Positions 1-64,000 of a stretch of DNA of 64,000 nucleotides are shown piece by piece. Positions within the stretch are counted from its first letter, which is position 1. Each line of letters begins with the position of its first letter. The translations under genes were made by a program, and so were the position numbers. The stretch covers positions 114,435-178,434 of the forward strand of contig JAFRSW010000014.1 in the NCBI GenBank assembly GCA_017427385.1, written 5' to 3'. The notes below the pieces were generated by a model. The model saw nothing but the letters and a program-made list of their open reading frames with translations. It was not told the DNA's origin and did not search any database. The DNA is from Bacteroidales bacterium (GTDB lineage: Bacteria > Bacteroidota > Bacteroidia > Bacteroidales > UBA932).

Positions 1-1835
1 GCCACGCGCGGATTCATTGCCTTCCCGCCTCCCATCGAGGCCAGTTCGGATGCCAGCACATTGCTTCGCGTCTCGATCTGCTTTGGAGTGATTCCGTGCA
101 GCTTGTTGTATTCCATCTGCTTGGTGCGGCGACGGTTGGTCTCGCGTATGGTTTCTTCCATCGAAGGAGTTATCTTGTCGGCATACATGATCACCAGGCC
201 GTTCACGTTGCGGGCGGCACGGCCGGCGGTTTGGGTAAGGGCGCGCGTAGTGCGCAGGAACCCTTCCTTGTCGGCATCGAGGATGGCCACGAGCGACACG
301 CTGGGCAGGTCTAGGCCTTCGCGTAGCAGGTTCACGCCAACCAGCACGTCGAACAGTCCGTTCTTGAAATCCTCTATTATCTCCACGCGCTCGCCGGTAT
401 CCACGTCGGAATGGATGTAGCGTACGCGGATGCCGATGCGGCGCAGGTATTCGTCCAGTTCCTCAGCCATCCTCTTGGTGAGGGTAGTCACCAGCACGCG
501 TTCATCCACCTCCGCACGCTTGCGTATCTCCTCCACCAGGTCATCTACCTGATGCTCGATGGGGCGCACCTCGATGGGAGGATCCAGCAGGCCGGTGGGG
601 CGCACAACCTGCTCTGCCACAAGGCCTTCGGACTTCTCCAGTTCGTATTCAGCGGGGGTGGCGCTCACGTAGACTTTCTGGCCGGTGATGGCCTCGAACT
701 CGTCGAAGGTGCAGGGGCGGTTGTCGGCCGCTGCGGGCAAACGGAATCCGTATTCCACCAGCACGCTCTTGCGGGAGTGGTCGCCCCCGTACATCCCGCG
801 TATCTGCGGCAGCGTCACGTGGCTCTCGTCGATGAAGGTGATGAAATCCTTGGGGAAGTAGTCTATCAGGCAGAAGGGCCTCTGGCCGGGCTGGCGGCCG
901 TCGAAGTAGCGGGAGTAGTTCTCGATTCCGGGGCAGTATCCCATCTCCTTGAGCATCTCCAGGTCGTTCTCCACCCTCTGCTGCAGGCGCTTGGCCTCTA
1001 TTGGCTTGCCTATGTCTTCGAAGTAGGCCATCTGCTTCACCAGGTCGTCCTGTATCTGGGAGACTGCGGATACCACCCGCTCGCGGTTGGTGACGAAGTT
1101 GTTGGCCGGATACACGTCCACGTTGTCCAGGGACTCTATGCGCGCTCCGGTCACCGGGTCTATCAGGCTGATGGCATCTATCTCGTTGCCAAAGAACTCT
1201 ATGCGTACCGCCTCGTCGGCGCCGCCCAAGAAAACATCCACCGTGTCGCCCCGTACGCGAAAGGTGCCTCGCTGGAAATCGGTCTCCGTGCGAGAGTAGA
1301 GGCACTCCACCAGCTGGTAGAGGAAGGTGGTCAGGCTGACGGTAGCTCCCTTGTGAAGATGGATGGTCTGCGTGCGCCAATCGTCTGGATTGCCTATGCC
1401 GTAGAGGCAGGATACGGAGGATATCACCACCACGTCCCGCCGGCCGGACATCAGGGCACCGGCCGCACTAAGGCGCAGTTTCTCTATCTGGTCGTTGATG
1501 CTCAGGTCCTTCTCTATGTATGTGTCGGTCGTGGGCAGATAGGCCTCCGGCTGATAATAATCGTAGTAGGACACGAAGTATTCCACCGCGTTATCGGGGA
1601 AGAACTGTTTGAACTCTCCGTAAAGCTGCGCCGCCAGAGTCTTGTTATGGCTCAGGATCAGCGCAGGGCGCTGGAGGTTCTGGATGACATTGGCCATCGT
1701 GAAGGTCTTTCCGGATCCGGTCACCCCCAGCAGACAGATGTCCCGGACGTTGTTCTGCAGCGCCTCGGTAATCTGCTGTATGGCCTCCGGCTGGTCGCCG
1801 GAAGGCTGGTATGCCGAATTCAGGTGGAATTTCAT
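1..1835 (-). CDS. uvrB: UvrABC excinuclease subunit B (UvrB), 3' end missing
   Basis: UvrB is the damage-verifying helicase-like subunit of nucleotide excision repair, loaded onto DNA by UvrA and handing over to UvrC. The minus strand is open from an ATG at 1835 to the window edge, giving about 611 codons. The Walker A motif GVTGSGKT falls at residues 37-44. The beta-hairpin region follows, with the characteristic stretch around YYQPEAYLP. The usual length is about 670 residues, so roughly the last 60, including the UVR motif that contacts UvrC, lie outside the window. A TAACTTTG -7 box sits only 8 bases upstream of the start, so the leader must be very short or absent. The gene stands apart from the purine operon, from which a hairpin separates it. 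Identification is firm. Confidence 0.96.
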
Positions 1836-1843
1836 TCTGCTTG

Positions 1844-1851
1844 CAAAGTTA
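1844..1851 (-). promoter_or_regulatory. Bacteroidota -7 box of uvrB
   Basis: Read on the minus strand the site is TAACTTTG, matching TAnnTTTG exactly. It lies 8 bases before the uvrB ATG, which predicts a nearly leaderless transcript. No convincing -33 TTG element is visible upstream; the region holds A/T runs instead. Confidence 0.5.
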
Positions 1852-1900
1852 CAAAAAAAAGGCCGTTTTTTTGACGCGCCTGAATATCAACTACTTACAA

Positions 1901-1934
1901 ATAATCGTCTGGTACATTTGTACCAGACGATTAT
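1901..1934. repeat. 34-bp perfect palindromic hairpin, copy 1 (terminator-like)
   Basis: The left arm ATAATCGTCTGGTACA (1901-1916) and right arm (1919-1934) are perfect inverted repeats of 16 bp around a TT loop. The element lies just past the stop of the last gene of the purine operon (1959) and before uvrB. It could terminate minus-strand transcription, although the following tract is only modestly T-rich. A near-identical element with the same arm length, loop and AATCGTCTGGT core occurs at 19065-19098, and the bases just before both copies (ACTTACA) also match. This suggests a dispersed repeat used as a terminator. Confidence 0.75.
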
Positions 1935-1958
1935 AAGCAACTGCCTGATAATCAGGCC

Positions 1959-3287
1959 TTAAATAAATATGTATTTGCAGATGAACAGCGCCGCGAGCAC
2001 CCACATCGTGACCGAAATCTCCTTGAACTTGCCGGCAACTGCGTGGCAGAGAACATAGGAAATGACACCGAGGAGGATACCGTCGGAGATGCTGTATGCA
2101 AGAGGCATCATGATGATGGTGACGAATGCAGGGATGGCCTTGCAGTAGTCTTCCCAGTGGATGGTCTTGATGGAAGGCATCATCATCACACCGACGATGA
2201 TGAGGGCGGGAGCGGTAGCTGCGCCGGGGATCGCCAGGAAGATGGGGCTCAGGAAGAGTGCCAGTGCGAAGAAGATGGCCACGGAGAAGGCTGTGAGGCC
2301 GGTGCGGCCGCCTTCGCCTACGCCGGAAGCGCTCTCCACGTAAGTGGTGGTGGTGGAAGTTCCGAAGCAGGCACCGCAGATGGTTGCGATGGAGTCTGCG
2401 AGGAACATCTTCTCTACGCCTTCGATCTCGTCGTTACCCTTGTTGATGAGGCCGGCGCCCTGGTGCACACCGATGATGGTGCCCATGGTGTCGAACATAT
2501 CGATGAAGAGGAAGGTGAATACGACTGCGAGCATGTCCCAGCTCAGGATGCTGCCCCACTCGAACTTGCAGAAGATGGGGGAGAGGCTGTCGGGAAGCGA
2601 TACGACCTTGGTAGGCAGGGTGGTGATAGCTGCGCCGGTGGCGGGATCCTTGATGAAGATGCCGATGACGGCGGTGATGAGGATGCCCCAGAGTATGCCT
2701 CCGCGCACCTTCGCCATCACGAGACCTGCGGTGATGAACAGGCCGATGACGCCGACGAGGGCCTTGCCTTCGGTGATGTGGCCGAGGCCGACGAGAGTAG
2801 CGTCATTGTTGATGATGATGCCGGCGTTCTGCATGCCGATGAAGGCGATGAAGAGGCCGATACCCGCGCCGATGGCCTTCTTGAGCGTTCCGGGGATGGC
2901 ATTGATGAGCCAGGTACGGACCTTCGTTACGGTGAGGATGACGAAGATGATACCTTCGAGGAGGACTGCGGTCAGTGCGAACTGCCAGCTATGTCCCATT
3001 CCAAGGCATACGGTGAACACGAAGAAGGCGTTCAGACCCATGCCGGGGGCGAGGGCGAAAGGCTTCTTGGCGTAGAGTGCCATCACGAGGGTACCCACGA
3101 TAGCCGCGAGAGCGGTGGCGGTAAAGACGCTGCCGGCAGGCATGCCCGGGAGGGCGCTGAAGATGCCGGGGTTGACGGCCAGGATGTAGGCCATCGTGAG
3201 GAAGGTGGTCAGTCCGGCCAGGATTTCTGTACGGACGTTGTGCTTCTGGGCGTCGAAGCCGAATGCTTTAGCAAGGAAATTTGCCAT
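1959..3287 (-). CDS. AzgA/GhxP-type purine permease (NCS2 superfamily)
   Basis: A 442-residue inner-membrane transporter predicted to import adenine or guanine/hypoxanthine with a cation. The N-terminus carries the AzgA/PbuG-type segment TEILAGLTTFLTMAYILAVNP (near residues 20-40), which separates this group from UraA-like NCS2 proteins. The rest is a series of hydrophobic helices, with a conserved DMFDTMGT-like stretch and a TTTTYVESASGVGEGGRTG-type segment in the middle. It is the last gene of the minus-strand purine operon, 11 bases after the DUF5020 channel gene. The family is clear; the exact base transported cannot be read from sequence. Confidence 0.9.
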   Translation of the reverse strand: MANFLAKAFGFDAQKHNVRTEILAGLTTFLTMAYILAVNPGIFSALPGMPAGSVFTATALAAIVGTLVMALYAKKPFALAPGMGLNAFFVFTVCLGMGHSWQFALTAVLLEGIIFVILTVTKVRTWLINAIPGTLKKAIGAGIGLFIAFIGMQNAGIIINNDATLVGLGHITEGKALVGVIGLFITAGLVMAKVRGGILWGILITAVIGIFIKDPATGAAITTLPTKVVSLPDSLSPIFCKFEWGSILSWDMLAVVFTFLFIDMFDTMGTIIGVHQGAGLINKGNDEIEGVEKMFLADSIATICGACFGTSTTTTYVESASGVGEGGRTGLTAFSVAIFFALALFLSPIFLAIPGAATAPALIIVGVMMMPSIKTIHWEDYCKAIPAFVTIIMMPLAYSISDGILLGVISYVLCHAVAGKFKEISVTMWVLAALFICKYIFI

Positions 3288-3298
3288 GGCGGATCAGA

Positions 3299-4036
3299 TT
3301 AGAAAGTCCAGCGTGCGCCGATAGCAGGGTTGCAGAGGAAGCCCTTGGCAACGAAGTTGACGGAAAGTTCGATTTCTCCACCAACATCGAGGTGGCCGTC
3401 GAAGGTGTCGCCGAGGTTGTACCAAATCTGAGGTTCGGTAAGGAGGGAGAACTTGGTCTCGTCGGTACCCCAGATGGCATTGCTGCCCCAGATATCCATG
3501 AAGCCCTTGAATACAAGGCCTTTCACGCCGAAGATGTCGTTCATGCCCCAAACAGCGGAGAACTTGAGGGGAACGTCGGCAGTGGAGATCTTGTTGCCGT
3601 TGAAGTGCTCATACATGAGATACAGGGAGAGCGTGTTGGCGAAATCCTGGGAGTGCAGGAAATACTTGGCACCAACGCACCATGTTCCCATGTTGAAACC
3701 GGTGCCTGTGATGAGGCCGTCGTACTCGAGGTGGCCGCTGAGGTCCTTCAGTTCGGTATCCTGCCAGAAATTGATACCCCTTTCGATCTCGAAATAGCTT
3801 CCGTTTGCGGGACCGCTGTTCTGAAGAAGTTTCAGATTGCTGTCGGTGCTGTTGTAGTAGTGGTCGATGAAGAAGAACGTGTCACCGAACTTGTCCGGCT
3901 TGAACATCTCGAAAGTAGTTGTTACATACTTGCGGTCTGCGCCGAGATCGTAGAAAACCTGAAGGTTCTGGGCCTTTACTCCTTGAGCGAAGGCGAGAGT
4001 TGCAAAAGCAACTGCAAAGAAAATTTTTTTGGACAT
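3299..4036 (-). CDS. DUF5020 outer-membrane channel, Tsx-like
   Basis: A 245-residue protein with a clear N-terminal signal peptide (about residues 1-22, ending VKAQ). It is followed by alternating aromatic/polar beta-strand segments and a C-terminal ARWTF, ending in Phe as many outer-membrane barrels do. It looks like the DUF5020 family of Bacteroidota, related to Tsx nucleoside channels. It sits between apt (42 bases upstream) and the AzgA-type permease (11 bases downstream). That context supports a role as outer-membrane entry for nucleosides or nucleobases. The barrel fold and family are well supported; the substrate is inferred from neighbours. Confidence 0.75.
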   Translation of the reverse strand: MSKKIFFAVAFATLAFAQGVKAQNLQVFYDLGADRKYVTTTFEMFKPDKFGDTFFFIDHYYNSTDSNLKLLQNSGPANGSYFEIERGINFWQDTELKDLSGHLEYDGLITGTGFNMGTWCVGAKYFLHSQDFANTLSLYLMYEHFNGNKISTADVPLKFSAVWGMNDIFGVKGLVFKGFMDIWGSNAIWGTDETKFSLLTEPQIWYNLGDTFDGHLDVGGEIELSVNFVAKGFLCNPAIGARWTF

Positions 4037-4078
4037 AAAGTGTAATTTATGAACAGAATATAATAAATAAGGTTTTAG

Positions 4079-4612
4079 TTATCTCTCAGAAAGCCTGAGT
4101 ATCGCGCTCACCTCCACGTCCTCGGGGAATGGGGCGGTGCGGGGCACATCGGTAATATCGATGATGAAGTTGAGGAAAACTGCCTTGGGATTGAAGTGCT
4201 TCACGAGGCGGATGGTCGCCAGGGCAGTTCCTCCCGTGGCCAGAATGTCGTCGTGGATGAGCACTACGTCGTCGGGGCAGATGGCATCGGCGTGAATTTC
4301 AAGGGTGTCGGTGCCATATTCCTTCTGGTAGGATTCCCTAAGGGCGGTGGCCGGCAGCTTGCCCGGCTTGCGCACGGGAACGAAGCCCGCGCCAAGCCGG
4401 TCTGCTATAGCCGCTCCGCTGATGAATCCACGGGACTCTATGCCGGCAACCTTGGTTATTCCTTTGTCCTTATAGATGTCGCAAATCCTGTCCAGGACTT
4501 CTTTATAGGCCTTTGAATCCTTGAAAAGCGTGGTCACATCGAAGAACTGGATTCCCTTTACGGGGAAATCAGGTACTATGCGGATGCTCTTTATTAATTC
4601 CGAATCAGTCAT
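4079..4612 (-). CDS. apt: Adenine phosphoribosyltransferase
   Basis: Apt converts adenine and PRPP to AMP in the cytoplasm. The protein has 177 residues, normal for the family. The PRPP-binding loop DDILATGGT is at residues 121-129, and the ESRGF segment typical of Apt is at about 59-63. The start ATG overlaps the stop of the upstream UraA-like permease by four bases (ATGA), showing translational coupling. Together with the permeases it forms the salvage arm of the operon. Confidence 0.95.
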   Translation of the reverse strand: MTDSELIKSIRIVPDFPVKGIQFFDVTTLFKDSKAYKEVLDRICDIYKDKGITKVAGIESRGFISGAAIADRLGAGFVPVRKPGKLPATALRESYQKEYGTDTLEIHADAICPDDVVLIHDDILATGGTALATIRLVKHFNPKAVFLNFIIDITDVPRTAPFPEDVEVSAILRLSER

Positions 4613-5970
4613 TTTTTCTTGCGCAGGGAAGGATTGATCTCAAAATCGACGGCCATGTCGCCTATTTCGTTCTTTCCGAACTCATAGTCCTTGCCGGGCA
4701 GTACGGCATTCAAGATGATACCTACCAGGGCGCCGACTGCAAGACCGGAAAGCTTGGTGAAGCCGAGGTCGAGGCATCCGGCCTGGCTGTAGGAGATGCC
4801 GATGGAAAGCACGAGGATGAGGGCCATGATGAGGACGTTGCGGGAAGACTTGAAGTCCACCTGGTTCTCAACCACGTTGCGCACACCGACTGCCGAAATC
4901 ATACCGTAGAGCACCAGGGAGACACCTCCGATGGTTGCCGCAGGCATCGCGCCGATGAGGGCGGAGAACTTGGGGCAGAAGGAGAGGATGATGGCGAACA
5001 CGGCGGCGATGCGGATCACGCGGGGGTCGTAAACCTTGGTGAGGTTGAGCACGCCGGTGTTCTCGCCGTAGGTGGTGTTGGCGGGAGCGCCGAACACGGA
5101 TGCCAGAGCGGTTGCGAGACCGTCACCGATGAGGGTGCGGTGCAGGCCGGGATTCTCGAGATAGTTGATGCCGGTGGTGGAGGAGATCGCGCACATGTCA
5201 CCGATATGCTCCATCATGGTAGCGAGGGAGATGGGGATGATGGCGATGATCGCGGCCACGATGAGCTTCCAGTTGGGATTGGCGAAGACCGACACTGCGG
5301 TGTTCTCCCACTTGACGGGAAGTCCTACCCAGGCCGCTTCCTTGACAGCGCTGAAGTCGCACAGTCCGAAGCATGCGGCTACGATGTAGGAGCCAAGCAC
5401 GCCGAGCAGGATGGGTATGATCTTGATCATCTTCTTGCCCCAGATGTTGCAGACGATGATGATCACGATGGCAAGCAGGGCGATCCACCAGTTCTGGTTG
5501 CAGTTGTTGATGGCGCTGCCGGCGAGGATGAGGCCGATTGCGATGATGATGGGTCCCGTTACGATGGGCGGGAAGTAGCGCATCACCTTCTGGGGGCCGA
5601 AGGCTGCGAAGAGCCCGGCCAGTATGAAGTAGATAAGACCTGCGCAGAAGACGCCGATGCAGGCGTAGGGGAGGGCCTGTGCCTGGGTGAGGCCGCCGGC
5701 CATGCCCATCTGGACAACGGTTGCATAACCTCCGAGGAATGCGAAGGACGAACCGAGGAATGCGGGAACGCGCAACTTGGTGCAAATGTGGAAGATGAGA
5801 GTTCCCAGACCCGCGAACAGGAGAGTCGCAGACATGGAGAGTCCTGTGATGACAGGGACAAGAACCGTGGCTCCGAACATAGCGAACATGTGCTGGAGCC
5901 CGAGAGTGAGCATTTTCCCTGTTCCGAGGGTGCGTGCATCGTAGATGCCTTCAGTTTGTGATTTCGTCAT
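4609..5970 (-). CDS. UraA-like uracil/xanthine permease (NCS2)
   Basis: A 453-residue inner-membrane symporter of the UraA branch. It has about 12-14 hydrophobic segments, the MMEHIGD motif matching the substrate-binding Glu/His helix of UraA, and the TTYGENTGV motif carrying the second conserved Glu. The C-terminus is basic (LRKKK). It lies 22 bases after guaA and overlaps apt by four bases. UraA relatives carry uracil, and other NCS2 members carry xanthine or uric acid. The motifs favour uracil, whereas the purine operon context would favour xanthine, so the substrate is left open. Confidence 0.88.
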   Translation of the reverse strand: MTKSQTEGIYDARTLGTGKMLTLGLQHMFAMFGATVLVPVITGLSMSATLLFAGLGTLIFHICTKLRVPAFLGSSFAFLGGYATVVQMGMAGGLTQAQALPYACIGVFCAGLIYFILAGLFAAFGPQKVMRYFPPIVTGPIIIAIGLILAGSAINNCNQNWWIALLAIVIIIVCNIWGKKMIKIIPILLGVLGSYIVAACFGLCDFSAVKEAAWVGLPVKWENTAVSVFANPNWKLIVAAIIAIIPISLATMMEHIGDMCAISSTTGINYLENPGLHRTLIGDGLATALASVFGAPANTTYGENTGVLNLTKVYDPRVIRIAAVFAIILSFCPKFSALIGAMPAATIGGVSLVLYGMISAVGVRNVVENQVDFKSSRNVLIMALILVLSIGISYSQAGCLDLGFTKLSGLAVGALVGIILNAVLPGKDYEFGKNEIGDMAVDFEINPSLRKKK

Positions 5971-5992
5971 AATTTATTGTTTTTGATGGTTT

Positions 5993-7519
5993 CTATTCCC
6001 ATTCAATGGTTGCCGGCGGTTTGGAGCAGATGTCGTACACGACCCGGTTCACTCCCTTGACATCGCGGATGATGGCATTGGATACCTCCGCAAGGAAATC
6101 GTAGGGGAGCTGAGCCCAGTCGGCAGTCATTCCGTCCACTGACGTGACCGCCCGCAACACTATAGTATATTCGTATGTTCTTTCGTCTCCCATCACGCCG
6201 ACGCTCTTGATGGGGAGGAGGATGGTGGCTGCCTGCCACACATCGTCGTAGAGATTCCAGCGCTTGAGCGCGCCGATGTAGATCGCATCCGCTTCCTGCA
6301 GGATGGCCACCTTCTCGCGGGTGACTTCTCCCAGCACGCGGATCCCGAGGCCGGGACCGGGGAATGGATGGCGGCCGAGTATGTTGGGATCGAGCCCCAG
6401 GGCCTTGCCCACGCGGCGGACCTCATCCTTGAAAAGCAGGCGGAGAGGCTCCACCACCTTTAGTTCCATCTCCTTGGGGAGACCTCCAACGTTGTGGTGG
6501 CTCTTGATGGTGGCGGATGCTCCGGGCACCGCCGAACTTTCTATGACATCGGGATAGATGGTGCCCTGGGCGAGCCAGCGCACGTCTTTGATCTTCTTAG
6601 CCTCGGCGTTGAAGACCTCGATGAAGTCCTTGCCGATGGCCTTGCGCTTGCGTTCCGGCTCAGTGAGCCCGGCAAGGTCGGCGAAGAAACGGTCGGAGGC
6701 TTCGACTCCCTTCACGTTGAGGCCCATCCCCTTGTAGGAGGCCAGCACGGAGCTGAACTCATCCTTGCGAAGCAGGCCGCTGTCTACGAAGATGCAGTGG
6801 AGCTGGTCGCCGATGGCCTTGTGCAGCAGGAGCGCCGCAACTGAGGAATCCACTCCGCCGGAAAGGCCGAGGACGACCTTGTCGGAACCTATCTGCTCCC
6901 TGAGCGAAGCGACGGTACTTTCTATGAAACTCGCCGGAGTCCAGCTGCCGGCGCATCCGCATATGCCGAGAACGTAGTTGCGAAGGATCTGCTTGCCGAA
7001 CTCGCTGTGATGCACCTCGGCGTGGAACTGTATGCCCCATATGAGCTTTCCTTCCACCCTGAATGCGGCGTTGCCGACAGTGGCAGTGGATGCTATCACC
7101 CTATAGTCTGCCGGCAGGGAGTTGATGGTGTCGCCGTGGCTCATCCAGACCTGGCTTTCCGCAGGGATATCCTTCAGGAGAGGGTCGTTGCTGTCTTTGA
7201 CGCTCAGGATGGCGCGGCCGTATTCGCGTGTGCCGGAGTTCGCCACGTTTCCACCCTTGCTCCAGGCAAGCCACTGGGCGCCGTAGCATATGCCCAGAAT
7301 GGGCATGCCGGCAGGTACTCCGCTCAGATCGGGCTGAGGAGCGTTCTCCGCAGCCACGCTGGAGGGGCTCCCGGAAAGAATTATGCCTTTGACGTCGGGG
7401 GTGATGGCGGGGATTCTGTTGAACGGGACGATCTCACAGTACACGTTCATCTCGCGGATGCGACGTGCAATTAGCATTGTGTACTGCGATCCGAAATCCA
7501 GAATAAGAATCCTCTCCAT
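5993..7519 (-). CDS. guaA: GMP synthase (glutamine-hydrolysing)
   Basis: GuaA aminates XMP to GMP using glutamine and ATP. The 508-residue protein has an N-terminal class I amidotransferase domain with Cys78 in GICYGAQ, and His166 and Glu168 in QFHAEV. The ATP-pyrophosphatase P-loop SGGVDSS is at 220-226, and the C-terminal dimer domain ends in the usual PPATIEWE. The common FHPEV motif reads FHAEV here, a mild change beside the catalytic His. The ATG follows directly on the guaB stop (TAG-ATG, no gap), so the two steps from IMP to GMP are tightly coupled. Confidence 0.97.
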
Positions 7520-8608
7520 CTATTTATTATAGTTAGGTGCGGGTTTGGCGATGATCAGGTCGTGGGGGTGGTTTTCTATCACTCCGTTGGAGGTGATGCG
7601 TACGAACTTTGCGTTCCAGAGTTCCTGGATCGTGCGGGCGCCGCAGTATCCCATGCCGGAACGGAGGCCTCCGATCAACTGGTAGATGATATCGGATACC
7701 GGGCCCTTGTAGGGAACCTTGCCGACTATGCCCTCGGGGACGAGTTTCATGGCCCCGGTCTGGAAATAGCGGTCGCGGGAACCGGCCTCCATTGCATCGA
7801 TGGATCCCATGCCCCTGTACACTTTGAACAGTTTGCCGTTCTTGAAGTCTTCGATGATGTCGCCCGGGGTCTCGTCTGCGCCGGCGAGGATTGAACCGCA
7901 CATGACGGTGGATGCGCCGGCTGCGAGGGCCTTGACTATGTCACCGCTGTAGCGGAGTCCGCCGTCGGCGATGATCGGGATTCCGAAGGGCTTGGCGGCT
8001 TCGGCGCAGTCGTAGATTGCTGTCAGCTGGGGGACACCTACGCCAGCAACCACGCGCGTGGTGCAGATGGATCCGGGCCCTATGCCGACTTTGACGGCAT
8101 CGGCGCCGGCGTTGATGAGGTCGCGGGTTCCTTCGGCCGTAGCCACATTGCCCACAATCACGTCGATGCCGGGGAAGGCTTTCTTGATCTTCTTGAGGGC
8201 GTTGAGGACTCCTTTGCTGTGGCCGTGGGCCGAGTCGAGGACGATGGCATCCACTCCGGCTTTCACAAGGAGTTCGGCGCGGTTCACGGCATCTGCCGTA
8301 ATGCCCACGCCTGCCGCAACCTTGCCGCCGGCGGCCTTTGTCTTGGCCACCTCCTCCGCCTGGCATTCCGCCGTCATATTCTTATGAAGAACCCCTATGC
8401 CGCCTTCTTTTGCAAGAGCTATGGCCATAGGGGCTTCTGTGACGGTATCCATTGCCGCGGAGGCGAGAGGGATATCCAGGGAGATGTTCTTTGTAAATTG
8501 TGTTTTGAGGGAAACTTCCCTAGGCAGTACCTCAGACCATGCAGGTATCAGAAGTACGTCGTCGAAGGTTAAACCTTCCTGCTGAATGCGTTTTTCGGTA
8601 AAAGACAT
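7520..8608 (-). CDS. guaB: IMP dehydrogenase lacking the CBS (Bateman) domain
   Basis: GuaB oxidises IMP to XMP with NAD+, the committed step to GMP. From the ATG at 8608 the protein has 362 residues, against about 490 for the usual bacterial enzyme. An in-frame TTG 15 bases further upstream is less likely. The catalytic loop [15 protein letters not shown] carries Cys182, and the flap has Arg280-Tyr281 (DRYF) and [11 protein letters not shown]. Between KNMTAE (about residue 80) and KVAAGVG (about 96) the family normally carries two CBS domains; here only a short linker remains. The barrel is otherwise intact, so activity is expected without nucleotide control through that module. First gene of the purine operon. 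Confidence 0.96.
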
Positions 8609-8627
8609 TTTGCTAACTTCCAAGTGA

Positions 8628-8658
8628 CAAAGGTAGCCAAAAACTCGCGCCCCTGCAA
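8628..8658 (-). promoter_or_regulatory. Promoter of the guaB purine operon
   Basis: On the minus strand the -7 box is TACCTTTG (8628-8635) and a -33-like TTGC lies at 8655-8658, with a 19-base spacer, which is normal for the Bacteroidota housekeeping sigma factor. The -33 element falls in the loop of the upstream gene's terminator hairpin. The leader would be about 15-20 bases long. Confidence 0.6.
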
Positions 8659-8671
8659 GAGAAGCGCGAGT
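8639..8671 (-). terminator. Rho-independent terminator of the acyl-CoA-ligase-like gene
   Basis: The stem ACTCGCGC/GCGCGAGT (8643-8650 with 8664-8671) has a 13-base loop and is followed on the minus strand by TTTTT (8643-8639). It lies 26 bases past the stop of the gene at 8697-10367 and overlaps the guaB promoter. Confidence 0.75.
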
Positions 8672-8696
8672 AATTATTCACAAGTTATGAACAATC

Positions 8697-10367
8697 TTAT
8701 TTATAGAGGAAACGTTTGATGCTCATCTTCGGGGTTTTCTCGAAGGGCTGGAGCACAACTTCCACCTTTGTGAGCTGGCTGTAAGGGGGCAGATGCCTGT
8801 TTGCACCGCGGCGTACCTGCTCGGGAATGTCGGAGATCGCTTCTTCGTCGAGTCCTGCATTCTTGATGCCGTCGGCATCGAGATATACGAGTGCGACGAG
8901 CTTGCCGGCACGGTCAACCACAACACTTTCAGCTACGAACTGGCGCTGGTTGACGGCGGCCTCCACCTCTTCGGGATAGATGTTCTGTCCGTTGGCGCCG
9001 AGTATCATGCTCTTCGAGCGGCCGCGGATGAAGATATTGCCGTTGGCATCGATGGTGCCGAGGTCTCCGGTGTGGAGATATCCGTCGGAAGTGAATACTG
9101 CGGAATCCGCTTCGGGATACTTGTAGTAACCGCTGCAGATGTTGGCTCCCTTGGCCTGGATTTCTCCGGCGACGTTTTCGGGATCTTCGGAGTCGATACG
9201 CACATCGGCACAGTCTACGGCCTTGCCGCAGGAACCTGGAGCATAATCCCAGGGGTGTTCATAGGCAAGCAGCGGGGCGGCTTCCGTCATGCCGTAACCA
9301 ACGGTATAGGGAAGCCTGATCTTGCGGAAGCAGCGCTCTACTTCCGGGTTGAGGGCGGCACCGCCCATGATGAACTCACGGACGCTTCCGCCGAATGCGG
9401 AACGAAGTTTTTCACCGACTTTCTTGTAAATGATGCCGCTGATGCCGGGGATGGCGGTCAGGATCTTCATGTACCACTTGCTGAGTACAGGCTTGATGGA
9501 TGCCTTATAGACTTTCTCCAGCACGAGGGGAACGGTAATGACGATGTAGGGCTTGACTTCCTGCATGGCCTTCAGCAGAAGTGAAGGTGAAGGAGTCTTG
9601 CCGAGATAGTAGACCGTTACGCCGCTGATGAGCGGATAGAGGAACTCGTAGGTGAGCCCGTAGATATGGCCCATGGGGAGCATCGAAACGATGCTGTCGG
9701 CATTGCTGCAGGGAATGAAGCGCTGGCCGAAATCGATGGTGGCGCTGAAGCATTCGTAGCGGAGCATTACGCCCTTGGGGTTGCCCGTGGAACCGGAAGT
9801 ATAGTTGATGACTGCGAGATCCTTGTCGTTATCGGTGGGATAATTGACCTTGGATGCATCGAATCCTTTCGGGAACTTCTCCTTGAAACTCTTGTCTATT
9901 TTGGTGTATGCCTTGATCAGGCCCTCGTCGCTGCCCCAGATAGGCATGAGGTCTGCGAGACTCACTACATAACGGAGTTGAGGCATCTTCTTGACATCAA
10001 GCTTCTGGAAAAGCTCGGGATCGGTGAAGAGGACTACACTGTCGGAGTGGTCGGTCAGGCGTTCGACGGCTTCGGGGAGGAAGTCGGCGAGAAGCGGAAC
10101 CACTACCGCCTCATATGTAGAAATGGACAGGAAGGAAACGGCCCAGTTGGCGGAGTTCTTTCCGCAAAGGGTGATTTTGTCCCCCTTCTTAATTCCGGCC
10201 TCTTCGAATGCTATGTGAATACGTTCGATTTTGCGGGCGAGTTCACCGAAAGTGTATTGCTGCCCATGATAATCGCATAATGCAAGCTCGTTCCACCATG
10301 TTGCCATGGATTTCTGAAGTTTGCTCAGGAAATGCTCCGCCTTGGGAGCTTCAGGTCTTTTGTACAT
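8697..10367 (-). CDS. AMP-binding acyl-CoA ligase-like protein
   Basis: A 556-residue member of the adenylate-forming (ANL) superfamily, probably a fatty-acid or related carboxylate-CoA ligase. The ATP-binding P-loop YTSGSTGNPKG is at 189-199. GYGMTEAAPLLA (motif A5) lies in the middle, TGDLGTID (A7) follows, and a C-terminal KTPKMSIKRF segment contains a likely catalytic Lys (A10). No signal peptide or carrier domain is seen. It is monocistronic, with its own promoter and terminator, and diverges from the HAD gene. The acyl substrate cannot be predicted; long-chain fatty acid is the most common annotation for such proteins. Confidence 0.85.
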   Translation of the reverse strand: MYKRPEAPKAEHFLSKLQKSMATWWNELALCDYHGQQYTFGELARKIERIHIAFEEAGIKKGDKITLCGKNSANWAVSFLSISTYEAVVVPLLADFLPEAVERLTDHSDSVVLFTDPELFQKLDVKKMPQLRYVVSLADLMPIWGSDEGLIKAYTKIDKSFKEKFPKGFDASKVNYPTDNDKDLAVINYTSGSTGNPKGVMLRYECFSATIDFGQRFIPCSNADSIVSMLPMGHIYGLTYEFLYPLISGVTVYYLGKTPSPSLLLKAMQEVKPYIVITVPLVLEKVYKASIKPVLSKWYMKILTAIPGISGIIYKKVGEKLRSAFGGSVREFIMGGAALNPEVERCFRKIRLPYTVGYGMTEAAPLLAYEHPWDYAPGSCGKAVDCADVRIDSEDPENVAGEIQAKGANICSGYYKYPEADSAVFTSDGYLHTGDLGTIDANGNIFIRGRSKSMILGANGQNIYPEEVEAAVNQRQFVAESVVVDRAGKLVALVYLDADGIKNAGLDEEAISDIPEQVRRGANRHLPPYSQLTKVEVVLQPFEKTPKMSIKRFLYK

Positions 10368-10405
10368 ATTATATAGTTTAAAATAACTGCCTGTTGGCTA
10401 TCAGA

Positions 10406-10436
10406 CAAAAGTACTGCCAATAGCAGGACTGTACAA
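10406..10436 (-). promoter_or_regulatory. Promoter of the acyl-CoA-ligase-like gene
   Basis: On the minus strand the -7 box TACTTTTG (10406-10413) is preceded by TTGT (10433-10436) at a 19-base spacing. The start codon at 10367 is about 38 bases downstream. Confidence 0.55.
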
Positions 10437-10442
10437 GAATAA

Positions 10443-10475
10443 TTGACGGTATGTGGTGAAAATTGATTATGTTTG
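10443..10475 (+). promoter_or_regulatory. Promoter of the HAD-hydrolase operon
   Basis: The -7 box TATGTTTG is at 10468-10475, and TTGA at 10443-10446 serves as a candidate -33 (21-base spacing). The HAD gene starts at 10508. This promoter and the divergent one share the 140-base intergenic region. Confidence 0.55.
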
Positions 10476-10507
10476 TGGCGAAATTTGACAATAAGGGGTA
10501 AAAAGCT

Positions 10508-11353
10508 ATGGCAAAAAAACCGATAGTAGCGCTGATCTACGACTTCGACGGCACTCTGAGTCCAGGCAATATGCAGGAGTTTGGGTTCATCCAGGCGGTG
10601 GGCAAGACTAAGGAAGAGTTCTGGAAAATGAGCGACGGCATCGCAGTCGGTCAGGATGCGAGCAATGTGCTGGCCTACATGAAGCTGATGTTCGACGAGG
10701 CCCGCAAGGCGGGCATCCCCCTGCGTCGCAGCAAGTTCAAGGAATTCGGCAAGCACATAGAGCTCTATGAAGGCGTGAAGGAGTGGTTCGGGATAGTGAA
10801 TGAGTATGGGCGTCAGAAGGGTGTGCGCGTGGAGCATTACATCAACTCGTCCGGCCTGAAGGAGATAATAGAGGGCTCGTCCATCGCAAAGGAATTCCAC
10901 CACATATATGCGGGCACCTTTATATATAATGAAGAAGGCATAGCGGAATGGCCCGGTATAGCGGTGGACCACACGGCTAAGACCCAGTTCCTGTTCAAGA
11001 TCAGCAAGGGCATCACCAGCCAGCACGATTCCAAGATGGTGAACGCCAGCATCGCGGACGACAAGAAACGCATCCCCTTCTCGCACATGATCTACTTCGG
11101 CGACGGAGAAACGGACATCCCCTGCATGAAGATAGTGGGAATGTTCGGAGGCAACCCCATCGCCGTATATGATCCGGACTCCGCCAAGAAGAAGGCCACG
11201 GCCCAGAAGCTTCAGCGTCAGGGGCGCGTGAAATTCATCACCCCCGCCACATACACCAGAGATTCGAGAACATTCAAGATCGTGGCCGCAATCATCGACA
11301 AGGTGAAAGCGGAGGACGACCTTGCCAAACTGTCATCAAAAAGTATCAAATAA
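10508..11353 (+). CDS. HAD-superfamily hydrolase
   Basis: A 281-residue cytoplasmic haloacid-dehalogenase-type phosphatase. Motif I is DFDGTL with Asp12 and Asp14, and motif IV is FGDGETDIPC in the C-terminal third. A helical cap lies between, holding a KEFHHIYAGTFIYN segment. Spacing and overall form fit HAD subfamily I (PSP-like) phosphatases. It has no signal peptide. Its stop overlaps the next start by one base (TAATG), so it heads a small operon with the two envelope proteins that follow. The natural substrate is unknown. Confidence 0.85.
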   Translation: MAKKPIVALIYDFDGTLSPGNMQEFGFIQAVGKTKEEFWKMSDGIAVGQDASNVLAYMKLMFDEARKAGIPLRRSKFKEFGKHIELYEGVKEWFGIVNEYGRQKGVRVEHYINSSGLKEIIEGSSIAKEFHHIYAGTFIYNEEGIAEWPGIAVDHTAKTQFLFKISKGITSQHDSKMVNASIADDKKRIPFSHMIYFGDGETDIPCMKIVGMFGGNPIAVYDPDSAKKKATAQKLQRQGRVKFITPATYTRDSRTFKIVAAIIDKVKAEDDLAKLSSKSIK

Positions 11354-11937
11354 TGAAGAGATTATCCTTAATAGCAGGATGCCTGCTCCTTTCCGTCCTG
11401 GCGTTTGCACAGGAGGGGGAAGGTTCCCGCTTTTCCGTACGTCTGGGCACCGGACTGCCCGGATCTGGTGCGGAGAAGTTCGTCTCCGGTCTGAGCACCG
11501 GGCACTATGGCATCCAGGGAATATATGACGACTATTATTCAGATACGAAGGCTCTTCCTGCCATATCTGCCGAAGGCCTCTACCAGGTGAACGAATGGCT
11601 GAGCTGCGGAGCGCAGGTGATTTACGGATCATATTCGAACCAGCGCTATGACGGCATCACCGATCAGTTGAAGGCCGAGCGCAGTGGACAGACATATATA
11701 GTAATGCCCGAGGCCCATGTCAGTTATTTCCAGAAAGGTTTATTGTCGCTCTATCTGGGCGTGTCGGTTGGATCCGGCTATTTTGCGGGATTCGACAATA
11801 TCGACGAGAAAGTATCTTTCGAGGTGCAGTTCGTGCCTCTGGGAGTAGAGTTCGGCGGCAGGGTGTTCTGCTTCGCCGAAGGCTGCCTTGGTACAGCGGT
11901 GAACTGGGTTCACGGTGGTGTAGGCTTCAGATTTTAG
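11353..11937 (+). CDS. Small outer-membrane-beta-barrel-like protein, function unknown
   Basis: A 194-residue protein with a signal peptide (about 1-20, MKRLSLIAGCLLL...AFAQ). The mature part is rich in alternating strands and aromatic residues (YFQKGLLSLYLGVSVGSGYFAGF, shown only in part here), and the C-terminus is GVGFRF, ending in Phe. The pattern suggests a small outer-membrane barrel. No family was recognised. It is translationally coupled to the HAD gene and followed 12 bases later by a lipoprotein gene. Confidence 0.6.
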   Translation: MKRLSLIAGCLLLSVLAFAQEGEGSRFSVRLGTGLPGSGAEKFVSGLSTGHYGIQGIYDDYYSDTKALPAISAEGLYQVNEWLSCGAQVIYGSYSNQRYDGITDQLKAERSGQTYIVMPEAHVSYFQKGLLSLYLGVSVGSGYFAGFDNIDEKVSFEVQFVPLGVEFGGRVFCFAEGCLGTAVNWVHGGVGFRF

Positions 11938-11949
11938 GGAGGACAGGAT

Positions 11950-12558
11950 ATGAAAAAGATCATTACTATCGCATTGGCGGCCGCATTGCTGGCTTCGTGC
12001 ACATATTCGAGCGATATGGTGTCCCAGAGGACTCCCGCGAATCTTGCCAATCTGAATATTGAGTTGCTTAACAGTTCCGCTACTGCCGCGGTGCTTGTCT
12101 TGCTGGATCTGGACATGCAGGCAAAGGATACCATCCTTACCGCCGGTTTCGACACCCTTATGACCTCGGAAACTTATTATAACCGTTTCGGCTCATCCGC
12201 CAGTGAAATGGAAATCCAGCTGGTCGCCGACAGCACCTGGACATTCGCCAGCACCGGAACCGGAGCGCTGTCTTTCGCCGGCAATATCAGGATGACAGGG
12301 AGAAACGATGAGAAGTATGCGACCTTCCAGTCGGACTATATAGGTGTATACGATGAGGGAAACGGTTTTACGGCTGATTTCAGCTCTGCCAAGCTCGAGT
12401 TCTCGCTGCAGACCAGCATGATGTATGTAGAAGGGTATGGCTATACTCCCAAACTCATGCTCTTCTGCTATGGAGATGCAATCCTGAAAACATACAATAA
12501 TTCGACTCTCCTGGATAACGTGACAACAACCTTCAAGGGAGACGAGATATCCTATTGA
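11950..12558 (+). CDS. Predicted lipoprotein, function unknown
   Basis: A 202-residue protein with a lipoprotein signal peptide: KKIITIALAAALLASC gives a lipobox with Cys16. The rest is beta-rich and polar with no motif I recognise. It is the third gene of the operon starting at 10508 and is followed by a strong hairpin with a T-run, consistent with the end of the transcript. Confidence 0.65.
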   Translation: MKKIITIALAAALLASCTYSSDMVSQRTPANLANLNIELLNSSATAAVLVLLDLDMQAKDTILTAGFDTLMTSETYYNRFGSSASEMEIQLVADSTWTFASTGTGALSFAGNIRMTGRNDEKYATFQSDYIGVYDEGNGFTADFSSAKLEFSLQTSMMYVEGYGYTPKLMLFCYGDAILKTYNNSTLLDNVTTTFKGDEISY

Positions 12559-12585
12559 CAATTTGTCACTGGAATACAATTTGAG

Positions 12586-12619
12586 AATCGTTTCAGCAGA
12601 ACAACTGAAACGATTTTTT
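12586..12619 (+). terminator. Hairpin with T-run directly in front of htpG
   Basis: The arms AATCGTTTCAG (12586-12596) and CTGAAACGATT (12605-12615) are perfect inverted repeats with an 8-base loop, followed by T residues to 12619. It has terminator form for the upstream lipoprotein gene but ends only 3 bases before the htpG ATG at 12623. An upstream TTG (12555) with TACAATTTG (12575-12583) could be the htpG promoter, so the hairpin may also lie in or at the htpG leader. Confidence 0.65.
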
Positions 12620-12622
12620 GTT

Positions 12623-14482
12623 ATGGCAAAAGAGAAACTACAAGGCAAAATCGGTGTAACCACCGAGAATATATTCCCGGTCATCAAGCAATTCCTTTAT
12701 TCCGATCACGAGATCTTTCTCCGTGAATTGGTGGCGAATGCGGTAGATGCGACCCGCAAGCTCCAGGTGCTCGCATCCAACGGCGAGTTCAAGGGCGAAC
12801 TCGGCGACCTCAAGGTCGAGATAGAACTGGACGAGAAGAAAAAGACCCTCAAGGTCATCGACCACGGCATAGGCATGACAGCCGAAGAGGTCGACAAGTA
12901 CATCAACCAGATCGCATTCTCCTCCGCCGGGGAGTTTCTCGAGAAGTACAAGGACCAGAACATCATAGGCCATTTCGGTCTGGGATTCTATTCCGCCTTC
13001 ATGGTGAGCGAGAAGGTCACCATTGACAGCCTTTCCTGGCAGGAGGGCGCAAAGGCCGTCAAATGGACCTGCGACGGATCTCCGGAATACAGCATGGAGG
13101 ATGGCAAGAAGGCCGACCGTGGCACTGTCATCACCCTCTATCTCGATAAGGACAGTGACGAATTCGCGGCCAAGGGCCGTATCTCCCAGCTCCTTGGCAA
13201 GTACTGCAAGTTCATGCCGGTGCCGGTCGTTTTCGGCAAAAAGACCGAGTGGAAAGACGGTAAGGAAGTGGAGAAAGATGAAGACAACGTTATCAACAAC
13301 ATTGATCCGATCTGGACCAAGGCCCCTTCGGAGCTTAAGGATGAAGACTACAAGAACTTCTACAAGGCCCTCTATCCCTTCGAAGAGGAACCCATGTTCT
13401 GGATACACCTTAACGTGGATTATCCCTTCAACCTCACTGGCGTTCTCTACTTCCCCAAGATCAAGGAGCGCATGGCCATCGACAAGAACAAGATACAGCT
13501 CTACTGCAACCAGATGTTCGTGACCGACCATGTAGACAACATTGTGCCGGACTTCCTCACCCTGCTTCACGGCGTGATCGATTCCCCGGACATCCCTCTG
13601 AATGTGAGCCGCAGCTATCTCCAGAGCGATGCCAATGTCAAGAAGATAAGCACCTACATCACCAAGAAGGTGGCCGACCGGCTGGAAGAGATATTCAAGG
13701 AGCAGCGCCAGCAGTTCGAAGAGAAGTGGGACAATCTGAAACTCTTCATCGAATACGGCATGCTGTCGGACGAGAAGTTCTGCGAGCGCGCGATGAACTT
13801 CGCCCTTCTGAAGAATACCGACGGTAAGTACTTCAGCTTCGAGGATTACCGCAAGGGGATCGAGACCGAACATACCGACAAGGACAAGAAAGTCGTCTAC
13901 CTGTATGCCACGGACGTGGAGGCCCAGTACGGGCAGATAGAGGCAGCGAAGAAGTTAGGATACGATGTGCTGCTTATGGACTGCGAGCTGGATTCCCACT
14001 TCGTGAACCTGCTTGAGCAGAAGCTGAAGGATGCGCGCTTCGCACGCGTAGACTCCGACTCCGTGGATAACCTTATTCCGAAGGAAGACAAGGTGAAACC
14101 CGAGATGAGCGAAGATGACAAGAAGGCTCTGGATGAACTCTTCAAGGCAGTGCTGCCCGCCGGGAACGAGTACTATGTCGAAGCCGAAAACCTCGGCGAG
14201 ACATCCGCACCTGTGCTGATCACCCGCAATGAATTCATGCGCCGCTACCGCGAGATGAGCGCCCTGGGCGGGGGCATGAACTTCTACGGCGAGATGCCGG
14301 AGTCGTTCAACATCAAGGTGAACATGGAGAATCCCCTGATTTCCAAGATCTGGGAAAGCAAGGACAAGGAATCCCCGCTGCTTCGTCAGGTGGTGGACCT
14401 TGCCCTTCTTTCCAACGGCATGCTGAAGGGCAAGGCCCTTGCAGAATTCATCGCCAGAAGCGAAGAGTTGCTGCAACGTTAG
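12623..14482 (+). CDS. htpG: Molecular chaperone HtpG (bacterial Hsp90)
   Basis: An ATP-dependent cytosolic chaperone dimer. From the ATG at 12623 the protein has 619 residues (MAKEKLQGKIGVTTEN). A TTG-initiated extension back to 12563 would run through the hairpin and is rejected. The GHKL ATPase motifs are visible: ELVANAVDATRKL, DHGIGMT and GHFGLGFYSAF. The middle domain has the RSYLQSD-type segment. The C-terminal dimer domain is shorter and more divergent, with a KVNMENPLI segment. It is single-gene, with a terminator-like hairpin before it. Very probably the only Hsp90 here. Confidence 0.96.
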   Translation: MAKEKLQGKIGVTTENIFPVIKQFLYSDHEIFLRELVANAVDATRKLQVLASNGEFKGELGDLKVEIELDEKKKTLKVIDHGIGMTAEEVDKYINQIAFSSAGEFLEKYKDQNIIGHFGLGFYSAFMVSEKVTIDSLSWQEGAKAVKWTCDGSPEYSMEDGKKADRGTVITLYLDKDSDEFAAKGRISQLLGKYCKFMPVPVVFGKKTEWKDGKEVEKDEDNVINNIDPIWTKAPSELKDEDYKNFYKALYPFEEEPMFWIHLNVDYPFNLTGVLYFPKIKERMAIDKNKIQLYCNQMFVTDHVDNIVPDFLTLLHGVIDSPDIPLNVSRSYLQSDANVKKISTYITKKVADRLEEIFKEQRQQFEEKWDNLKLFIEYGMLSDEKFCERAMNFALLKNTDGKYFSFEDYRKGIETEHTDKDKKVVYLYATDVEAQYGQIEAAKKLGYDVLLMDCELDSHFVNLLEQKLKDARFARVDSDSVDNLIPKEDKVKPEMSEDDKKALDELFKAVLPAGNEYYVEAENLGETSAPVLITRNEFMRRYREMSALGGGMNFYGEMPESFNIKVNMENPLISKIWESKDKESPLLRQVVDLALLSNGMLKGKALAEFIARSEELLQR

Positions 14483-14529
14483 AGGCGTGATCTGCATCTT
14501 CATAGTGGTTTATAACAAGGCAGTACACT

Positions 14530-14580
14530 ATGAAACGATTTCAGATCTTTTTAGCGGTGGTTTTATCGGCAATACTTTAG
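14530..14580 (+). other. Possible 16-residue micro-ORF or signal-peptide remnant
   Basis: ATG at 14530 opens MKRFQIFLAVVLSAIL and stops at TAG 14578-14580, directly followed by a strong terminator. The peptide has a basic start and a hydrophobic core, like a signal peptide without a mature protein or a small membrane peptide. It could equally be a relic of a deleted exported protein, or chance. No promoter is clear. Confidence 0.3.
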
Positions 14581-14591
14581 TTAACTACAAA

Positions 14592-14622
14592 GCGGCGTCC
14601 CAGAAGGGCGCCGCTTTTTTTT
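14592..14622 (+). terminator. Rho-independent terminator
   Basis: The stem GCGGCGTCCC/GGGCGCCGC (14592-14601 with 14606-14614) has one bulged T and an AGAA tetraloop, followed by eight T residues (14615-14622). It terminates htpG and/or the micro-ORF transcript before the glycan operon. Confidence 0.85.
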
Positions 14623-14637
14623 GTATGCCGAATTTCC

Positions 14638-14645
14638 TATATTTG
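14638..14645 (+). promoter_or_regulatory. -7 box of the 14665 operon
   Basis: TATATTTG matches TAnnTTTG and lies 19 bases before the start codon at 14665. The T-run of the preceding terminator occupies the place where a -33 element would be expected. Confidence 0.5.
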
Positions 14646-14664
14646 TAGTATCAACACTGCAATT

Positions 14665-16230
14665 ATGAAAATACGCAATCTGATCCTTCTCCTTTCCGGC
14701 ATCATGCTTCTTGCTGCCTCTGCCGGCGCAGATGCCAAATCTAAAAAGACCGTTATTCCCGCCGAAGTAAAAATGACCAAGCAGGTCCTCCAGGACAAGA
14801 TCCGTGGGGCGTGGGCCGGGCAGGTCATAGGCTGCACATATGGAGGACCTACCGAATTCAAGTACTCCAACTTCATTCCGGATGAATATCCCATCGACTG
14901 GAATGAACATATAGTCAAGTGGTGGTATGATCATACCCCCGGTCTCTATGACGACGTGTACATGGACCTCACATTCGTCGAGGTTTTCGACCGCGAGGGA
15001 CTCGATGCTCCTGTGGAATCCTTTGCGAAGGCATTCGCGAATGCAGGATATCCTCTCTGGCACGCCAATCTGCAGGCACGCTACAATATCCTGCAGGGCA
15101 TCATGCCTCCGGAATCCGGTCATTGGAAGAACAATGCCCATTCCGATGATATCGACTTTCAGATAGAAGCGGATTATGCCGGCATCATGGCTCCCGGAAT
15201 GATCAATGCGGCGGTCGGATACACCGATGATATTGGCCACATAATGAACTATGGCGACGGCTGGTACGGGGGAGTGTACGTGGCGGCTATGTATGCCCTG
15301 GCTTTCGTATCCAACGACATCCCGTTCATCGTCAGCGAAGCACTCAAGACCATCCCTGCGCAGAGCAGGTACTACAAGTGCATGGCGGACGTTATCAAAT
15401 GGTGGAAGCAGTATCCGGACGACTGGCATATCACCTGGGCGCTGGCCAACGAGAAGTATGGCTACGACATAGGCTGCCCCAGTGGCTTCAGATCCGCCTT
15501 CAATATCGACGCAGTCATCAACAGCGCCTATATCATTATAGGTCTCCTCTACGGTAACGGCAACTTCTACCGCACCATCGACATATCCACCCGCTGCGGC
15601 TACGATTCCGACTGCAACCCTGCATCCGCCGGAGGCATCCTGGGCACCATTCTCGGCTTCAACAAGATTCCCGCCTACTGGAAAACGCCCATCTACGAGG
15701 TTGAGGACATGGATTTCAAATACACCGATATCTCCCTGAACCGTGCGTACAAGATGAGTTTCAAGCAGGCGCTCAAGGTGATCGAACTGAACGGCGGCAG
15801 CACCGAGGGCCCGAGCGTGACCATCAAGACCCAGAAGCCTCAGGCAGTGCGTCTGGAGCAGGGCTTCGAAGGCCACTGGCCGGTATCCAAGACGGATATC
15901 AAGAAGACTCCCTGGCAGATGGGAGATTATGCCTTCACCGGCAAGGGTGCCATCCTGACATATCATTTCACCCTGCCCAAGCCCTACAATGTGACGGACT
16001 ACAAGGCAAACGTCGAGGTCTGGGTGGATGGCAAGCTATACAAGACCGTCCAGCTGCCCACTGCCGGAAACGGCCAGACCCGCGAGATCTGCGGCATCTG
16101 GGACCTCCCCATGGGCGAGCACAAGGTGGCAGTAAAGTGGACCAACAAGCCCGGCGACATCAACATGGTAGTAGACTGCATCAACGTTTTCTCCGATAAA
16201 CCAGCACCCGTAAAGCACGTAGACAAATGA
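14665..16230 (+). CDS. Secreted ADP-ribosylglycohydrolase-fold protein
   Basis: A 521-residue exported protein with a signal peptide (about 1-24). Residues 40-345 follow the ADP-ribosylglycohydrolase (DraG/ARH) fold. An acidic metal-binding segment, LYDDVYMDLTF, has Asp96, Asp97 and Asp101. The second metal motif CGYDSDCNPAS has Asp314 and Asp316, followed by the usual AGGILG helix. The C-terminal 150 residues are beta-rich and may bind carbohydrate. Export and the location beside rhamnosidases suggest a glycoside substrate rather than ADP-ribosylated protein, but that is inference. It overlaps the GH106 gene by four bases. Confidence 0.78.
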   Translation: MKIRNLILLLSGIMLLAASAGADAKSKKTVIPAEVKMTKQVLQDKIRGAWAGQVIGCTYGGPTEFKYSNFIPDEYPIDWNEHIVKWWYDHTPGLYDDVYMDLTFVEVFDREGLDAPVESFAKAFANAGYPLWHANLQARYNILQGIMPPESGHWKNNAHSDDIDFQIEADYAGIMAPGMINAAVGYTDDIGHIMNYGDGWYGGVYVAAMYALAFVSNDIPFIVSEALKTIPAQSRYYKCMADVIKWWKQYPDDWHITWALANEKYGYDIGCPSGFRSAFNIDAVINSAYIIIGLLYGNGNFYRTIDISTRCGYDSDCNPASAGGILGTILGFNKIPAYWKTPIYEVEDMDFKYTDISLNRAYKMSFKQALKVIELNGGSTEGPSVTIKTQKPQAVRLEQGFEGHWPVSKTDIKKTPWQMGDYAFTGKGAILTYHFTLPKPYNVTDYKANVEVWVDGKLYKTVQLPTAGNGQTREICGIWDLPMGEHKVAVKWTNKPGDINMVVDCINVFSDKPAPVKHVDK

Positions 16231-19043
16231 AAAGGATACTTTTAGTCATCGCAGCGCTCGTTCTGGCATTGCCCGCATTTTCTATCAGTTCAAAGGCCGT
16301 ATTCCAGGCCTTCCAGAACCCGTCGGATGCCTATCGGCCCTATGTGCGCTGGTGGTGGAACGGGGACCGCGTAGATGAGGCGGAGATCCGCCGGGAGCTG
16401 AATCTCCTGAAAGAAGCCGGAATCGCCGGCGTGGAGATCAATCCCATTTCCTTCCCCGGGCGTCCGGACGATGCCCTTGGCAAGAAATCCCTGGTCTGGC
16501 TCAGCGACGAGTGGATAGACATGCTCGGCGTGGCTTTCGACGAGGCGAAGAAGCTCGGCATGACCTGCGACCTTATTGTCGGTTCCGGCTGGCCTTTCGG
16601 CTCGGAAACCCTTCCGCGCGACGAGCGCGCCTCAGTGATCCTGACCTACTGCGACAAGGCCACGGGCGGGGCAGTGTACGACAAATCCCTTTTCCATGTC
16701 TATAAGGAGCTGGATCCAAAGGTTTCCATCCCCAATCCCGGGCGTGTGCCTGAGTTGCTTAAGGTGCTGCTGGTGCCGGATCCTATAAACGACCTCTCCG
16801 AGGCCCAGGACATCACCGACAAGGTGAAGAGGAACACCATCAAGATGAAGATTCCCGCCGGCAAGTGGCAGGTATATTATATGGTGAAGTACAACTCCTT
16901 CGCCAGCGTAATTAATGGCGCTCCCGGTGCCGCAGGCCCCATCCTGGACCATATGAACGCGGCCGCCGTGCGCAAGTATCTCGACCGCATGTCCGACCGC
17001 ATCGAAGCTAAGCTGGGCCCTCTGTCCAACCACCTACGCGCCTTCTTTGTGGACAGTATGGAACTCGAGGGAGCCAACTGGACGGGTGATTTCGCAGAAC
17101 AGTTCAAGGCCCGCAGAGGCTACGACATCCTGCCCTGGCTGCCCTTCACCATGTTCAAACTCCGCCGCCTCGGCGAGGTCGAGGACTTCAACTACGGCTG
17201 CGCCAAGGGTGAGAAGTTCCAGAACCAGGTGAACCGCGCCCGCTACGTCTTCGAGCTGACCAAGGCGGAACTCCTGGAAGAGCGCTTCTTCAAGGTTTAC
17301 GAGCAGTGGGCTCGCGACCATGGCGTGAAATCCCGCGCGCAGGGCTACGGATGCGGATTCTTCATCGAAGAAACCTCCATGGGCCTCGACATCCCCGAAG
17401 GCGAGTCCTGGACAACCAACTGGCTGCGCCACGTGGTGGGCGAGGAGATGGGAGACGAAGACTACCGCCGTGGCCGCGGATATACCATGATAGACAAGTA
17501 CGTATCTTCCGCCGCCCATCTTACCGGCAAGCGTCTGGTGAGCTGCGAGGAAATGACCAATACCTACAACGTGTTCTCCACCTCCCTGGAATACCTGAAG
17601 GTGGGCTCGGACATGAGCTGCATCTCCGGCATCACCCACTCGGTGTGGCACGGATTCAACTACTCACCCAAGGAAGCCCCCTTCCCGGGCTGGGTGCAGT
17701 ACGGCAGCTACTATAACGAGAAGAACACCTGGTGGCCTTATTGGAAACTGCTGAACGACTACCGCGCCCGCATGGGTGCCCTGGTGCGCAACGCGGATAT
17801 GTACACCGACATAGCCATCCTGCCCGCCAATGCCGACCTCTGGTCTACCATGGGCGTGCAGACAGAGCCCTTCCCGGTGAAGCTCAACATCCCCTATACC
17901 TCGCTGGTCTGGGAGGCCATCCACAAGAATGGAGGCGGTGCTGACTATGTGTCCGAGAGTATCCTGGCAGGAGCCACAGTCAAGAATGGCAAACTATGCT
18001 ACGGCCCCAAGAAGTACGGGGTGCTGTTCACCGTCGAGGTGCGCGGCACGACCGTCGAGGCCATGGAGAAGATACGCGAGTTCGTGCTCGGCGGCGGCCG
18101 TGTGTTCTGCATAGAGGCCTATCCCGAGAAATCGGTTGGAATGCAGGATTTCGAGGCCCGTGATGCCCGCATCCAGGCAATCGTGGACGAACTCAAGAAT
18201 ACCGGCCGCTTCATCCTTCTTCCCAAGCCGGAAGGGGACCACTTCCTGGAGTGGTACACGGACGTGGCCGCGAAGTACAATCTCCCTTCTTCTGTGAAGA
18301 TTGGCACGCCCGACCGTTTCCTTCTCCAGAACCGCTATACCATGGATGACGGCAGCGATTTCTACTTCTTCGTGAATGCCAGCAGGCTCGAAGGCAAGTC
18401 CACCGACATTACCTTCCCCGCATCCATCACCAAGGGCCGTAAGGCGTGGATATACGACCCCGCCACAGGCAAGCGTCATCCGCTCAAACTGGATGCCTCC
18501 GGCAAGGTGCATTTCGACTTCGGCCCGTCCGAGAGCTTCGTATTCATGTTCAACAAGATGGGAGGCGAGGCTACTGCGTACAAGAAGCTTCCCGTATCTG
18601 GAGCAAAGCCTGTAGAAGTAAAGGACTGGGCGGTAACGCTGGTCAATCCTGAAGTTCCGGACGTGCCCGGCACCGTGATGGCCGATCTGGTTGACCTGAA
18701 GGACACCGAAGAATACAAGAACTTCATGGGAACCGCCACCTACACGGCCAGGTTCACGGTCTCAGGCGCCCTTCCGAAGTATCTGAACCTTGGCAAGGTG
18801 GGCTATATCGCAGAAGTCAGCATTAACGGCAAGCCTGCCGGTCTGCACTGGTACGGCGATGCCGTGATTCCGGTCGACGGCCTGGTGAAGGCTGGGAACA
18901 ATACCATCGAGGTGAAGGTGACTACCCTTATGAGTAATTATATGCAGACTCTGACGGACAATCGCAACGCGCAGCGCTTCGTCCTCCGCCGCAACACCCC
19001 CCTCAAGCCTGCCGGCCTCATCGGCCCTGTCATCCTGTACTAG
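16227..19043 (+). CDS. GH106-like glycoside hydrolase, putative alpha-L-rhamnosidase
   Basis: A 938-residue exported protein (signal peptide about 1-19). The N-terminal part has the GH106 signature: RPYVRWWWNGD, then EIRRELNLLKEAGIAGVEIN at about 50-70. The catalytic (beta/alpha)8 region follows, with segments such as GSGWPFG and FFVDSMELEG. A C-terminal galactose-binding-like domain (about 830-938) contains NGKPAGLHWYGD and NNTIEVKV. GH106 enzymes act on rhamnosides in pectin such as rhamnogalacturonan. GH78 and GH28 genes converge on it, which fits. Translation is coupled to the upstream gene through ATGA. The exact linkage cannot be read. Confidence 0.8.
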   Translation: MKRILLVIAALVLALPAFSISSKAVFQAFQNPSDAYRPYVRWWWNGDRVDEAEIRRELNLLKEAGIAGVEINPISFPGRPDDALGKKSLVWLSDEWIDMLGVAFDEAKKLGMTCDLIVGSGWPFGSETLPRDERASVILTYCDKATGGAVYDKSLFHVYKELDPKVSIPNPGRVPELLKVLLVPDPINDLSEAQDITDKVKRNTIKMKIPAGKWQVYYMVKYNSFASVINGAPGAAGPILDHMNAAAVRKYLDRMSDRIEAKLGPLSNHLRAFFVDSMELEGANWTGDFAEQFKARRGYDILPWLPFTMFKLRRLGEVEDFNYGCAKGEKFQNQVNRARYVFELTKAELLEERFFKVYEQWARDHGVKSRAQGYGCGFFIEETSMGLDIPEGESWTTNWLRHVVGEEMGDEDYRRGRGYTMIDKYVSSAAHLTGKRLVSCEEMTNTYNVFSTSLEYLKVGSDMSCISGITHSVWHGFNYSPKEAPFPGWVQYGSYYNEKNTWWPYWKLLNDYRARMGALVRNADMYTDIAILPANADLWSTMGVQTEPFPVKLNIPYTSLVWEAIHKNGGGADYVSESILAGATVKNGKLCYGPKKYGVLFTVEVRGTTVEAMEKIREFVLGGGRVFCIEAYPEKSVGMQDFEARDARIQAIVDELKNTGRFILLPKPEGDHFLEWYTDVAAKYNLPSSVKIGTPDRFLLQNRYTMDDGSDFYFFVNASRLEGKSTDITFPASITKGRKAWIYDPATGKRHPLKLDASGKVHFDFGPSESFVFMFNKMGGEATAYKKLPVSGAKPVEVKDWAVTLVNPEVPDVPGTVMADLVDLKDTEEYKNFMGTATYTARFTVSGALPKYLNLGKVGYIAEVSINGKPAGLHWYGDAVIPVDGLVKAGNNTIEVKVTTLMSNYMQTLTDNRNAQRFVLRRNTPLKPAGLIGPVILY

Positions 19044-19064
19044 TTGTCTTTCAGCCACTTACAT

Positions 19065-19098
19065 AAAATCGTCTGGTGAATTTTCACCAGACGATTTT
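19065..19098. repeat. 34-bp palindromic hairpin, copy 2 (terminator)
   Basis: The arms AAAATCGTCTGGTGAA (19065-19080) and its reverse complement (19083-19098) flank a TT loop and end in TTTT, directly after the GH106 stop. Same architecture and core as 1901-1934. Likely terminator for the plus-strand operon. Confidence 0.8.
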
Positions 19099-19120
19099 GC
19101 ATAACTCGTTGATACTTAGT

Positions 19121-19247
19121 CTGTCAGGCACTGCCCCTGGCGGAACTCCGTTCACTTCGTTCACTCCGGCCCCTCCCATCTGCGATGGGCCCCTCCCCCT
19201 GCCCGTGTCCGGGGGTGGACACGTCCGCCAGGGGCAGTGCCTGGCAG
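19121..19247. repeat. Palindromic repeat element, intergenic copy (related to 29637-29756)
   Basis: Terminal inverted repeats of 24 bp with one mismatch (19121-19144 and 19224-19247; core GGCACTGCCCCTGGCGGA) bound a 127-bp GC-rich block. Inner hairpins include GTGTCC/GGACAC and CCCATC/GATGGG. Read on the minus strand, the block aligns with the in-gene element at 29637-29756 through CCCCTGG, GGACGTG, CCACCC, CGG, ACGG, ATGG and CAGGGG in the same order. One minus-strand frame has no stop across its length. It lies between convergent genes, 9 bases past the GH78 stop. Confidence 0.8.
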
Positions 19248-19256
19248 GCTACAGTA

Positions 19257-21422
19257 CTAGAGAACTACTTTATGCTGGCCGGGGGAGAGGCGCTGGAGGC
19301 GGCCGCGGGAGTCGGTGACGACTGCCGTGGTGCCTTCAGGGACTGAAATGACGGCATTGATGCGGCGGCCGCGACGGTCCAGCGTGACTTCGATCATCCC
19401 GTAAGCTGTTTCCAGCCCGCACTCTATATGCTTCAGCGAAGCCATCTGAGGCCTTACCGAGAACTCCTTGAAACCGGGCTTCAGAGGCTCGATGCCGGCC
19501 AGACGCTGGCTACAGATAATGATGCCGTGTCCGCTCCACGCGTGGTTGCTGGTATTCTTCAGCCCGCGGTGCTCATAAATCGTACTGTAATCCGGACTCA
19601 TCACCTGAGGGATATACTCGCGCAGGCGGGCCAGAGCGAGATCGGCTGTGCCCATAACGAAATAAGCATCTATCACGTAGCGCATGAAATAGGTCTCGGC
19701 CTCCTTGCGATTGGCAAGAACTTTCAGGATAGCGTCGTACTTGTCCGGCCCTGCAATGCCTGAAACAACTGCGAGAGCCTGCACACGGTCGTCCGCAGGG
19801 CCTTCATAGCCGGGAGTCTTATAGCACGAGCCGTTCCAGAAAAGACGGTTGTAAGATTCCTTAAGGCGGTCCATCATTGCTTCGTCGGTGCCGACATCAT
19901 CAATCTTGTTCAGTTCTCCGGCCATATCCCTCTCGCCCTTCAGGGCAAGATAGTACCACGGATGCAGCAGGGCTACCCTGTCTATATCGCGGCCGGCATC
20001 GGCCCAGTTCCAGCCCTTGGTGCGTTCCAGAGGCAGATCGTCGGTATCAAGTTGCCAGGCTTCGTGTAGATACTTGTGCAGGGCGGGATAGACTTCCGGG
20101 ATGAATGAATCGTCGGCACTGTAGAACCAGTAGTCATGGAAGCCGTACCAGCCTGCGGCGGCAAGGCTCTGTTGGGCCAGCTCCCTGAACCAGTTGGAAC
20201 AAGGAACGGGAGCATACAGACCTCCGTCCGGAGCAGCCCATCTGGCAAACTCGATGAAGCCCTTGCGGGCAAGATTCCACGAAGACGGGCTGAGTGCGTA
20301 GAACGCCTCCATCATCTCGTGGACCTCGTCGCCAATCCACTGAGCACGCTCGCGGTCGGGACAGTCCATCCATGTGTCGCGCATGCATATGTAAAGAGTG
20401 CGCTGTGCCTTCTGCCAGAACTCGTTAAGTAGGGGATCATCGCAGCGGAAATATCCGGAAAAGGCAGTGTCGTAGCCTGTCTCGCGGAATTGCACCTTGC
20501 TGACGGTAACTCCCTCAGGCACAATATAGTACATGTACTCTCCGTTCAGCCATGGCAGATGCTCGTAAGCCTGCTTTCCGCCCTTGGTGATGTACTCGCC
20601 GTGAAGGCACTTCTCCGTGCCCACTGCATCGTGGTCGGTAACCATCAGCACAGCTTTGCCGGCAGGGGCTTCAAGCTCCATATAGGGCGAGAACTGGGCA
20701 TTGTAGGGAAGATGGCAGATAAGGGTGTCGCCGCTGCGGCGGACTTCAGCATAGTCGCGCAGCCCATAATCCTTCCAAAGGGGAATCGGGCGGGGAACCA
20801 GCTTGCCGAAAGGCGGACGGCCGGGCTCAATTGTGATTTCGAAAGCGCTACCCATCTTTTTGGACACGCCCTTGAACCAGTCCGGATTGAACTTCCGGGC
20901 ATCGTAGAGGACGTTACTCTCGCTCAGGCGGTAGTTCGGGGCCTTGCCGGATGCCGTGCCATAAGCAAACTGCACGCAGGCATCCCAACTGGAATCCGAG
21001 AGTATCTCCACGCCGCCTCCCACCGCTTCGAAGAGAAGCGCGCAGGTGCCGCTGTTCATGTGGCTGAAGCCGTTGCGCCCGAAATACCATACCAGCACGG
21101 AGATTACATTCTCTCCCGCCTTCAGGTAAGGGGCGATGTCCACTGTATCGTAATAACCGTCGCCGGGAGCCGGTCCACGCTTGAGGCCGCCTTCGAAGAC
21201 CGCCATTTCGCCATTGATCCACAGCCAGTATTTGCTGTCTGCTGCAATCCTGGCGGGCAGTTCCGCCGGAACGGTCTTTAAATCCACCTTCTTCTGGAAG
21301 GCTATCCAGGTGTTGGCGTCACAGGGGCTGTAGGCCCGAGAAATCCAGCGGGCTTTCCAGGTATCTGCTGAAAGTTGCAGCGCTGCCAGGAGCAGCGCTG
21401 CAACAAGAATGAATCGTTTCAT
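19257..21422 (-). CDS. GH78-like glycoside hydrolase, putative alpha-L-rhamnosidase
   Basis: A 721-residue exported protein (signal peptide about 1-19). The N-terminal half has beta-sandwich domains like those of GH78, with DSKYWLWINGE at about 62-72. The six-hairpin catalytic domain begins with DCPDRERAQWIGDE at 353-366, the counterpart of the GH78 motif that carries the general acid region. It ends with a beta-sandwich holding NHAWSGHG and GIEPLKPGFKEF. It would release terminal rhamnose. Last gene of the GH28 - GH28-like - GH78 operon; its ATG directly follows the stop of the preceding gene. Family placement is good, substrate inferred. Confidence 0.82.
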   Translation of the reverse strand: MKRFILVAALLLAALQLSADTWKARWISRAYSPCDANTWIAFQKKVDLKTVPAELPARIAADSKYWLWINGEMAVFEGGLKRGPAPGDGYYDTVDIAPYLKAGENVISVLVWYFGRNGFSHMNSGTCALLFEAVGGGVEILSDSSWDACVQFAYGTASGKAPNYRLSESNVLYDARKFNPDWFKGVSKKMGSAFEITIEPGRPPFGKLVPRPIPLWKDYGLRDYAEVRRSGDTLICHLPYNAQFSPYMELEAPAGKAVLMVTDHDAVGTEKCLHGEYITKGGKQAYEHLPWLNGEYMYYIVPEGVTVSKVQFRETGYDTAFSGYFRCDDPLLNEFWQKAQRTLYICMRDTWMDCPDRERAQWIGDEVHEMMEAFYALSPSSWNLARKGFIEFARWAAPDGGLYAPVPCSNWFRELAQQSLAAAGWYGFHDYWFYSADDSFIPEVYPALHKYLHEAWQLDTDDLPLERTKGWNWADAGRDIDRVALLHPWYYLALKGERDMAGELNKIDDVGTDEAMMDRLKESYNRLFWNGSCYKTPGYEGPADDRVQALAVVSGIAGPDKYDAILKVLANRKEAETYFMRYVIDAYFVMGTADLALARLREYIPQVMSPDYSTIYEHRGLKNTSNHAWSGHGIIICSQRLAGIEPLKPGFKEFSVRPQMASLKHIECGLETAYGMIEVTLDRRGRRINAVISVPEGTTAVVTDSRGRLQRLSPGQHKVVL

Positions 21423-22010
21423 TTATTCGCGTGTATCGGTGAAGCAACCGTCATTCACCACATCGCTGTTCACGGCCTCATAGAATTTGCCGGGAGTAGC
21501 GGGGTTGCGGTACAGCACCTTGATGAGCTTGATGTTCTTGCAATTCTCGAAATAGAACAGGGTGGGGACAGGTGTGCCCTCGGGGAGGTAACCCTTGTCC
21601 TTCTGGTCTTTGTAGCTGGCAAGCACGAGGTCTGCACGGCCGTCTACGACACCGTTGCCGCGGGTTGCGAAGATGCGCACGTTCTCAACGCCGATTCCAT
21701 TGAAAATGGCCTTCTGGCCTTTGTAGCCGTAGATATTGTCGGTGCCGATTATGTCGGCTGCAGCATCGAGTCGGATGTTTACTCCGCTCTTGAGATAAAC
21801 CGCACCGGTGAGGTAACGGCCCACGCAGAAAGTGAGGGTGCCACCGCCCTTCTCGGCAATGAAATCGATAGCCTTCTGGATGCTGGTGGTATTGTCGATC
21901 AGACCATTACTCTTGATGCCGAAGTAAGAGGCATTCCATTCCTTATTATTCTGTGCGAGCGCGCTCACGCAAAGGAGAGCCGCTGCCGCTATAGCTATAA
22001 TCTTTTTCAT
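21423..22010 (-). CDS. Short secreted GH28/pectate-lyase-like beta-helix protein
   Basis: A 195-residue protein with a signal peptide (about 1-19). The mature part resembles the N-terminal portion of parallel beta-helix pectinases: FGIKSNGLIDNTTSIQKAID, GGGTLTF, TGAVYLKSGVNI. It stops before the region where GH28 enzymes carry their catalytic Asp residues, so it is probably not a hydrolase by itself. It may be a truncated duplicate of the upstream GH28 gene or a small binding or assembly protein. It overlaps the GH28 stop by one base and abuts the GH78 start, so it is kept within an intact operon and is not obviously a decaying fragment. Confidence 0.7.
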   Translation of the reverse strand: MKKIIAIAAAALLCVSALAQNNKEWNASYFGIKSNGLIDNTTSIQKAIDFIAEKGGGTLTFCVGRYLTGAVYLKSGVNIRLDAAADIIGTDNIYGYKGQKAIFNGIGVENVRIFATRGNGVVDGRADLVLASYKDQKDKGYLPEGTPVPTLFYFENCKNIKLIKVLYRNPATPGKFYEAVNSDVVNDGCFTDTRE

Positions 22011-23509
22011 TATTTCTTGTTCTTGAATTTCTTGACATTATTGGTAATGATCTGCTTCTTTTTCTTGTCGGCAGAAGGCTGGTTGATCTGCACGCCCTGG
22101 AAGTTGAGGCCGTTCACATCGTCGGCAACGATGGCGGGACGGTAATCCTCTCCGGCAACGCTGATCTTCACGTTCTTGAAGGTGACGCCTTCGGCGTGAC
22201 GGATGTAGAAGCCCCATGCGGGAAGTTCCTTCCAGTTGGAGAACTCAGGATAGCTCTTCTCGAGCTCGGGAATCGCTTCCAGCTCGGCCTTGGAGGAGCC
22301 GCGGTAGGCGTAATCCTTATCGGCCTGGCCGGGATAGACTATCTCGATATTCTCGAGGGTGATATTCTGGATAGGGATGCCCGGGATGCCCTGGATGCCG
22401 CTGGGGCATACGTTGCGGGGGAGATCCTCCACGGGGCCCTCATACATGTAACCGGCATCGGGTTTGTCGAAGGGAACCTCGGCATACACGTTCTTGATGA
22501 CGATATCCTTCATGTAGGGAGTCTGCTCCTGGGTGCGGCGGGAACCGGTGCGGATGAAGATGGGATTGCCGGTGTGGATGCTCTTGAGGCCGTCGATGAC
22601 CACATCCTCGATCTGGGCGCCGTCCACGGTGGCGATGGTGATGGCGGAACGGTAGGTGTCCACGATCTCCATGTTATAGAAGCGGAAGTGCTTGAATTTG
22701 CCGAGGGTGTAGGTGCCGAACTTAATGCCGTTGGCGCTGGAACGTCCCCAGCAGTTCTCCACGAGGATATTCTCGGAAACGCCGTCCTTGCTGTGACTCT
22801 TGAAGCAGTAGACGTCGTCGGCAGCGTCGAACCTGCAGTTGCGGATGATCACGTCGGAGCAGTCCACGATGTCGATTCCGTCGTTGTTCCAATAGGATTT
22901 GGCATCTACCGAAACGCCGTCCACATAGATGTTGCGGCACTTGTCGTACTGCTGGTTCCAGGATGCGGGATCCTTGAGGGTGATGCCCGTCACGGTGATG
23001 TTCTCGCACTTGTAGAAGTGGAGGTTCTCGGGGCGCTTGCCTTCCTGCAGGCGGTCCAGCTTGAGGGGATCGTCGATCAGGCCGAGATGGCAGTAGTCGA
23101 CGCCCTTGGTGGCCACAAGAAAGCCGCGGCAGTTGATCTCGCCTTTACCGGTGATGCCAATGTTTTTCTGGCCGATGGAGAAGATCATCGAGGTCCACTT
23201 GGCGTCGGGATCCTTGATGTAGTCCCAGGGGTTGAGGGATCCGAGCAGGCGTGCTCCTTCTTCGAGATGTAGGGTGACATCGTTCTTGATGTAGATGGTG
23301 CCCGTGACGAAATCCCCGCCCTTGAATATAAGGCGTCCGCCTCCGTGGGTGGAGATGTAGTCGATTGCCGCCTGGATGGGAGCCGTGTTGAGGGTCTCTC
23401 CGTCGGGCTTGGCACCGAATTCGGTGGCAAGGTAATCCTTGGCGCCCGCCTGCACCGCGAATGCGGAGGCAAGGACCAGGACAGATACGATTCTGAGTAA
23501 TTTCTTCAT
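22010..23509 (-). CDS. GH28-family polygalacturonase-like hydrolase
   Basis: A 499-residue exported parallel beta-helix protein (signal peptide about 1-23). The N-terminus has FGAKPDGETLNTAPIQAAID, as in other GH28 proteins. Catalytic-type acidic residues are present: NNDGID at 208-213 and the DD pair at 231-232 in DAADD. The usual GHG and RIK motifs are not evident (SSANGIKFG occupies the GHG position), so this is a divergent subfamily. GH28 enzymes cut galacturonic acid bonds in homogalacturonan or rhamnogalacturonan. First gene of the minus-strand operon with the short helix protein and GH78. Confidence 0.82.
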   Translation of the reverse strand: MKKLLRIVSVLVLASAFAVQAGAKDYLATEFGAKPDGETLNTAPIQAAIDYISTHGGGRLIFKGGDFVTGTIYIKNDVTLHLEEGARLLGSLNPWDYIKDPDAKWTSMIFSIGQKNIGITGKGEINCRGFLVATKGVDYCHLGLIDDPLKLDRLQEGKRPENLHFYKCENITVTGITLKDPASWNQQYDKCRNIYVDGVSVDAKSYWNNDGIDIVDCSDVIIRNCRFDAADDVYCFKSHSKDGVSENILVENCWGRSSANGIKFGTYTLGKFKHFRFYNMEIVDTYRSAITIATVDGAQIEDVVIDGLKSIHTGNPIFIRTGSRRTQEQTPYMKDIVIKNVYAEVPFDKPDAGYMYEGPVEDLPRNVCPSGIQGIPGIPIQNITLENIEIVYPGQADKDYAYRGSSKAELEAIPELEKSYPEFSNWKELPAWGFYIRHAEGVTFKNVKISVAGEDYRPAIVADDVNGLNFQGVQINQPSADKKKKQIITNNVKKFKNKK

Positions 23510-23546
23510 TTTATGGTGTATTAGTATGAAAAATCGTACATCATTA

Positions 23547-23554
23547 CAAATATA
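23547..23554 (-). promoter_or_regulatory. -7 box of the GH28 operon
   Basis: On the minus strand the site is TATATTTG, an exact TAnnTTTG, 38 bases before the GH28 ATG at 23509. No clear -33 element is visible. Confidence 0.5.
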
Positions 23555-23596
23555 ACAATTTTGATTTTAATCTCGTTTTTATTATTTTTACATGAA

Positions 23597-24514
23597 ATGT
23601 CAAAGATGAAGTTTTTTGTTATTGCGGTGCTTGCCATCCTGCCTTGCGTTACTGCGTGCAAGGGCAATAAAAGTGTGGAGACAGACTGGCAAAAAGTAAT
23701 AGCTTCCTACAAAGATGACGGAAAGGCTGTCAATTACCATGAGCTGGCAAAATTGAACCTGGCTCTGGCTGAGACAGGTCGCCTGGCTGAAGATGTATTC
23801 AAATATACCCAGGCCGGATCAGCAGGCCTGATTCCGGAATGGAACAGGACAAACGAAGTGGGAACGGTGTTGGGAGATGTTTACTGGTCGATGGGCCACG
23901 TCGCATATGCGCAACGTATGTACTTCGAGGCTTTGGTGGTAGGGGAGAATGAGCGTGATCCGTATTTGCTTACGCGTTTAGTGCAGACTAACTTGGTGCT
24001 GGGCGCCTACCGGGTGGCGGAAAAGTATATCTCAATTCTCGAGAATGACGGTTTCGACTGCAGCAGATACAAGCCTTTGCTATATGATGATTCCGCTGTG
24101 GATTCCGACCCTGAGCTTGGGCCAAAACGCCGTTGTGTGCCCATAAAAGACCATATTTCACTCGAAGAGGGATTGGAAGAGGATCTTAAGGTGATTATAC
24201 GCCAGAATCCATCCTACCGGAATGCTGTTGATTATCTGGGTGTGCTATATTTGCTGGAATGCAATATGGATGGTTTCAGGGGTTTCCTGGATGAATTCTA
24301 TGGCACCGAAGCACTTCCGAAACTGCCTAAAGCTTTTGCCGAAGCCGCCTGCATGCTTTCCCAGCTGGAGAGTGGCTATTGGAAGAAAGTCGGGGTTGAC
24401 AAAAGAATGTGGAATGATTACAGGGATTTCAAGACCCGTATCGAAACCCGCCTGTCCCTGGATAAGTATAAAGGTACATTCTGGTATTATATTTTGAGAG
24501 CCAATAACCAATGA
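23597..24514 (+). CDS. DUF6057-like lipoprotein with helical repeats
   Basis: About 305 residues from ATG 23597; a second ATG at 23606 is equally possible, and a TTG extension to 23561 is rejected. The signal peptide ends in a lipobox (ILPCVTAC), so it is a predicted lipoprotein. The rest is alpha-helical, with TPR-like spacing (DVYWSMGHVAYAQRMYFEAL; NAVDYLGVLYLL). It resembles the soluble C-terminal part of Bacteroidota DUF6057 proteins, which often sit next to beta-propeller lipoproteins, as here. It overlaps the next gene by four bases. Biochemical role unknown. Confidence 0.55.
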   Translation: MSKMKFFVIAVLAILPCVTACKGNKSVETDWQKVIASYKDDGKAVNYHELAKLNLALAETGRLAEDVFKYTQAGSAGLIPEWNRTNEVGTVLGDVYWSMGHVAYAQRMYFEALVVGENERDPYLLTRLVQTNLVLGAYRVAEKYISILENDGFDCSRYKPLLYDDSAVDSDPELGPKRRCVPIKDHISLEEGLEEDLKVIIRQNPSYRNAVDYLGVLYLLECNMDGFRGFLDEFYGTEALPKLPKAFAEAACMLSQLESGYWKKVGVDKRMWNDYRDFKTRIETRLSLDKYKGTFWYYILRANNQ

Positions 24515-25962
24515 AGCATCTGACTACCGGTCTGTTAATGATTTCAATCCTTTGCGCATGTGCGCGGGATATTGATATATGTGAGCATATCGATGCCGGG
24601 GCTCCTGTTTTTCCTGATTATTCAGGAGTTACGGTTCCCGTCAATATCGCTCCTCTTATTTTCCGTTACGACGGCGATGCTGCGCAGTCCGCACTCATCC
24701 TTTCTGCGGGAAATACTGTTTTCAGGATGAAGGGCCCGGAGTTTGGCATCCCCATAAAAAAATGGCATGCATTAACTTCAGAGGGCGATATCACCGCAAC
24801 GGTATGCATCAAGGAAGACGGGGTATGGAAGGCATTCAAGCCTTTCACCATCTATGTAAGTGCCGATAAGATAGATCCGTATGTCGCCTACAGGCTTATC
24901 CCCCCTGGATATGAAACCTGGTACAAACTTGGCATTTACCAGCGTTCGCTGGAATCGTTTACCGAAAAGCCTGTAATCACCAATGACAAAACCGATAACA
25001 ATTGCATGAACTGCCATTCTTTCTGCAATCGGGACCCGGGTAAGATGATGTTCCACATGCGCGCAAAAAATGGCGGAACATACACGTGGAATGAAGGCCA
25101 GATCGAGAAGTTGAACACAAAGACACCGCAAACAATATCCGCCCTTGTGTATCCCAGATGGCATCCGTCAGGTAAATACATCGGTTTTTCCGTTAACGAC
25201 ATAGCCCAGTTCTTCCATACCACCAACCCCAACCGCATCGAGGTGTATGATTCTATGTCCGACGTGGTGATGTACGATGTGGATAATCACGAGGTCTTTA
25301 CATCTCCCTTGCTTACAGATACTACCCGTTTCGAAACCTTCCCGGCGTTCTCTCCGGACGGCAAGACCCTGTATTTCTGTTCTTCTCCTGCCCAGAAAGT
25401 GCCGGGAGGATATAAAGATATACGTTACAGTATATGCTCAATCGCTTTCGATCCCGAGACGGGCGCTTTTGGAGACAGGATAGATACTGTCTATAGTGCA
25501 GCTCGTAGCGGCCACGGTGCGACCTTTCCCCGTGTTTCTCCTGACGGGCGCTTCATATTGTTTACGGAAACGGATTACGGATGCTTCGCTATCTGGCATC
25601 ACGATGCCGACCTTAGGCTTCTGAATCTGGAAGATGGTAGCATAAGCAGCCTGGATGAGGCTAACAGTGCCGAAGCAGAGAGCTATCACTGCTGGAGCAG
25701 CAACGGCCGCTGGATCATATATGTAAGCCGCCGCTTGGACGGGCTGTACAGCAGATTGTATATTTCCCATATCGACGAGAACGGAAAAGCTTCCAAGGCA
25801 TTCCTTCTGCCTCAGAAGGACTCCCATTATTATGAGGAAGAACTTCGTTCGTACAATGTTCCCGAATTCATTATCGGTACTGTCTCATTCAACATGGATG
25901 ATATGGCGAAAATCGCCAAGAATGACCCTGGAATAAACGTTACTTTCTCCAATAAAGAATAA
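24511..25962 (+). CDS. PD40/TolB-like beta-propeller lipoprotein with a CxxCH motif
   Basis: A 483-residue predicted lipoprotein (Cys17 in LCACARD). Residues about 190-460 form WD40-like/PD40 blades: FPAFSPDGKTLYFCSS, FPRVSPDGRFILFTET and SYHCWSSNGRWIIYVS. Before the propeller is NNCMNCHSFCN, whose CMNCH (165-169) has the CxxCH form of c-type haem attachment. Whether haem is bound is unknown. It is coupled to the DUF6057-like gene (ATGA overlap) and is 1 base from GH31. It may sense or dock rather than catalyse. Confidence 0.72.
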   Translation: MKHLTTGLLMISILCACARDIDICEHIDAGAPVFPDYSGVTVPVNIAPLIFRYDGDAAQSALILSAGNTVFRMKGPEFGIPIKKWHALTSEGDITATVCIKEDGVWKAFKPFTIYVSADKIDPYVAYRLIPPGYETWYKLGIYQRSLESFTEKPVITNDKTDNNCMNCHSFCNRDPGKMMFHMRAKNGGTYTWNEGQIEKLNTKTPQTISALVYPRWHPSGKYIGFSVNDIAQFFHTTNPNRIEVYDSMSDVVMYDVDNHEVFTSPLLTDTTRFETFPAFSPDGKTLYFCSSPAQKVPGGYKDIRYSICSIAFDPETGAFGDRIDTVYSAARSGHGATFPRVSPDGRFILFTETDYGCFAIWHHDADLRLLNLEDGSISSLDEANSAEAESYHCWSSNGRWIIYVSRRLDGLYSRLYISHIDENGKASKAFLLPQKDSHYYEEELRSYNVPEFIIGTVSFNMDDMAKIAKNDPGINVTFSNKE

Positions 25963-25963
25963 C

Positions 25964-28366
25964 ATGAAAGCAATAATTTCAACAATCCTTTGTATGCTTT
26001 CCGGCATTGCTCTTTCAGCCGGGCCCGTGCAGGAAGTTAAACTGGACAACGGCCTGAAAGTCAAGGTGGAGGTGTGCACCGATGCCATTTTCCGTGTAAG
26101 CATTTCCCCGAAAGGCACATTTTCGGAGGCCCTGCTAAACAGATATGGAGTTGTGAAAACCGACTGGGCGCCTGTAGAAAGCACATATACCTACGATGAA
26201 GGCCAGCCCGCCGGCCTGAATGAAAGCTACATATTCACTACGTCCAAAGCTACGCTTATCATAGCTAAAGCCGACGGCACTATCTGCCTGAAAGACGCGT
26301 CCGGCAAGGTTATGGTGCAGGATATCCTCTTCCGGAAACCTGGGACACCCGAAGTACGTGCGCTGGCAGAAGCCGTAATCGACAAGTTCGGCGGACTTGT
26401 CGTGGCGAAGAACGACGGAATCATCGGGGACGACAACAATAGCAAGAACAAAAGGGATACTGCAGAAGCCGGTGACCCTGCAAAAGCCAGCATCATATCC
26501 ATCAGTATGGCAGACGGCGAGCGCTTCTATGGCGGTGGCAGCACCTCCCGCGAGCATATACAGCACCGTGGAGAGATGCTTCGCATGTGGACTGCATACC
26601 AGCACACGGAGATTCCAATGCCCTTCATGATGAGTTCCCGCGGATGGGGAATTTTCAACAACACCACTCGCAAATGCCACTTCGATGTGGGATACACCGA
26701 TCCTGAGCGTTTCAACATCTACAACACCTTCGATGAGGCGGATTTCTACCTGATGGTGGGCACGGACATGCCTTCTGTGCTGGATCTTTATACCCAGATA
26801 ACAGGCCGCACCTACGTGCTGCCCAAGTGGGCCTACGGTTTTGCATTCGGCCCCAACATGCGGGAAGACCAGTGGGCCATCCTCTCCGATGCGGCTAACT
26901 TCCGGCAGATGGGCGTGCCCGTGGACCTGTTCTGGCTGGAGCCGCAGTGGATGGAGAAGCGCTACGACTTCTCTACCAAGAAGAAATGGAACTACGACCG
27001 TTTCTCTCCCGAGCCCTACTGGCTGCAGGACAAGATGCCTAAGAAGTACTATCCGCGTCTTTTCATTGGCAAACTCAACAGCATGGGCATACATCTGGGC
27101 CTCTGGCTCTGTGAGGAATACGACCACAGCATCATAGAGGAAGACCTTATCGCTGCGCGCGAAGGCCGTCCCCAGTCCGGCTTGGAGCACTGGCCGGACC
27201 ATCTCACCACCTTCATGGATATGGGTGTGGAAGGATTTAAACTGGACCCTGCCCGCACTATCGATGAGCATCCCACATGGAAGTATTATAACGGTCTGAC
27301 GGACAAGGAGATGCACAATCTTAACCAGGTTCTTCTCGTAAAGCAGGTGGCATCCATGACACGCAAGCATACAGGCAAACGCAGTTGGCATCACTACTGC
27401 GGAGGATGGGCAGGTACACAGCACTGGACTGCCGCTAACAGCGGAGACAACGGTGGTGGCCTGATAGCCCTCTACGACCAGCACAACCTCGGCATGAGCG
27501 GTTTCATGAACCTCAGCTGCGACATTATGAGCGTGCCGCGTGAGCTGGAGATGCCGGGACTCCATTTCGGTATTTTCCTCCCCTGGGTGCAGGTTAACAG
27601 TTGGTTCAGCATGATGCAGCCCTTCTACTATTCAGGGGTAGAGAAGGAGATGTATAAGTTCTACGTCAAGCTCCGCTATCAGTTCATACCTTACATATAT
27701 TCGAATGCGCTCGAAGGCGCCTTGACCGGTATGCCTATGGTACGGTCGATGCCGCTCGAATTCCCTGAAGACCGCAACTGCGATGACATGGCCCTGCAGT
27801 ATATGTTCGGTCATCAGTATGCTGTAAGTGCCTATAGCAACGATATCTACCTGCCGGCCGGAGAATGGATCAACGTTTGGACGGGTGAACTTGTGGACAG
27901 TAGGGGAGAAACGGTCACACGCGAGCTCCCTTACAACCGAGCCGGACAGTTCTTTGTGCGCAACGGCGCAATCGTTCCCACGGCTCCCGATATGGAATTT
28001 ATCGGCACTAAGCCTCAAACAGACTTTATAATAAAGGTGTATCCCCATGGCGATACCAGCTTCACCATGTACGAAGATGACGGGGAAAGCTACGAATATG
28101 AGAACGGCGCCATCAGTTCTACGCTTTTCGAGTGCAGGCAGAGCGGAAAAACGGCAAGTATAACCGTGAACCCTGTGCAGGGAAGCTACAAGGGAATGCC
28201 ATCCGCACGAAATTACAGTTTCGAAGTCCGCTGCACCTCCAAGCCTAGAAAAGTGCTTGTAAATGGCGTAAAGACCAAGGATTGGACCTGGGGAGACAAC
28301 ACCTTGAAAGTATCTGCCGGCAAAGTCGGTATCAATGAGAAAACAACAGTAAACATTCAGCTCTGA
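25964..28366 (+). CDS. GH31-family alpha-glycosidase
   Basis: An 800-residue exported protein (signal peptide about 1-20). The GH31 layout is complete: an N-terminal beta-sandwich with YGGGSTSREHIQHRG at about 189-203, and a TIM barrel with the likely nucleophile Asp428 in GFKLDPAR. The acid/base candidate is Asp495 in NSGDN, and MNLSCDIMS lies downstream. C-terminal sandwich domains follow (YLPAGEWINVWTG; YEDDGESYEYENG). The FKLD form resembles alpha-xylosidase-type members more than starch alpha-glucosidases, but substrate assignment is uncertain. The stop overlaps the GH3 start by one base. Confidence 0.85.
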   Translation: MKAIISTILCMLSGIALSAGPVQEVKLDNGLKVKVEVCTDAIFRVSISPKGTFSEALLNRYGVVKTDWAPVESTYTYDEGQPAGLNESYIFTTSKATLIIAKADGTICLKDASGKVMVQDILFRKPGTPEVRALAEAVIDKFGGLVVAKNDGIIGDDNNSKNKRDTAEAGDPAKASIISISMADGERFYGGGSTSREHIQHRGEMLRMWTAYQHTEIPMPFMMSSRGWGIFNNTTRKCHFDVGYTDPERFNIYNTFDEADFYLMVGTDMPSVLDLYTQITGRTYVLPKWAYGFAFGPNMREDQWAILSDAANFRQMGVPVDLFWLEPQWMEKRYDFSTKKKWNYDRFSPEPYWLQDKMPKKYYPRLFIGKLNSMGIHLGLWLCEEYDHSIIEEDLIAAREGRPQSGLEHWPDHLTTFMDMGVEGFKLDPARTIDEHPTWKYYNGLTDKEMHNLNQVLLVKQVASMTRKHTGKRSWHHYCGGWAGTQHWTAANSGDNGGGLIALYDQHNLGMSGFMNLSCDIMSVPRELEMPGLHFGIFLPWVQVNSWFSMMQPFYYSGVEKEMYKFYVKLRYQFIPYIYSNALEGALTGMPMVRSMPLEFPEDRNCDDMALQYMFGHQYAVSAYSNDIYLPAGEWINVWTGELVDSRGETVTRELPYNRAGQFFVRNGAIVPTAPDMEFIGTKPQTDFIIKVYPHGDTSFTMYEDDGESYEYENGAISSTLFECRQSGKTASITVNPVQGSYKGMPSARNYSFEVRCTSKPRKVLVNGVKTKDWTWGDNTLKVSAGKVGINEKTTVNIQL

Positions 28367-30762
28367 TGAAAAGATATATCTACCTGGCCGCCATCGTGGC
28401 AATTACTGCCTGTTCCCATGGAGGCTGGAAAGACCCAAGCCTCCCTTCGGAAAAACGTGCACAGCTCCTTCTGAAGGAGATGACACTGGAGGAAAAGATC
28501 GGCCAGATGTGCCAGTATGTAGGCCCATGCTATGTGCCGCCGGATCAGGGGTCACCCTACAAGAACATAGATGCGTCTGATGAGAATCTAGGAAATCCAG
28601 GGCTGGCAGACAAAATTCGCGAGGGTAAGGTGGGTTCATTCCTGCATGTGCTGACCGGCGAAGAAGCCCATCAGTTACAGACGCTCGCAAGTGAATCCAG
28701 GCTTGGCATCCCTCTTCTGTTCGGAATAGATGCCATTCATGGTAACTGCCTGAGGGCTGGCTGCACTGTGTATCCTTCCCCCATCAATCTTGCCTCTACT
28801 TTCAACCCCGAGATTATGGAGGAGATTGGTGCGCAGACCGCAGAAGAGATGCGGATAACGGGCATGTACTGGACTTTCGCGCCCAATCTGGATGTGGCGC
28901 GTGATGCCCGCTGGGGTAGGATGGGAGAGACATTCGGAGAGGATCCATGGCTGGTATCCCAGATGGGAAAATATATGATTTGGGGGCTTCAGGGCCGAGA
29001 GCGAAATTACTCCGAAGGCAAGGTGCTGGCATGTGCAAAACACCTCATCGGAGGAGGGGAGCCATTCGGAGGGCTTAATGCATCCCCTATGGATATGAGC
29101 GAGCGCAAGATGCGCGAACTTCATCTTCCTCCTTTCGTGGCCGCGATAAAGGAAGCAAATGTGGCTACGGTAATGACCGCCCACAACGAGTTAAACGGCG
29201 TCCCGTGCCATGCAAATCGTTGGCTGATAGAGGATTTGCTTCGCGGAGAGCTTGGTTTCGACGGCTTTGTAGTCAGCGACTGGATGGATATCGAGCGCCT
29301 GCACAGCATGCATCATCTTGTGCCCAGCGAAGACGAGGCATTCAAGGTTTCGGTTGAGTCGGGGATCGATATGCACATGCAGGGAGACAATTATTTTGAA
29401 TCTGTGCTGGATGGCGTAAAGAGCGGACGCATTTCGAAGAAGCGCATCGACGCTGCTGCGCGCAAAATAATCGAGGCCAAATTCGCCCTCGGCCTGTTCG
29501 AGAACCCTATTCCGGAGATTCCTTCGGAACGCGGTTTCGCCGCCATTCCAGAACACCGCCAAACCTCTCTGGAGGCTGCTCGCGAAGGGATCGTCCTCCT
29601 GAAAAATGACGGTATCCTGCCGCTGCGCTATGCAGTGGATGGAGGTATACCCCTGGAGGGACGTGCCACCCGCGGCACGGAAGCGGGGGGACCGTCCCGT
29701 AGGGATGGTGGGGTGAGCCCGAAGGGCGAACTCCCGACAGGGGTATACCTCCATCCGCGCGTATTTCTGTGCGGACCGAATATCGACAGCCAGACGATTT
29801 TGGGTGATTGGGTAGTGCCGCAGGACGACGATGACGTGATTACGGTTCTGGAGGGCCTGAAGACGGTTTGCCCGGGTGCCAGGATAGATACGATGACATT
29901 CCGCGGCCGGGTTACGGCAGTTGATGAAGCAGGCATACGACAGGCTGCTGCCAAAGCTCGCCAGGCCGATGTGAACATACTTGTGCTGGGTGATAATTCC
30001 CAGCGTTATTCCGCTTTCGGACGCACCTGTGGCGAAAATTGCGACAGGGATAACATCGACTTGCCCGGCCGCCAGCAGGAACTGCTGGAAGCGGTCGCGG
30101 CGAGCGGTCGCCCGACCGTGCTCATTCTCATGAGCGGCCGGGCCCTTGGGGTCCACTGGGCGGCGGAGAATCCCTCTGTAAATGCCATCGTAGAGGCCTG
30201 GGAGCCGGGTCAGATGGGCGGTCAGGCTATTGCTGAAATACTGTTCGGCCTTGTCAATCCTTCCGGAAAACTTCCAGTAACAGTTACTCGCAATGCCGGT
30301 CAGATACAGTGTGTTTACAATCACAAGCACTCACAGTATTCCCGTCATTTTGCGCTTGCTGAGCAGGGCCCTCTCTATCCTTTCGGATTCGGACTTAGTT
30401 ATACGGAATTCGAGTATGGGGAACCGGTCCTTTCCAAAATGGAAATCGGTCGGGATGAAAGTGTTGCTTTGAACGTGGTGGTTAAGAATACAGGTCTTGT
30501 TGCCGGTGCAGAAGCTGTGCAACTGTATATCCGCGATGAATATGGTTCTGTCACACGTCCGGTCAAAGAACTGAAAGACATACGGAAAGTATTTTTGAAA
30601 CCGGGCGAAAGCGCTGATATTCAATTTGATATAACCCCTGATATGATGGCATGTTGGGGCGCTTCCGAGAGATGGGAAGTCGAAGCGGGGGAGTTTACAC
30701 TTATGGTAGGATCTTCATCTGATGATAGCTTTTTGAGAGGTGTGGCATTGACCGTTAAATAA
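28366..30762 (+). CDS. GH3 beta-glycosidase lipoprotein carrying an in-frame palindromic insert
   Basis: A 798-residue GH3 enzyme, predicted as a lipoprotein (AITAC, Cys16). The N-terminal barrel has GIDAIHG, ARDARWGRMGETFGED and KHLIGGGEP, with the nucleophile Asp305 in FVVSDWMD. The C-terminal alpha/beta domain and fibronectin-III-like tail end normally (LYPFGFGLSYTEFEY). Between LPLRYAV and RVFLCGPN (residues 425-464) sits a 40-residue Gly/Arg-rich stretch encoded exactly by the palindromic repeat at 29637-29756. Other GH3 proteins have only a short linker there. GH3 members act on beta-glucosides or beta-xylosides; GH31 is coupled upstream. Confidence 0.9.
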   Translation: MKRYIYLAAIVAITACSHGGWKDPSLPSEKRAQLLLKEMTLEEKIGQMCQYVGPCYVPPDQGSPYKNIDASDENLGNPGLADKIREGKVGSFLHVLTGEEAHQLQTLASESRLGIPLLFGIDAIHGNCLRAGCTVYPSPINLASTFNPEIMEEIGAQTAEEMRITGMYWTFAPNLDVARDARWGRMGETFGEDPWLVSQMGKYMIWGLQGRERNYSEGKVLACAKHLIGGGEPFGGLNASPMDMSERKMRELHLPPFVAAIKEANVATVMTAHNELNGVPCHANRWLIEDLLRGELGFDGFVVSDWMDIERLHSMHHLVPSEDEAFKVSVESGIDMHMQGDNYFESVLDGVKSGRISKKRIDAAARKIIEAKFALGLFENPIPEIPSERGFAAIPEHRQTSLEAAREGIVLLKNDGILPLRYAVDGGIPLEGRATRGTEAGGPSRRDGGVSPKGELPTGVYLHPRVFLCGPNIDSQTILGDWVVPQDDDDVITVLEGLKTVCPGARIDTMTFRGRVTAVDEAGIRQAAAKARQADVNILVLGDNSQRYSAFGRTCGENCDRDNIDLPGRQQELLEAVAASGRPTVLILMSGRALGVHWAAENPSVNAIVEAWEPGQMGGQAIAEILFGLVNPSGKLPVTVTRNAGQIQCVYNHKHSQYSRHFALAEQGPLYPFGFGLSYTEFEYGEPVLSKMEIGRDESVALNVVVKNTGLVAGAEAVQLYIRDEYGSVTRPVKELKDIRKVFLKPGESADIQFDITPDMMACWGASERWEVEAGEFTLMVGSSSDDSFLRGVALTVK
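29637..29756. repeat. Palindromic repeat element inserted in frame in the GH3 gene
   Basis: 25-bp inverted ends with two mismatches (29637-29661 and 29732-29756; core GGATGGAGGTATACCCCTG) enclose a GC-rich core with three small hairpins (CGTGCC/GGCACG, TCCC/GGGA, GCCC/GGGC). Its length, 120 bp, is a multiple of three. It is related to the intergenic element at 19121-19247. Confidence 0.85.
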
Positions 30763-30877
30763 CAGGTTTTAACATTTTACTACGTAATTCTTGTTTTATT
30801 GAATAAAAATGCTGAAATTTGAACGATAATTATAGACACATAACACAACACTATACCTTAATTATTAATTACTGTTT

Positions 30878-33800
30878 ATGGTAAAACGTTTCATTATGGT
30901 AATGCTTGTGCTCCTTTTGGGAGTGCAGGCATTCGCCCAGAATGTCATCACCGGTAAGGTTCTTGACAGTAAGGGTGAACCCGTACCCGCTGCAGGTGTC
31001 CAGGTAAAGGGCACCAACAACGGTGTAGTAACAGACCTGGACGGCAACTTCAGCATCAAAGCCGGAAGTGGCAGTGTCCTGGTCGTTTCTTCTATCGGTT
31101 ACAAGACCACAAGTGTAACGGTCGGTAACCAGAGCAACATCGTCGTAACTGTTGAAGACGATGCTCTCCTTCTCGACGACGTGGTGGTCGTTGCTTATGG
31201 TACAGCCCGTAAGAAAGACCTCACCGGTTCCCTGTCTGCAATCCAGTCCGAGACTATCGCAGCCCAGAACACCTCGTCAGTATCCCGTATGCTGGAAGGT
31301 ACTGCCCCTGGTCTTCGCGTAGCTGCAACCGACGGTCAGCCTGGTATGGATATGGGTATCCGCGTCCGTGGTATTTCTTCTGCAAAGGCCGATGCTGCTG
31401 CTGCCCTCGTAGTTATCGATGGCGTGGCCGCCCAGCCTGCAAAAGCAGACCAGAATGCCCTGGAGAATCCTCTTTCCCGTTTGAATCCTGAAGACATCGC
31501 ATCCGTGACTATCCTGAAGGATGCTGCTTCCACCGCCCTTTACGGTTCCCGTGGTGCTAACGGTGTTGTTCTCATCACCACCAAGGCCGGACAGGCAGGT
31601 AAGGCACGAATTTCCTTCGAAAGCAGGGTTGGTTACAACTTCGTAGGCCCCTACAAGAACAACCACATCGACAATGCAAAGGATTACTACGAGTATGCAT
31701 GGAGGAGCATTTACAACTCCTATCGCTATGGTGCGGCTGATGGTATCCCTGCCGTGGGTACCGATGGTATTCCTTACACTCATTATTCCAATCCTAACCA
31801 CTCCGACTCCGAGGCAAGGGAATTCGCATCTGCTCACCTCTTCGACTATGTAGGAAGTGAGACTGCATTCCAGGAGAATAAGCTCGGTAACTGGATGGCA
31901 TATTCAGTGCCTGGTGCAATCTACACCAATACCGGTTCCGGAAGTAACTCTTCTTCCACGATGAGCGGCGCTTATCTTGTGAATACCGATGGTAAACTCA
32001 ACCCCAGTGCAAAACTCCTTTGGGATGAGAGCTATGCAGATCTCCTCATGCAGACTGCTTTCCGTCAGGATTACAACATTTCCGCACGCGGCGGTACCGA
32101 CAAGATGCACTATTATGTGTCTCTCGGTTATCTCGACGAGCCTTCCTACCTTGTTGCTTCCAGCTTCAAGCGTTACAGCGGCCGTGTGAATGTTGATGCC
32201 ATGATTACCGATTGGCTCAAGGTCGGTGCAAACGTTTCTTACGCAAACACCAACACCCGCACGATGTCCACCCGTTGGCAGAACCGTGGTGCCGGTGGTA
32301 CCTCCAGTAACACCATGTACTACATCAACGAGTATGCTCCTATCATCTCTGTCTATGAGTATGACGCAGACGGAAAGGTCGTCCTCGATGCCGATGGTAA
32401 TAAGAAATTCGCGACAGGTCCTACCTGGTCTCCTCTCGGAGCCGACAACAAGACCTGCGGCACCAACTTCAACCGTAACCTCCTTTGGGAAACCGAGACC
32501 AACAAGTCAACGTTCCACAACCAGACCTGGACTCCTAAGGTTTTCGCAGAGGTAAGCCTTCCTAAGGGATTCAAGTTCATCACGAACCTTACCCTTGAAG
32601 AATACAACACCAGGAACATGCGTTACATGAACCATGAGGCCGGCCGTGGCGCAAGCGCGGGTGGTATCATGATTCGCAAGATGTCCCGTAGTGTCCTGAA
32701 TACCCAGCAGCTCCTTACCTGGAACCGTGAATACGACAAGCATCATGTTGATGCCATGATCGGTCACGAGTACGAGGATCTGCACAGCGAACTGGTACAG
32801 TGGGGTTCCGCATACGAGCTCATCTCCGGATATACGATGCCTGGTAACTTCACTTCCCGTTACAGCAACATTACCGGTTACGAAAACGATAAGTGGTCAC
32901 TCGATGACTATCGTCTCGAATCCTATCTCGGTCGTGCCAACTACATCTATGATGAGAAGTACTATCTCTCCGCATCCTTCCGTCGTGACGGTTCCTCCAA
33001 GTTCTATCTCCCCGAAAACCGTTGGGGTAACTTCTGGTCCGTCGGCGCTGGTTGGAGAATCACTTCTGAGCCCTGGATGGAAGACACCAAACTGTGGCTG
33101 GACAATGCAAAGATCCGTACCAGCTATGGTGTAACAGGTAACCAGAATGGTATCAGCGGCTACTATAGCAATCCTTACTGGACTTATGGCGTTTCCACTT
33201 GGAAGTCAAGCACCGGTGGTACCGGCGTTGCCGATACTTATAAGCTCACTTCTCCTGGACTTATCAATACTGATATTACCTGGGAGCATGTACACCAGTT
33301 TGACCTCGGTGTAGATTTCACCCTCCTGAACAGCAGGATTTCCGGTGCAGTTGACTACTACAACAACCTCACCACCAACTCCCTCTTCGCTCAGTCTGTT
33401 TCTCCTCTTGCCAACATGGCAAATACGACCAATACTCGTAACTGCGCTAAGGTTCGCAACAAGGGTATTGAAGTCGAGCTCAGCAGCGACATAATTCGCA
33501 AGAAGGATTTCGTATGGAACGTGAGCGTCAACTTCACTCACTTCAGCACTATCCTCGAAGATGTTCCGGACAGCCAGCTCCCCGCTTGGGATGAGAAGAC
33601 TTCTGAACTTCCTAAGGGAACCTGGACTTCCGCTTCTGAGACCTGGGCAATGACCGGTGGCCAGAACGCAGGTCAGGGTAAGCTTTATCTCCGTGGCGAA
33701 GGCCGCGACCTCTACAACATCTACCTTTATAAATATGCAGGTGTTGACAAGGAGTCCGGTCTGCCTATGTACTGGCACCATGTCACCTATGCCGATGTCA

Positions 33801-34468
33801 ATGCTAACGAGACAACCGGTGCATATGCACACGGTGGCCGTTATAAGACCTATAAAGTCGGCGACGACGTAAAGACCCTTGTTTCTGCCGATGCTTCTCA
33901 GTATGAGTTGGGTTCTGCAACTCCTGACATCATGGGCGGTCTTACCTCCAGCCTCCGCTGGAAGAACTGGGATCTCAGCATGGTCTGGGCTTTCCAGATT
34001 GGTGGCAAGTTCTTCTCCCGCGATCACGCTGAAGTCATGTACAGGACTGGCCACTTCGATGCAGAATGGTCTAACAATGACGCCTGGATCGCCAGCGAAA
34101 CCATCGGTAATACCTTCAATGAAACCAACGAAAGTGCATACTTCCCGATCCAGTGGTGGGCAAACGGAAAGGCTTGCAATTATGATGGTGCCAGTATCGG
34201 AAGCTGGCAGCTTACCGATATGTCTCTCTTCAATGCTTCTTATCTCCGCGTGAAGAACATTACACTCGGATACACCGTTCCCAAGAAGATTACCGACAGG
34301 GCTCATATTTCCGGCCTTCGTGCTTATGTGTCGGCCGACAACCTGATCTTCTTCTCCGCGAAGAAGGGTATCGATCCTTCCCTGTCCGCCATTGGTGGCT
34401 TCGATGTCGCGAACTGCGTATATCCGCAGATGGCGAATGTTGTCTTCGGTGTCAAGCTTGATTTTTAA
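30878..34468 (+). CDS. SusC-like TonB-dependent outer-membrane transporter (pair 1)
   Basis: A 1196-residue TonB-dependent importer of glycan oligosaccharides. It has a signal peptide (about 1-21) and a carboxypeptidase-regulatory-like domain beginning NVITGKVLDSKGEPVPAAGV. The plug domain carries ALYGSRGANGVVLITTKAG, and a 22-strand barrel ends in VVFGVKLDF with a terminal Phe. Its size and the SusD gene 19 bases downstream make the SusC/RagA assignment firm. Codon third positions look more uniform and T/C-rich than in neighbouring enzyme genes, which may reflect high expression. The substrate is not deducible from sequence. A 115-base gap with no clear -7 box lies upstream. Confidence 0.95.
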   Translation: MVKRFIMVMLVLLLGVQAFAQNVITGKVLDSKGEPVPAAGVQVKGTNNGVVTDLDGNFSIKAGSGSVLVVSSIGYKTTSVTVGNQSNIVVTVEDDALLLDDVVVVAYGTARKKDLTGSLSAIQSETIAAQNTSSVSRMLEGTAPGLRVAATDGQPGMDMGIRVRGISSAKADAAAALVVIDGVAAQPAKADQNALENPLSRLNPEDIASVTILKDAASTALYGSRGANGVVLITTKAGQAGKARISFESRVGYNFVGPYKNNHIDNAKDYYEYAWRSIYNSYRYGAADGIPAVGTDGIPYTHYSNPNHSDSEAREFASAHLFDYVGSETAFQENKLGNWMAYSVPGAIYTNTGSGSNSSSTMSGAYLVNTDGKLNPSAKLLWDESYADLLMQTAFRQDYNISARGGTDKMHYYVSLGYLDEPSYLVASSFKRYSGRVNVDAMITDWLKVGANVSYANTNTRTMSTRWQNRGAGGTSSNTMYYINEYAPIISVYEYDADGKVVLDADGNKKFATGPTWSPLGADNKTCGTNFNRNLLWETETNKSTFHNQTWTPKVFAEVSLPKGFKFITNLTLEEYNTRNMRYMNHEAGRGASAGGIMIRKMSRSVLNTQQLLTWNREYDKHHVDAMIGHEYEDLHSELVQWGSAYELISGYTMPGNFTSRYSNITGYENDKWSLDDYRLESYLGRANYIYDEKYYLSASFRRDGSSKFYLPENRWGNFWSVGAGWRITSEPWMEDTKLWLDNAKIRTSYGVTGNQNGISGYYSNPYWTYGVSTWKSSTGGTGVADTYKLTSPGLINTDITWEHVHQFDLGVDFTLLNSRISGAVDYYNNLTTNSLFAQSVSPLANMANTTNTRNCAKVRNKGIEVELSSDIIRKKDFVWNVSVNFTHFSTILEDVPDSQLPAWDEKTSELPKGTWTSASETWAMTGGQNAGQGKLYLRGEGRDLYNIYLYKYAGVDKESGLPMYWHHVTYADVNANETTGAYAHGGRYKTYKVGDDVKTLVSADASQYELGSATPDIMGGLTSSLRWKNWDLSMVWAFQIGGKFFSRDHAEVMYRTGHFDAEWSNNDAWIASETIGNTFNETNESAYFPIQWWANGKACNYDGASIGSWQLTDMSLFNASYLRVKNITLGYTVPKKITDRAHISGLRAYVSADNLIFFSAKKGIDPSLSAIGGFDVANCVYPQMANVVFGVKLDF

Positions 34469-34487
34469 TAATTAAAGACGCAGACAT

Positions 34488-36176
34488 ATGAAAACATACA
34501 GAATAATTTCTATTGCTCTTGCTCTTGGTCTTCTGGTTTCTTGCGGTGATCGTCTTAACGTAAGCAATCCGAACTATTTCACCGTCGAAGATATTAACGA
34601 AAATGTCTTGCAGAGCGGTGACGAATCGAAGATCAAACTCGCTCTCGAAGGAATGGCGAACACCATGCCCGAGAATATGATGGTTTACAATACTGCCCTT
34701 ACCAAGGGTTATGGTAACCGCTGGTCGGCCGATGCTACTCATCAGCTTGCTCACGATATGCTCATCGGCGATATCGTTGAGGGACCTGATGCTAACCACT
34801 CCGGCACCTTCAAGAATTGGTACACTGTTGCTTCGGATTTCCCGTACTATCGCTACAATACTGAGGCCACATCCAACTATGCCAATTATATCTCTGCAAG
34901 TATCAAAATTGCAAACGCAGTCAAGGTTATGCAGAACATTTCTGAGGAATCCATTGAGAAGGCATCCACTGCTAGCAGTAAAGCTATGCTCCAGGATTTC
35001 CGCGCACGTTGCCTTGTGGTTTATGCCCTTGGCTATCTGCAGCTCATGGAAACCTACACAGATCTTACTGACCCCAATTCCACCACCAAGAAGGGCTGGC
35101 CTATCTATGATACCTATGCCTACAATTCCCCTGCTGCTCCCAAGAGCGTAAAGGAGACCTGGGATGTTATCATCAGCACCCTTCAGACCGCTGTCAAGTA
35201 TTTCCAGGAGTCCATTGGTTACACCAAGGGCAATACTGAGAAGCAACTCTACGACATCGATCTTGGCGTGGCCCAGTTCCTGCTTGCCCGTGCAGCCCTC
35301 GACTGCCAGAGGTGGGACATCGCTGCTACAGCTGCTAAGGACATTTGCGACAACTACACCACCTTCATTTCTGAAGCCAACTGGGGTATGAGCAATACAA
35401 AACTTACAAGCGTTGCAGGTATTTCCGCTACCCATGCTTTCCAGGACAGCTTCAACTCGGAGCAGAATGCATTCTTCAACTTCGCAGTCAACCCTGAAGC
35501 AATTTTCGGTTGGAATGCTCCTGAACTCGTTCAGGCAAATGTTACCCGTAAGAGTGCTATTCCTTTCGTTATGCAGAACCCTCTGCTTAACGTGAACATG
35601 CAGACAACATGGCAGATCGATGCAGATCTCTACAACAAGATTCCTGCTGCAGACTTCCGCAAAGATAAGATCGCCAGTGCAGACGTGGTTTATCCTTACT
35701 ATACTGTCAACACTGTCGGTTCCGATACTACTTTCCATGTTGGCATCGTTGTGCCTAAGTACACGAACCTGAAGTATGCTGCCACAGAGTCAAGGGATGC
35801 TAACAGCATTCACGACAACTCCACTTGGGAGATCGACTTCATCTACTATCGTTCTTCCGCAGCATACCTGATGCTTGCTGAGGCTTATGCACAGCAGGGA
35901 CAGACCGGTAATGCCAAGACTTACCTCGACAAGCTGCTTGCAGCTCGTACAAAGGCCGGCCAGGCTGCTATGACCAGCACCGGTACCCTCGACGAGGTCA
36001 AGCTGCAGTGGAGGATTGAGTTCTGGGGTGAAGGCGACTGGAGCTTCATCAACGCAAAGCGCTGGGGCGACATTGCCAACTACCGCAAGGGAACTAACCA
36101 TTGGAAGACGGGCGTAACCCCGACCCTCATTTGGGAAGTTCCTGAAGAAGAGCTGATTGGTAACCCTAATTGGTGA
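34488..36176 (+). CDS. SusD-like surface glycan-binding lipoprotein (pair 1)
   Basis: A 562-residue lipoprotein (LLVSC, Cys19) of the SusD/RagB family that caps the SusC barrel and binds glycans at the cell surface. It has the helical TPR core typical of SusD (NYISASIKIANAVKVMQN; FLLARAALDCQRWDIAATAA) and the C-terminal segment EVKLQWRIEFWGEGDWSFI with KRWGD. It ends one base before the stop of the convergent GH92 gene. Its terminator probably lies inside that gene (36203-36246). Confidence 0.93.
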   Translation: MKTYRIISIALALGLLVSCGDRLNVSNPNYFTVEDINENVLQSGDESKIKLALEGMANTMPENMMVYNTALTKGYGNRWSADATHQLAHDMLIGDIVEGPDANHSGTFKNWYTVASDFPYYRYNTEATSNYANYISASIKIANAVKVMQNISEESIEKASTASSKAMLQDFRARCLVVYALGYLQLMETYTDLTDPNSTTKKGWPIYDTYAYNSPAAPKSVKETWDVIISTLQTAVKYFQESIGYTKGNTEKQLYDIDLGVAQFLLARAALDCQRWDIAATAAKDICDNYTTFISEANWGMSNTKLTSVAGISATHAFQDSFNSEQNAFFNFAVNPEAIFGWNAPELVQANVTRKSAIPFVMQNPLLNVNMQTTWQIDADLYNKIPAADFRKDKIASADVVYPYYTVNTVGSDTTFHVGIVVPKYTNLKYAATESRDANSIHDNSTWEIDFIYYRSSAAYLMLAEAYAQQGQTGNAKTYLDKLLAARTKAGQAAMTSTGTLDEVKLQWRIEFWGEGDWSFINAKRWGDIANYRKGTNHWKTGVTPTLIWEVPEEELIGNPNW

Positions 36177-36177
36177 T

Positions 36178-38400
36178 CTACTTCATAACAAACAATAGAT
36201 CGGCACCATCCTTAATGTCAGAGTACTTAAGGGTGGTGCTCTTCTTTTTGACGCCGTTTAGATAAATGTCTTTCACATAGACGTTCCTGGGACTCCAGTT
36301 TTTAGTGCGAACGGTCAGGATGCCGCCGTCAGACAGATGCACCTTTACGCCTGGCACGCAGGGGGAGGCGAGTTCGTATTCGTTGCTGCCGGGGCAGACG
36401 GGGTAGAAGCCCATGCAGTTGAACAGGTACCATGCGCTCATCTGTCCGCAGTCGTCGTTGCCGCTGAGGGCGTCGGGCGTGTTGCCGTAGAAGTGGTCGG
36501 CCACGTAGCGCACCCATTTCTGGCATTCGCGGGGTTTGCCCAGCTTATTATAAAGGTAGAGCACATGGTGGCAGGGTTCGTTGCCGTGCCAGTATCCGCC
36601 TATGCGGCCCCAGATGTCGTGGGCGCCGGGGATATCGTCGCTCATCTCCAGCTTGAAAATGCTGTCCAGGCGGTCCCGCAGGAACTTCTTTCCGGCAATC
36701 TGCATGTACTCTTCGAATGCATGGGGGACGGTCCAGGTGTACTGCATGGTGAAGCCTTCTGTGATATCTCCCCAGCCGTTCACGCTGCCCGGGCCCTGGT
36801 AGGCGATGGGGGCGAAAGGCGTGCGCCAGTTGCCCTCGGAGTCGCGTCCGCGGGTGTAGAAGGTCTCGGGATCCACCAGGTTCTTCCAGTTCCCGGAGCG
36901 CTTGAGGAAGAATTCATAATCTTCCTCGTGCCCCAGAAGTTTGGCGGCCTGCGCAATGCACCAGTCGTCGTAGGCGTATTCCAGGGTCTTGGAAACGGAT
37001 TCCTTCTCCTTGTCGAAGGGCACGTAGCCGAGCTCGGTGTATTCCGGGATGCAGTCGTAGTGGGGGTTGGTGGCGGTGGTCTTCATCGCCTGGAAGGCAC
37101 GCTCGTAGTCGAAACCCTTCACTCCCTTCATCATCATGTCTGCAAGGACCGAGCAGGAGTGATATCCTATCATGCACCAGGTCTCGCCACCGTAGAAGCT
37201 CCAGATGGGGAGCATGTGCTCGGTGCTCTTGTCGTAGTGCTCGAGCATGGAGTTGGCAAGGTCCGCCTGGAGGGGTTTGTTCACAAGGTTCAGGAGGGGA
37301 TGGAAGGCCCTGTAGGTGTCCCAGAGCGAGAAAGTGGTGTAGTTGGTGAAACCTTTTGCGAGCTCCACCGTGCCGTCGTGGGCACGGAAAAGGCCGTCAA
37401 CATCCTGGAAGAGGAAAGGGTGCTGGGCGGTGCGGTAGACGCTGGTGTAGAAGGTCTGTTTTGTGCGAAGGTCGCAGGAGGGATCAAGTTCATATTTGCC
37501 CAGTTCCTTCTCCCAGAGATTCTCCGCCTCGGCGCGCACAGCCTCGAAGCCCTTGCCATCGAGCTCGGAGAGATTCTTAAGCGCTCCGTCGGTGCCTACG
37601 GCGGATACCGCCACCTTGACGCTGACCTGCTGGCCGGCGCATGTAGGGAATTTGATGCAGGCCTGAAGGCCGCGGCCCCAGGCTTCGAGCGAACTGCGGA
37701 AGCGCTTGGTGTTGTAAATCACCGGTTTACCTTCCTGAAGGATGACGAAATCCTTTATAGGCTCCGAGAAGCGCGCGGCAAAATAGACCTGGCGGCTGGG
37801 GTTCCATCCTGCCACTATCTTGCTTCCTATGATGGTGTGGTCGTCCAGCAGGCGGACGGTAGACCACTCGCACTTCCAGCGGAGGGTATGGTCCAGATCA
37901 ACCATAATAAAAGACTCCTTGCTCTCGGGATAAGTGAAACGGAGTATGCCGCTGCGGGCGGCTGCGGTCATCTCGGCAGTCACCCCGTAATCGGTCAGTT
38001 CAACAGTGTAATAGCCGGGGGAGGCAGCCTCCCTTTCATGGCTGAAACGGCTCCTGTATCCGCTGTCCGGATCCTCCGCGGTACCCGTGGCAGATTTCAA
38101 AGTTCCGGTGCCGGGAACGAAGAGGAAGTCCCCGAGGTCGGGGATGCCGGTTCCGCTCAGGTGAGTGAGACTGAAGCCCATGATCGTGGGCTTGTTATAC
38201 TTGTAGCCTGCGGCCGTGTCGTAGTCGTAATCGTCTGTATCAGGGCTGATTTGTATTCCTCCGAAGGGAATCTGGGCCCCGGGATACACGTTGCCGAACC
38301 CGTCGGTGCCAATGAAGGGATTGACATAGTCTATCAGTCTTTCCTGGGCTCCTGCGCTAAGCGCAAATGCTATAGTCAGAATTGAAAGTAGTCGCTTCAT
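36178..38400 (-). CDS. GH92 alpha-mannosidase-type hydrolase (A)
   Basis: A 740-residue exported calcium-dependent exo-alpha-mannosidase-type enzyme (signal peptide about 1-18). The N-terminus has VNPFIGTDGFGNVYPGA and FGGIQISPDT, and the C-terminal half has the GH92 hallmark GNDDCGQMSAWYLFNCMGFY. GH92 members trim alpha-mannose from N-glycans and yeast mannan. It is the downstream partner of a second GH92 gene, overlapping it by four bases (ATGA), and converges on SusD with a single base between stop codons. Confidence 0.93.
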   Translation of the reverse strand: MKRLLSILTIAFALSAGAQERLIDYVNPFIGTDGFGNVYPGAQIPFGGIQISPDTDDYDYDTAAGYKYNKPTIMGFSLTHLSGTGIPDLGDFLFVPGTGTLKSATGTAEDPDSGYRSRFSHEREAASPGYYTVELTDYGVTAEMTAAARSGILRFTYPESKESFIMVDLDHTLRWKCEWSTVRLLDDHTIIGSKIVAGWNPSRQVYFAARFSEPIKDFVILQEGKPVIYNTKRFRSSLEAWGRGLQACIKFPTCAGQQVSVKVAVSAVGTDGALKNLSELDGKGFEAVRAEAENLWEKELGKYELDPSCDLRTKQTFYTSVYRTAQHPFLFQDVDGLFRAHDGTVELAKGFTNYTTFSLWDTYRAFHPLLNLVNKPLQADLANSMLEHYDKSTEHMLPIWSFYGGETWCMIGYHSCSVLADMMMKGVKGFDYERAFQAMKTTATNPHYDCIPEYTELGYVPFDKEKESVSKTLEYAYDDWCIAQAAKLLGHEEDYEFFLKRSGNWKNLVDPETFYTRGRDSEGNWRTPFAPIAYQGPGSVNGWGDITEGFTMQYTWTVPHAFEEYMQIAGKKFLRDRLDSIFKLEMSDDIPGAHDIWGRIGGYWHGNEPCHHVLYLYNKLGKPRECQKWVRYVADHFYGNTPDALSGNDDCGQMSAWYLFNCMGFYPVCPGSNEYELASPCVPGVKVHLSDGGILTVRTKNWSPRNVYVKDIYLNGVKKKSTTLKYSDIKDGADLLFVMK
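36203..36246 (+). terminator. Probable SusC/SusD terminator inside the GH92 coding region
   Basis: GCACCATCCTTAA (36203-36215) pairs with TTAAGGGTGGTGC (36227-36239), 13 pairs with one G-T, followed by a pyrimidine/T-rich tail (CTTCTTTTTG). It lies 27 bases past the SusD stop but within the last codons of the opposite-strand GH92 gene. Confidence 0.6.
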
Positions 38401-40709
38401 AACGAATAGGGTTTTGTGCCCGCTGCGATGCCGCGGCGCTTATTGGGATTCTTGCTCATTACGAATTCGACTGTGCCTCCATTGAGCAGGTCGGAGTGGG
38501 TGATATAGAGTTTGTCGTAAGGCTTGCCGTTGAGCTTCACGCTCTTAACATAGCGGTTGCGGTCGCTGACTCCGGGAGCCTTGATTTCCAGAGTCTTGCC
38601 GTTCTCCAGCTGCAGTTTTGCATAGGGGAGATAGGGTGCTCCGATCACATACTGGTCGGTGCCGGGGCAGACGGGGTAGAATCCTAGCACGGAGAAGATG
38701 TACCAGGCGCTCATCTGGCCGCAGTCGTCGTTGCCGCCAAGGCCGCGGATTTCGGGCTTGTAGAACCTGTCGATTATCTCGCGCAGCCAGTACTGGGTCT
38801 TCCAGGGCTGAGAGGTCCATGCATAGAGGTAGGGGATATGGTGGCTGGGCTCGTTGCCGTGGACGTATCCGCCGAGCAGGCACTCAGCCGTTACATCTTC
38901 ATTGTCGGCGTAGCAATACTCTGGGAGGTCGCTGCCGAAGAGGTCGTCGAGGTTGGCGATGAACTTCTTGTCGCCGCCCATTATCTTCATGAGCCCGTTA
39001 ACGTCCTGGGGCACGTGGAAGGAGTAGTTGAGGGAGTTGCCCTCGATGAATCCCTGGCCAACGGTCTGCTTGATGTCGAATTCGGGCTTGAAGGAGCCGT
39101 CGGTGTAGCGCGGGCGGGCGAGGCCGAGATAAGTGTCGAAAACGTTCTTCCAGTAGCCCGCGCGCCTGAGGTATCTCTCGGCCACGGCGGTGTTGCCGAG
39201 GCGTTGCGCGGCCGCCGCGATGGTCCAGTCGTCGTAGGAATATTCCAGGGTGTTGCTGGCCGCGGTGGCTGTCTTGTCCAGCGGCACGTATCCCAGTTTC
39301 ATATACTCTCCGAGCCCGCTGTACCACGGCACGGTGGATGTGGAGACCATGGCCTCCAGAGCTTCGGAAGCAGTGATTTTCAGGCCTTTGGCTATTGCGT
39401 CGGAAAGCACGCTCACGCTGTGGTATCCCGTCATGCACCAGTTCTCGTTGGCCATGTGGCTCCAGATGGGAAGCATGTGGTGGGCGCTCTGCTCGTAGTG
39501 TGCGAGCATGGAGGCTATCATATCTTCCGCCTGCGCGGGCTTCAGCAAAGCCAGGAAAGGATGCTCCGCCCGGTAGGTGTCCCAGAGAGAGAAGACGGTG
39601 TAGTTGGTGAAGCCGTCGGCCTGGTGGAGTTCATGGTCGAGGCCGCGGTAGAGCCCGTCCACGTCCATGTAGACCGAAGGGTTGATCATGGTGTGGTAGA
39701 GGGAGGTGTAGAACATCTTCTTCTCCGCCTTGGTACCCTGGATATCTATGCAGTCCAGCTCCTTCTCCCAGGCGGCATCGGCTTCGGCGCGGATGCGGTC
39801 GAAACTCTTGCCCTCGGCTTCGGCCTTTAGGTTTTTGAGGGCTCCGGTGGTGCCGGTGGCGGATATGCCTACCTTCACCACGAGTTCCGGGTTGGAGGCG
39901 GTGTCAAACTTGAACCAGGCGGCCAGTTTGCGGCCCGCCATCTCCGGGAAATTGTGGTACTGGGGGAACTTGCTGTATCCTCCTTTATAATATATGGGGG
40001 CTTTGTCCTTGTAGCCGTATTCGGTGACTGGTTGGGAGAAACTAATTGCGAAATATGTGTAATTCGTTCTTGCCCAGCCGTTTGTGATACGGTAGCCGGT
40101 TATCAGGGTGGGAGAAACCACGCGGACCTCCGCCCAAAGGGTCTTGCCATCGTAGTTGTAGATGCCGTGGTCGAGGTCCATCACCAGATGGCCTCCGGCG
40201 GAAGGGAAGGTGTAGCGGTGCACGCCAACACGCTGGGTAGCAGTGAGTTCCGCCTTGATGCCGGAGTCTGCCAGGGTGACTTCGTAATGCCCCGCGCCGG
40301 CGGATTCGGTGCTATGGCTGAAGCGCTGGCGGTAGCCGCTGTCGGGATCCTCGGCAGTGCCGGGAACGAGCTGCACTTCGCCCATGCCGGGCATCAGCAG
40401 TATGTCTCCCAGATCGGAGTGGCCGGTGCCGCTGAAGTGGGTGTGGCTGAAGCCCACGATAGTCTTGTCATCATATTGATAACCAGCGCAATACTCGTAT
40501 GTGCGTGGCTGGTATTTCCCCTTGATGTTGTGGGGGATCATGTCGGTATCCGGCGAGAGCTGCACACCCCCGAAAGGGACGCAGGCCCCGGGGAAGGTGT
40601 GCCCCATGCCGGCGGTGCCGATGAAAGGGTCAACATATTGCGTTTTCTGGGCGTAGAGACTGCTGCAGAGGCAGATCAGGCCGATGGTCAGTAGGTTTCG
40701 TGTTTTCAT
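38397..40709 (-). CDS. GH92 alpha-mannosidase-type hydrolase (B)
   Basis: From the ATG at 40709 the product is 770 residues (MKTRNLLTIGLICLCSS signal peptide). The open frame extends upstream to 41342, but only through antisense sequence of the divergent gene, so that start is rejected. GH92 features are VDPFIGTAGMGHTFPGA, FGGVQLSPDTD and, late in the protein, GNDDCGQMSAWYIFSVLGFY. It differs clearly from GH92 A, suggesting the two cut different alpha-mannose linkages. First gene of the two-gene operon, with a -7 box just upstream. Confidence 0.93.
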   Translation of the reverse strand: MKTRNLLTIGLICLCSSLYAQKTQYVDPFIGTAGMGHTFPGACVPFGGVQLSPDTDMIPHNIKGKYQPRTYEYCAGYQYDDKTIVGFSHTHFSGTGHSDLGDILLMPGMGEVQLVPGTAEDPDSGYRQRFSHSTESAGAGHYEVTLADSGIKAELTATQRVGVHRYTFPSAGGHLVMDLDHGIYNYDGKTLWAEVRVVSPTLITGYRITNGWARTNYTYFAISFSQPVTEYGYKDKAPIYYKGGYSKFPQYHNFPEMAGRKLAAWFKFDTASNPELVVKVGISATGTTGALKNLKAEAEGKSFDRIRAEADAAWEKELDCIDIQGTKAEKKMFYTSLYHTMINPSVYMDVDGLYRGLDHELHQADGFTNYTVFSLWDTYRAEHPFLALLKPAQAEDMIASMLAHYEQSAHHMLPIWSHMANENWCMTGYHSVSVLSDAIAKGLKITASEALEAMVSTSTVPWYSGLGEYMKLGYVPLDKTATAASNTLEYSYDDWTIAAAAQRLGNTAVAERYLRRAGYWKNVFDTYLGLARPRYTDGSFKPEFDIKQTVGQGFIEGNSLNYSFHVPQDVNGLMKIMGGDKKFIANLDDLFGSDLPEYCYADNEDVTAECLLGGYVHGNEPSHHIPYLYAWTSQPWKTQYWLREIIDRFYKPEIRGLGGNDDCGQMSAWYIFSVLGFYPVCPGTDQYVIGAPYLPYAKLQLENGKTLEIKAPGVSDRNRYVKSVKLNGKPYDKLYITHSDLLNGGTVEFVMSKNPNKRRGIAAGTKPYSL

Positions 40710-40714
40710 ATTTG

Positions 40715-40722
40715 CGAAGATA
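40715..40722 (-). promoter_or_regulatory. -7 box of the GH92 operon
   Basis: On the minus strand the site is TATCTTCG, one mismatch from TAnnTTTG, only 5 bases before the ATG at 40709. The divergent gene starts at 40785, so both promoters share about 75 bases. A TAACTTTA at 40749-40756 may serve the plus strand. Confidence 0.4.
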
Positions 40723-40784
40723 CGAATTATTTTATTAGAAAATATTCTTAACTTTAACGGATTATTGACAATAACACTATTCTG

Positions 40785-43475
40785 ATGAAAAGATTTATGC
40801 GTTTTCTTATTCTGGCCGCAGCGCTGCTGATGGCGGGCTGTTCGGAATACGACGACAGCGAACTCCGTTCCCGTATCGAAACAGTTGAGCAGGAACTTGC
40901 CCGTGCAAAGAGCGATATCGAGGCATTGAAAACCCTTGTGGCCATAGTCCAGCAAAACCAGGATGGACTGGCCGCCAAGGTTTACGTAACAAAGGTGGAA
41001 CCTTTCACCGAGGACGGCGCCAGTGGGTGGAAAGTGTATTTCACCAGCGGAGATCCCATAAAGATATTTAACGGCACCAACGGCAAGGATGGCAAGGACG
41101 GAAAGGACGGAACCAACGGCACCGATGGCACTAACGGTACCGACGGCAAAGACGGTAAAGACGGCAAGGACGGTGCGAACGGCGACTCGCTGTTCTACAG
41201 CGTAGAAGTGGTGGGTGGAAACGTGGTATTTACCCTCTCCGACGGCACTGTGTACACGATTCCGCTCATCAGCGTAGAGAAGACCATACTCTTCGACGAA
41301 GATAAAATCGTCCTTTCGCTCGCCGCGATAAGTGACGTCCATATCGGCAACGGTTACGGCTCGGAGGCCAAATTCACTTTGGCTTTGCAGCAGCTGAAGG
41401 CAAAGGCCGCGTTAAAGGATGCCGACGGACTGGATGCGGTCATGATAGTAGGGGACATGGTCAATACCGTAAGTCAGAGCCAGATCACAACCCTCAAGAC
41501 CCTTTACGAAGAACAGTTCAACCCCGTGAAGGTTCCCATGATCTACACCATTGGCAACCATGACATGAATTCCGGATGCAAATGGTCCAGCGCCACCGTT
41601 GAATCCAACAAACCTTTCCGGACCATCCTCGGGGACAATTATTTCCTTACCGACCAGGACCAGACGGCACGTATCGACATGGAATGCAGGCACTGCGTCG
41701 TGGGGGACTTCCATATCCTCTGCATCACTCCTTTCAACGACGATCCCGTGCTGTACGACCCCAAAGCCCTTACCTGGCTCGACACCCAACTTAAGGCGAT
41801 AACCGATGCCGAGCCGGACAAGTACGTGCTGCTGCTTACCCATCCCATGATATATGCCACCGTCTACGGCAGTTATCTGGGCAGTTACTGGTATACCCAG
41901 CAGCTTACCAGCATCCTGGTAAAATATCCTCAGGTAATAACCTTCGGAGGGCATCTCCACTTCCCTCTGAACGACCCCAGAAGCATCTGGCAGGGCGATT
42001 TCACCGCGATGGGCTGCGCTTCGGTCAGCTACATGGCCTTCGAGGGCGGAGATTACGAGAACAAGTCGAGCGCCACGGTGCTCAATGATGCCGGTGAGTA
42101 TTCGGAAGGTCTCCTCGTCCAGTTCGACGTAAACGGCAACATGAGGGCTACCCGGATGGACTTTTACCGCTCGGCCGAGATAGGTAAGGCCTGGGAGATT
42201 TCTCATCCCAATAAGGACAAGACACATCTCGACAAATACAATCACGCCTCCCTGGCCGCCATAAATACCGCACCGGTGCTTTCTACGGCAACGGTTACGG
42301 TAGGGGCCGTTTCCGACGGCAAGGCTAATGTCAGCGTAACCTTTGCGGCCGCTACGGACGATGAACTCGTCCACCATTACAGGGTTTCGCTCAAGATGGG
42401 AAGCAAGGCCGTGGTGACCAAGAATTACATGGCAGACTTCTATCGCTGCCCGCAGCCTTCGCAGATGAAGTCGGAATGGACTGTGGATCTCGGAAGCGTA
42501 GCGGAAGGGAAGTATGCATTGAACATAGTCGCGGTCGATTCCTGGGATGCCGCCAGCACCCCCCTGGTGAAGGAAGTCATTGTGGGTACGGCCTCCGCAG
42601 ACACGTCCTTCTGGACAAACGACTCCGCCGGCAGCAAGGCCCAGGCAGGTGGTTCCGGAACGGTTAACGGCAGCTGGCTGAGTTATTCGGACGGCACCGT
42701 CAGCTGGACTGCGAACACGACCGGAGCGCCGCGCAAGGAGGAGATAACCCTTCCCGATGGCAGTAAGTACACCGTAACACAACTTGAAGAGAAAGACTTC
42801 AAGGGCAACTGGACCTTCAAGGCAAAACGCTTCGGAGGCTCGAACAAACTTGGTCTTACCAATCAGAACAGTTCAAGCGCCGACGTGGTATTCGGAGCAC
42901 CCCTGTCGGGAACGCCCCTTGCGGATGTCGTTTCGGGACAAACCGTAACCAACAACATCGGCATCACGGGACTATTCTCCACCGCCGTCATGGATGCGTC
43001 GGTCGAGATAGACTATGATTTCGAGTTCGTCCGTCTTGGCCTGTTCTTCGACGAACGCAGCGCCCAGAGTGTGAATACGGGGGACGGCACCTATCCTTAT
43101 GCATATTTCGCTCCCGAACTCGGCGCATCCTTCATTGCAGGAGCCTATAATTTCAGCCCCTGTCCTTTCGCCACGTCCCAGAAATACGGCTGGGTGTGGT
43201 TCGATGCGGATCCGACCCTGCAGACTTTCAAGTACAACAAGTCCAATGCCCATAAATGGCTGGTGACGGGAAGCCTGTCCAACTATTACGTTGTTGGTAT
43301 TTCCGTGCTGGTTTCCAAGACGGAGACCCCGGCTTCCGGCAGCCTGCGCAGCCCGAACAGCAGCGCTGGTACTGCCGGATACGACCTTATCTATCAGGCG
43401 AATTTCGGTTTTGGAGATTCCGGGGTCAGTGCTGAACAGGGCATCGAAAACGGTATGACATTTACAAAGAATTAA
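40785..43475 (+). CDS. Metallophosphoesterase lipoprotein with coiled-coil stalk and collagen-like repeats
   Basis: An 896-residue predicted lipoprotein (LLMAGC, Cys19). Residues 22-60 form a coiled coil of the DUF4988/leucine-zipper type found in Bacteroidota surface proteins. Residues 97-135 are 13 Gly-X-Y triplets. From about 175 comes a calcineurin-like phosphoesterase domain: DVHIG (Asp184, His186), VGDMVN (Asp224), GNHD (Asn258-Asp260) and FGGHLHFP further on. The C-terminal 350 residues are beta-rich and unrecognised. It may remove phosphate from phosphorylated glycans such as phosphomannan, given the GH92 neighbours, but this is inference. It is 1 base from GH29, forming one operon. 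Confidence 0.82.
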   Translation: MKRFMRFLILAAALLMAGCSEYDDSELRSRIETVEQELARAKSDIEALKTLVAIVQQNQDGLAAKVYVTKVEPFTEDGASGWKVYFTSGDPIKIFNGTNGKDGKDGKDGTNGTDGTNGTDGKDGKDGKDGANGDSLFYSVEVVGGNVVFTLSDGTVYTIPLISVEKTILFDEDKIVLSLAAISDVHIGNGYGSEAKFTLALQQLKAKAALKDADGLDAVMIVGDMVNTVSQSQITTLKTLYEEQFNPVKVPMIYTIGNHDMNSGCKWSSATVESNKPFRTILGDNYFLTDQDQTARIDMECRHCVVGDFHILCITPFNDDPVLYDPKALTWLDTQLKAITDAEPDKYVLLLTHPMIYATVYGSYLGSYWYTQQLTSILVKYPQVITFGGHLHFPLNDPRSIWQGDFTAMGCASVSYMAFEGGDYENKSSATVLNDAGEYSEGLLVQFDVNGNMRATRMDFYRSAEIGKAWEISHPNKDKTHLDKYNHASLAAINTAPVLSTATVTVGAVSDGKANVSVTFAAATDDELVHHYRVSLKMGSKAVVTKNYMADFYRCPQPSQMKSEWTVDLGSVAEGKYALNIVAVDSWDAASTPLVKEVIVGTASADTSFWTNDSAGSKAQAGGSGTVNGSWLSYSDGTVSWTANTTGAPRKEEITLPDGSKYTVTQLEEKDFKGNWTFKAKRFGGSNKLGLTNQNSSSADVVFGAPLSGTPLADVVSGQTVTNNIGITGLFSTAVMDASVEIDYDFEFVRLGLFFDERSAQSVNTGDGTYPYAYFAPELGASFIAGAYNFSPCPFATSQKYGWVWFDADPTLQTFKYNKSNAHKWLVTGSLSNYYVVGISVLVSKTETPASGSLRSPNSSAGTAGYDLIYQANFGFGDSGVSAEQGIENGMTFTKN
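41073..41189 (+). repeat. 9-bp tandem repeats coding for collagen-like Gly-X-Y triplets
   Basis: Thirteen consecutive GGN-led 9-bp units encode GTN, GKD, GTD and GAN triplets (residues 97-135 of the phosphoesterase). The repeat is imperfect at the nucleotide level and lies in frame. It probably forms a rigid spacer between the membrane-anchored coiled coil and the enzyme domain. Confidence 0.85.
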
Positions 43476-43476
43476 T

Positions 43477-44817
43477 ATGATTGCAACAATTCTCAGCCTG
43501 GTAATGGCATCGGCGCTGGCAACGGCCCCCGCCGACATTAAAGAAGGAATCCAGGGCTATGTGCCCACCGCGGAGGCGGCTGCCGCCAAGGAGCAGTTCC
43601 GCGACGACAAGTTCGGCGTATTCATCCACTGGGGCGTGTATTCGATGCTCGCCCGCGGCGAATGGGTGATGAACGTCGACAAGATCCCTTACAAGGAGTA
43701 CTCCAAACTTCCGGGCGGATTCTATCCGTCGAAGTTCGATGCCGACCGCTGGGTGGCCCAGATCAAGGCATCCGGCGCAAAGTACATCACCATCACCTCC
43801 CGCCACCACGACGGATTCTCGATGTTCGACACCAAGGCGTCCGACTATGATATCATCGACGCATCTCCATTCAAGAGGGACGTGCTGAAGGAACTTGCCG
43901 ACGCCTGCCACCGCCAGGGAATCAAGCTGAACTTCTACTACTCCCTGCTGGACTGGGGCCGCGACGACTATCCCCGCGATCCCGCCATCGCCCATACCGA
44001 TAAGGAAAGGGAGATGTATGCGAAGTACCTGGACTTCATGTGCGCGCAGATTACCGAGCTTCTCACCAATTACGGCCCCATCGGCTGCATCTGGTTCGAC
44101 GGCGACTGGGCAAAGATCAAGAAACCCGAGCCCGGCGAGCAGATCAAGATAGATTTCGACTGGGGATACGAGCGCATCTATAGCCTTATCCACAGCCTGC
44201 AGCCTTCCTGCCTGGTGGGTAACAACCATCACCGCATTCCCATCCCCGGGGAGGATATCCAGATCTTCGAACGCGATATCCCCGGAGAGAATCAGGCCGG
44301 ATATGGCCGCACCAGCCATGTCAGCACCGAACTGGCACTGGAGACCTGCAAGACACTGAACAAGAGCTGGGGATACGACATAAAGGACGAGAACTGGAAG
44401 TCCGTTCCTGAACTCATCCGCATCCTCCTTGCAACCTCCGGCCGCAACGCCAACCTGCTGCTGAACGTCGGCCCCCAGCCGGACGGATGCATTCCCGAAG
44501 AGAGTGTGGTCCGCCTGGCGGAGATGGGCAAGTGGCTGAGTGCCAACGGAGAAACCATCTTCGGCACCCGCGCCACCATGCTAAAGCCCCAGCCCTGGGG
44601 CGTGCTCACCCACAAGGAAGGCCGCATCTATCTCCATGTAATGGAAGCCCCGGAAGGCGGCGTCATCACCCTGCCCTTCAAGCTCAAGGCAAAGAAGGTG
44701 AAGGAGTTTGCCACCGGCACACCTCTCAAATTCAAGAAAGGCAAGAAGGACTTCACCGTCACAGTGCCTTCCGGCATAGACTGTAGCATTGATTACATTA
44801 TTGAAATAGACCTATAG
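43477..44817 (+). CDS. GH29 alpha-L-fucosidase
   Basis: A 446-residue GH29 enzyme with a short hydrophobic N-terminus that may be a signal peptide. Family motifs are FGVFIHWGVYS at about 46-56, TSRHHDGFSMFDT at 107-119, and the nucleophile candidate Asp208 in IWFDGDW. A beta-sandwich follows LLNVGPQPDG. It removes alpha-linked fucose from plant or host glycans. The combination with GH92 and the glutaminase-A-like gene is often seen in loci that process glycoprotein glycans. It lies 1 base after the phosphoesterase gene and 1 base before the next. Confidence 0.92.
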   Translation: MIATILSLVMASALATAPADIKEGIQGYVPTAEAAAAKEQFRDDKFGVFIHWGVYSMLARGEWVMNVDKIPYKEYSKLPGGFYPSKFDADRWVAQIKASGAKYITITSRHHDGFSMFDTKASDYDIIDASPFKRDVLKELADACHRQGIKLNFYYSLLDWGRDDYPRDPAIAHTDKEREMYAKYLDFMCAQITELLTNYGPIGCIWFDGDWAKIKKPEPGEQIKIDFDWGYERIYSLIHSLQPSCLVGNNHHRIPIPGEDIQIFERDIPGENQAGYGRTSHVSTELALETCKTLNKSWGYDIKDENWKSVPELIRILLATSGRNANLLLNVGPQPDGCIPEESVVRLAEMGKWLSANGETIFGTRATMLKPQPWGVLTHKEGRIYLHVMEAPEGGVITLPFKLKAKKVKEFATGTPLKFKKGKKDFTVTVPSGIDCSIDYIIEIDL

Positions 44818-44818
44818 T

Positions 44819-46972
44819 ATGAAAAGGATCATCTTCGGCCTTGCCGCACTCCTGCTCTCGCTTTCTCTGAGGGCAGCGGCACCCCTGAACTACCAGAACG
44901 ACCTTCGCGCACCCGCCTATCCGCTGGTGACTGTGGATCCCTACTTCTCCGTCTGGAGCTTCGCCGATCAGGCGAATGCCGATATGACGCGGCACTGGAC
45001 AGGCCGCAAGCAGCCCATGATTGCCGCTGTGCGCGTGGACGGCGTGACCTACCGTCTTCTCGGCAACGAGGAGCAGCTGCCCGATCCCATGTTCGGCCGC
45101 AAACCGAAAGAGCAGCCGGATGACCCGCTGTATAACCGTCAGGGCAGGGTTGTTTTCGAGAATCCCGCCCTGCAGACCAACGTGAACGTGCTGCCCACAA
45201 GCACCACATATACCTTCGACTGCGGCCCTGTGCGGGTGAAGATGCGCTTCGTGGCACCGTTGCTCCTGGACGACCTTGCCCTGCTCAGCCGCCCGGTCAA
45301 CTATGTGAGCTTCACCGCCACTCCCATCGACAACAAGAAACACTCTGTGGAACTCTATTTCGAGGTCTCTCCGCGTATTGCGGTAGACCTGGATGTGGTG
45401 CCCGTTGTGCTTGAAAACGGCGCCGCCGACGGTGTGAAGTATCTCCGCACCGGCACGCTGGACCAGAAAGTGCTGGAGAAGCGCGGGGACGACGTTCGCA
45501 TCGACTGGGGCTACTTCTACATGGCCCCCGTGTCCGGAAAGGGTACTCTAGCCCTCGTGAAGGGAGAATCCGCCAGGTTGAGCTTCGCATCTTCCGGAAA
45601 GGTGGATGCCAAGATGTTCGGCAAGAGCAAGACCGTCACCTCCGGCAACTTCGTGGATGAAGACGTGGCCCTGGCCTGGTGCTTCGACATGAAGAAGATA
45701 AAGAAGGAGACCGAAGAGGTGCTGATGCTCGCCTACGACGACATCTATTCCATCAAGTTCCTCGGGCAGCAGCTGCGCCCCTACTGGAACGCCGCCGGCA
45801 GCAATTCCATCACCAAGGAGATGGCAAAGGCCGCCAAGGAATGGCCCAAGCTCGGCGACCGGCTGAACGCCTTCGACAACAGCCTCATCCAGGAGGCCAC
45901 CCAGTCCGGAGGAAAGGAGTACGCCGACCTCTGCGCCCTCGCATACAGGCAGGCCGTTTCCGCCCACAAGCTCGTAGCAGGATGGAACAACAACCTGTAT
46001 TTCATCTCCAAGGAGAACTTCTCCAACGGATGCGCCGGCACCGTGGATGTGACCTATCCCTCCATCCCGCTGTTCCTGCGCTATAACACCGAGGTCGCGA
46101 AGGCCCTGCTGAACTTCATATTCGACTATGCCGAGAGCAGCAACTGGAACAAGGTCTGGGCACCCCACGATGTGGGCGTGTATCCCGATGCCTACGGCCA
46201 GCACTATGGCAACTGGATGCCTCTGGAGGAGAGCGGCAACATGCTCCTGCTGACCGCGGCGGTGCTGAAGCAGAGCCCGGACGCAAGCTTCGCGCAGAAG
46301 CACTGGAGCACTTTGACGAAGTGGGCTCTCTATGCCCTCCAGAATGGCCAGGATCCCGAAAATCAGCTCTGCACCGACGACTTCGCCGGCAAGCTGGCGC
46401 ACAATGTGAACCTCTCCGCCAAGTCAATTCTCGCGGTTGCCGCTTATGCAAAGATGGCGCGCAATCTGGGCCGCATAGACGAGGGCAAGGCTTTCCAGGA
46501 ATTCGCCCAGAATATGGCGAACAACTGGAAAGAAAAGGCCTTCGAGGAAGACCACTACCGCCTTACCTTCGATGGCGAAGGAACCTGGAGCCAGAAGTAC
46601 AATCTCGTATGGGATAAGGTGCTGGGACTCAACATCTTCGGCGATGAAGTGGTTAACACCGAGCTCGAATACTACAAGAAGCAGTTCAATCCTTACGGCC
46701 TGCCTCTGGACAGCCGCCGCCAGTATTCCAAGACTGACTGGCAGCTATGGACCGGTGCGATGGCCGGCAGCGTGGATGCTTTCCGCGAGTTCCTGCTGCC
46801 CGTCTACAAGTTCTACAACGAGACTCTGGACCGAGTGCCCCTCGGCGACTGGGTAAATACGGATTATCCCACCTTCAACGCCATGCAGGCGCGCTCCGTG
46901 GTCGGCGGTTTCTTCATGAAACTCTATATTGACCATCCGGTGAGTCCCCTCGCCACTCCCCGCAAGAAGTGA
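44819..46972 (+). CDS. Glutaminase-A-like (DUF4965/DUF5127/DUF1793) secreted protein
   Basis: A 717-residue exported protein (signal peptide about 1-20). It begins with APAYPLVTVDPYFSVWSFAD, the conserved start of the family named after fungal glutaminase GtaA, and continues with a beta-sandwich. It then has an (alpha/alpha)6-like toroid with SNWNKVWAPHDVGVYPDAYG, MPLEESGNMLLL and YNLVWDKVLGLNIF. Many Bacteroidota glycan loci carry such proteins, and their true substrates are mostly not established; a glycosidase-like role is possible. Last gene of the 40785-46972 operon. A hairpin-rich region follows. Confidence 0.82.
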   Translation: MKRIIFGLAALLLSLSLRAAAPLNYQNDLRAPAYPLVTVDPYFSVWSFADQANADMTRHWTGRKQPMIAAVRVDGVTYRLLGNEEQLPDPMFGRKPKEQPDDPLYNRQGRVVFENPALQTNVNVLPTSTTYTFDCGPVRVKMRFVAPLLLDDLALLSRPVNYVSFTATPIDNKKHSVELYFEVSPRIAVDLDVVPVVLENGAADGVKYLRTGTLDQKVLEKRGDDVRIDWGYFYMAPVSGKGTLALVKGESARLSFASSGKVDAKMFGKSKTVTSGNFVDEDVALAWCFDMKKIKKETEEVLMLAYDDIYSIKFLGQQLRPYWNAAGSNSITKEMAKAAKEWPKLGDRLNAFDNSLIQEATQSGGKEYADLCALAYRQAVSAHKLVAGWNNNLYFISKENFSNGCAGTVDVTYPSIPLFLRYNTEVAKALLNFIFDYAESSNWNKVWAPHDVGVYPDAYGQHYGNWMPLEESGNMLLLTAAVLKQSPDASFAQKHWSTLTKWALYALQNGQDPENQLCTDDFAGKLAHNVNLSAKSILAVAAYAKMARNLGRIDEGKAFQEFAQNMANNWKEKAFEEDHYRLTFDGEGTWSQKYNLVWDKVLGLNIFGDEVVNTELEYYKKQFNPYGLPLDSRRQYSKTDWQLWTGAMAGSVDAFREFLLPVYKFYNETLDRVPLGDWVNTDYPTFNAMQARSVVGGFFMKLYIDHPVSPLATPRKK

Positions 46973-46990
46973 TTCCCGCCTTGGCGGCAA

Positions 46991-47064
46991 GCGGGCTTCT
47001 GCCCGCCGCGAAGCGAAAAAATCCCCCTGACAGGGGGTGCAGGGGGTTGAGAGGCCCAACGGGC
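46991..47064. repeat. Cluster of short GC hairpins between convergent genes
   Basis: Three consecutive inverted repeats are packed here: GCGGGC-TTCT-GCCCGC (46991-47006), CCCCCTG-A-CAGGGGG (47023-47037) and GCCC-AAC-GGGC (47054-47064). An AAAAAA tract lies between the first two. It resembles a REP-type or degraded palindromic element. It is not clearly related to the 19121 and 29637 elements. Confidence 0.5.
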
Positions 47065-47065
47065 A

Positions 47066-47103
47066 ATAAATCCGGCTGACTATTCCCAGTCAGCCGGATT
47101 TAT
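47066..47103. terminator. Bidirectional terminator
   Basis: Perfect 16-bp arms ATAAATCCGGCTGACT (47066-47081) and their complement (47088-47103) enclose the loop ATTCCC. The right arm and loop cover the last codons and stop of the esterase gene on the minus strand, and the hairpin serves the plus-strand operon as well. A/T residues flank both sides. Confidence 0.8.
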
Positions 47104-48528
47104 TGGCCAGTCATCAGTCCTGAACGGTCCGGCGGGGATGCCGAAGTTGTTATACAATCCGCCGACGGACCAGTTCCGCCAGCAGTAGCGGACTGCAACG
47201 GGTTCGGGGACGTCGGGGCTCCAGACGACCACCACATTGTTTTTGCGGGAATCGCGGCGGGCCCTGGCGGGATAGAACTTGCGGTCGGGGCCGGCGATCT
47301 CAAAGCCGGAGATATCGGTGCCCATGGGGGAAAGGCCGAGGCTGCCGACCTTCATCTCCACGAAGCCCTTGCCGTCGTGGAACTCCACAATCTTGTAGTA
47401 AGGGGCATAGGCCTCGATGGCATCCATGCCATAATCATTATATAATGCCAGCCAGGCGAGACGCTGGCCCACCTCCTGCTTGCGGCAGGGATGGATGGTG
47501 CCGTATTCGCCTATGTCTACAGTGGTCACGTAGCCCGCGTGCTTCATGCCTTCGACCGACTTTTGCTGGGCTTCGCAGAAGTAACCGCTATGCGTCTTGC
47601 GGCCGTTGTCGTAGGGATAGGGGGCAATCTGCACGCAGTAGAAGGGGGCTTCCGGCACGCAGAAGTCGCTGCGCATCATATCCACGTAGGAGCGCTGGAG
47701 ACGGATGTACTGCTCCGGACGGTCGCGGTTGGATTCGCCCTGATACCATATAATCCCCTTGAAAGTGAAGGGGATAAGGGGAGCGACCTGGCCGTTGTAA
47801 AGCAGGCTGGGTTGATGATATTTATGTTTCACCGGCTTGGTGCCGTCGAGATGCCCAAGGTCGAATTCAGGATAGTCCTTTTCGAGGACCTCCCGCTTCA
47901 CCCAGGTCTCGAGGGTGCTGCCGCCCCAGGAACTCTCGATTATGCCCACGGGGATGTCCAGAACCCCCTGCAGGGCCTCTGCGAAAAAGTATGCTACAGC
48001 GCTGAAGTTGGCTACCGCGTTGGGAGTGTGCTTCTCCCAGACGCCTTCGCAGTCATCGAGAACCGTAACCGAGGACTGCCTCTTTATATGACAGACGCGT
48101 ATCGGGCGCGATGCACGTGCGGTCGTTATGTATTTCATGCCGTCCCGCGCAGGCTGGGAGCCGTATCCCTTAACGGGCATCTCCATGTTGGACTGGCCGG
48201 ATGCGAACCACACCTCGCCAATCAGAACGTCCTTCAGGGTGACTTTCTCTCCGTCGGAGATGGTGATTTCGTAGGGGCCTCCGGCGGCCGGGGTCTGAAC
48301 CTGGACGAGCCACTTGCCGGTTTCGGCATCGGCGGTGGTGCTGACTTTCTTCTTGTCCCATGAGGTCTTTACGGTGACAGTCTTGCCGGGTTCGGCCTTG
48401 CCGAAGATGGCGGCGGAAGTCTGCTGCTGGAGCACCATGTTGCTGCCGATTACGGGAGGGAGGGTGATCTTTGCATTCAGGATGCAGCCGGCCAGTAGAA
48501 GGGCCGCTGCGAGAAGGACTTTTTTCAT
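47080..48528 (-). CDS. Sialate O-acetylesterase-type SGNH esterase
   Basis: A 482-residue predicted lipoprotein (LLLAGC, Cys15). An N-terminal beta-domain (SNMVLQQQTSAAIFGKAEPG) precedes the SGNH-type esterase domain with Ser113 in ASGQSNMEMP, IIWYQGESN in the middle, and a DIGEYGTIHP segment with the likely catalytic Asp/His. Members remove O-acetyl groups from sialic acid or from plant polysaccharides. With no sialidase nearby and pectinases present, deacetylation of plant glycans is equally likely. Its ATG overlaps the stop of the upstream protease gene by four bases. Confidence 0.85.
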   Translation of the reverse strand: MKKVLLAAALLLAGCILNAKITLPPVIGSNMVLQQQTSAAIFGKAEPGKTVTVKTSWDKKKVSTTADAETGKWLVQVQTPAAGGPYEITISDGEKVTLKDVLIGEVWFASGQSNMEMPVKGYGSQPARDGMKYITTARASRPIRVCHIKRQSSVTVLDDCEGVWEKHTPNAVANFSAVAYFFAEALQGVLDIPVGIIESSWGGSTLETWVKREVLEKDYPEFDLGHLDGTKPVKHKYHQPSLLYNGQVAPLIPFTFKGIIWYQGESNRDRPEQYIRLQRSYVDMMRSDFCVPEAPFYCVQIAPYPYDNGRKTHSGYFCEAQQKSVEGMKHAGYVTTVDIGEYGTIHPCRKQEVGQRLAWLALYNDYGMDAIEAYAPYYKIVEFHDGKGFVEMKVGSLGLSPMGTDISGFEIAGPDRKFYPARARRDSRKNNVVVVWSPDVPEPVAVRYCWRNWSVGGLYNNFGIPAGPFRTDDWPINPADWE

Positions 48529-51368
48529 ATCTTGACTATGGTTTGTTTTATCTTTTTATCCGACGAAGAAACGCTGACCGTATACCTGCCGGGGGCGAGG
48601 CCGGAGACGTTTATCATGGCTGGGGAGTAGGGATCGCCCTGGATTTCCTTATTGTAGACGGTTCTGCCGGAGGCGCTGAGTATCAGCACCTTAAGAGTGG
48701 TTTTGTAGAGGCTCTGGATGGTCAGGCGGTCGGTGACGGTAGTGGGGTAGATGTCGGCGACGCTGGCCTCCGGAGTGTGTGCGCTCACGCGGAAAGAAGC
48801 CCTGACAGGGGCGGCGATGCCGTCTGATGCGCAGACCGTAATGCTGCCGGCGCCCGGCCCTTCGGAGCTGATGGTTAGAATCTTTCCGCTCACGCTGGCG
48901 CTGATGCCTTCGGCGGATTCCAGGGCGTATGTAAGTTCATCCTCATCGGGATCGCTGAAGAAACCGGAGAGATCCAGAGTCTTTGGACTGCCGGCGGTAA
49001 TCAATATATCCGGGATGGTGCTTGCCACTGGGCCCGTATTGCCAAGCAGAGTGTACTCTATCAGGGATTCTGCATAGCCTCCGAAACCGTCGGAAACACT
49101 GATGGAGGCGGTGTAAGTGCCGGCCGGGGCGGAATCTCCCCGGACCGTGAGGGTGTAGTGTCCGGAGCCATCGTCTGTCCATGCGGCAGCAGGGGAGCCC
49201 GGGGTGGTGACCACGCTCAGCACGTCCTTGATATCGGCGTCGGTGCAGGTGAAACCGATGGTCCGGACGTCCCTGTATTTCAGCGGAGCGGGGGCGGATC
49301 CTTCCAGGGTGATGACGGGGACGTTGTTGGGGAGGATGTTGTATTGGATGCTGATCTCTTCGGTGATTATGCCGTCGCTGAAGGAGGCTTCAGCCACGTA
49401 TGAGCCCGCCGGAGCGTTGTTTCCGATAATGGTAAGGGTGATGGTGCCGGCGCCGTCGTCTTTCCACTCCCCGGCGGTGGAACCGGCGTTTGTGATTATC
49501 TGCAGAGGATCACCGTCAGGGTCGGAATACTTGATGGTATAGGTCTTTGTGGCATGGTGGTCCAGCATTGCCAGGCCGAAATAGTTATAATCCAAGGCGG
49601 GGCCGCCTATGTTCTTCCTCAGATGCTGCTTGGCGACCGGAGTGCAGTCTGATGTCTGATGCTGCCTGGTGTAATTGACTAAGGTATAGTAATAATCCTT
49701 GTCGAGTTCAAGCCCCGGCACTTCGACGGTGATCTGCTGCCCGGGACTGTATGTGCTGCCGTCAATCGTCCTGGTCGTGACTCCGGAAGGGACGTCGAAG
49801 GGGTTGAAATCCTCCAGTTTGGAGGCGTCTTCGCTGACGGCCAGAACGGTCCTGAAGAAGTTAAGGGGGCCGTATTTTGTGAGCGTCCACTGTATTCCCA
49901 GGGCGTTTTCCGGAGTTTGGAAAGACTGCACATCGGTCGGTGAATGGATTTCGGCGCCGGAGGCATACATGAATGAACCGTAGGCGTCCAGCAACGGGCC
50001 GATATTTCTGGCATGCTTGCCGAGCATCTTGCCATCTGCTCCGTTTATTAGAATCTCGCGCAGCCTGTCGCAGGTGAAGCCCGGGCCTCCGAAATAAGAC
50101 ACTATGAGGGCGGCGACTCCGCAAACCATGGGCGCCGCCTGGGATGTGCCCTGCATCTGGTAGTACACTTGTTCGCTCGAGCGCATTGTGCTGTAAATCT
50201 GCGGATATGTTGTATTGCTGTATCCGCCGTTGGCATTGCCGCCGGGGGCGCATATGTCTACCCAGTCGCCGTAGTTTGTATAGGACGAGCTCTCTCCGGC
50301 AGGGCCGGTGGCGCCCACGGCAAGCACTTTGTCGTACATGGCCGGCTGACATCTGTCCCAGGAGTCGTTTCCGGCAGAGAATACCACCAAACCGCCCTTC
50401 ATGGGACCGGTCTGGTTGCCATTCTTATCTGTTCCGGCGTTCTTGATAAAGTAGTCTATGGCAAGTCTTGTGTAGGTGGATGGCAGCGAGGGCACCAAGG
50501 TTACAGTGTCGTAGACGTGGTGCCAACTGTTGTTGAGGATGACAGCGCCGTGATCGGCCGCCCAGACGATAGCGTTGTAGGTGTTGCCGCTGTCTCCCTT
50601 TATCGCAGCAATTGCCGCGCAATCCAGGATACGCACACCTCCCTTGCCGTTTTTACCTCCGGCGATGCCGCAAACTCCGGTGTTGTTATTGTTGATGGCT
50701 CCGATAATGCCGGCAACGTGGGTAGCGTGGCGCTGGGGCGTAATATGATAAGTATCGGATTCCGAAGCCAGGAAAGACTTGCTGCCGTTCGCTCCCGCGG
50801 GGATGACCACTGCTGACAGGTCGGGATGGTTGTAATCTATGCCGGTGTCTACAACTCCTACAATTACATTACTGCTTCCGGCGGTAAAAGCGTTCCAGAC
50901 GGGAACTACATTAATGTCGGCATCAGCAGCGAATTTGGATAGTAAAGTACCGTCGTTGAAAAGGTGCCACTGGCGGGCGCGGTTAGGGTCGTTGAATGGG
51001 ATGGCGTCAGTCTTGAATTCCGGCTCTTTTTCCACTCTGAGGATGCCTGGAAGGCCTTCCAGCCCTTCCGCCGCCTTTGTGGCAGGAACACCGTCAGCAC
51101 AGGCGAAATACCAGCGGTGAAGGCCGGCTTCGCGGTGCCTCTCCTCGAACTCTCCGGCGTCGGGGAAGACGCGCTCGAAGGAATATCCGGCCGGAATTGA
51201 ATCGAAAGTGTCGGAAACCTCAACTATTACCCTGTCGGACTGGGCGAAAACGCGCGAAATCGGGTGAGAATTTTGATCATTTTTCAAAGTACTATACTCA
51301 TCCTTTAAAGCGCAGCCACAAATTAACGTGGTTGCAGCAAATAAAGTGATAAACGCGCGTGCGAACAT
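48525..51368 (-). CDS. S8 subtilisin-like protease with type IX secretion tail
   Basis: A 947-residue exported serine protease. The catalytic triad is Asp174 (GVVDTGIDYNHPDL), His217 (RHATHVAG, with the usual HGTH reading HATH) and Ser409 (GTSQAAPM); the oxyanion Asn is in SAGND. About residues 590-870 are repeated cadherin/Ig-like modules (DPDGDPLQI, DPDEDELTY). The last 75 residues (IYPTTVTDRLTIQS to IVKI) look like a type A C-terminal sorting domain of the type IX system. The N-terminus also has a Cys-rich end (LICGCALKD) that could be read as a lipobox, an odd combination. First gene of the operon with the esterase. Confidence 0.88.
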   Translation of the reverse strand: MFARAFITLFAATTLICGCALKDEYSTLKNDQNSHPISRVFAQSDRVIVEVSDTFDSIPAGYSFERVFPDAGEFEERHREAGLHRWYFACADGVPATKAAEGLEGLPGILRVEKEPEFKTDAIPFNDPNRARQWHLFNDGTLLSKFAADADINVVPVWNAFTAGSSNVIVGVVDTGIDYNHPDLSAVVIPAGANGSKSFLASESDTYHITPQRHATHVAGIIGAINNNNTGVCGIAGGKNGKGGVRILDCAAIAAIKGDSGNTYNAIVWAADHGAVILNNSWHHVYDTVTLVPSLPSTYTRLAIDYFIKNAGTDKNGNQTGPMKGGLVVFSAGNDSWDRCQPAMYDKVLAVGATGPAGESSSYTNYGDWVDICAPGGNANGGYSNTTYPQIYSTMRSSEQVYYQMQGTSQAAPMVCGVAALIVSYFGGPGFTCDRLREILINGADGKMLGKHARNIGPLLDAYGSFMYASGAEIHSPTDVQSFQTPENALGIQWTLTKYGPLNFFRTVLAVSEDASKLEDFNPFDVPSGVTTRTIDGSTYSPGQQITVEVPGLELDKDYYYTLVNYTRQHQTSDCTPVAKQHLRKNIGGPALDYNYFGLAMLDHHATKTYTIKYSDPDGDPLQIITNAGSTAGEWKDDGAGTITLTIIGNNAPAGSYVAEASFSDGIITEEISIQYNILPNNVPVITLEGSAPAPLKYRDVRTIGFTCTDADIKDVLSVVTTPGSPAAAWTDDGSGHYTLTVRGDSAPAGTYTASISVSDGFGGYAESLIEYTLLGNTGPVASTIPDILITAGSPKTLDLSGFFSDPDEDELTYALESAEGISASVSGKILTISSEGPGAGSITVCASDGIAAPVRASFRVSAHTPEASVADIYPTTVTDRLTIQSLYKTTLKVLILSASGRTVYNKEIQGDPYSPAMINVSGLAPGRYTVSVSSSDKKIKQTIVKI

Positions 51369-51394
51369 TGTCGAAAAATGCTTATATTAGCCCG

Positions 51395-51402
51395 TATATT
51401 TG
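51395..51402 (+). promoter_or_regulatory. -7 box of SusC/SusD operon 2
   Basis: TATATTTG matches TAnnTTTG exactly, 52 bases before the SusC ATG at 51455. A TTG at 51368-51370 is slightly too far (24-base spacer) to be a good -33. Confidence 0.5.
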
Positions 51403-51454
51403 CAAAAATGCATAAAAAGTGGATAACCACCAAATCAAGTTTAGTTACTAGTTT

Positions 51455-54400
51455 ATGACCAAGAGATTTCTCTTAACCGTCTTTACTCTATTGCTGCTGC
51501 CTCTCGCACTTATGGCGCAGAGCCGCAAGGTGCAGGGCGTGGTATTCGAAGACGAGACAGGGCAGCCGCTCCCGGGAGCCACGGTGTCGATCGAAGGCAC
51601 TACCCGCGGTGCAATTGCCGACCTTGACGGTTCGTTCGAGATCAACAACGTCAAACCTACGGACAAACTCAAAGTCGAGTTTGCTGGAAAGGAGACGTTG
51701 ATTGTGCCGGTGAACGACCAGAAGAATTTCATGTTCAAGCTGAAGGATCAGGCCAACGAACTGGAGGGAACCACAATCGTCGCTTTCGGTACACAGAAGA
51801 AAGAAAGCGTCATCGGTTCCATTTCCACCATCGATGTGGCAACGCTGAAAGTGCCTTCCAGCAACCTTACAACCGCACTTGCGGGTAACGTTGCCGGTGT
51901 TATTGCCTACCAGCGTTCCGGTGAGCCCGGACAGGACAACGCAGACTTCTTCGTTCGAGGCATCACGACTTTCGGTGCCAATACAAGCCCGCTAATCCTG
52001 ATTGACAATATTGAGCTTACTGCAACGGACCTCGCCCGTCTTCAGCCGGATGATATCGCTAGCTTCTCCATCATGAAGGATGCTACTGCAACCGCCCTCT
52101 ATGGCGCCCGCGGTGCAAACGGTGTTATCTATGTGACTACCAAACGCGGCCAGGAAGGCCCGGCAAACATATTCGCCCGTGTTGAGTCTTCGATCTCTGA
52201 GCCTACCCGCAATATTGAACTTGCGGATCCTGTTACTTATATGAAGGCTTTCAATGAGGCCATTTCCACCCGTGACCCTCTCGGTGAGCTGAAGTATAGC
52301 TACGACAAGATTGAGCAGACCGGCAAGCCCGGTGCAAACCGCATAATCTACCCCGCCAACGACTGGTACGACATGCTCTTCAAGAAGCGCGCTACCAGCT
52401 ACCGTGCCAATGTTTCGGCCAAAGGTGGCGGAAAGGTGGCCCGCTATTATGTTGCAGGCGCCTTCACGGAAGATACCGGTATCCTCAAAGTTGATAAGCG
52501 CAACAGCTTCAACAACAACATCGACCAGAAGACCTACACCCTGCGTTCCAACGTAGATATCAACATTACCTCCACTACCAAGCTGGCGGTCCGCCTCACC
52601 GGTAACTTTACCGACTACACAGGCCCGCTGAATGGTGGTGACGCTGTCTACAAGCAGGTGGTGCACTCCGATCCCGTGCTCTTCCCGGCATATTATCCCG
52701 CCGACGATGACCACGTGGGCATTCAGCACATCATGTTCGGCAACTACGATACCGGCAATTATTCGAACCCTTATGCTGATCTTGTCCGTGGTTACAGGGA
52801 TACCCAGCGTTCTCAGATGATCGCGGCTGTGGAGCTGAACCAGGACCTGGACTTCATCACGAAGGGGCTGAAGTTTATGAGTTTGTTTAACCTTACCAGA
52901 CTTTCCTTCTGGCAGGTCAACCGTTTCTTCTCGCCTTATTGGTATACCCTCGACAGGTATGATTCTTATACCGGAGAGTATCATATCCAGCGTATCAATG
53001 ATACGGGTACCGATTATCTCCAGTACAACGAAGGGGATAAGACCATCACGAATACAATGTATTCCGAAAGCCGTCTGAATTATGCCCGAGAGTTCGGCCG
53101 CAGCGATGTTACCGGCCTTCTGGTTCTTACGGCGCGCGAACAGCAGAATGCAAACGCAGGTTCTCTGCAGCTTTCCCTGCCTTCCCGCAACGCCGGTCTT
53201 TCCGGGCGTTTCACCTACGGTTGGGACAAGAAATACTTCGCTGAATTCAACTTCGGTTACAACGGTTCCGAGCGTTTCCATGAGAGCCACCGCTGGGGTT
53301 TCTTCCCTTCTGCAGGTGCGGCTTGGGTGATTTCCAACGAGAAATGGTTCAAACCCCTCACCAAGTATGTGCATAATCTGAAACTGCGTGCATCTTATGG
53401 TCTGGTAGGTAACGATAATATCGGGTCGTCTTCGAACCGCTTCTATTATCTGTCACAGACCAATATGAGCACTTCTTCCCGTGCCTCTTATTTTGGTGAC
53501 ATGCGACAGACATCCTATAATGGCATCAGTATTTCGCGCTATGCAAATGAGGCCATCACCTGGGAAAAGTCGTACAAGACAAACTACGCCGTTGAACTTG
53601 GCCTGTTTAAGAAACTGGACGTCATTGCTGAGTACTTTACGGAGCATCGCACCGATATTTTCATGACCCGTGCAGATGTGCCTGAAACTATGGGCCTTGA
53701 GGCCGGCATTTCTGCAAATATCGGTGAAGCCAAGGCTCATGGTGTAGATATTCAGGCAGACTACAAGCAGGTGATTAACAAGGATTTCTGGATGTCCGGT
53801 CGCGGCAACTTCACATATTCGACCAGTAAATATCTGGTTTATGAAGAGCCGCAGTACAAGGAACCCTGGCGTATGCACGCCGGTTATTCCCTCAAGCAGA
53901 CATGGGGATACATAGCCGAGCGTCTCTTTATCGACGACGAAGAAGCCGCCAACTCTCCTTCACAGACTTCTTTCGGCAGCCAGTACGGTGGCGGTGACAT
54001 CAAGTACACCGATGTGAACGGAGACGGTGTCATCACCGAAGCGGACATGGTTCCTATAGGACTGCCTACGTCACCTGAAATAATCTACGGCTTCGGTTAT
54101 TCCCTTGGCTACCGCGGATTTGACTTCTCCATCTTCTTCCAGGGTCTTGCAAATGAGTCTTTCTGGATTGATGCTTCCACTAATTACAACCCCAGTAAGA
54201 ATATTGCCGGTACGGCCCCGTTCGTAAACAACACCCAACTGCTGAAGGCGTATGCCGACAGCCACTGGAGTGAGGACAACCGCGACATCTACGCCCTGTG
54301 GCCCCGCTACAGCGCCTATTCTAACTATAATAACTCTGCTGTAAGCACCTGGTGGATGCGCGATGGCGCATTCCTCCGCCTCAAGCAGTTGGAGTTTGGA

Positions 54401-54583
54401 TATACCCTTCCTTACAAGTTGACCAAGAAAGCACGCATCGAGAACTTACGTGTCTATTTCCAGGGCAACAACCTTCTTTGCTGGAGCCGCTTCAAACTAT
54501 GGGATCCTGAGTTGGCGAATTCAGGCTTGAACTATCCAATCCAGCGCACATTCAATGTGGGCGTTCATTTAACCTTTAAGTAG
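51455..54583 (+). CDS. SusC-like TonB-dependent outer-membrane transporter (pair 2)
   Basis: A 1042-residue TonB-dependent importer. It has a signal peptide (about 1-21), then the regulatory-like domain (RKVQGVVFEDETGQPLPGAT). The plug contains ALYGARGANGVIYVTTKRG, and the barrel ends in NVGVHLTFK. It is shorter than pair 1 and only distantly similar, so the two systems probably import different glycans. It is followed by SusD and four further surface-protein genes in one direction with gaps under 35 bases, a typical polysaccharide-utilisation operon without enzymes. Confidence 0.95.
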   Translation: MTKRFLLTVFTLLLLPLALMAQSRKVQGVVFEDETGQPLPGATVSIEGTTRGAIADLDGSFEINNVKPTDKLKVEFAGKETLIVPVNDQKNFMFKLKDQANELEGTTIVAFGTQKKESVIGSISTIDVATLKVPSSNLTTALAGNVAGVIAYQRSGEPGQDNADFFVRGITTFGANTSPLILIDNIELTATDLARLQPDDIASFSIMKDATATALYGARGANGVIYVTTKRGQEGPANIFARVESSISEPTRNIELADPVTYMKAFNEAISTRDPLGELKYSYDKIEQTGKPGANRIIYPANDWYDMLFKKRATSYRANVSAKGGGKVARYYVAGAFTEDTGILKVDKRNSFNNNIDQKTYTLRSNVDINITSTTKLAVRLTGNFTDYTGPLNGGDAVYKQVVHSDPVLFPAYYPADDDHVGIQHIMFGNYDTGNYSNPYADLVRGYRDTQRSQMIAAVELNQDLDFITKGLKFMSLFNLTRLSFWQVNRFFSPYWYTLDRYDSYTGEYHIQRINDTGTDYLQYNEGDKTITNTMYSESRLNYAREFGRSDVTGLLVLTAREQQNANAGSLQLSLPSRNAGLSGRFTYGWDKKYFAEFNFGYNGSERFHESHRWGFFPSAGAAWVISNEKWFKPLTKYVHNLKLRASYGLVGNDNIGSSSNRFYYLSQTNMSTSSRASYFGDMRQTSYNGISISRYANEAITWEKSYKTNYAVELGLFKKLDVIAEYFTEHRTDIFMTRADVPETMGLEAGISANIGEAKAHGVDIQADYKQVINKDFWMSGRGNFTYSTSKYLVYEEPQYKEPWRMHAGYSLKQTWGYIAERLFIDDEEAANSPSQTSFGSQYGGGDIKYTDVNGDGVITEADMVPIGLPTSPEIIYGFGYSLGYRGFDFSIFFQGLANESFWIDASTNYNPSKNIAGTAPFVNNTQLLKAYADSHWSEDNRDIYALWPRYSAYSNYNNSAVSTWWMRDGAFLRLKQLEFGYTLPYKLTKKARIENLRVYFQGNNLLCWSRFKLWDPELANSGLNYPIQRTFNVGVHLTFK

Positions 54584-54591
54584 TGTCAGCC

Positions 54592-56541
54592 ATGCATAAA
54601 TTGATTGTAAAGATTTCTTTGATTCTTGCGGTTGCGGGCACATTTATCGGAGTTTCATCCTGCAACAACTTCCTTGATGTGGTGCCGGACGATGGCGTGG
54701 CACGCATCGATATGGCTTTCAACCTTCGTTCTACGGCAATACGTTATCTGGGAACCTGCTATTCCTTCATGCCTCAGGACGGGAATGTCGCCGGAGACCC
54801 TGCAATGCTTACCGGAGACGAGCTCTGGGACCTCGTAGGCCGAATCGTTTCCAACACTTCCGCCCGCGTGCCCAACACTCTCTTCCAGATAGCCCGCGGC
54901 TACCAGAGCGCATCCAACGTGCGCGCCAACGACTGGGCCAGGATGTACCAGGGCATACGTTGCTGCGACATACTTGTCCAGAACATCGACAATGTGCCGG
55001 ATATGACTTATGAAGAGAAAGAGCAGTGGAAGGCGGAAGTGACATTCCTTAAGGCTTACTATCATTTCCATCTTGTCCGTAAGTGGGGCCCTGTGCCTAT
55101 CATACGCGAAAGTCTTCCAATCGACTCCGACATGGAGACGGTTCGAGTGTATCGTGATAATATCGACACCTGCTTCAACTTTATCATCCGTCTGCTGGAC
55201 CAGGCAATGGACCGCCTGCCCCTGACTCCGGAGTCCACCGACATGTATGGGCGCATCACCAAGCCCATTTGCGCTGCACTCAAGGCTAAGGTGGCTGTTT
55301 ATGCTGCCAGTCCTCTGTTCAACGGAAACGAGGAGGAAGCTGCTCTGGTAGACAATGAAGATCGACGCCTTTTCCCTGAAAAGACCGAAGCACAGAAGGA
55401 AGAACGTTGGGATTATGCAGTAAAGGCTTGCGCAGATGCGATTGCAGTGTGCGAGCAGGCGAATATCACTCTATATGAGGGAAAAGAGCTTTCTTACAGG
55501 ATGACCGATTCGCTCAAGCGGACCCTCATCCTGCGTAATGCCTTCAACCAGCGCTGGAGCAGCGAACTGATTTGGGGTAATACCCAGTCGAGTTCTTCGG
55601 CAATGGCTGCATTCCAGATGTGGACCATGCCCAATATGACAGATTTCTTGCATTCAACCGGTGGTTATCGTTTTATTGGTGTGCCCATGAAAATCGTGGA
55701 CCAGTTCTATACAAAGAATGGTCTTCCTATTACGAATGACAATCAATGGTCTGGAGTCAATACTCAGGAGCTCAAGACTGTCACGTCGGAGTATAATTAT
55801 TATCTCGAGGAAGGGTACACTACCGTTGCCCAGAATTTTGACCGTGAGCCCCGTTTCTACGCATTCCTGGGGTTTGACGGAGGCAAGTGGTTGGGAGAGT
55901 TGTCCAACTACAATGATCTTGCACCGGAAGAGGTTCTTTCCATTGCTTGTCGTAATGGTGGACATGAAGGCAAGTCCGGCGGTGAGGTAGGACCTGTAAC
56001 AGGTTATTTTGCAAAAAAACTGTATCCTCTGGCGTGCAACTTTACGGGACAGAATGCCTTTACCTCTTATTGGTATCCATGGCCAATCCTACGTTTGACC
56101 GATCTTTATCTTCTGTATGCCGAAGCCATCAACGAAGCTGAAGGCCCCAATGGAGAACACAGCGCAGATATGTTCAAGTACCTGAACAAAGTGCGTGAAC
56201 GTGCGGGCATTCCCGATGTTAAGACATCCTGGGATACTCACAGCAATAGCCCGGGCTACTACAAAACTCAATTCGGCATGCGTACCATTATCCGTCGTGA
56301 GCGTTCCATCGAACTCGCTTTCGAAAGCGAACGCTACTGGGATATACGCCGCTGGAAAGAAGCCCCCAATGAATACCAGAAGGGTATTTATGGCTATACC
56401 ATGATTGGGTCCACTCCAGAAGACTACTATGTGAAGAAACTGATTGCAACTCAGACCTTTGGCCTGAAGGATTACTTCTGGCCCATCTACACTTATTATC
56501 TGGATCGCAATCCGAATCTTGTTCAGAATTTGGGATGGTAA
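54592..56541 (+). CDS. SusD-like surface glycan-binding lipoprotein (pair 2)
   Basis: From the ATG at 54592 the protein has 649 residues; a GTG at 54583 overlapping the SusC stop is possible but not needed. It is a lipoprotein (GVSSC followed by NNFLDVVP), with the SusD start motif CxxFLDVxP. Further features are AEVTFLKAYYHFHLVRKWGP and the C-terminal YLNKVRERAGIP, RRERSIELAFESERYWDIRRW and NPNLVQN, all typical of the RagB/SusD family. Confidence 0.93.
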   Translation: MHKLIVKISLILAVAGTFIGVSSCNNFLDVVPDDGVARIDMAFNLRSTAIRYLGTCYSFMPQDGNVAGDPAMLTGDELWDLVGRIVSNTSARVPNTLFQIARGYQSASNVRANDWARMYQGIRCCDILVQNIDNVPDMTYEEKEQWKAEVTFLKAYYHFHLVRKWGPVPIIRESLPIDSDMETVRVYRDNIDTCFNFIIRLLDQAMDRLPLTPESTDMYGRITKPICAALKAKVAVYAASPLFNGNEEEAALVDNEDRRLFPEKTEAQKEERWDYAVKACADAIAVCEQANITLYEGKELSYRMTDSLKRTLILRNAFNQRWSSELIWGNTQSSSSAMAAFQMWTMPNMTDFLHSTGGYRFIGVPMKIVDQFYTKNGLPITNDNQWSGVNTQELKTVTSEYNYYLEEGYTTVAQNFDREPRFYAFLGFDGGKWLGELSNYNDLAPEEVLSIACRNGGHEGKSGGEVGPVTGYFAKKLYPLACNFTGQNAFTSYWYPWPILRLTDLYLLYAEAINEAEGPNGEHSADMFKYLNKVRERAGIPDVKTSWDTHSNSPGYYKTQFGMRTIIRRERSIELAFESERYWDIRRWKEAPNEYQKGIYGYTMIGSTPEDYYVKKLIATQTFGLKDYFWPIYTYYLDRNPNLVQNLGW

Positions 56542-56554
56542 TTTATTAAGAAGT

Positions 56555-57913
56555 ATGATGAAACTTAAGAATATCATATTATGGGCCGGTGCCGCTATTC
56601 TCGCGGTTGCCTGCTCCGATGAACTTGGATCCCGCGTTGACCAATACGCCAACGTGGGCATTCCTGTTCCCATCACTGTAAAGAGCGTCCGTAACATTGC
56701 CGGCGGTGCTGTCATCAAGGTCACGATTCCGGATGATCCCAATCTTAAGGGTGTGGTTGCTGAGTACGAGCGTCGCGGGGAAATAGTGAACGCCAAAATA
56801 TCCCGTTATGTGGACAGTCTTACTGTGGAGGGATACGCAGATACCAAGAAGCATAAAGTTACCCTTTATTCATTCAATGTAAACGAAGAGCGCTCATCCG
56901 GTGTAGATGTAGAGATAGAACCGCTTACTCCTGCGATTATGGGTGTTAATCCGGTCATTTACGAGTCTTTCGGCGGAGTGAAGGTGCACATACAGAATAA
57001 CACATCCAAGTCTGATCTTGCAATTTGTATTCTGCGCGATGAAGACTTAAGCGATCTGGGCAAACCTCTCAGTCAAATGAAATGGGTGGAGGTTACCACT
57101 CTTTTCACGGCAAGTGAAGATATATATCTGTCCAGACGTGGCATCGAGCCCAAGGAGGCTATTTTCGGAATGTATCTCAGGGATCACTGGGGCAACATTT
57201 CAGATACGACTGTTGTAGTGCTTACCCCTATCCTTGAGGTTAGGCTTGCTGATTACAAGGTAGATGGTAAGAATTACTACAAATTTAGCAATGCCAATAT
57301 TCCGGACGACAACTGTGAATCCACAAGTCCTAGTCAATACCCGGTGTCTGCGTTATGGGATGGATCCGGCTTAAGTGAGATCCCCCATTTCTTTGTAAGC
57401 CCTGAAGGGGGACCTTCGCCAACCTGGCTCACGATAGATCTTGGCAATATGGCACGTTTGAGCCGTATTACTACTTTGCCTCGAATCGGCTATGTTATTT
57501 ATGGCGGTGGTGCCGTCAGGGATTATGAATTCTGGGGAAGTCCCGGAGAGCTTCAGCCTGATGGTTCATATATCAAGCCTACTGGAAAGACGGTGACTCC
57601 TACTGAATCCAATCCTTACGGCTTTGATCCAGATGTATGGTTCTGCCTTGGAAAGTTCACTCAGGCGAAACCTTCGGGTTACCTTCCCAACGGTCTCCCC
57701 GGAGATATTACTCCTGAAGATTCACAGGTTTACAATGCTGGTAACGATTTTGAACTTGATCCTGTACAGTATCCTCACTGTAACGATCCTATACGTTACC
57801 TGCGTGTGATCTTCGTAAATACTTTTTCTACATTCGAATATGGCCATGAAACCAAGAACCGTCAAGTTCAAACCGGTGAAGTGACTCCTTTCGGACAGCC
57901 TATAACAGAGTAA
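56555..57913 (+). CDS. DUF4959/DUF5000 surface lipoprotein
   Basis: About 452 residues from ATG 56555 (a second ATG follows at 56558); the longer frame overlapping SusD is unlikely. Lipoprotein with LAVACSDE. The N-terminal part has a DUF4959-type beta-domain, then DUF5126-like repeats, and the C-terminal 190 residues fit a DUF5000/discoidin-like carbohydrate-binding domain (ALWDGSGLSEIPHFFV; TWLTIDLGNMARLSRITTLPR). Genes of this type regularly follow SusC/SusD and are thought to be accessory glycan-binding proteins. Gap to SusD 13 bases. Confidence 0.78.
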   Translation: MMKLKNIILWAGAAILAVACSDELGSRVDQYANVGIPVPITVKSVRNIAGGAVIKVTIPDDPNLKGVVAEYERRGEIVNAKISRYVDSLTVEGYADTKKHKVTLYSFNVNEERSSGVDVEIEPLTPAIMGVNPVIYESFGGVKVHIQNNTSKSDLAICILRDEDLSDLGKPLSQMKWVEVTTLFTASEDIYLSRRGIEPKEAIFGMYLRDHWGNISDTTVVVLTPILEVRLADYKVDGKNYYKFSNANIPDDNCESTSPSQYPVSALWDGSGLSEIPHFFVSPEGGPSPTWLTIDLGNMARLSRITTLPRIGYVIYGGGAVRDYEFWGSPGELQPDGSYIKPTGKTVTPTESNPYGFDPDVWFCLGKFTQAKPSGYLPNGLPGDITPEDSQVYNAGNDFELDPVQYPHCNDPIRYLRVIFVNTFSTFEYGHETKNRQVQTGEVTPFGQPITE

Positions 57914-57915
57914 CC

Positions 57916-59088
57916 ATGAAAAAGAATCTTTTGATAGTTATTTCATTTTTGGTCCTTGTTCTTTCATCATGTGCCAAACAGGATGAAGTGTATAAGGAGT
58001 TCTTGAAGGATGGTGGCCTCATTTATCCTGCAAAGGCTTTGAATTTAACGGCAGATCGTGGATATCAACGCATCGTGCTGAAATGGGATCTCCCTATGGA
58101 TCCGTCAATCCGTACAGCAAAGCTTTATTGGGACAGTCGGACGAAGAGTATGGATTTCGATTATTCCAATTATCCCTCTGGGACCATTACGGCTGCCATC
58201 ACTGAACTGGAAGACAGGTCATACACTTTTGAGGTAATCAATTATGATGCAGCTCAAAATGCTTCGCTTGCTTCAGAAATCACTTCTTCTCCTTTTGGAG
58301 AGAGTTGGTTGGTTTCCCATGCCGAACGTTCTATCAAATTCGCGGAGATGGATGGAAATGATGCTGTGATTACCTTGGGCAAGCCCACCGATGAGATAAC
58401 GGAAACGATGTTCCGCTATGAAACCGTTGATGGGAAAACGGTTGAGAAGGTTTTCCTTGCAACGGAAGACATTGTTCGACTCCCAAATGCCAAGAAATGG
58501 AAGTATCTGGACTACCAGTCTTCGTTCTGCCCTGCCGAAGGAATAGATACGGTATGGATTTCTAACTGGTCAAAGTCTCCATATCCGATTGCCACCAAGG
58601 TAGATAACAGTGCAACTGTAACAGTGACGACCAATCAGATACGCGACAACTTCAAGCCGGAACTGATACTTGATGGTATAAAGGATAATTTGAATAGCAG
58701 TTGGTACAGTTCCAATAATGCCAGCTATCGTTCTATCTTCCCTAAAATCCTTGTGATCGATACTAAGCTGATTGGCGATAATGCATTGACATTTAACCAT
58801 TTTGTCTTTTATGAGAATTCGAATCCGGATGGGCGTTATATTCGCACATTTAATATATATGTAGGAGACAGCAAGTTTAATCCAGATGACACTACTTTGA
58901 TGACTTTTGGAGAACCTGTTTATACCGGTTTCCTGACCCAATTAAGTGATGTTCAGGACGTATTCCTGACAACAGCTAAAAGAGGCCGGTATATTGCCAT
59001 AGTTTTCCGCAATTCTTACAACACCTCAGGTTTTATTAATTTATGGGAATTTGAGGCTTACGGATATGTTGCCAGTAATGCAAACTAA
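57916..59088 (+). CDS. DUF4998 surface lipoprotein
   Basis: A 390-residue lipoprotein (LVLSSCAKQDEVYKEFLKDG). The N-terminal half matches the DUF4998 arrangement (YPAKALNLTADRGYQRIVLKWDLPMDPSI, quoted here in part), a fibronectin-like glycan-associated module. The C-terminal third is a discoidin-like domain without its usual central part (INLWEFEAYGY at the end). It lies 2 bases after the DUF4959/DUF5000 gene and is presumably part of the same surface complex. Confidence 0.72.
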   Translation: MKKNLLIVISFLVLVLSSCAKQDEVYKEFLKDGGLIYPAKALNLTADRGYQRIVLKWDLPMDPSIRTAKLYWDSRTKSMDFDYSNYPSGTITAAITELEDRSYTFEVINYDAAQNASLASEITSSPFGESWLVSHAERSIKFAEMDGNDAVITLGKPTDEITETMFRYETVDGKTVEKVFLATEDIVRLPNAKKWKYLDYQSSFCPAEGIDTVWISNWSKSPYPIATKVDNSATVTVTTNQIRDNFKPELILDGIKDNLNSSWYSSNNASYRSIFPKILVIDTKLIGDNALTFNHFVFYENSNPDGRYIRTFNIYVGDSKFNPDDTTLMTFGEPVYTGFLTQLSDVQDVFLTTAKRGRYIAIVFRNSYNTSGFINLWEFEAYGYVASNAN

Positions 59089-59116
59089 TTTTCAACCATT
59101 TTAAATATTTACATTT

Positions 59117-61075
59117 ATGAAGAAATTCTTATTCTTGATTTCGGCTCTTACGCTGATGTTCGCTGCTTCCTGTCAAAAACCGGAAGAAGAAGGCGGACAA
59201 GGTGGCAATGAGCAGAATTCCACCCCGGAATTGATTGTCGATAGGACAGTCTATTCTGTAGCAAATGGCGACGGTGTGCTGAACATCCCCGTGGATGCCA
59301 CCAGCAAAACCGTCAAGGTATCCATCGTAGGTGATGCCAAGGACTGGATTTCCTACAAAGAGACCAAGGCAGAGACCAAAGCTGAGTTGGAAACTCACAT
59401 CGTGGTGCTTTCTTACTCTGCCAACCCTATCGCTACGGCCCGTGAAGGATCGGTTACCATTTCGATGGACAACCTGTCTGAGACTGTGACCATCAAGCAG
59501 GCTGCTGCAAAGGCGAAGATTACAGTGTCAGAGACCTCGAGAAGGATGAATCCTCGCGGAGACTCCTTCTTCGTGACAGTTACTGCCAACGATGATTACA
59601 CTGTCAGTCCCAGCGCAGACTGGCTGACATGCAACAAGGAAACCGGTGAGATTAAGGCAACATTGAACGGAAGCGGAGCTTTCCGTACCGGCAAGGTTGT
59701 TTTCGCCTCTAAAGCTGAGACAGATGTTACTGCTGAAGTCACAGTCACCCAGAAGGCCGCTAATGTGGATCCTGAACTCATCAACATCCTTGCTATTGGT
59801 GATGCTACCACCGAAGAGTATGTAGATTACTTCCTCGGCGTGCTGGGTAGCATGGGTTACACGAAGATCCATGTCGCCAATATTCCTTTCAACGGAAAGA
59901 CACTTGCTGAGACTGCTACTGCCCTTGCCGGTAAGGAAAAGGTCGAAATCCATGCCTGCCTCGACGGCGCAACCTTCTTTGCTGCCGACACCCTCGTTTC
60001 CGAGGTTCTCACCCCGGATGATTGGGATGCCATCGTCATCCAGCCTTCCTTCGACAAGGCAGGAGATTACGACGCAGCTTCCCTCGCCAGCATTGTGAAT
60101 ACCATTCGCGCCTATTGCGAATTCACTCCTCTTTACTGGAACATGACCTGGGCATACAAGGCTACTTCAACCGCAGCCGGCTTCAAGGCTTACAAGAACG
60201 ACCAGCTTGCAATGTATACCGCTATCGCAGATGTGGCCAACACTGTTGCCGCCAACAAGGAGTTCGCAGGTGTGATTCCTCTCGGAACCCTTATCCAGAA
60301 CCTCCGCACCAGTTACATCGAGGACAATGTGACCGGCGATGACGATAAACTAAGCCCGAATATCGGAAAGCTTGTTGCCGCATATCTTTGGGGACAGGTT
60401 CTCACCGGAAAGAATCCTCTCGGAGTCACGACGCCTTTCGCACCTGCTCTCAGGTATGACCCCGATTGCGTGCCTGCTATGCAGGAGGCTTTTGCAAACG
60501 CTCTTGCTAAGCCTTTCGAGGTGACCAAGGCTACCCAGTATCCTCCGTATGTGCTGAGTGTTCCCGAAGCTGAGGCCAAAGCTCTTATCGAGGCTGCAGG
60601 AAAGAAATTCGAAGACTATGTTGCCGCTCCATTCATCGTGATGCATTACGGTTTCTATAACTCCCAGAACGGTAATTATCTCACCTGCTCTGTGTTCAAG
60701 GGTTCGAACGACGGCAACATGAACAAGTTCGCTGCTACCCATATCATACCCAAGAACGAGATTCCTAACGGTACACTTTTAGTTGTGCTCGATGGATGGC
60801 AGTATCGTCCGGAGGGATGGGTAACCCTGTCGACCAAGAACGATGGTAAGGATGGCCGTCCTTCACGTCCCGGTAACGTCTCCACGTCTGTCGTTGAAGT
60901 GAACGATACATGGTGGGGAACCTTTACATATAGGGCCTTCAACATCTCCAAGGTCAGTGGAACTCCTACCGCCGACGAGATGAAGGCTGTTGGTACCAAG
61001 TTCGGTATCTATCTGCCTAAGACAGCCACGAACAATGGCCTGCAGGATTACGAAAATGGTACATGGAACTGGTAA
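59117..61075 (+). CDS. BACON-repeat lipoprotein with a degenerate DUF4886/SGNH domain
   Basis: A 652-residue lipoprotein (MFAASCQKPEEEGG). Two BACON beta-domains lie at about 40-125 and 135-215 (VTISMDNLSETVTIKQAA; VVFASKAETDVTAEVTVTQKA). Residues about 220-450 follow the DUF4886 SGNH-hydrolase pattern (INILAIGD, DWDAIVIQPSFDKAGDYD, LVAAYLWGQVLTGKNP). The position of the catalytic Ser (GNSFS in active members) reads GDATT, and the usual DGxHLS is replaced by DDKLSPN. It is therefore probably a binding protein derived from an esterase. The C-terminal part is unassigned. Confidence 0.7.
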   Translation: MKKFLFLISALTLMFAASCQKPEEEGGQGGNEQNSTPELIVDRTVYSVANGDGVLNIPVDATSKTVKVSIVGDAKDWISYKETKAETKAELETHIVVLSYSANPIATAREGSVTISMDNLSETVTIKQAAAKAKITVSETSRRMNPRGDSFFVTVTANDDYTVSPSADWLTCNKETGEIKATLNGSGAFRTGKVVFASKAETDVTAEVTVTQKAANVDPELINILAIGDATTEEYVDYFLGVLGSMGYTKIHVANIPFNGKTLAETATALAGKEKVEIHACLDGATFFAADTLVSEVLTPDDWDAIVIQPSFDKAGDYDAASLASIVNTIRAYCEFTPLYWNMTWAYKATSTAAGFKAYKNDQLAMYTAIADVANTVAANKEFAGVIPLGTLIQNLRTSYIEDNVTGDDDKLSPNIGKLVAAYLWGQVLTGKNPLGVTTPFAPALRYDPDCVPAMQEAFANALAKPFEVTKATQYPPYVLSVPEAEAKALIEAAGKKFEDYVAAPFIVMHYGFYNSQNGNYLTCSVFKGSNDGNMNKFAATHIIPKNEIPNGTLLVVLDGWQYRPEGWVTLSTKNDGKDGRPSRPGNVSTSVVEVNDTWWGTFTYRAFNISKVSGTPTADEMKAVGTKFGIYLPKTATNNGLQDYENGTWNW

Positions 61076-61107
61076 TAATAATGTCTAACAGCTAAATGAA
61101 AGATAAT

Positions 61108-63822
61108 ATGAAAAAGATATATTTATTCCTTCTAGCGGCTGCAGGCATTCTTGCAGTTGCATCTTGCGCCCGCGAAGAATTTATCGACAATTCCGGCGAT
61201 GTTAATGCTACCGAGGAGGTGACAACTCTTACCTTCTCGTTCGGTGCTGTCAAAACCGCTCTTGTGGAAGGAAAGACCACATGGGCAGCTGGTGATAAAA
61301 TCCGTGTTTATACTTCCGACGCCGGTTTCTACAGGGATGTTGAAGTTCCTGAGGATGCAATAGGAAAGGCTTCCTTCTCGGCAGAGGTTAATATTAAGGA
61401 TACTCTCTACTATGCTGTTTATCCTATTGAGGCATGTAAGAGTATTTCCGGTGGCAAAGTCAATGTCGTTCTGCCTACCAACCCCGATGGACGTTTCGCC
61501 AGTGCGAATATCTGCGTTGCGGCGACCAAAGGCTCTGAATTCCAGTTCAAAAACGTGACCGCAGTTCTCAAAATCAACGTGAATTCCGGTAATGTGGTGG
61601 AAATGCTCCAGGTTAGCGCGAGCAAGGAAAATGAAACCGGTATCGTTGGAAATCTGGCTGTCAGTTTTGAGGGCGATACTCTGAATTTCGCAGTGACCTC
61701 TCCTTCCAAATCTGCTACTATTGCAGTTGGAGGCGTAGATGGAGACTATTTTATTCCGGTCCTTCCCGGTAAATATAAGACAGGCTTCTCTGTTACTGCT
61801 CTGCGTGCTAATGGCGGTTATCAGACTCTTAAAACTACAAGTGACAATGTAGTTAAAGTTAACACATTATTGAACCTCGGTACAATCGGTAACAATCTTT
61901 CAGATGGTCTGTCAGGAAAAGGTACCGAAGCAGAGCCTTTCGTTATTTCCAACCTTGGAGAATGGACTGCTTTCCAGGCATCTGTAAACCTTGGTAAGTC
62001 TTATGCAGGTGAATATGTTTCCTTGGAAACTGATGTTACCGAGGCTGTTGCTAAGCCTGTTGGTTATTATCTAAGTAGTGATGTCCAGTACCCGTTCAGC
62101 GGCATTTTCAAGGGTAATAATCATACTGTATTGTTGGACATTGACGGAAAGAACCTCGACAGCGAAGATGAGGTTGGACTGTTCGGCTATGTTGGTGCAG
62201 GTGCTTCCATTACCGACCTCACAGTAGAAGGCACAGTTACTTCTACCGGAATTGATGTGGGTGGTGTAGTCGGTTGGGCATGTGGCGCAAACGGCAAAAC
62301 AATCACCTTGAAGAATCTGACCAATAAGGCAAAGATCTCTACCAGTAGTTCTTGTGCAGGTGGTGTTGTCGCTTATGCTTACTTTACCGATATCTTGAAT
62401 TGTAATAATCAGGAGACGGTAACTTCAACTGCTACAGCAGGTACAGGTATGTTCTTCCCTGCAGGCAACAACTATTCCGCATCCGATTACAACTGTGGTG
62501 TTGGTGGTGTCGCAGGCTGGGCTCAGAACTGCACAATCAAAGATGCTACAAACTCTGCTGCTATTACTGGCTACACCAAGGTTGGTGGTATCGCCGGTAC
62601 TACTTATTGGACAGGCGTCGATAATGCTCACAACACTGCCGATATTACTGCAAACGGTTACTACGAAGGCAATAATATCAGTGGTCAGATGCAAATGGGC
62701 CTTGGTTCCGCCACTGGAGGAGTAATTGGCTGGGTCCATACGTCAGGCGCAATCAAGAATTGCAGCAATAGTGGTAAAGTTGTTGGCAAACTTGGTATTG
62801 GTGGTGTGATAGGTCTTGCAAACAGCAACCAGTCTGCAACACCTAGTTTCACTAACCTTACCAATTCGGGAACCGTTACATCAAATACTGAAGGAACAGG
62901 CAAGACATTCCCTCGTGGTATTGGCGGTCATAATCCGGGAACCGGTGGTATAATCGGAAGTCTTGTAAGATTTGGACCTAAAGTTCAGGTTTATGTTACA
63001 AACTGCAAGAACCTGAAATCCGGAACCGTTTATTCTCCTTCTGTCAATACAGGTGGTATAGTTGGCTTGGTGCATGATCATGGTAATACTTCAAAACCTA
63101 TGTATAGCTATGTGAAGGAATGCGTTAATGAAGCCGATGTTACTGGTGGCCCATATTGGGTTGGTGGTATCGTAGGATACTCCTTCGCCCGTTACGGTGG
63201 ACGTCTTGAAATCAGGAACTGCGCCAATCATGGTAAAGTTACCGGTACCAGAGCAAGCGGAAACGGAACCGTAGCCGGAGGTATCCTTGGTGGCTTCGGT
63301 AGCAATGGCGCTGCTGGAACATACCAGCCTATCGATATGATCCATCTTTATAATAACTATAATGATGGAGAGGTCGTCTATTCCAGCCTGAGCCTTACTG
63401 TACCTTATGTCGGTGGAATCATTGGTAACAGCTGGGGAACGGCATACATCCAAAACAACTACAATATTGGATATGTTGGTCCTTCCGATAAATCCGAACC
63501 AGTTGCAGCCGCTCTCAAGTATCTTGGAGGTCTCGCCGGATATCAGAAGTATAGCTCTGTACATTATAGCTATTCAGCAAATAATGTTCTTGGCGGTCAG
63601 ATCGTAGGAACTGCAGGAACTGCTAACAGGACCGACACTGTTTGCTCGTTTGATCCCGCTGATGGTACCCTTGCCATCAACGTTACCGCCAATAATGTTA
63701 TTTGTGACAAGTTGATTGACGCTCTTAACGGATGGCAGGATTACTATAAAGGCGACGGTACTGTTCATTTCAACTGGACCGGCCCTGCCAATCATCCTGT
63801 ATTCGACACTACTATGAACTAA
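61108..63822 (+). CDS. Large GLUG-repeat surface protein with fimbrillin-like N-terminus
   Basis: 904 residues from ATG 61108 (MKKIYLFLLAAAGILAVASC, lipobox Cys20), or 908 from 61096. Residues about 40-255 resemble fimbrillin-like/BACON-type beta-domains (WAAGDKIRVYTSD; YYAVYPIEACKSI). From about 275 a right-handed helix of GLUG-type repeats runs to the end (VGGVVGWACG, VGGIAGTTYW, TGGVIGWVH, IGGVIGLAN, TGGIIGSL and others). Such proteins act as adhesins or glycan binders. It is the last gene of the pair-2 operon, ending close to the insertion sequence. Confidence 0.75.
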   Translation: MKKIYLFLLAAAGILAVASCAREEFIDNSGDVNATEEVTTLTFSFGAVKTALVEGKTTWAAGDKIRVYTSDAGFYRDVEVPEDAIGKASFSAEVNIKDTLYYAVYPIEACKSISGGKVNVVLPTNPDGRFASANICVAATKGSEFQFKNVTAVLKINVNSGNVVEMLQVSASKENETGIVGNLAVSFEGDTLNFAVTSPSKSATIAVGGVDGDYFIPVLPGKYKTGFSVTALRANGGYQTLKTTSDNVVKVNTLLNLGTIGNNLSDGLSGKGTEAEPFVISNLGEWTAFQASVNLGKSYAGEYVSLETDVTEAVAKPVGYYLSSDVQYPFSGIFKGNNHTVLLDIDGKNLDSEDEVGLFGYVGAGASITDLTVEGTVTSTGIDVGGVVGWACGANGKTITLKNLTNKAKISTSSSCAGGVVAYAYFTDILNCNNQETVTSTATAGTGMFFPAGNNYSASDYNCGVGGVAGWAQNCTIKDATNSAAITGYTKVGGIAGTTYWTGVDNAHNTADITANGYYEGNNISGQMQMGLGSATGGVIGWVHTSGAIKNCSNSGKVVGKLGIGGVIGLANSNQSATPSFTNLTNSGTVTSNTEGTGKTFPRGIGGHNPGTGGIIGSLVRFGPKVQVYVTNCKNLKSGTVYSPSVNTGGIVGLVHDHGNTSKPMYSYVKECVNEADVTGGPYWVGGIVGYSFARYGGRLEIRNCANHGKVTGTRASGNGTVAGGILGGFGSNGAAGTYQPIDMIHLYNNYNDGEVVYSSLSLTVPYVGGIIGNSWGTAYIQNNYNIGYVGPSDKSEPVAAALKYLGGLAGYQKYSSVHYSYSANNVLGGQIVGTAGTANRTDTVCSFDPADGTLAINVTANNVICDKLIDALNGWQDYYKGDGTVHFNWTGPANHPVFDTTMN

Positions 63823-63866
63823 TCCTCATAGTCTTCTCAAATCGAAGCCGACCCCTCGGTGACATG

Positions 63867-63900
63867 AACCCCGAAAGTTAGACAAAAAACTTTCGGGGTT
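63867..63900. terminator. Hairpin at the insertion-sequence end, terminator-like
   Basis: AACCCCGAAAGTT (63867-63879) and AACTTTCGGGGTT (63888-63900) form a perfect 13-bp stem with an 8-base loop, followed by TTTG. It lies at the tip of the insertion sequence and would stop read-through from the GLUG operon into the transposase gene. Confidence 0.75.
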
Positions 63901-63906
63901 TTTGTT

Positions 63907-64000
63907 ATGCGAAAAACACACACATTTGAAGATCGCCTTAAGTATATGAGAATGCTTGAGGAGGGTTATTCCGTTAATCACATCTCAACCCATTATGGTA
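63907..64000 (+). CDS. IS3-like transposase OrfA (helix-turn-helix), 3' end missing
   Basis: ATG at 63907 opens MRKTHTFEDRLKYMRMLEEG and continues YSVNHISTHYG to the window edge (31 codons). This is the start of the helix-turn-helix DNA-binding protein of IS3/IS150-type elements. The ORF ends outside the window, so a frameshifted OrfB partner cannot be checked. Confidence 0.7.
   Translation, partial: MRKTHTFEDRLKYMRMLEEGYSVNHISTHYG

Follow-up and report, generated by a model that had tools for sequence, protein, structure and literature searches.

The occurrence of a 120-bp palindrome inside a GH3 glycoside hydrolase gene, as an initial annotation of this Bacteroidales DNA had proposed, raises the question of what such a sequence is, and of how both the genome and the encoded protein accommodate it. 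The features considered in the window, namely the whole stretch of 64,000 nt that was analysed, are the following.

28366..30762, + strand: GH3 glycoside hydrolase gene of 798 aa, carrier of the insertion (ORF; Pfam PF00933, PF01915 and PF14310; PDB homologues)
29637..29756, + strand: whole palindromic element, 120 nt, in frame at about residues 425-464 (inverted repeats, fold, match to covariance model R1, orthologues without it)
29637..29655, + strand: left outer arm, 19 nt, perfect complement of the right arm, copy-specific in sequence
29656..29737, + strand: conserved core, common to other loci and species (DNA search with the core)
29669..29687, + strand: core hairpin P1 (CCCGC...GCGGG)
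29691..29709, + strand: core hairpin P2 (ACCGTCCC...GGGATGGT)
29712..29732, + strand: core hairpin P3
29738..29756, + strand: right outer arm, reverse complement of the left arm
19117..19252, - strand: second, divergent member of the family, with no long open frame through it (inverted repeat and model match)

The palindrome at 29637-29756 is borne out by its inverted repeats, its fold and comparison with shuffled sequences. Its 25-nt arms (29637-29661 and 29732-29756) are 92% complementary and enclose inner inverted repeats, while the RNA fold predicted for the 120 nt reaches -80.7 kcal/mol (z -7.5), a value equalled by 0 of 200 shuffles. When up to three mismatches were allowed, the pattern of the 19-nt arms matched the window at the two arms only (mean of 0.02 in shuffles). 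The GH3 copy scores 138.6 bits with R1, a score to be read considering that it is among the 12 copies from which this model was made. The member at 19117..19252 has different arms, of 28 nt and 93% complementary, and corresponds to the model match G000:C13:133554-133682 (E 2.0e-6). No Rfam match above the curated gathering cut-off was obtained for the four sources searched, the window included.

The GH3 ORF (28366-30762) stays open across the palindrome, and removal of the 120 nt leaves the frame intact, joining LPLRYAV to RVFLCGP as read from the sequence, just as expected for the in-frame insert that had been placed at about residues 425-464 between these two motifs. Pfam assigns the GH3 N domain to residues 40-370 and GH3_C to residues 465-679; the insert therefore lies in the linker between the barrel and the second GH3 domain, also as initially suggested.

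A search for orthologues devoid of residues 425-464 had been recommended, and several GH3 genes of the genus indeed lack them. GH3 relatives were detected at E ≤ 1e-150 in 31 of 200 genus genomes, 30 being given as loci, and 16 loci, the window's own among them, could be aligned at the site. Short linkers are found in six (L129, L133, L134, L137, L138 and L140), related elements occupy the same linker in five (L114, L122, L123, L126 and L127, by eye), and other inserts are present in L112, L117, L120 and L121, those of L112 and L121 being perhaps decayed. From one conserved flank to the other, the window gene exceeds L133 (G154) by 120 nt, and L128 (G171) and L131 (G122) by 117 nt, so the entire element, including both arms, is extra sequence; in orthologues without the insert neither arm is present. 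As a separate observation, a further model match (G017:C58:78489-78618) lies at the point where the orthologue L127 ceases to align with the window protein (about residue 693), close to where the Fn3-like domain starts. The alignments of five other GH3 orthologues (G042, G049, G072, G146 and G162) end at 684-694, their ORFs spanning 840-883 aa.

Searches of the element's own genome and of relatives, likewise recommended, returned more copies, many of them in frame inside genes. At the DNA level, the own genome yielded the GH3 copy together with weaker matches, including two located where contigs end. Inspected by eye, the two contig ends concerned, C22 and C20, each hold one half of a single copy within a shikimate kinase gene, with an in-frame TAA at the C22 end and an open C20 end; since two contigs end inside one copy, family inserts can break assemblies. 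The core query (29655-29738) matched seven places in three relatives at 89-93% along all or almost all of its length. At E ≤ 1e-4, the core-only search gave matches in 11 of the 61 genus genomes, the arms beside these matches varying from copy to copy. With R1, 12 matches were obtained in the own genome at E ≤ 1 (GH3 included, two being the shikimate kinase halves, the weakest with E 0.015), together with matches in 38 of the 61 genus genomes at E ≤ 1e-4 and, under stricter filters, in 3 of 247 genomes of the order at E ≤ 1e-5, the own genome included. Model matches are 95-176 nt long. A core-pattern scan of 84,980 named species genomes retrieved 83 stretches, and the titles of the 80 listed read Bacteroidales or Bacteroidia, many being from ruminant stomach and one from Candidatus Cacconaster. 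Viral contigs contained no match to the exact core pattern, and the core search of plasmid and phage records was empty. The palindrome is thus a member of a repeat family present in many unrelated genes of gut Bacteroidales.

Two sets of copies were compiled. Set 1 comprises 89 copies (95 matches, minus four doubled loci, one contig-end half and two weaker second-strand matches, plus L041). Set 2 derives from the stretches with an exact match to 36 core positions, on 80 of the 83 of which R1 was run, and holds 79 copies (86 matches, minus five cut by ends and two on the second strand). Both sets overlap and many of the genomes are incomplete.

Pfam domains of the host proteins include, in a first batch, DNA polymerase A, TruB, 2-oxoacid dehydrogenase acyltransferase, biotinyl, MatE, HU-CCDC81, helix-hairpin-helix, radical SAM, SpoU methylase and GidB domains, and in a second one RNB, DsbD, endonuclease, methyltransferase, pyridine nucleotide oxidoreductase, UvrA, DNA polymerase III gamma/tau, GH92 and shikimate kinase domains. 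Beyond Pfam, we take several of these hosts to be PolA, TruB, a PdhC-like protein, UvrA, a DnaX-like protein, RNase R, RsmG and an RlmB-like protein. The initial annotation discussed the insert in relation to glycan genes; it does sit in a GH3 gene, but the family is not glycan-specific and has many housekeeping hosts. In 18 of 19 scanned element-bearing proteins, RNase R being the exception, none of the families above cut-off has its best stretch over the element, a figure that considers best stretches only, the second stretches of MATE, HHH and endonuclease falling outside the comparison. In 10 of the 19 it lies between two matched domains. An apparently different, repeat-like stretch (CATTCCGAGCGAAGCGAAGGA), also in frame by eye, stands beside the DNA polymerase I element (L035:1501-1700).

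Reading frames were evaluated with a home-made, codon-based caller. In set 1 (n = 89), 40 copies were in frame and open, 3 shared the frame with a stop, 3 differed in frame and 11 lay between opposite strands; 24 had one flank confidently coding, 7 neither and 1 fell at an edge, these last 24 + 7 + 1 being unclassified. In set 2 (n = 79), 47 were in frame and open, 1 had a stop, 2 lay between opposite strands, and 28 uncertain plus 1 edge copies were unclassified. Hence, among copies flanked on both sides by confidently coding sequence of one strand, 40 of 46 in set 1 and 47 of 48 in the overlapping set 2 retain the frame with no stop. The 503 control positions at set 1 loci gave 284 in frame and open, 46 differing, 8 with a stop, 25 opposite and 140 other; the six exceptions among 46 are within the error of the caller itself, because shifted controls fail in 54 of 338 cases. 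Elements show no enrichment in genes (40 of 89 vs. 284 of 503 control positions). The 65 elements of 115-125 nt have on average 3.55 of six frames open, against 2.93 in shuffles, with four open in the GH3 copy. Of the 48 same-frame copies of set 2, 47 have the motif, and these are read in frames +0, -1, -2 and -0 in 19, 22, 5 and 1 cases, respectively, the corresponding counts for the 35 non-redundant ones being 13, 17, 4 and 1. Judging from these open-frame and frame-use counts, in-gene copies appear to have passed selection for an open frame, and no single peptide is conserved across copies. Independently, L012:779-1233 holds two copies about 335 bp apart in an apparently repetitive region, all of whose open frames are negative in the codon model.

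Outer arms and core behave differently. Among 91 distinct aligned copies, 93.7% of paired cells hold standard pairs, and 1224 cells are changed on both sides vs. 342 in shuffles, in an alignment that, being fitted to the model, leans this way. In set 2, with 80 of the 86 rows usable, Watson-Crick complementarity amounts to 90.6% between the two arms of a copy vs. 53.9% across copies, and pairwise identity is 0.83 for the core, inflated because these stretches were fetched by exact match to 36 core positions, and 0.54 for the arms. Arm cells departing from Watson-Crick pairing (43 G.U, 31 A.C and 68 other) lack, in set 2, the clear G.U excess that selection on RNA would be expected to leave. 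The palindrome extends about 6 nt past the 19-bp arms before falling to background (53 non-redundant copies). In the 410 non-orthologous pairs with core identity of at least 0.95, mean arm identity is 0.62, the outer eight positions reaching 0.49 vs. 0.43 expected from column frequencies; as arm identity of non-orthologous copies climbs somewhat with core identity, from 0.47 to 0.62, the arms may partly travel with the core. Exceptions to copy-specific arms are several copies sharing arms in genome RGIG3749 and the distant genome G377, in which 8 of the 9 printed copies have common arms, while the three printed copies of G407 have copy-specific outer stems. Across 35 orthologous pairs, after skipping 31 with unalignable arms, 103 arm changes are one-sided, 17 are two-sided and keep Watson-Crick pairing, 64 are two-sided and do not, and 481 positions are unchanged. 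The 17 pair-keeping changes represent 0.026 of pairs vs. about 0.013 expected, making some arm correction between orthologous copies possible. That copy-specific arms arose by slow compensatory correction alone is unsupported, changes being mostly one-sided (103 vs. 17).

Orthologous sites also reveal variability in the core. The SpoU-methylase gene carries the element in five species with the core in opposite orientations and, overall, the core is inverted in 84 of 187 non-duplicate orthologous pairs and at 9 of 21 sites, the SpoU-methylase site contributing 128 of the 187 pairs and 71 of the 84 inverted ones (13 of 59 elsewhere). Some of these cases may instead reflect independent insertion in the other orientation at the same site. 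Copy-specific arms and core inversion go beyond what the initial annotation had pictured. The shikimate kinase copies of G168 and G171 share their arms and differ over one block of the core (by eye). Core identity hardly follows flank identity (rho 0.08, 179 pairs), the similarity of the core exceeding that of the flanks by 10 points or more in 47 pairs and falling short of it by as much in 66. Arm and flank identities correlate (rho 0.61), a value resting on the SpoU-methylase site (0.78); over the other 20 sites the correlation is not significant (0.21, p 0.12).

Besides GH3, sites without the element were found for the endonuclease (L194), RNase R (L193 and L184) and RsmG (L201) genes, as well as for the shikimate kinase L207, whose flanks are 88 and 92% identical to those of L295, the latter having 117 nt extra. 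By eye, the L295 insert holds an inverted copy of about six native bases, no more than a hint that target sequence contributes to the writing of the arms. Remnants, such as that in the own DsbD gene (L173), look like core deletions between short direct repeats, and the compared GH3 and shikimate kinase pairs show no obvious direct target-site duplication (both by eye, the boundaries of the latter being ambiguous). An extra stretch near the start of the own shikimate kinase gene (L002:1282-1352) possibly represents, by eye, an in-frame insert that is older and has decayed, and the L295 element lies near its position.

Altogether, we consider it likely that these sequences constitute a selfish, non-autonomous palindromic family of one Bacteroidales genus that inserts widely and whose frame-keeping copies are translated. 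Underlying this reading are (i) extra sequence relative to orthologues, (ii) frame keeping, (iii) unrelated hosts, (iv) copy-specific arms, and (v) both core orientations. Each element would consist of a conserved core of about 80 nt with three hairpins between near-perfect reverse-complement arms of about 19-25 bp. Copies would insert at many places of the genome, and the survivors within genes would be those whose length and phase keep the frame. They would be translated as Gly/Pro/Ser/Arg-rich stretches, often in interdomain linkers, probably as selfish DNA tolerated by host proteins as extra loops; both translation itself and the lack of benefit to the host are deduced here from sequence. 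Polymerase template switching at the hairpin would produce arm symmetry and core inversion, and an enzyme acting in trans, the best candidate being a RAYT-type Y1 transposase, would move the element.

Other readings account for part of these observations. An intron-like or bypassed segment, removed at the RNA level or skipped in translation like yeast mitochondrial byps, would agree with the very stable RNA fold, the kept core helices and, by eye, the in-frame TAA in the C22 version of the shikimate kinase copy. However, such a segment has no need to keep the frame or to avoid stops, and yet 40 of 46 and 47 of 48 copies comply; the C20 version of the same copy is open (by eye) and the arms lack a clear G.U preference, so that this reading is scarcely credible. 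Frames kept without stops favour translation over splicing, and removal at the RNA level was accordingly considered unlikely. That selection maintains the loop as a functional domain or regulatory RNA, instead of its being selfish DNA, also seems highly improbable: the conserved core, partly a matter of ascertainment, and the uneven frame use (13/17/4/1 of 35 non-redundant copies) speak for it, but four frames, both orientations, unrelated proteins and same-site inversions do not, and a frame bias would arise anyway if some of the encoded peptides did less harm than others. Insertion into the centre of pre-existing short palindromes, the outer arm then being target sequence, is suggested by the element-free endonuclease site L194, a perfect palindrome (GGCTCCGGAGCC), and by the terminator-like outer stems of copies in the distant genome G407 (by eye). 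Nonetheless, in a set of 31 element-free sites, with several sites for a given gene, junctions do not exceed neighbouring positions in palindromic character (mean percentile 0.53), and some palindromic element-free sites look like deletion footprints (by eye); such targets are unsupported as a general rule, and this explanation appears improbable.

The selfish-family reading leaves two processes to be considered, how the arms are made and how the element moves. Template switching between inverted-repeat arms is reported to homogenise arms and invert the spacer (PMC8604942), and it fits both signatures, arm symmetry and inversion; it is nevertheless insufficient alone because arm changes are mostly one-sided and element-free sites are not generally palindromic. 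In a bolder version, no dedicated transposase would be involved: fold-back template switching and recombination would exchange, invert and spread the core as a cassette, with the arms rewritten at each new site partly by inverted copying of the local target. Hints of it come from the shikimate kinase core swap (G168/G171), the decoupling of core and flanks, the tracking of flanks by arms at the SpoU site and the inverted bases of L295. We regard it as rather doubtful; if true, it would describe a mobile element with terminal repeats made by the host polymerase. Mobilisation in trans by Y1 transposases, for which we adopt the label RAYT as an assumption, and as proposed for GTAG REPs, can be put forward tentatively. 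Y1_Tnp was detected at E ≤ 1e-3 in 46 of 61 genus genomes (43 over the curated cut-off), and its co-occurrence with the element (35/3/11/12, p 1.7e-4) persists in genomes at least 90% complete (15/0/4/6, p 0.0012), phylogeny being uncontrolled in both comparisons: at this completeness, all 15 element-bearing genomes have a match and 6 of 10 element-free ones have none. On the other side, three element-bearing genomes have no Y1 match, the association is uncontrolled for phylogeny, and no convincing element was found near 30 Y1 loci (about 1.5 kb on each side where the contig allows), the sole model match being L152 (16 bits, E 0.15), plus 14-15 nt matches at chance level. Adjacency to Y1 genes was not observed at these loci, and the Y1 link is a correlation that may reflect clade. 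No convincing source transposon with matching ends was seen near these 30 loci of the Y1 class either.

The Rickettsia palindromic elements (RPEs) invoked by the initial annotation prove an apt precedent as regards the way of working. They are described as palindromic insertions, about 150 bp long, that occupy unrelated genes without disturbing the frame (PMC10969869) and are tolerated by host proteins (PMC6649704). The family described here shares with them its size (100-150 bp in RPEs; 120 nt with z -7.5 in the GH3 copy, and matches of 95-176 nt) and its in-frame presence in many unrelated genes. Each RPE, on the contrary, encodes a conserved peptide, as reviewed in PMC10969869, whereas the Bacteroidales family has none and uses four frames, two of them dominant; it further differs in phylum, in its mostly copy-specific arms and in its inverting core. 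It therefore works like RPEs yet is a separate family, set apart by RPE descriptions and not by sequences.

GTAG/CGTC tagged REPs are also palindromic, with some copies inside genes, including those of DNA polymerase I, uvrA and pseudouridine synthase, and intragenic REPs are mentioned for several species (PMC3733652). CGTC repeats are reported there in Bacteroidetes, with no link to a transposase (PMC3733652). Unlike REPs, made of a 20-40 bp stem-loop plus an unpaired tag, the Bacteroidales element spans 95-176 nt and has a branched core. The termini of MITEs are common to the copies of a family, whereas the Bacteroidales terminal repeats are mostly not shared (0.906 within a copy vs. 0.539 across copies; exceptions in RGIG3749 and G377). 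Bacterial MITEs are otherwise short and non-autonomous, have terminal inverted repeats and may form in-frame fusions (PMC10969869). Inverted repeats in functional genes of nematomorph mitochondria, for which template switching was proposed (PMC6649704), differ in that their arms encode conserved protein regions, no mobile core being described in the text available. Branched core, mostly copy-specific arms and inversion thus set the family apart from RPEs and REPs by description, and among the matches listed from the open-access literature searched no Bacteroidota case of this kind was found. In that literature, as far as the cited texts go, in-frame palindromes in unrelated genes are best described from Rickettsia; the Bacteroidales provide a separate and diverse case, offering many species, element-free sites, inversions and remnants for comparison. 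Two testable questions arise: how inserted repeats come to be tolerated, and perhaps exploited, in coding sequences, and how terminal repeats can vary between copies yet stay complementary.

The window contains other repeats. Two hairpin repeats, 74% similar (AATCGTCTGGT...ACCAGACGATT), occupy 1887-1955 and 19051-19119, the latter directly adjoining the second palindromic element; they are possibly terminators or another small repeat family. Finally, DNA similarity at a spacing of about 2.26 kb links 36178-38400 with about 38400-40700, probably tandem paralogues, the first being a 740-aa ORF that presumably encodes a GH92 enzyme.
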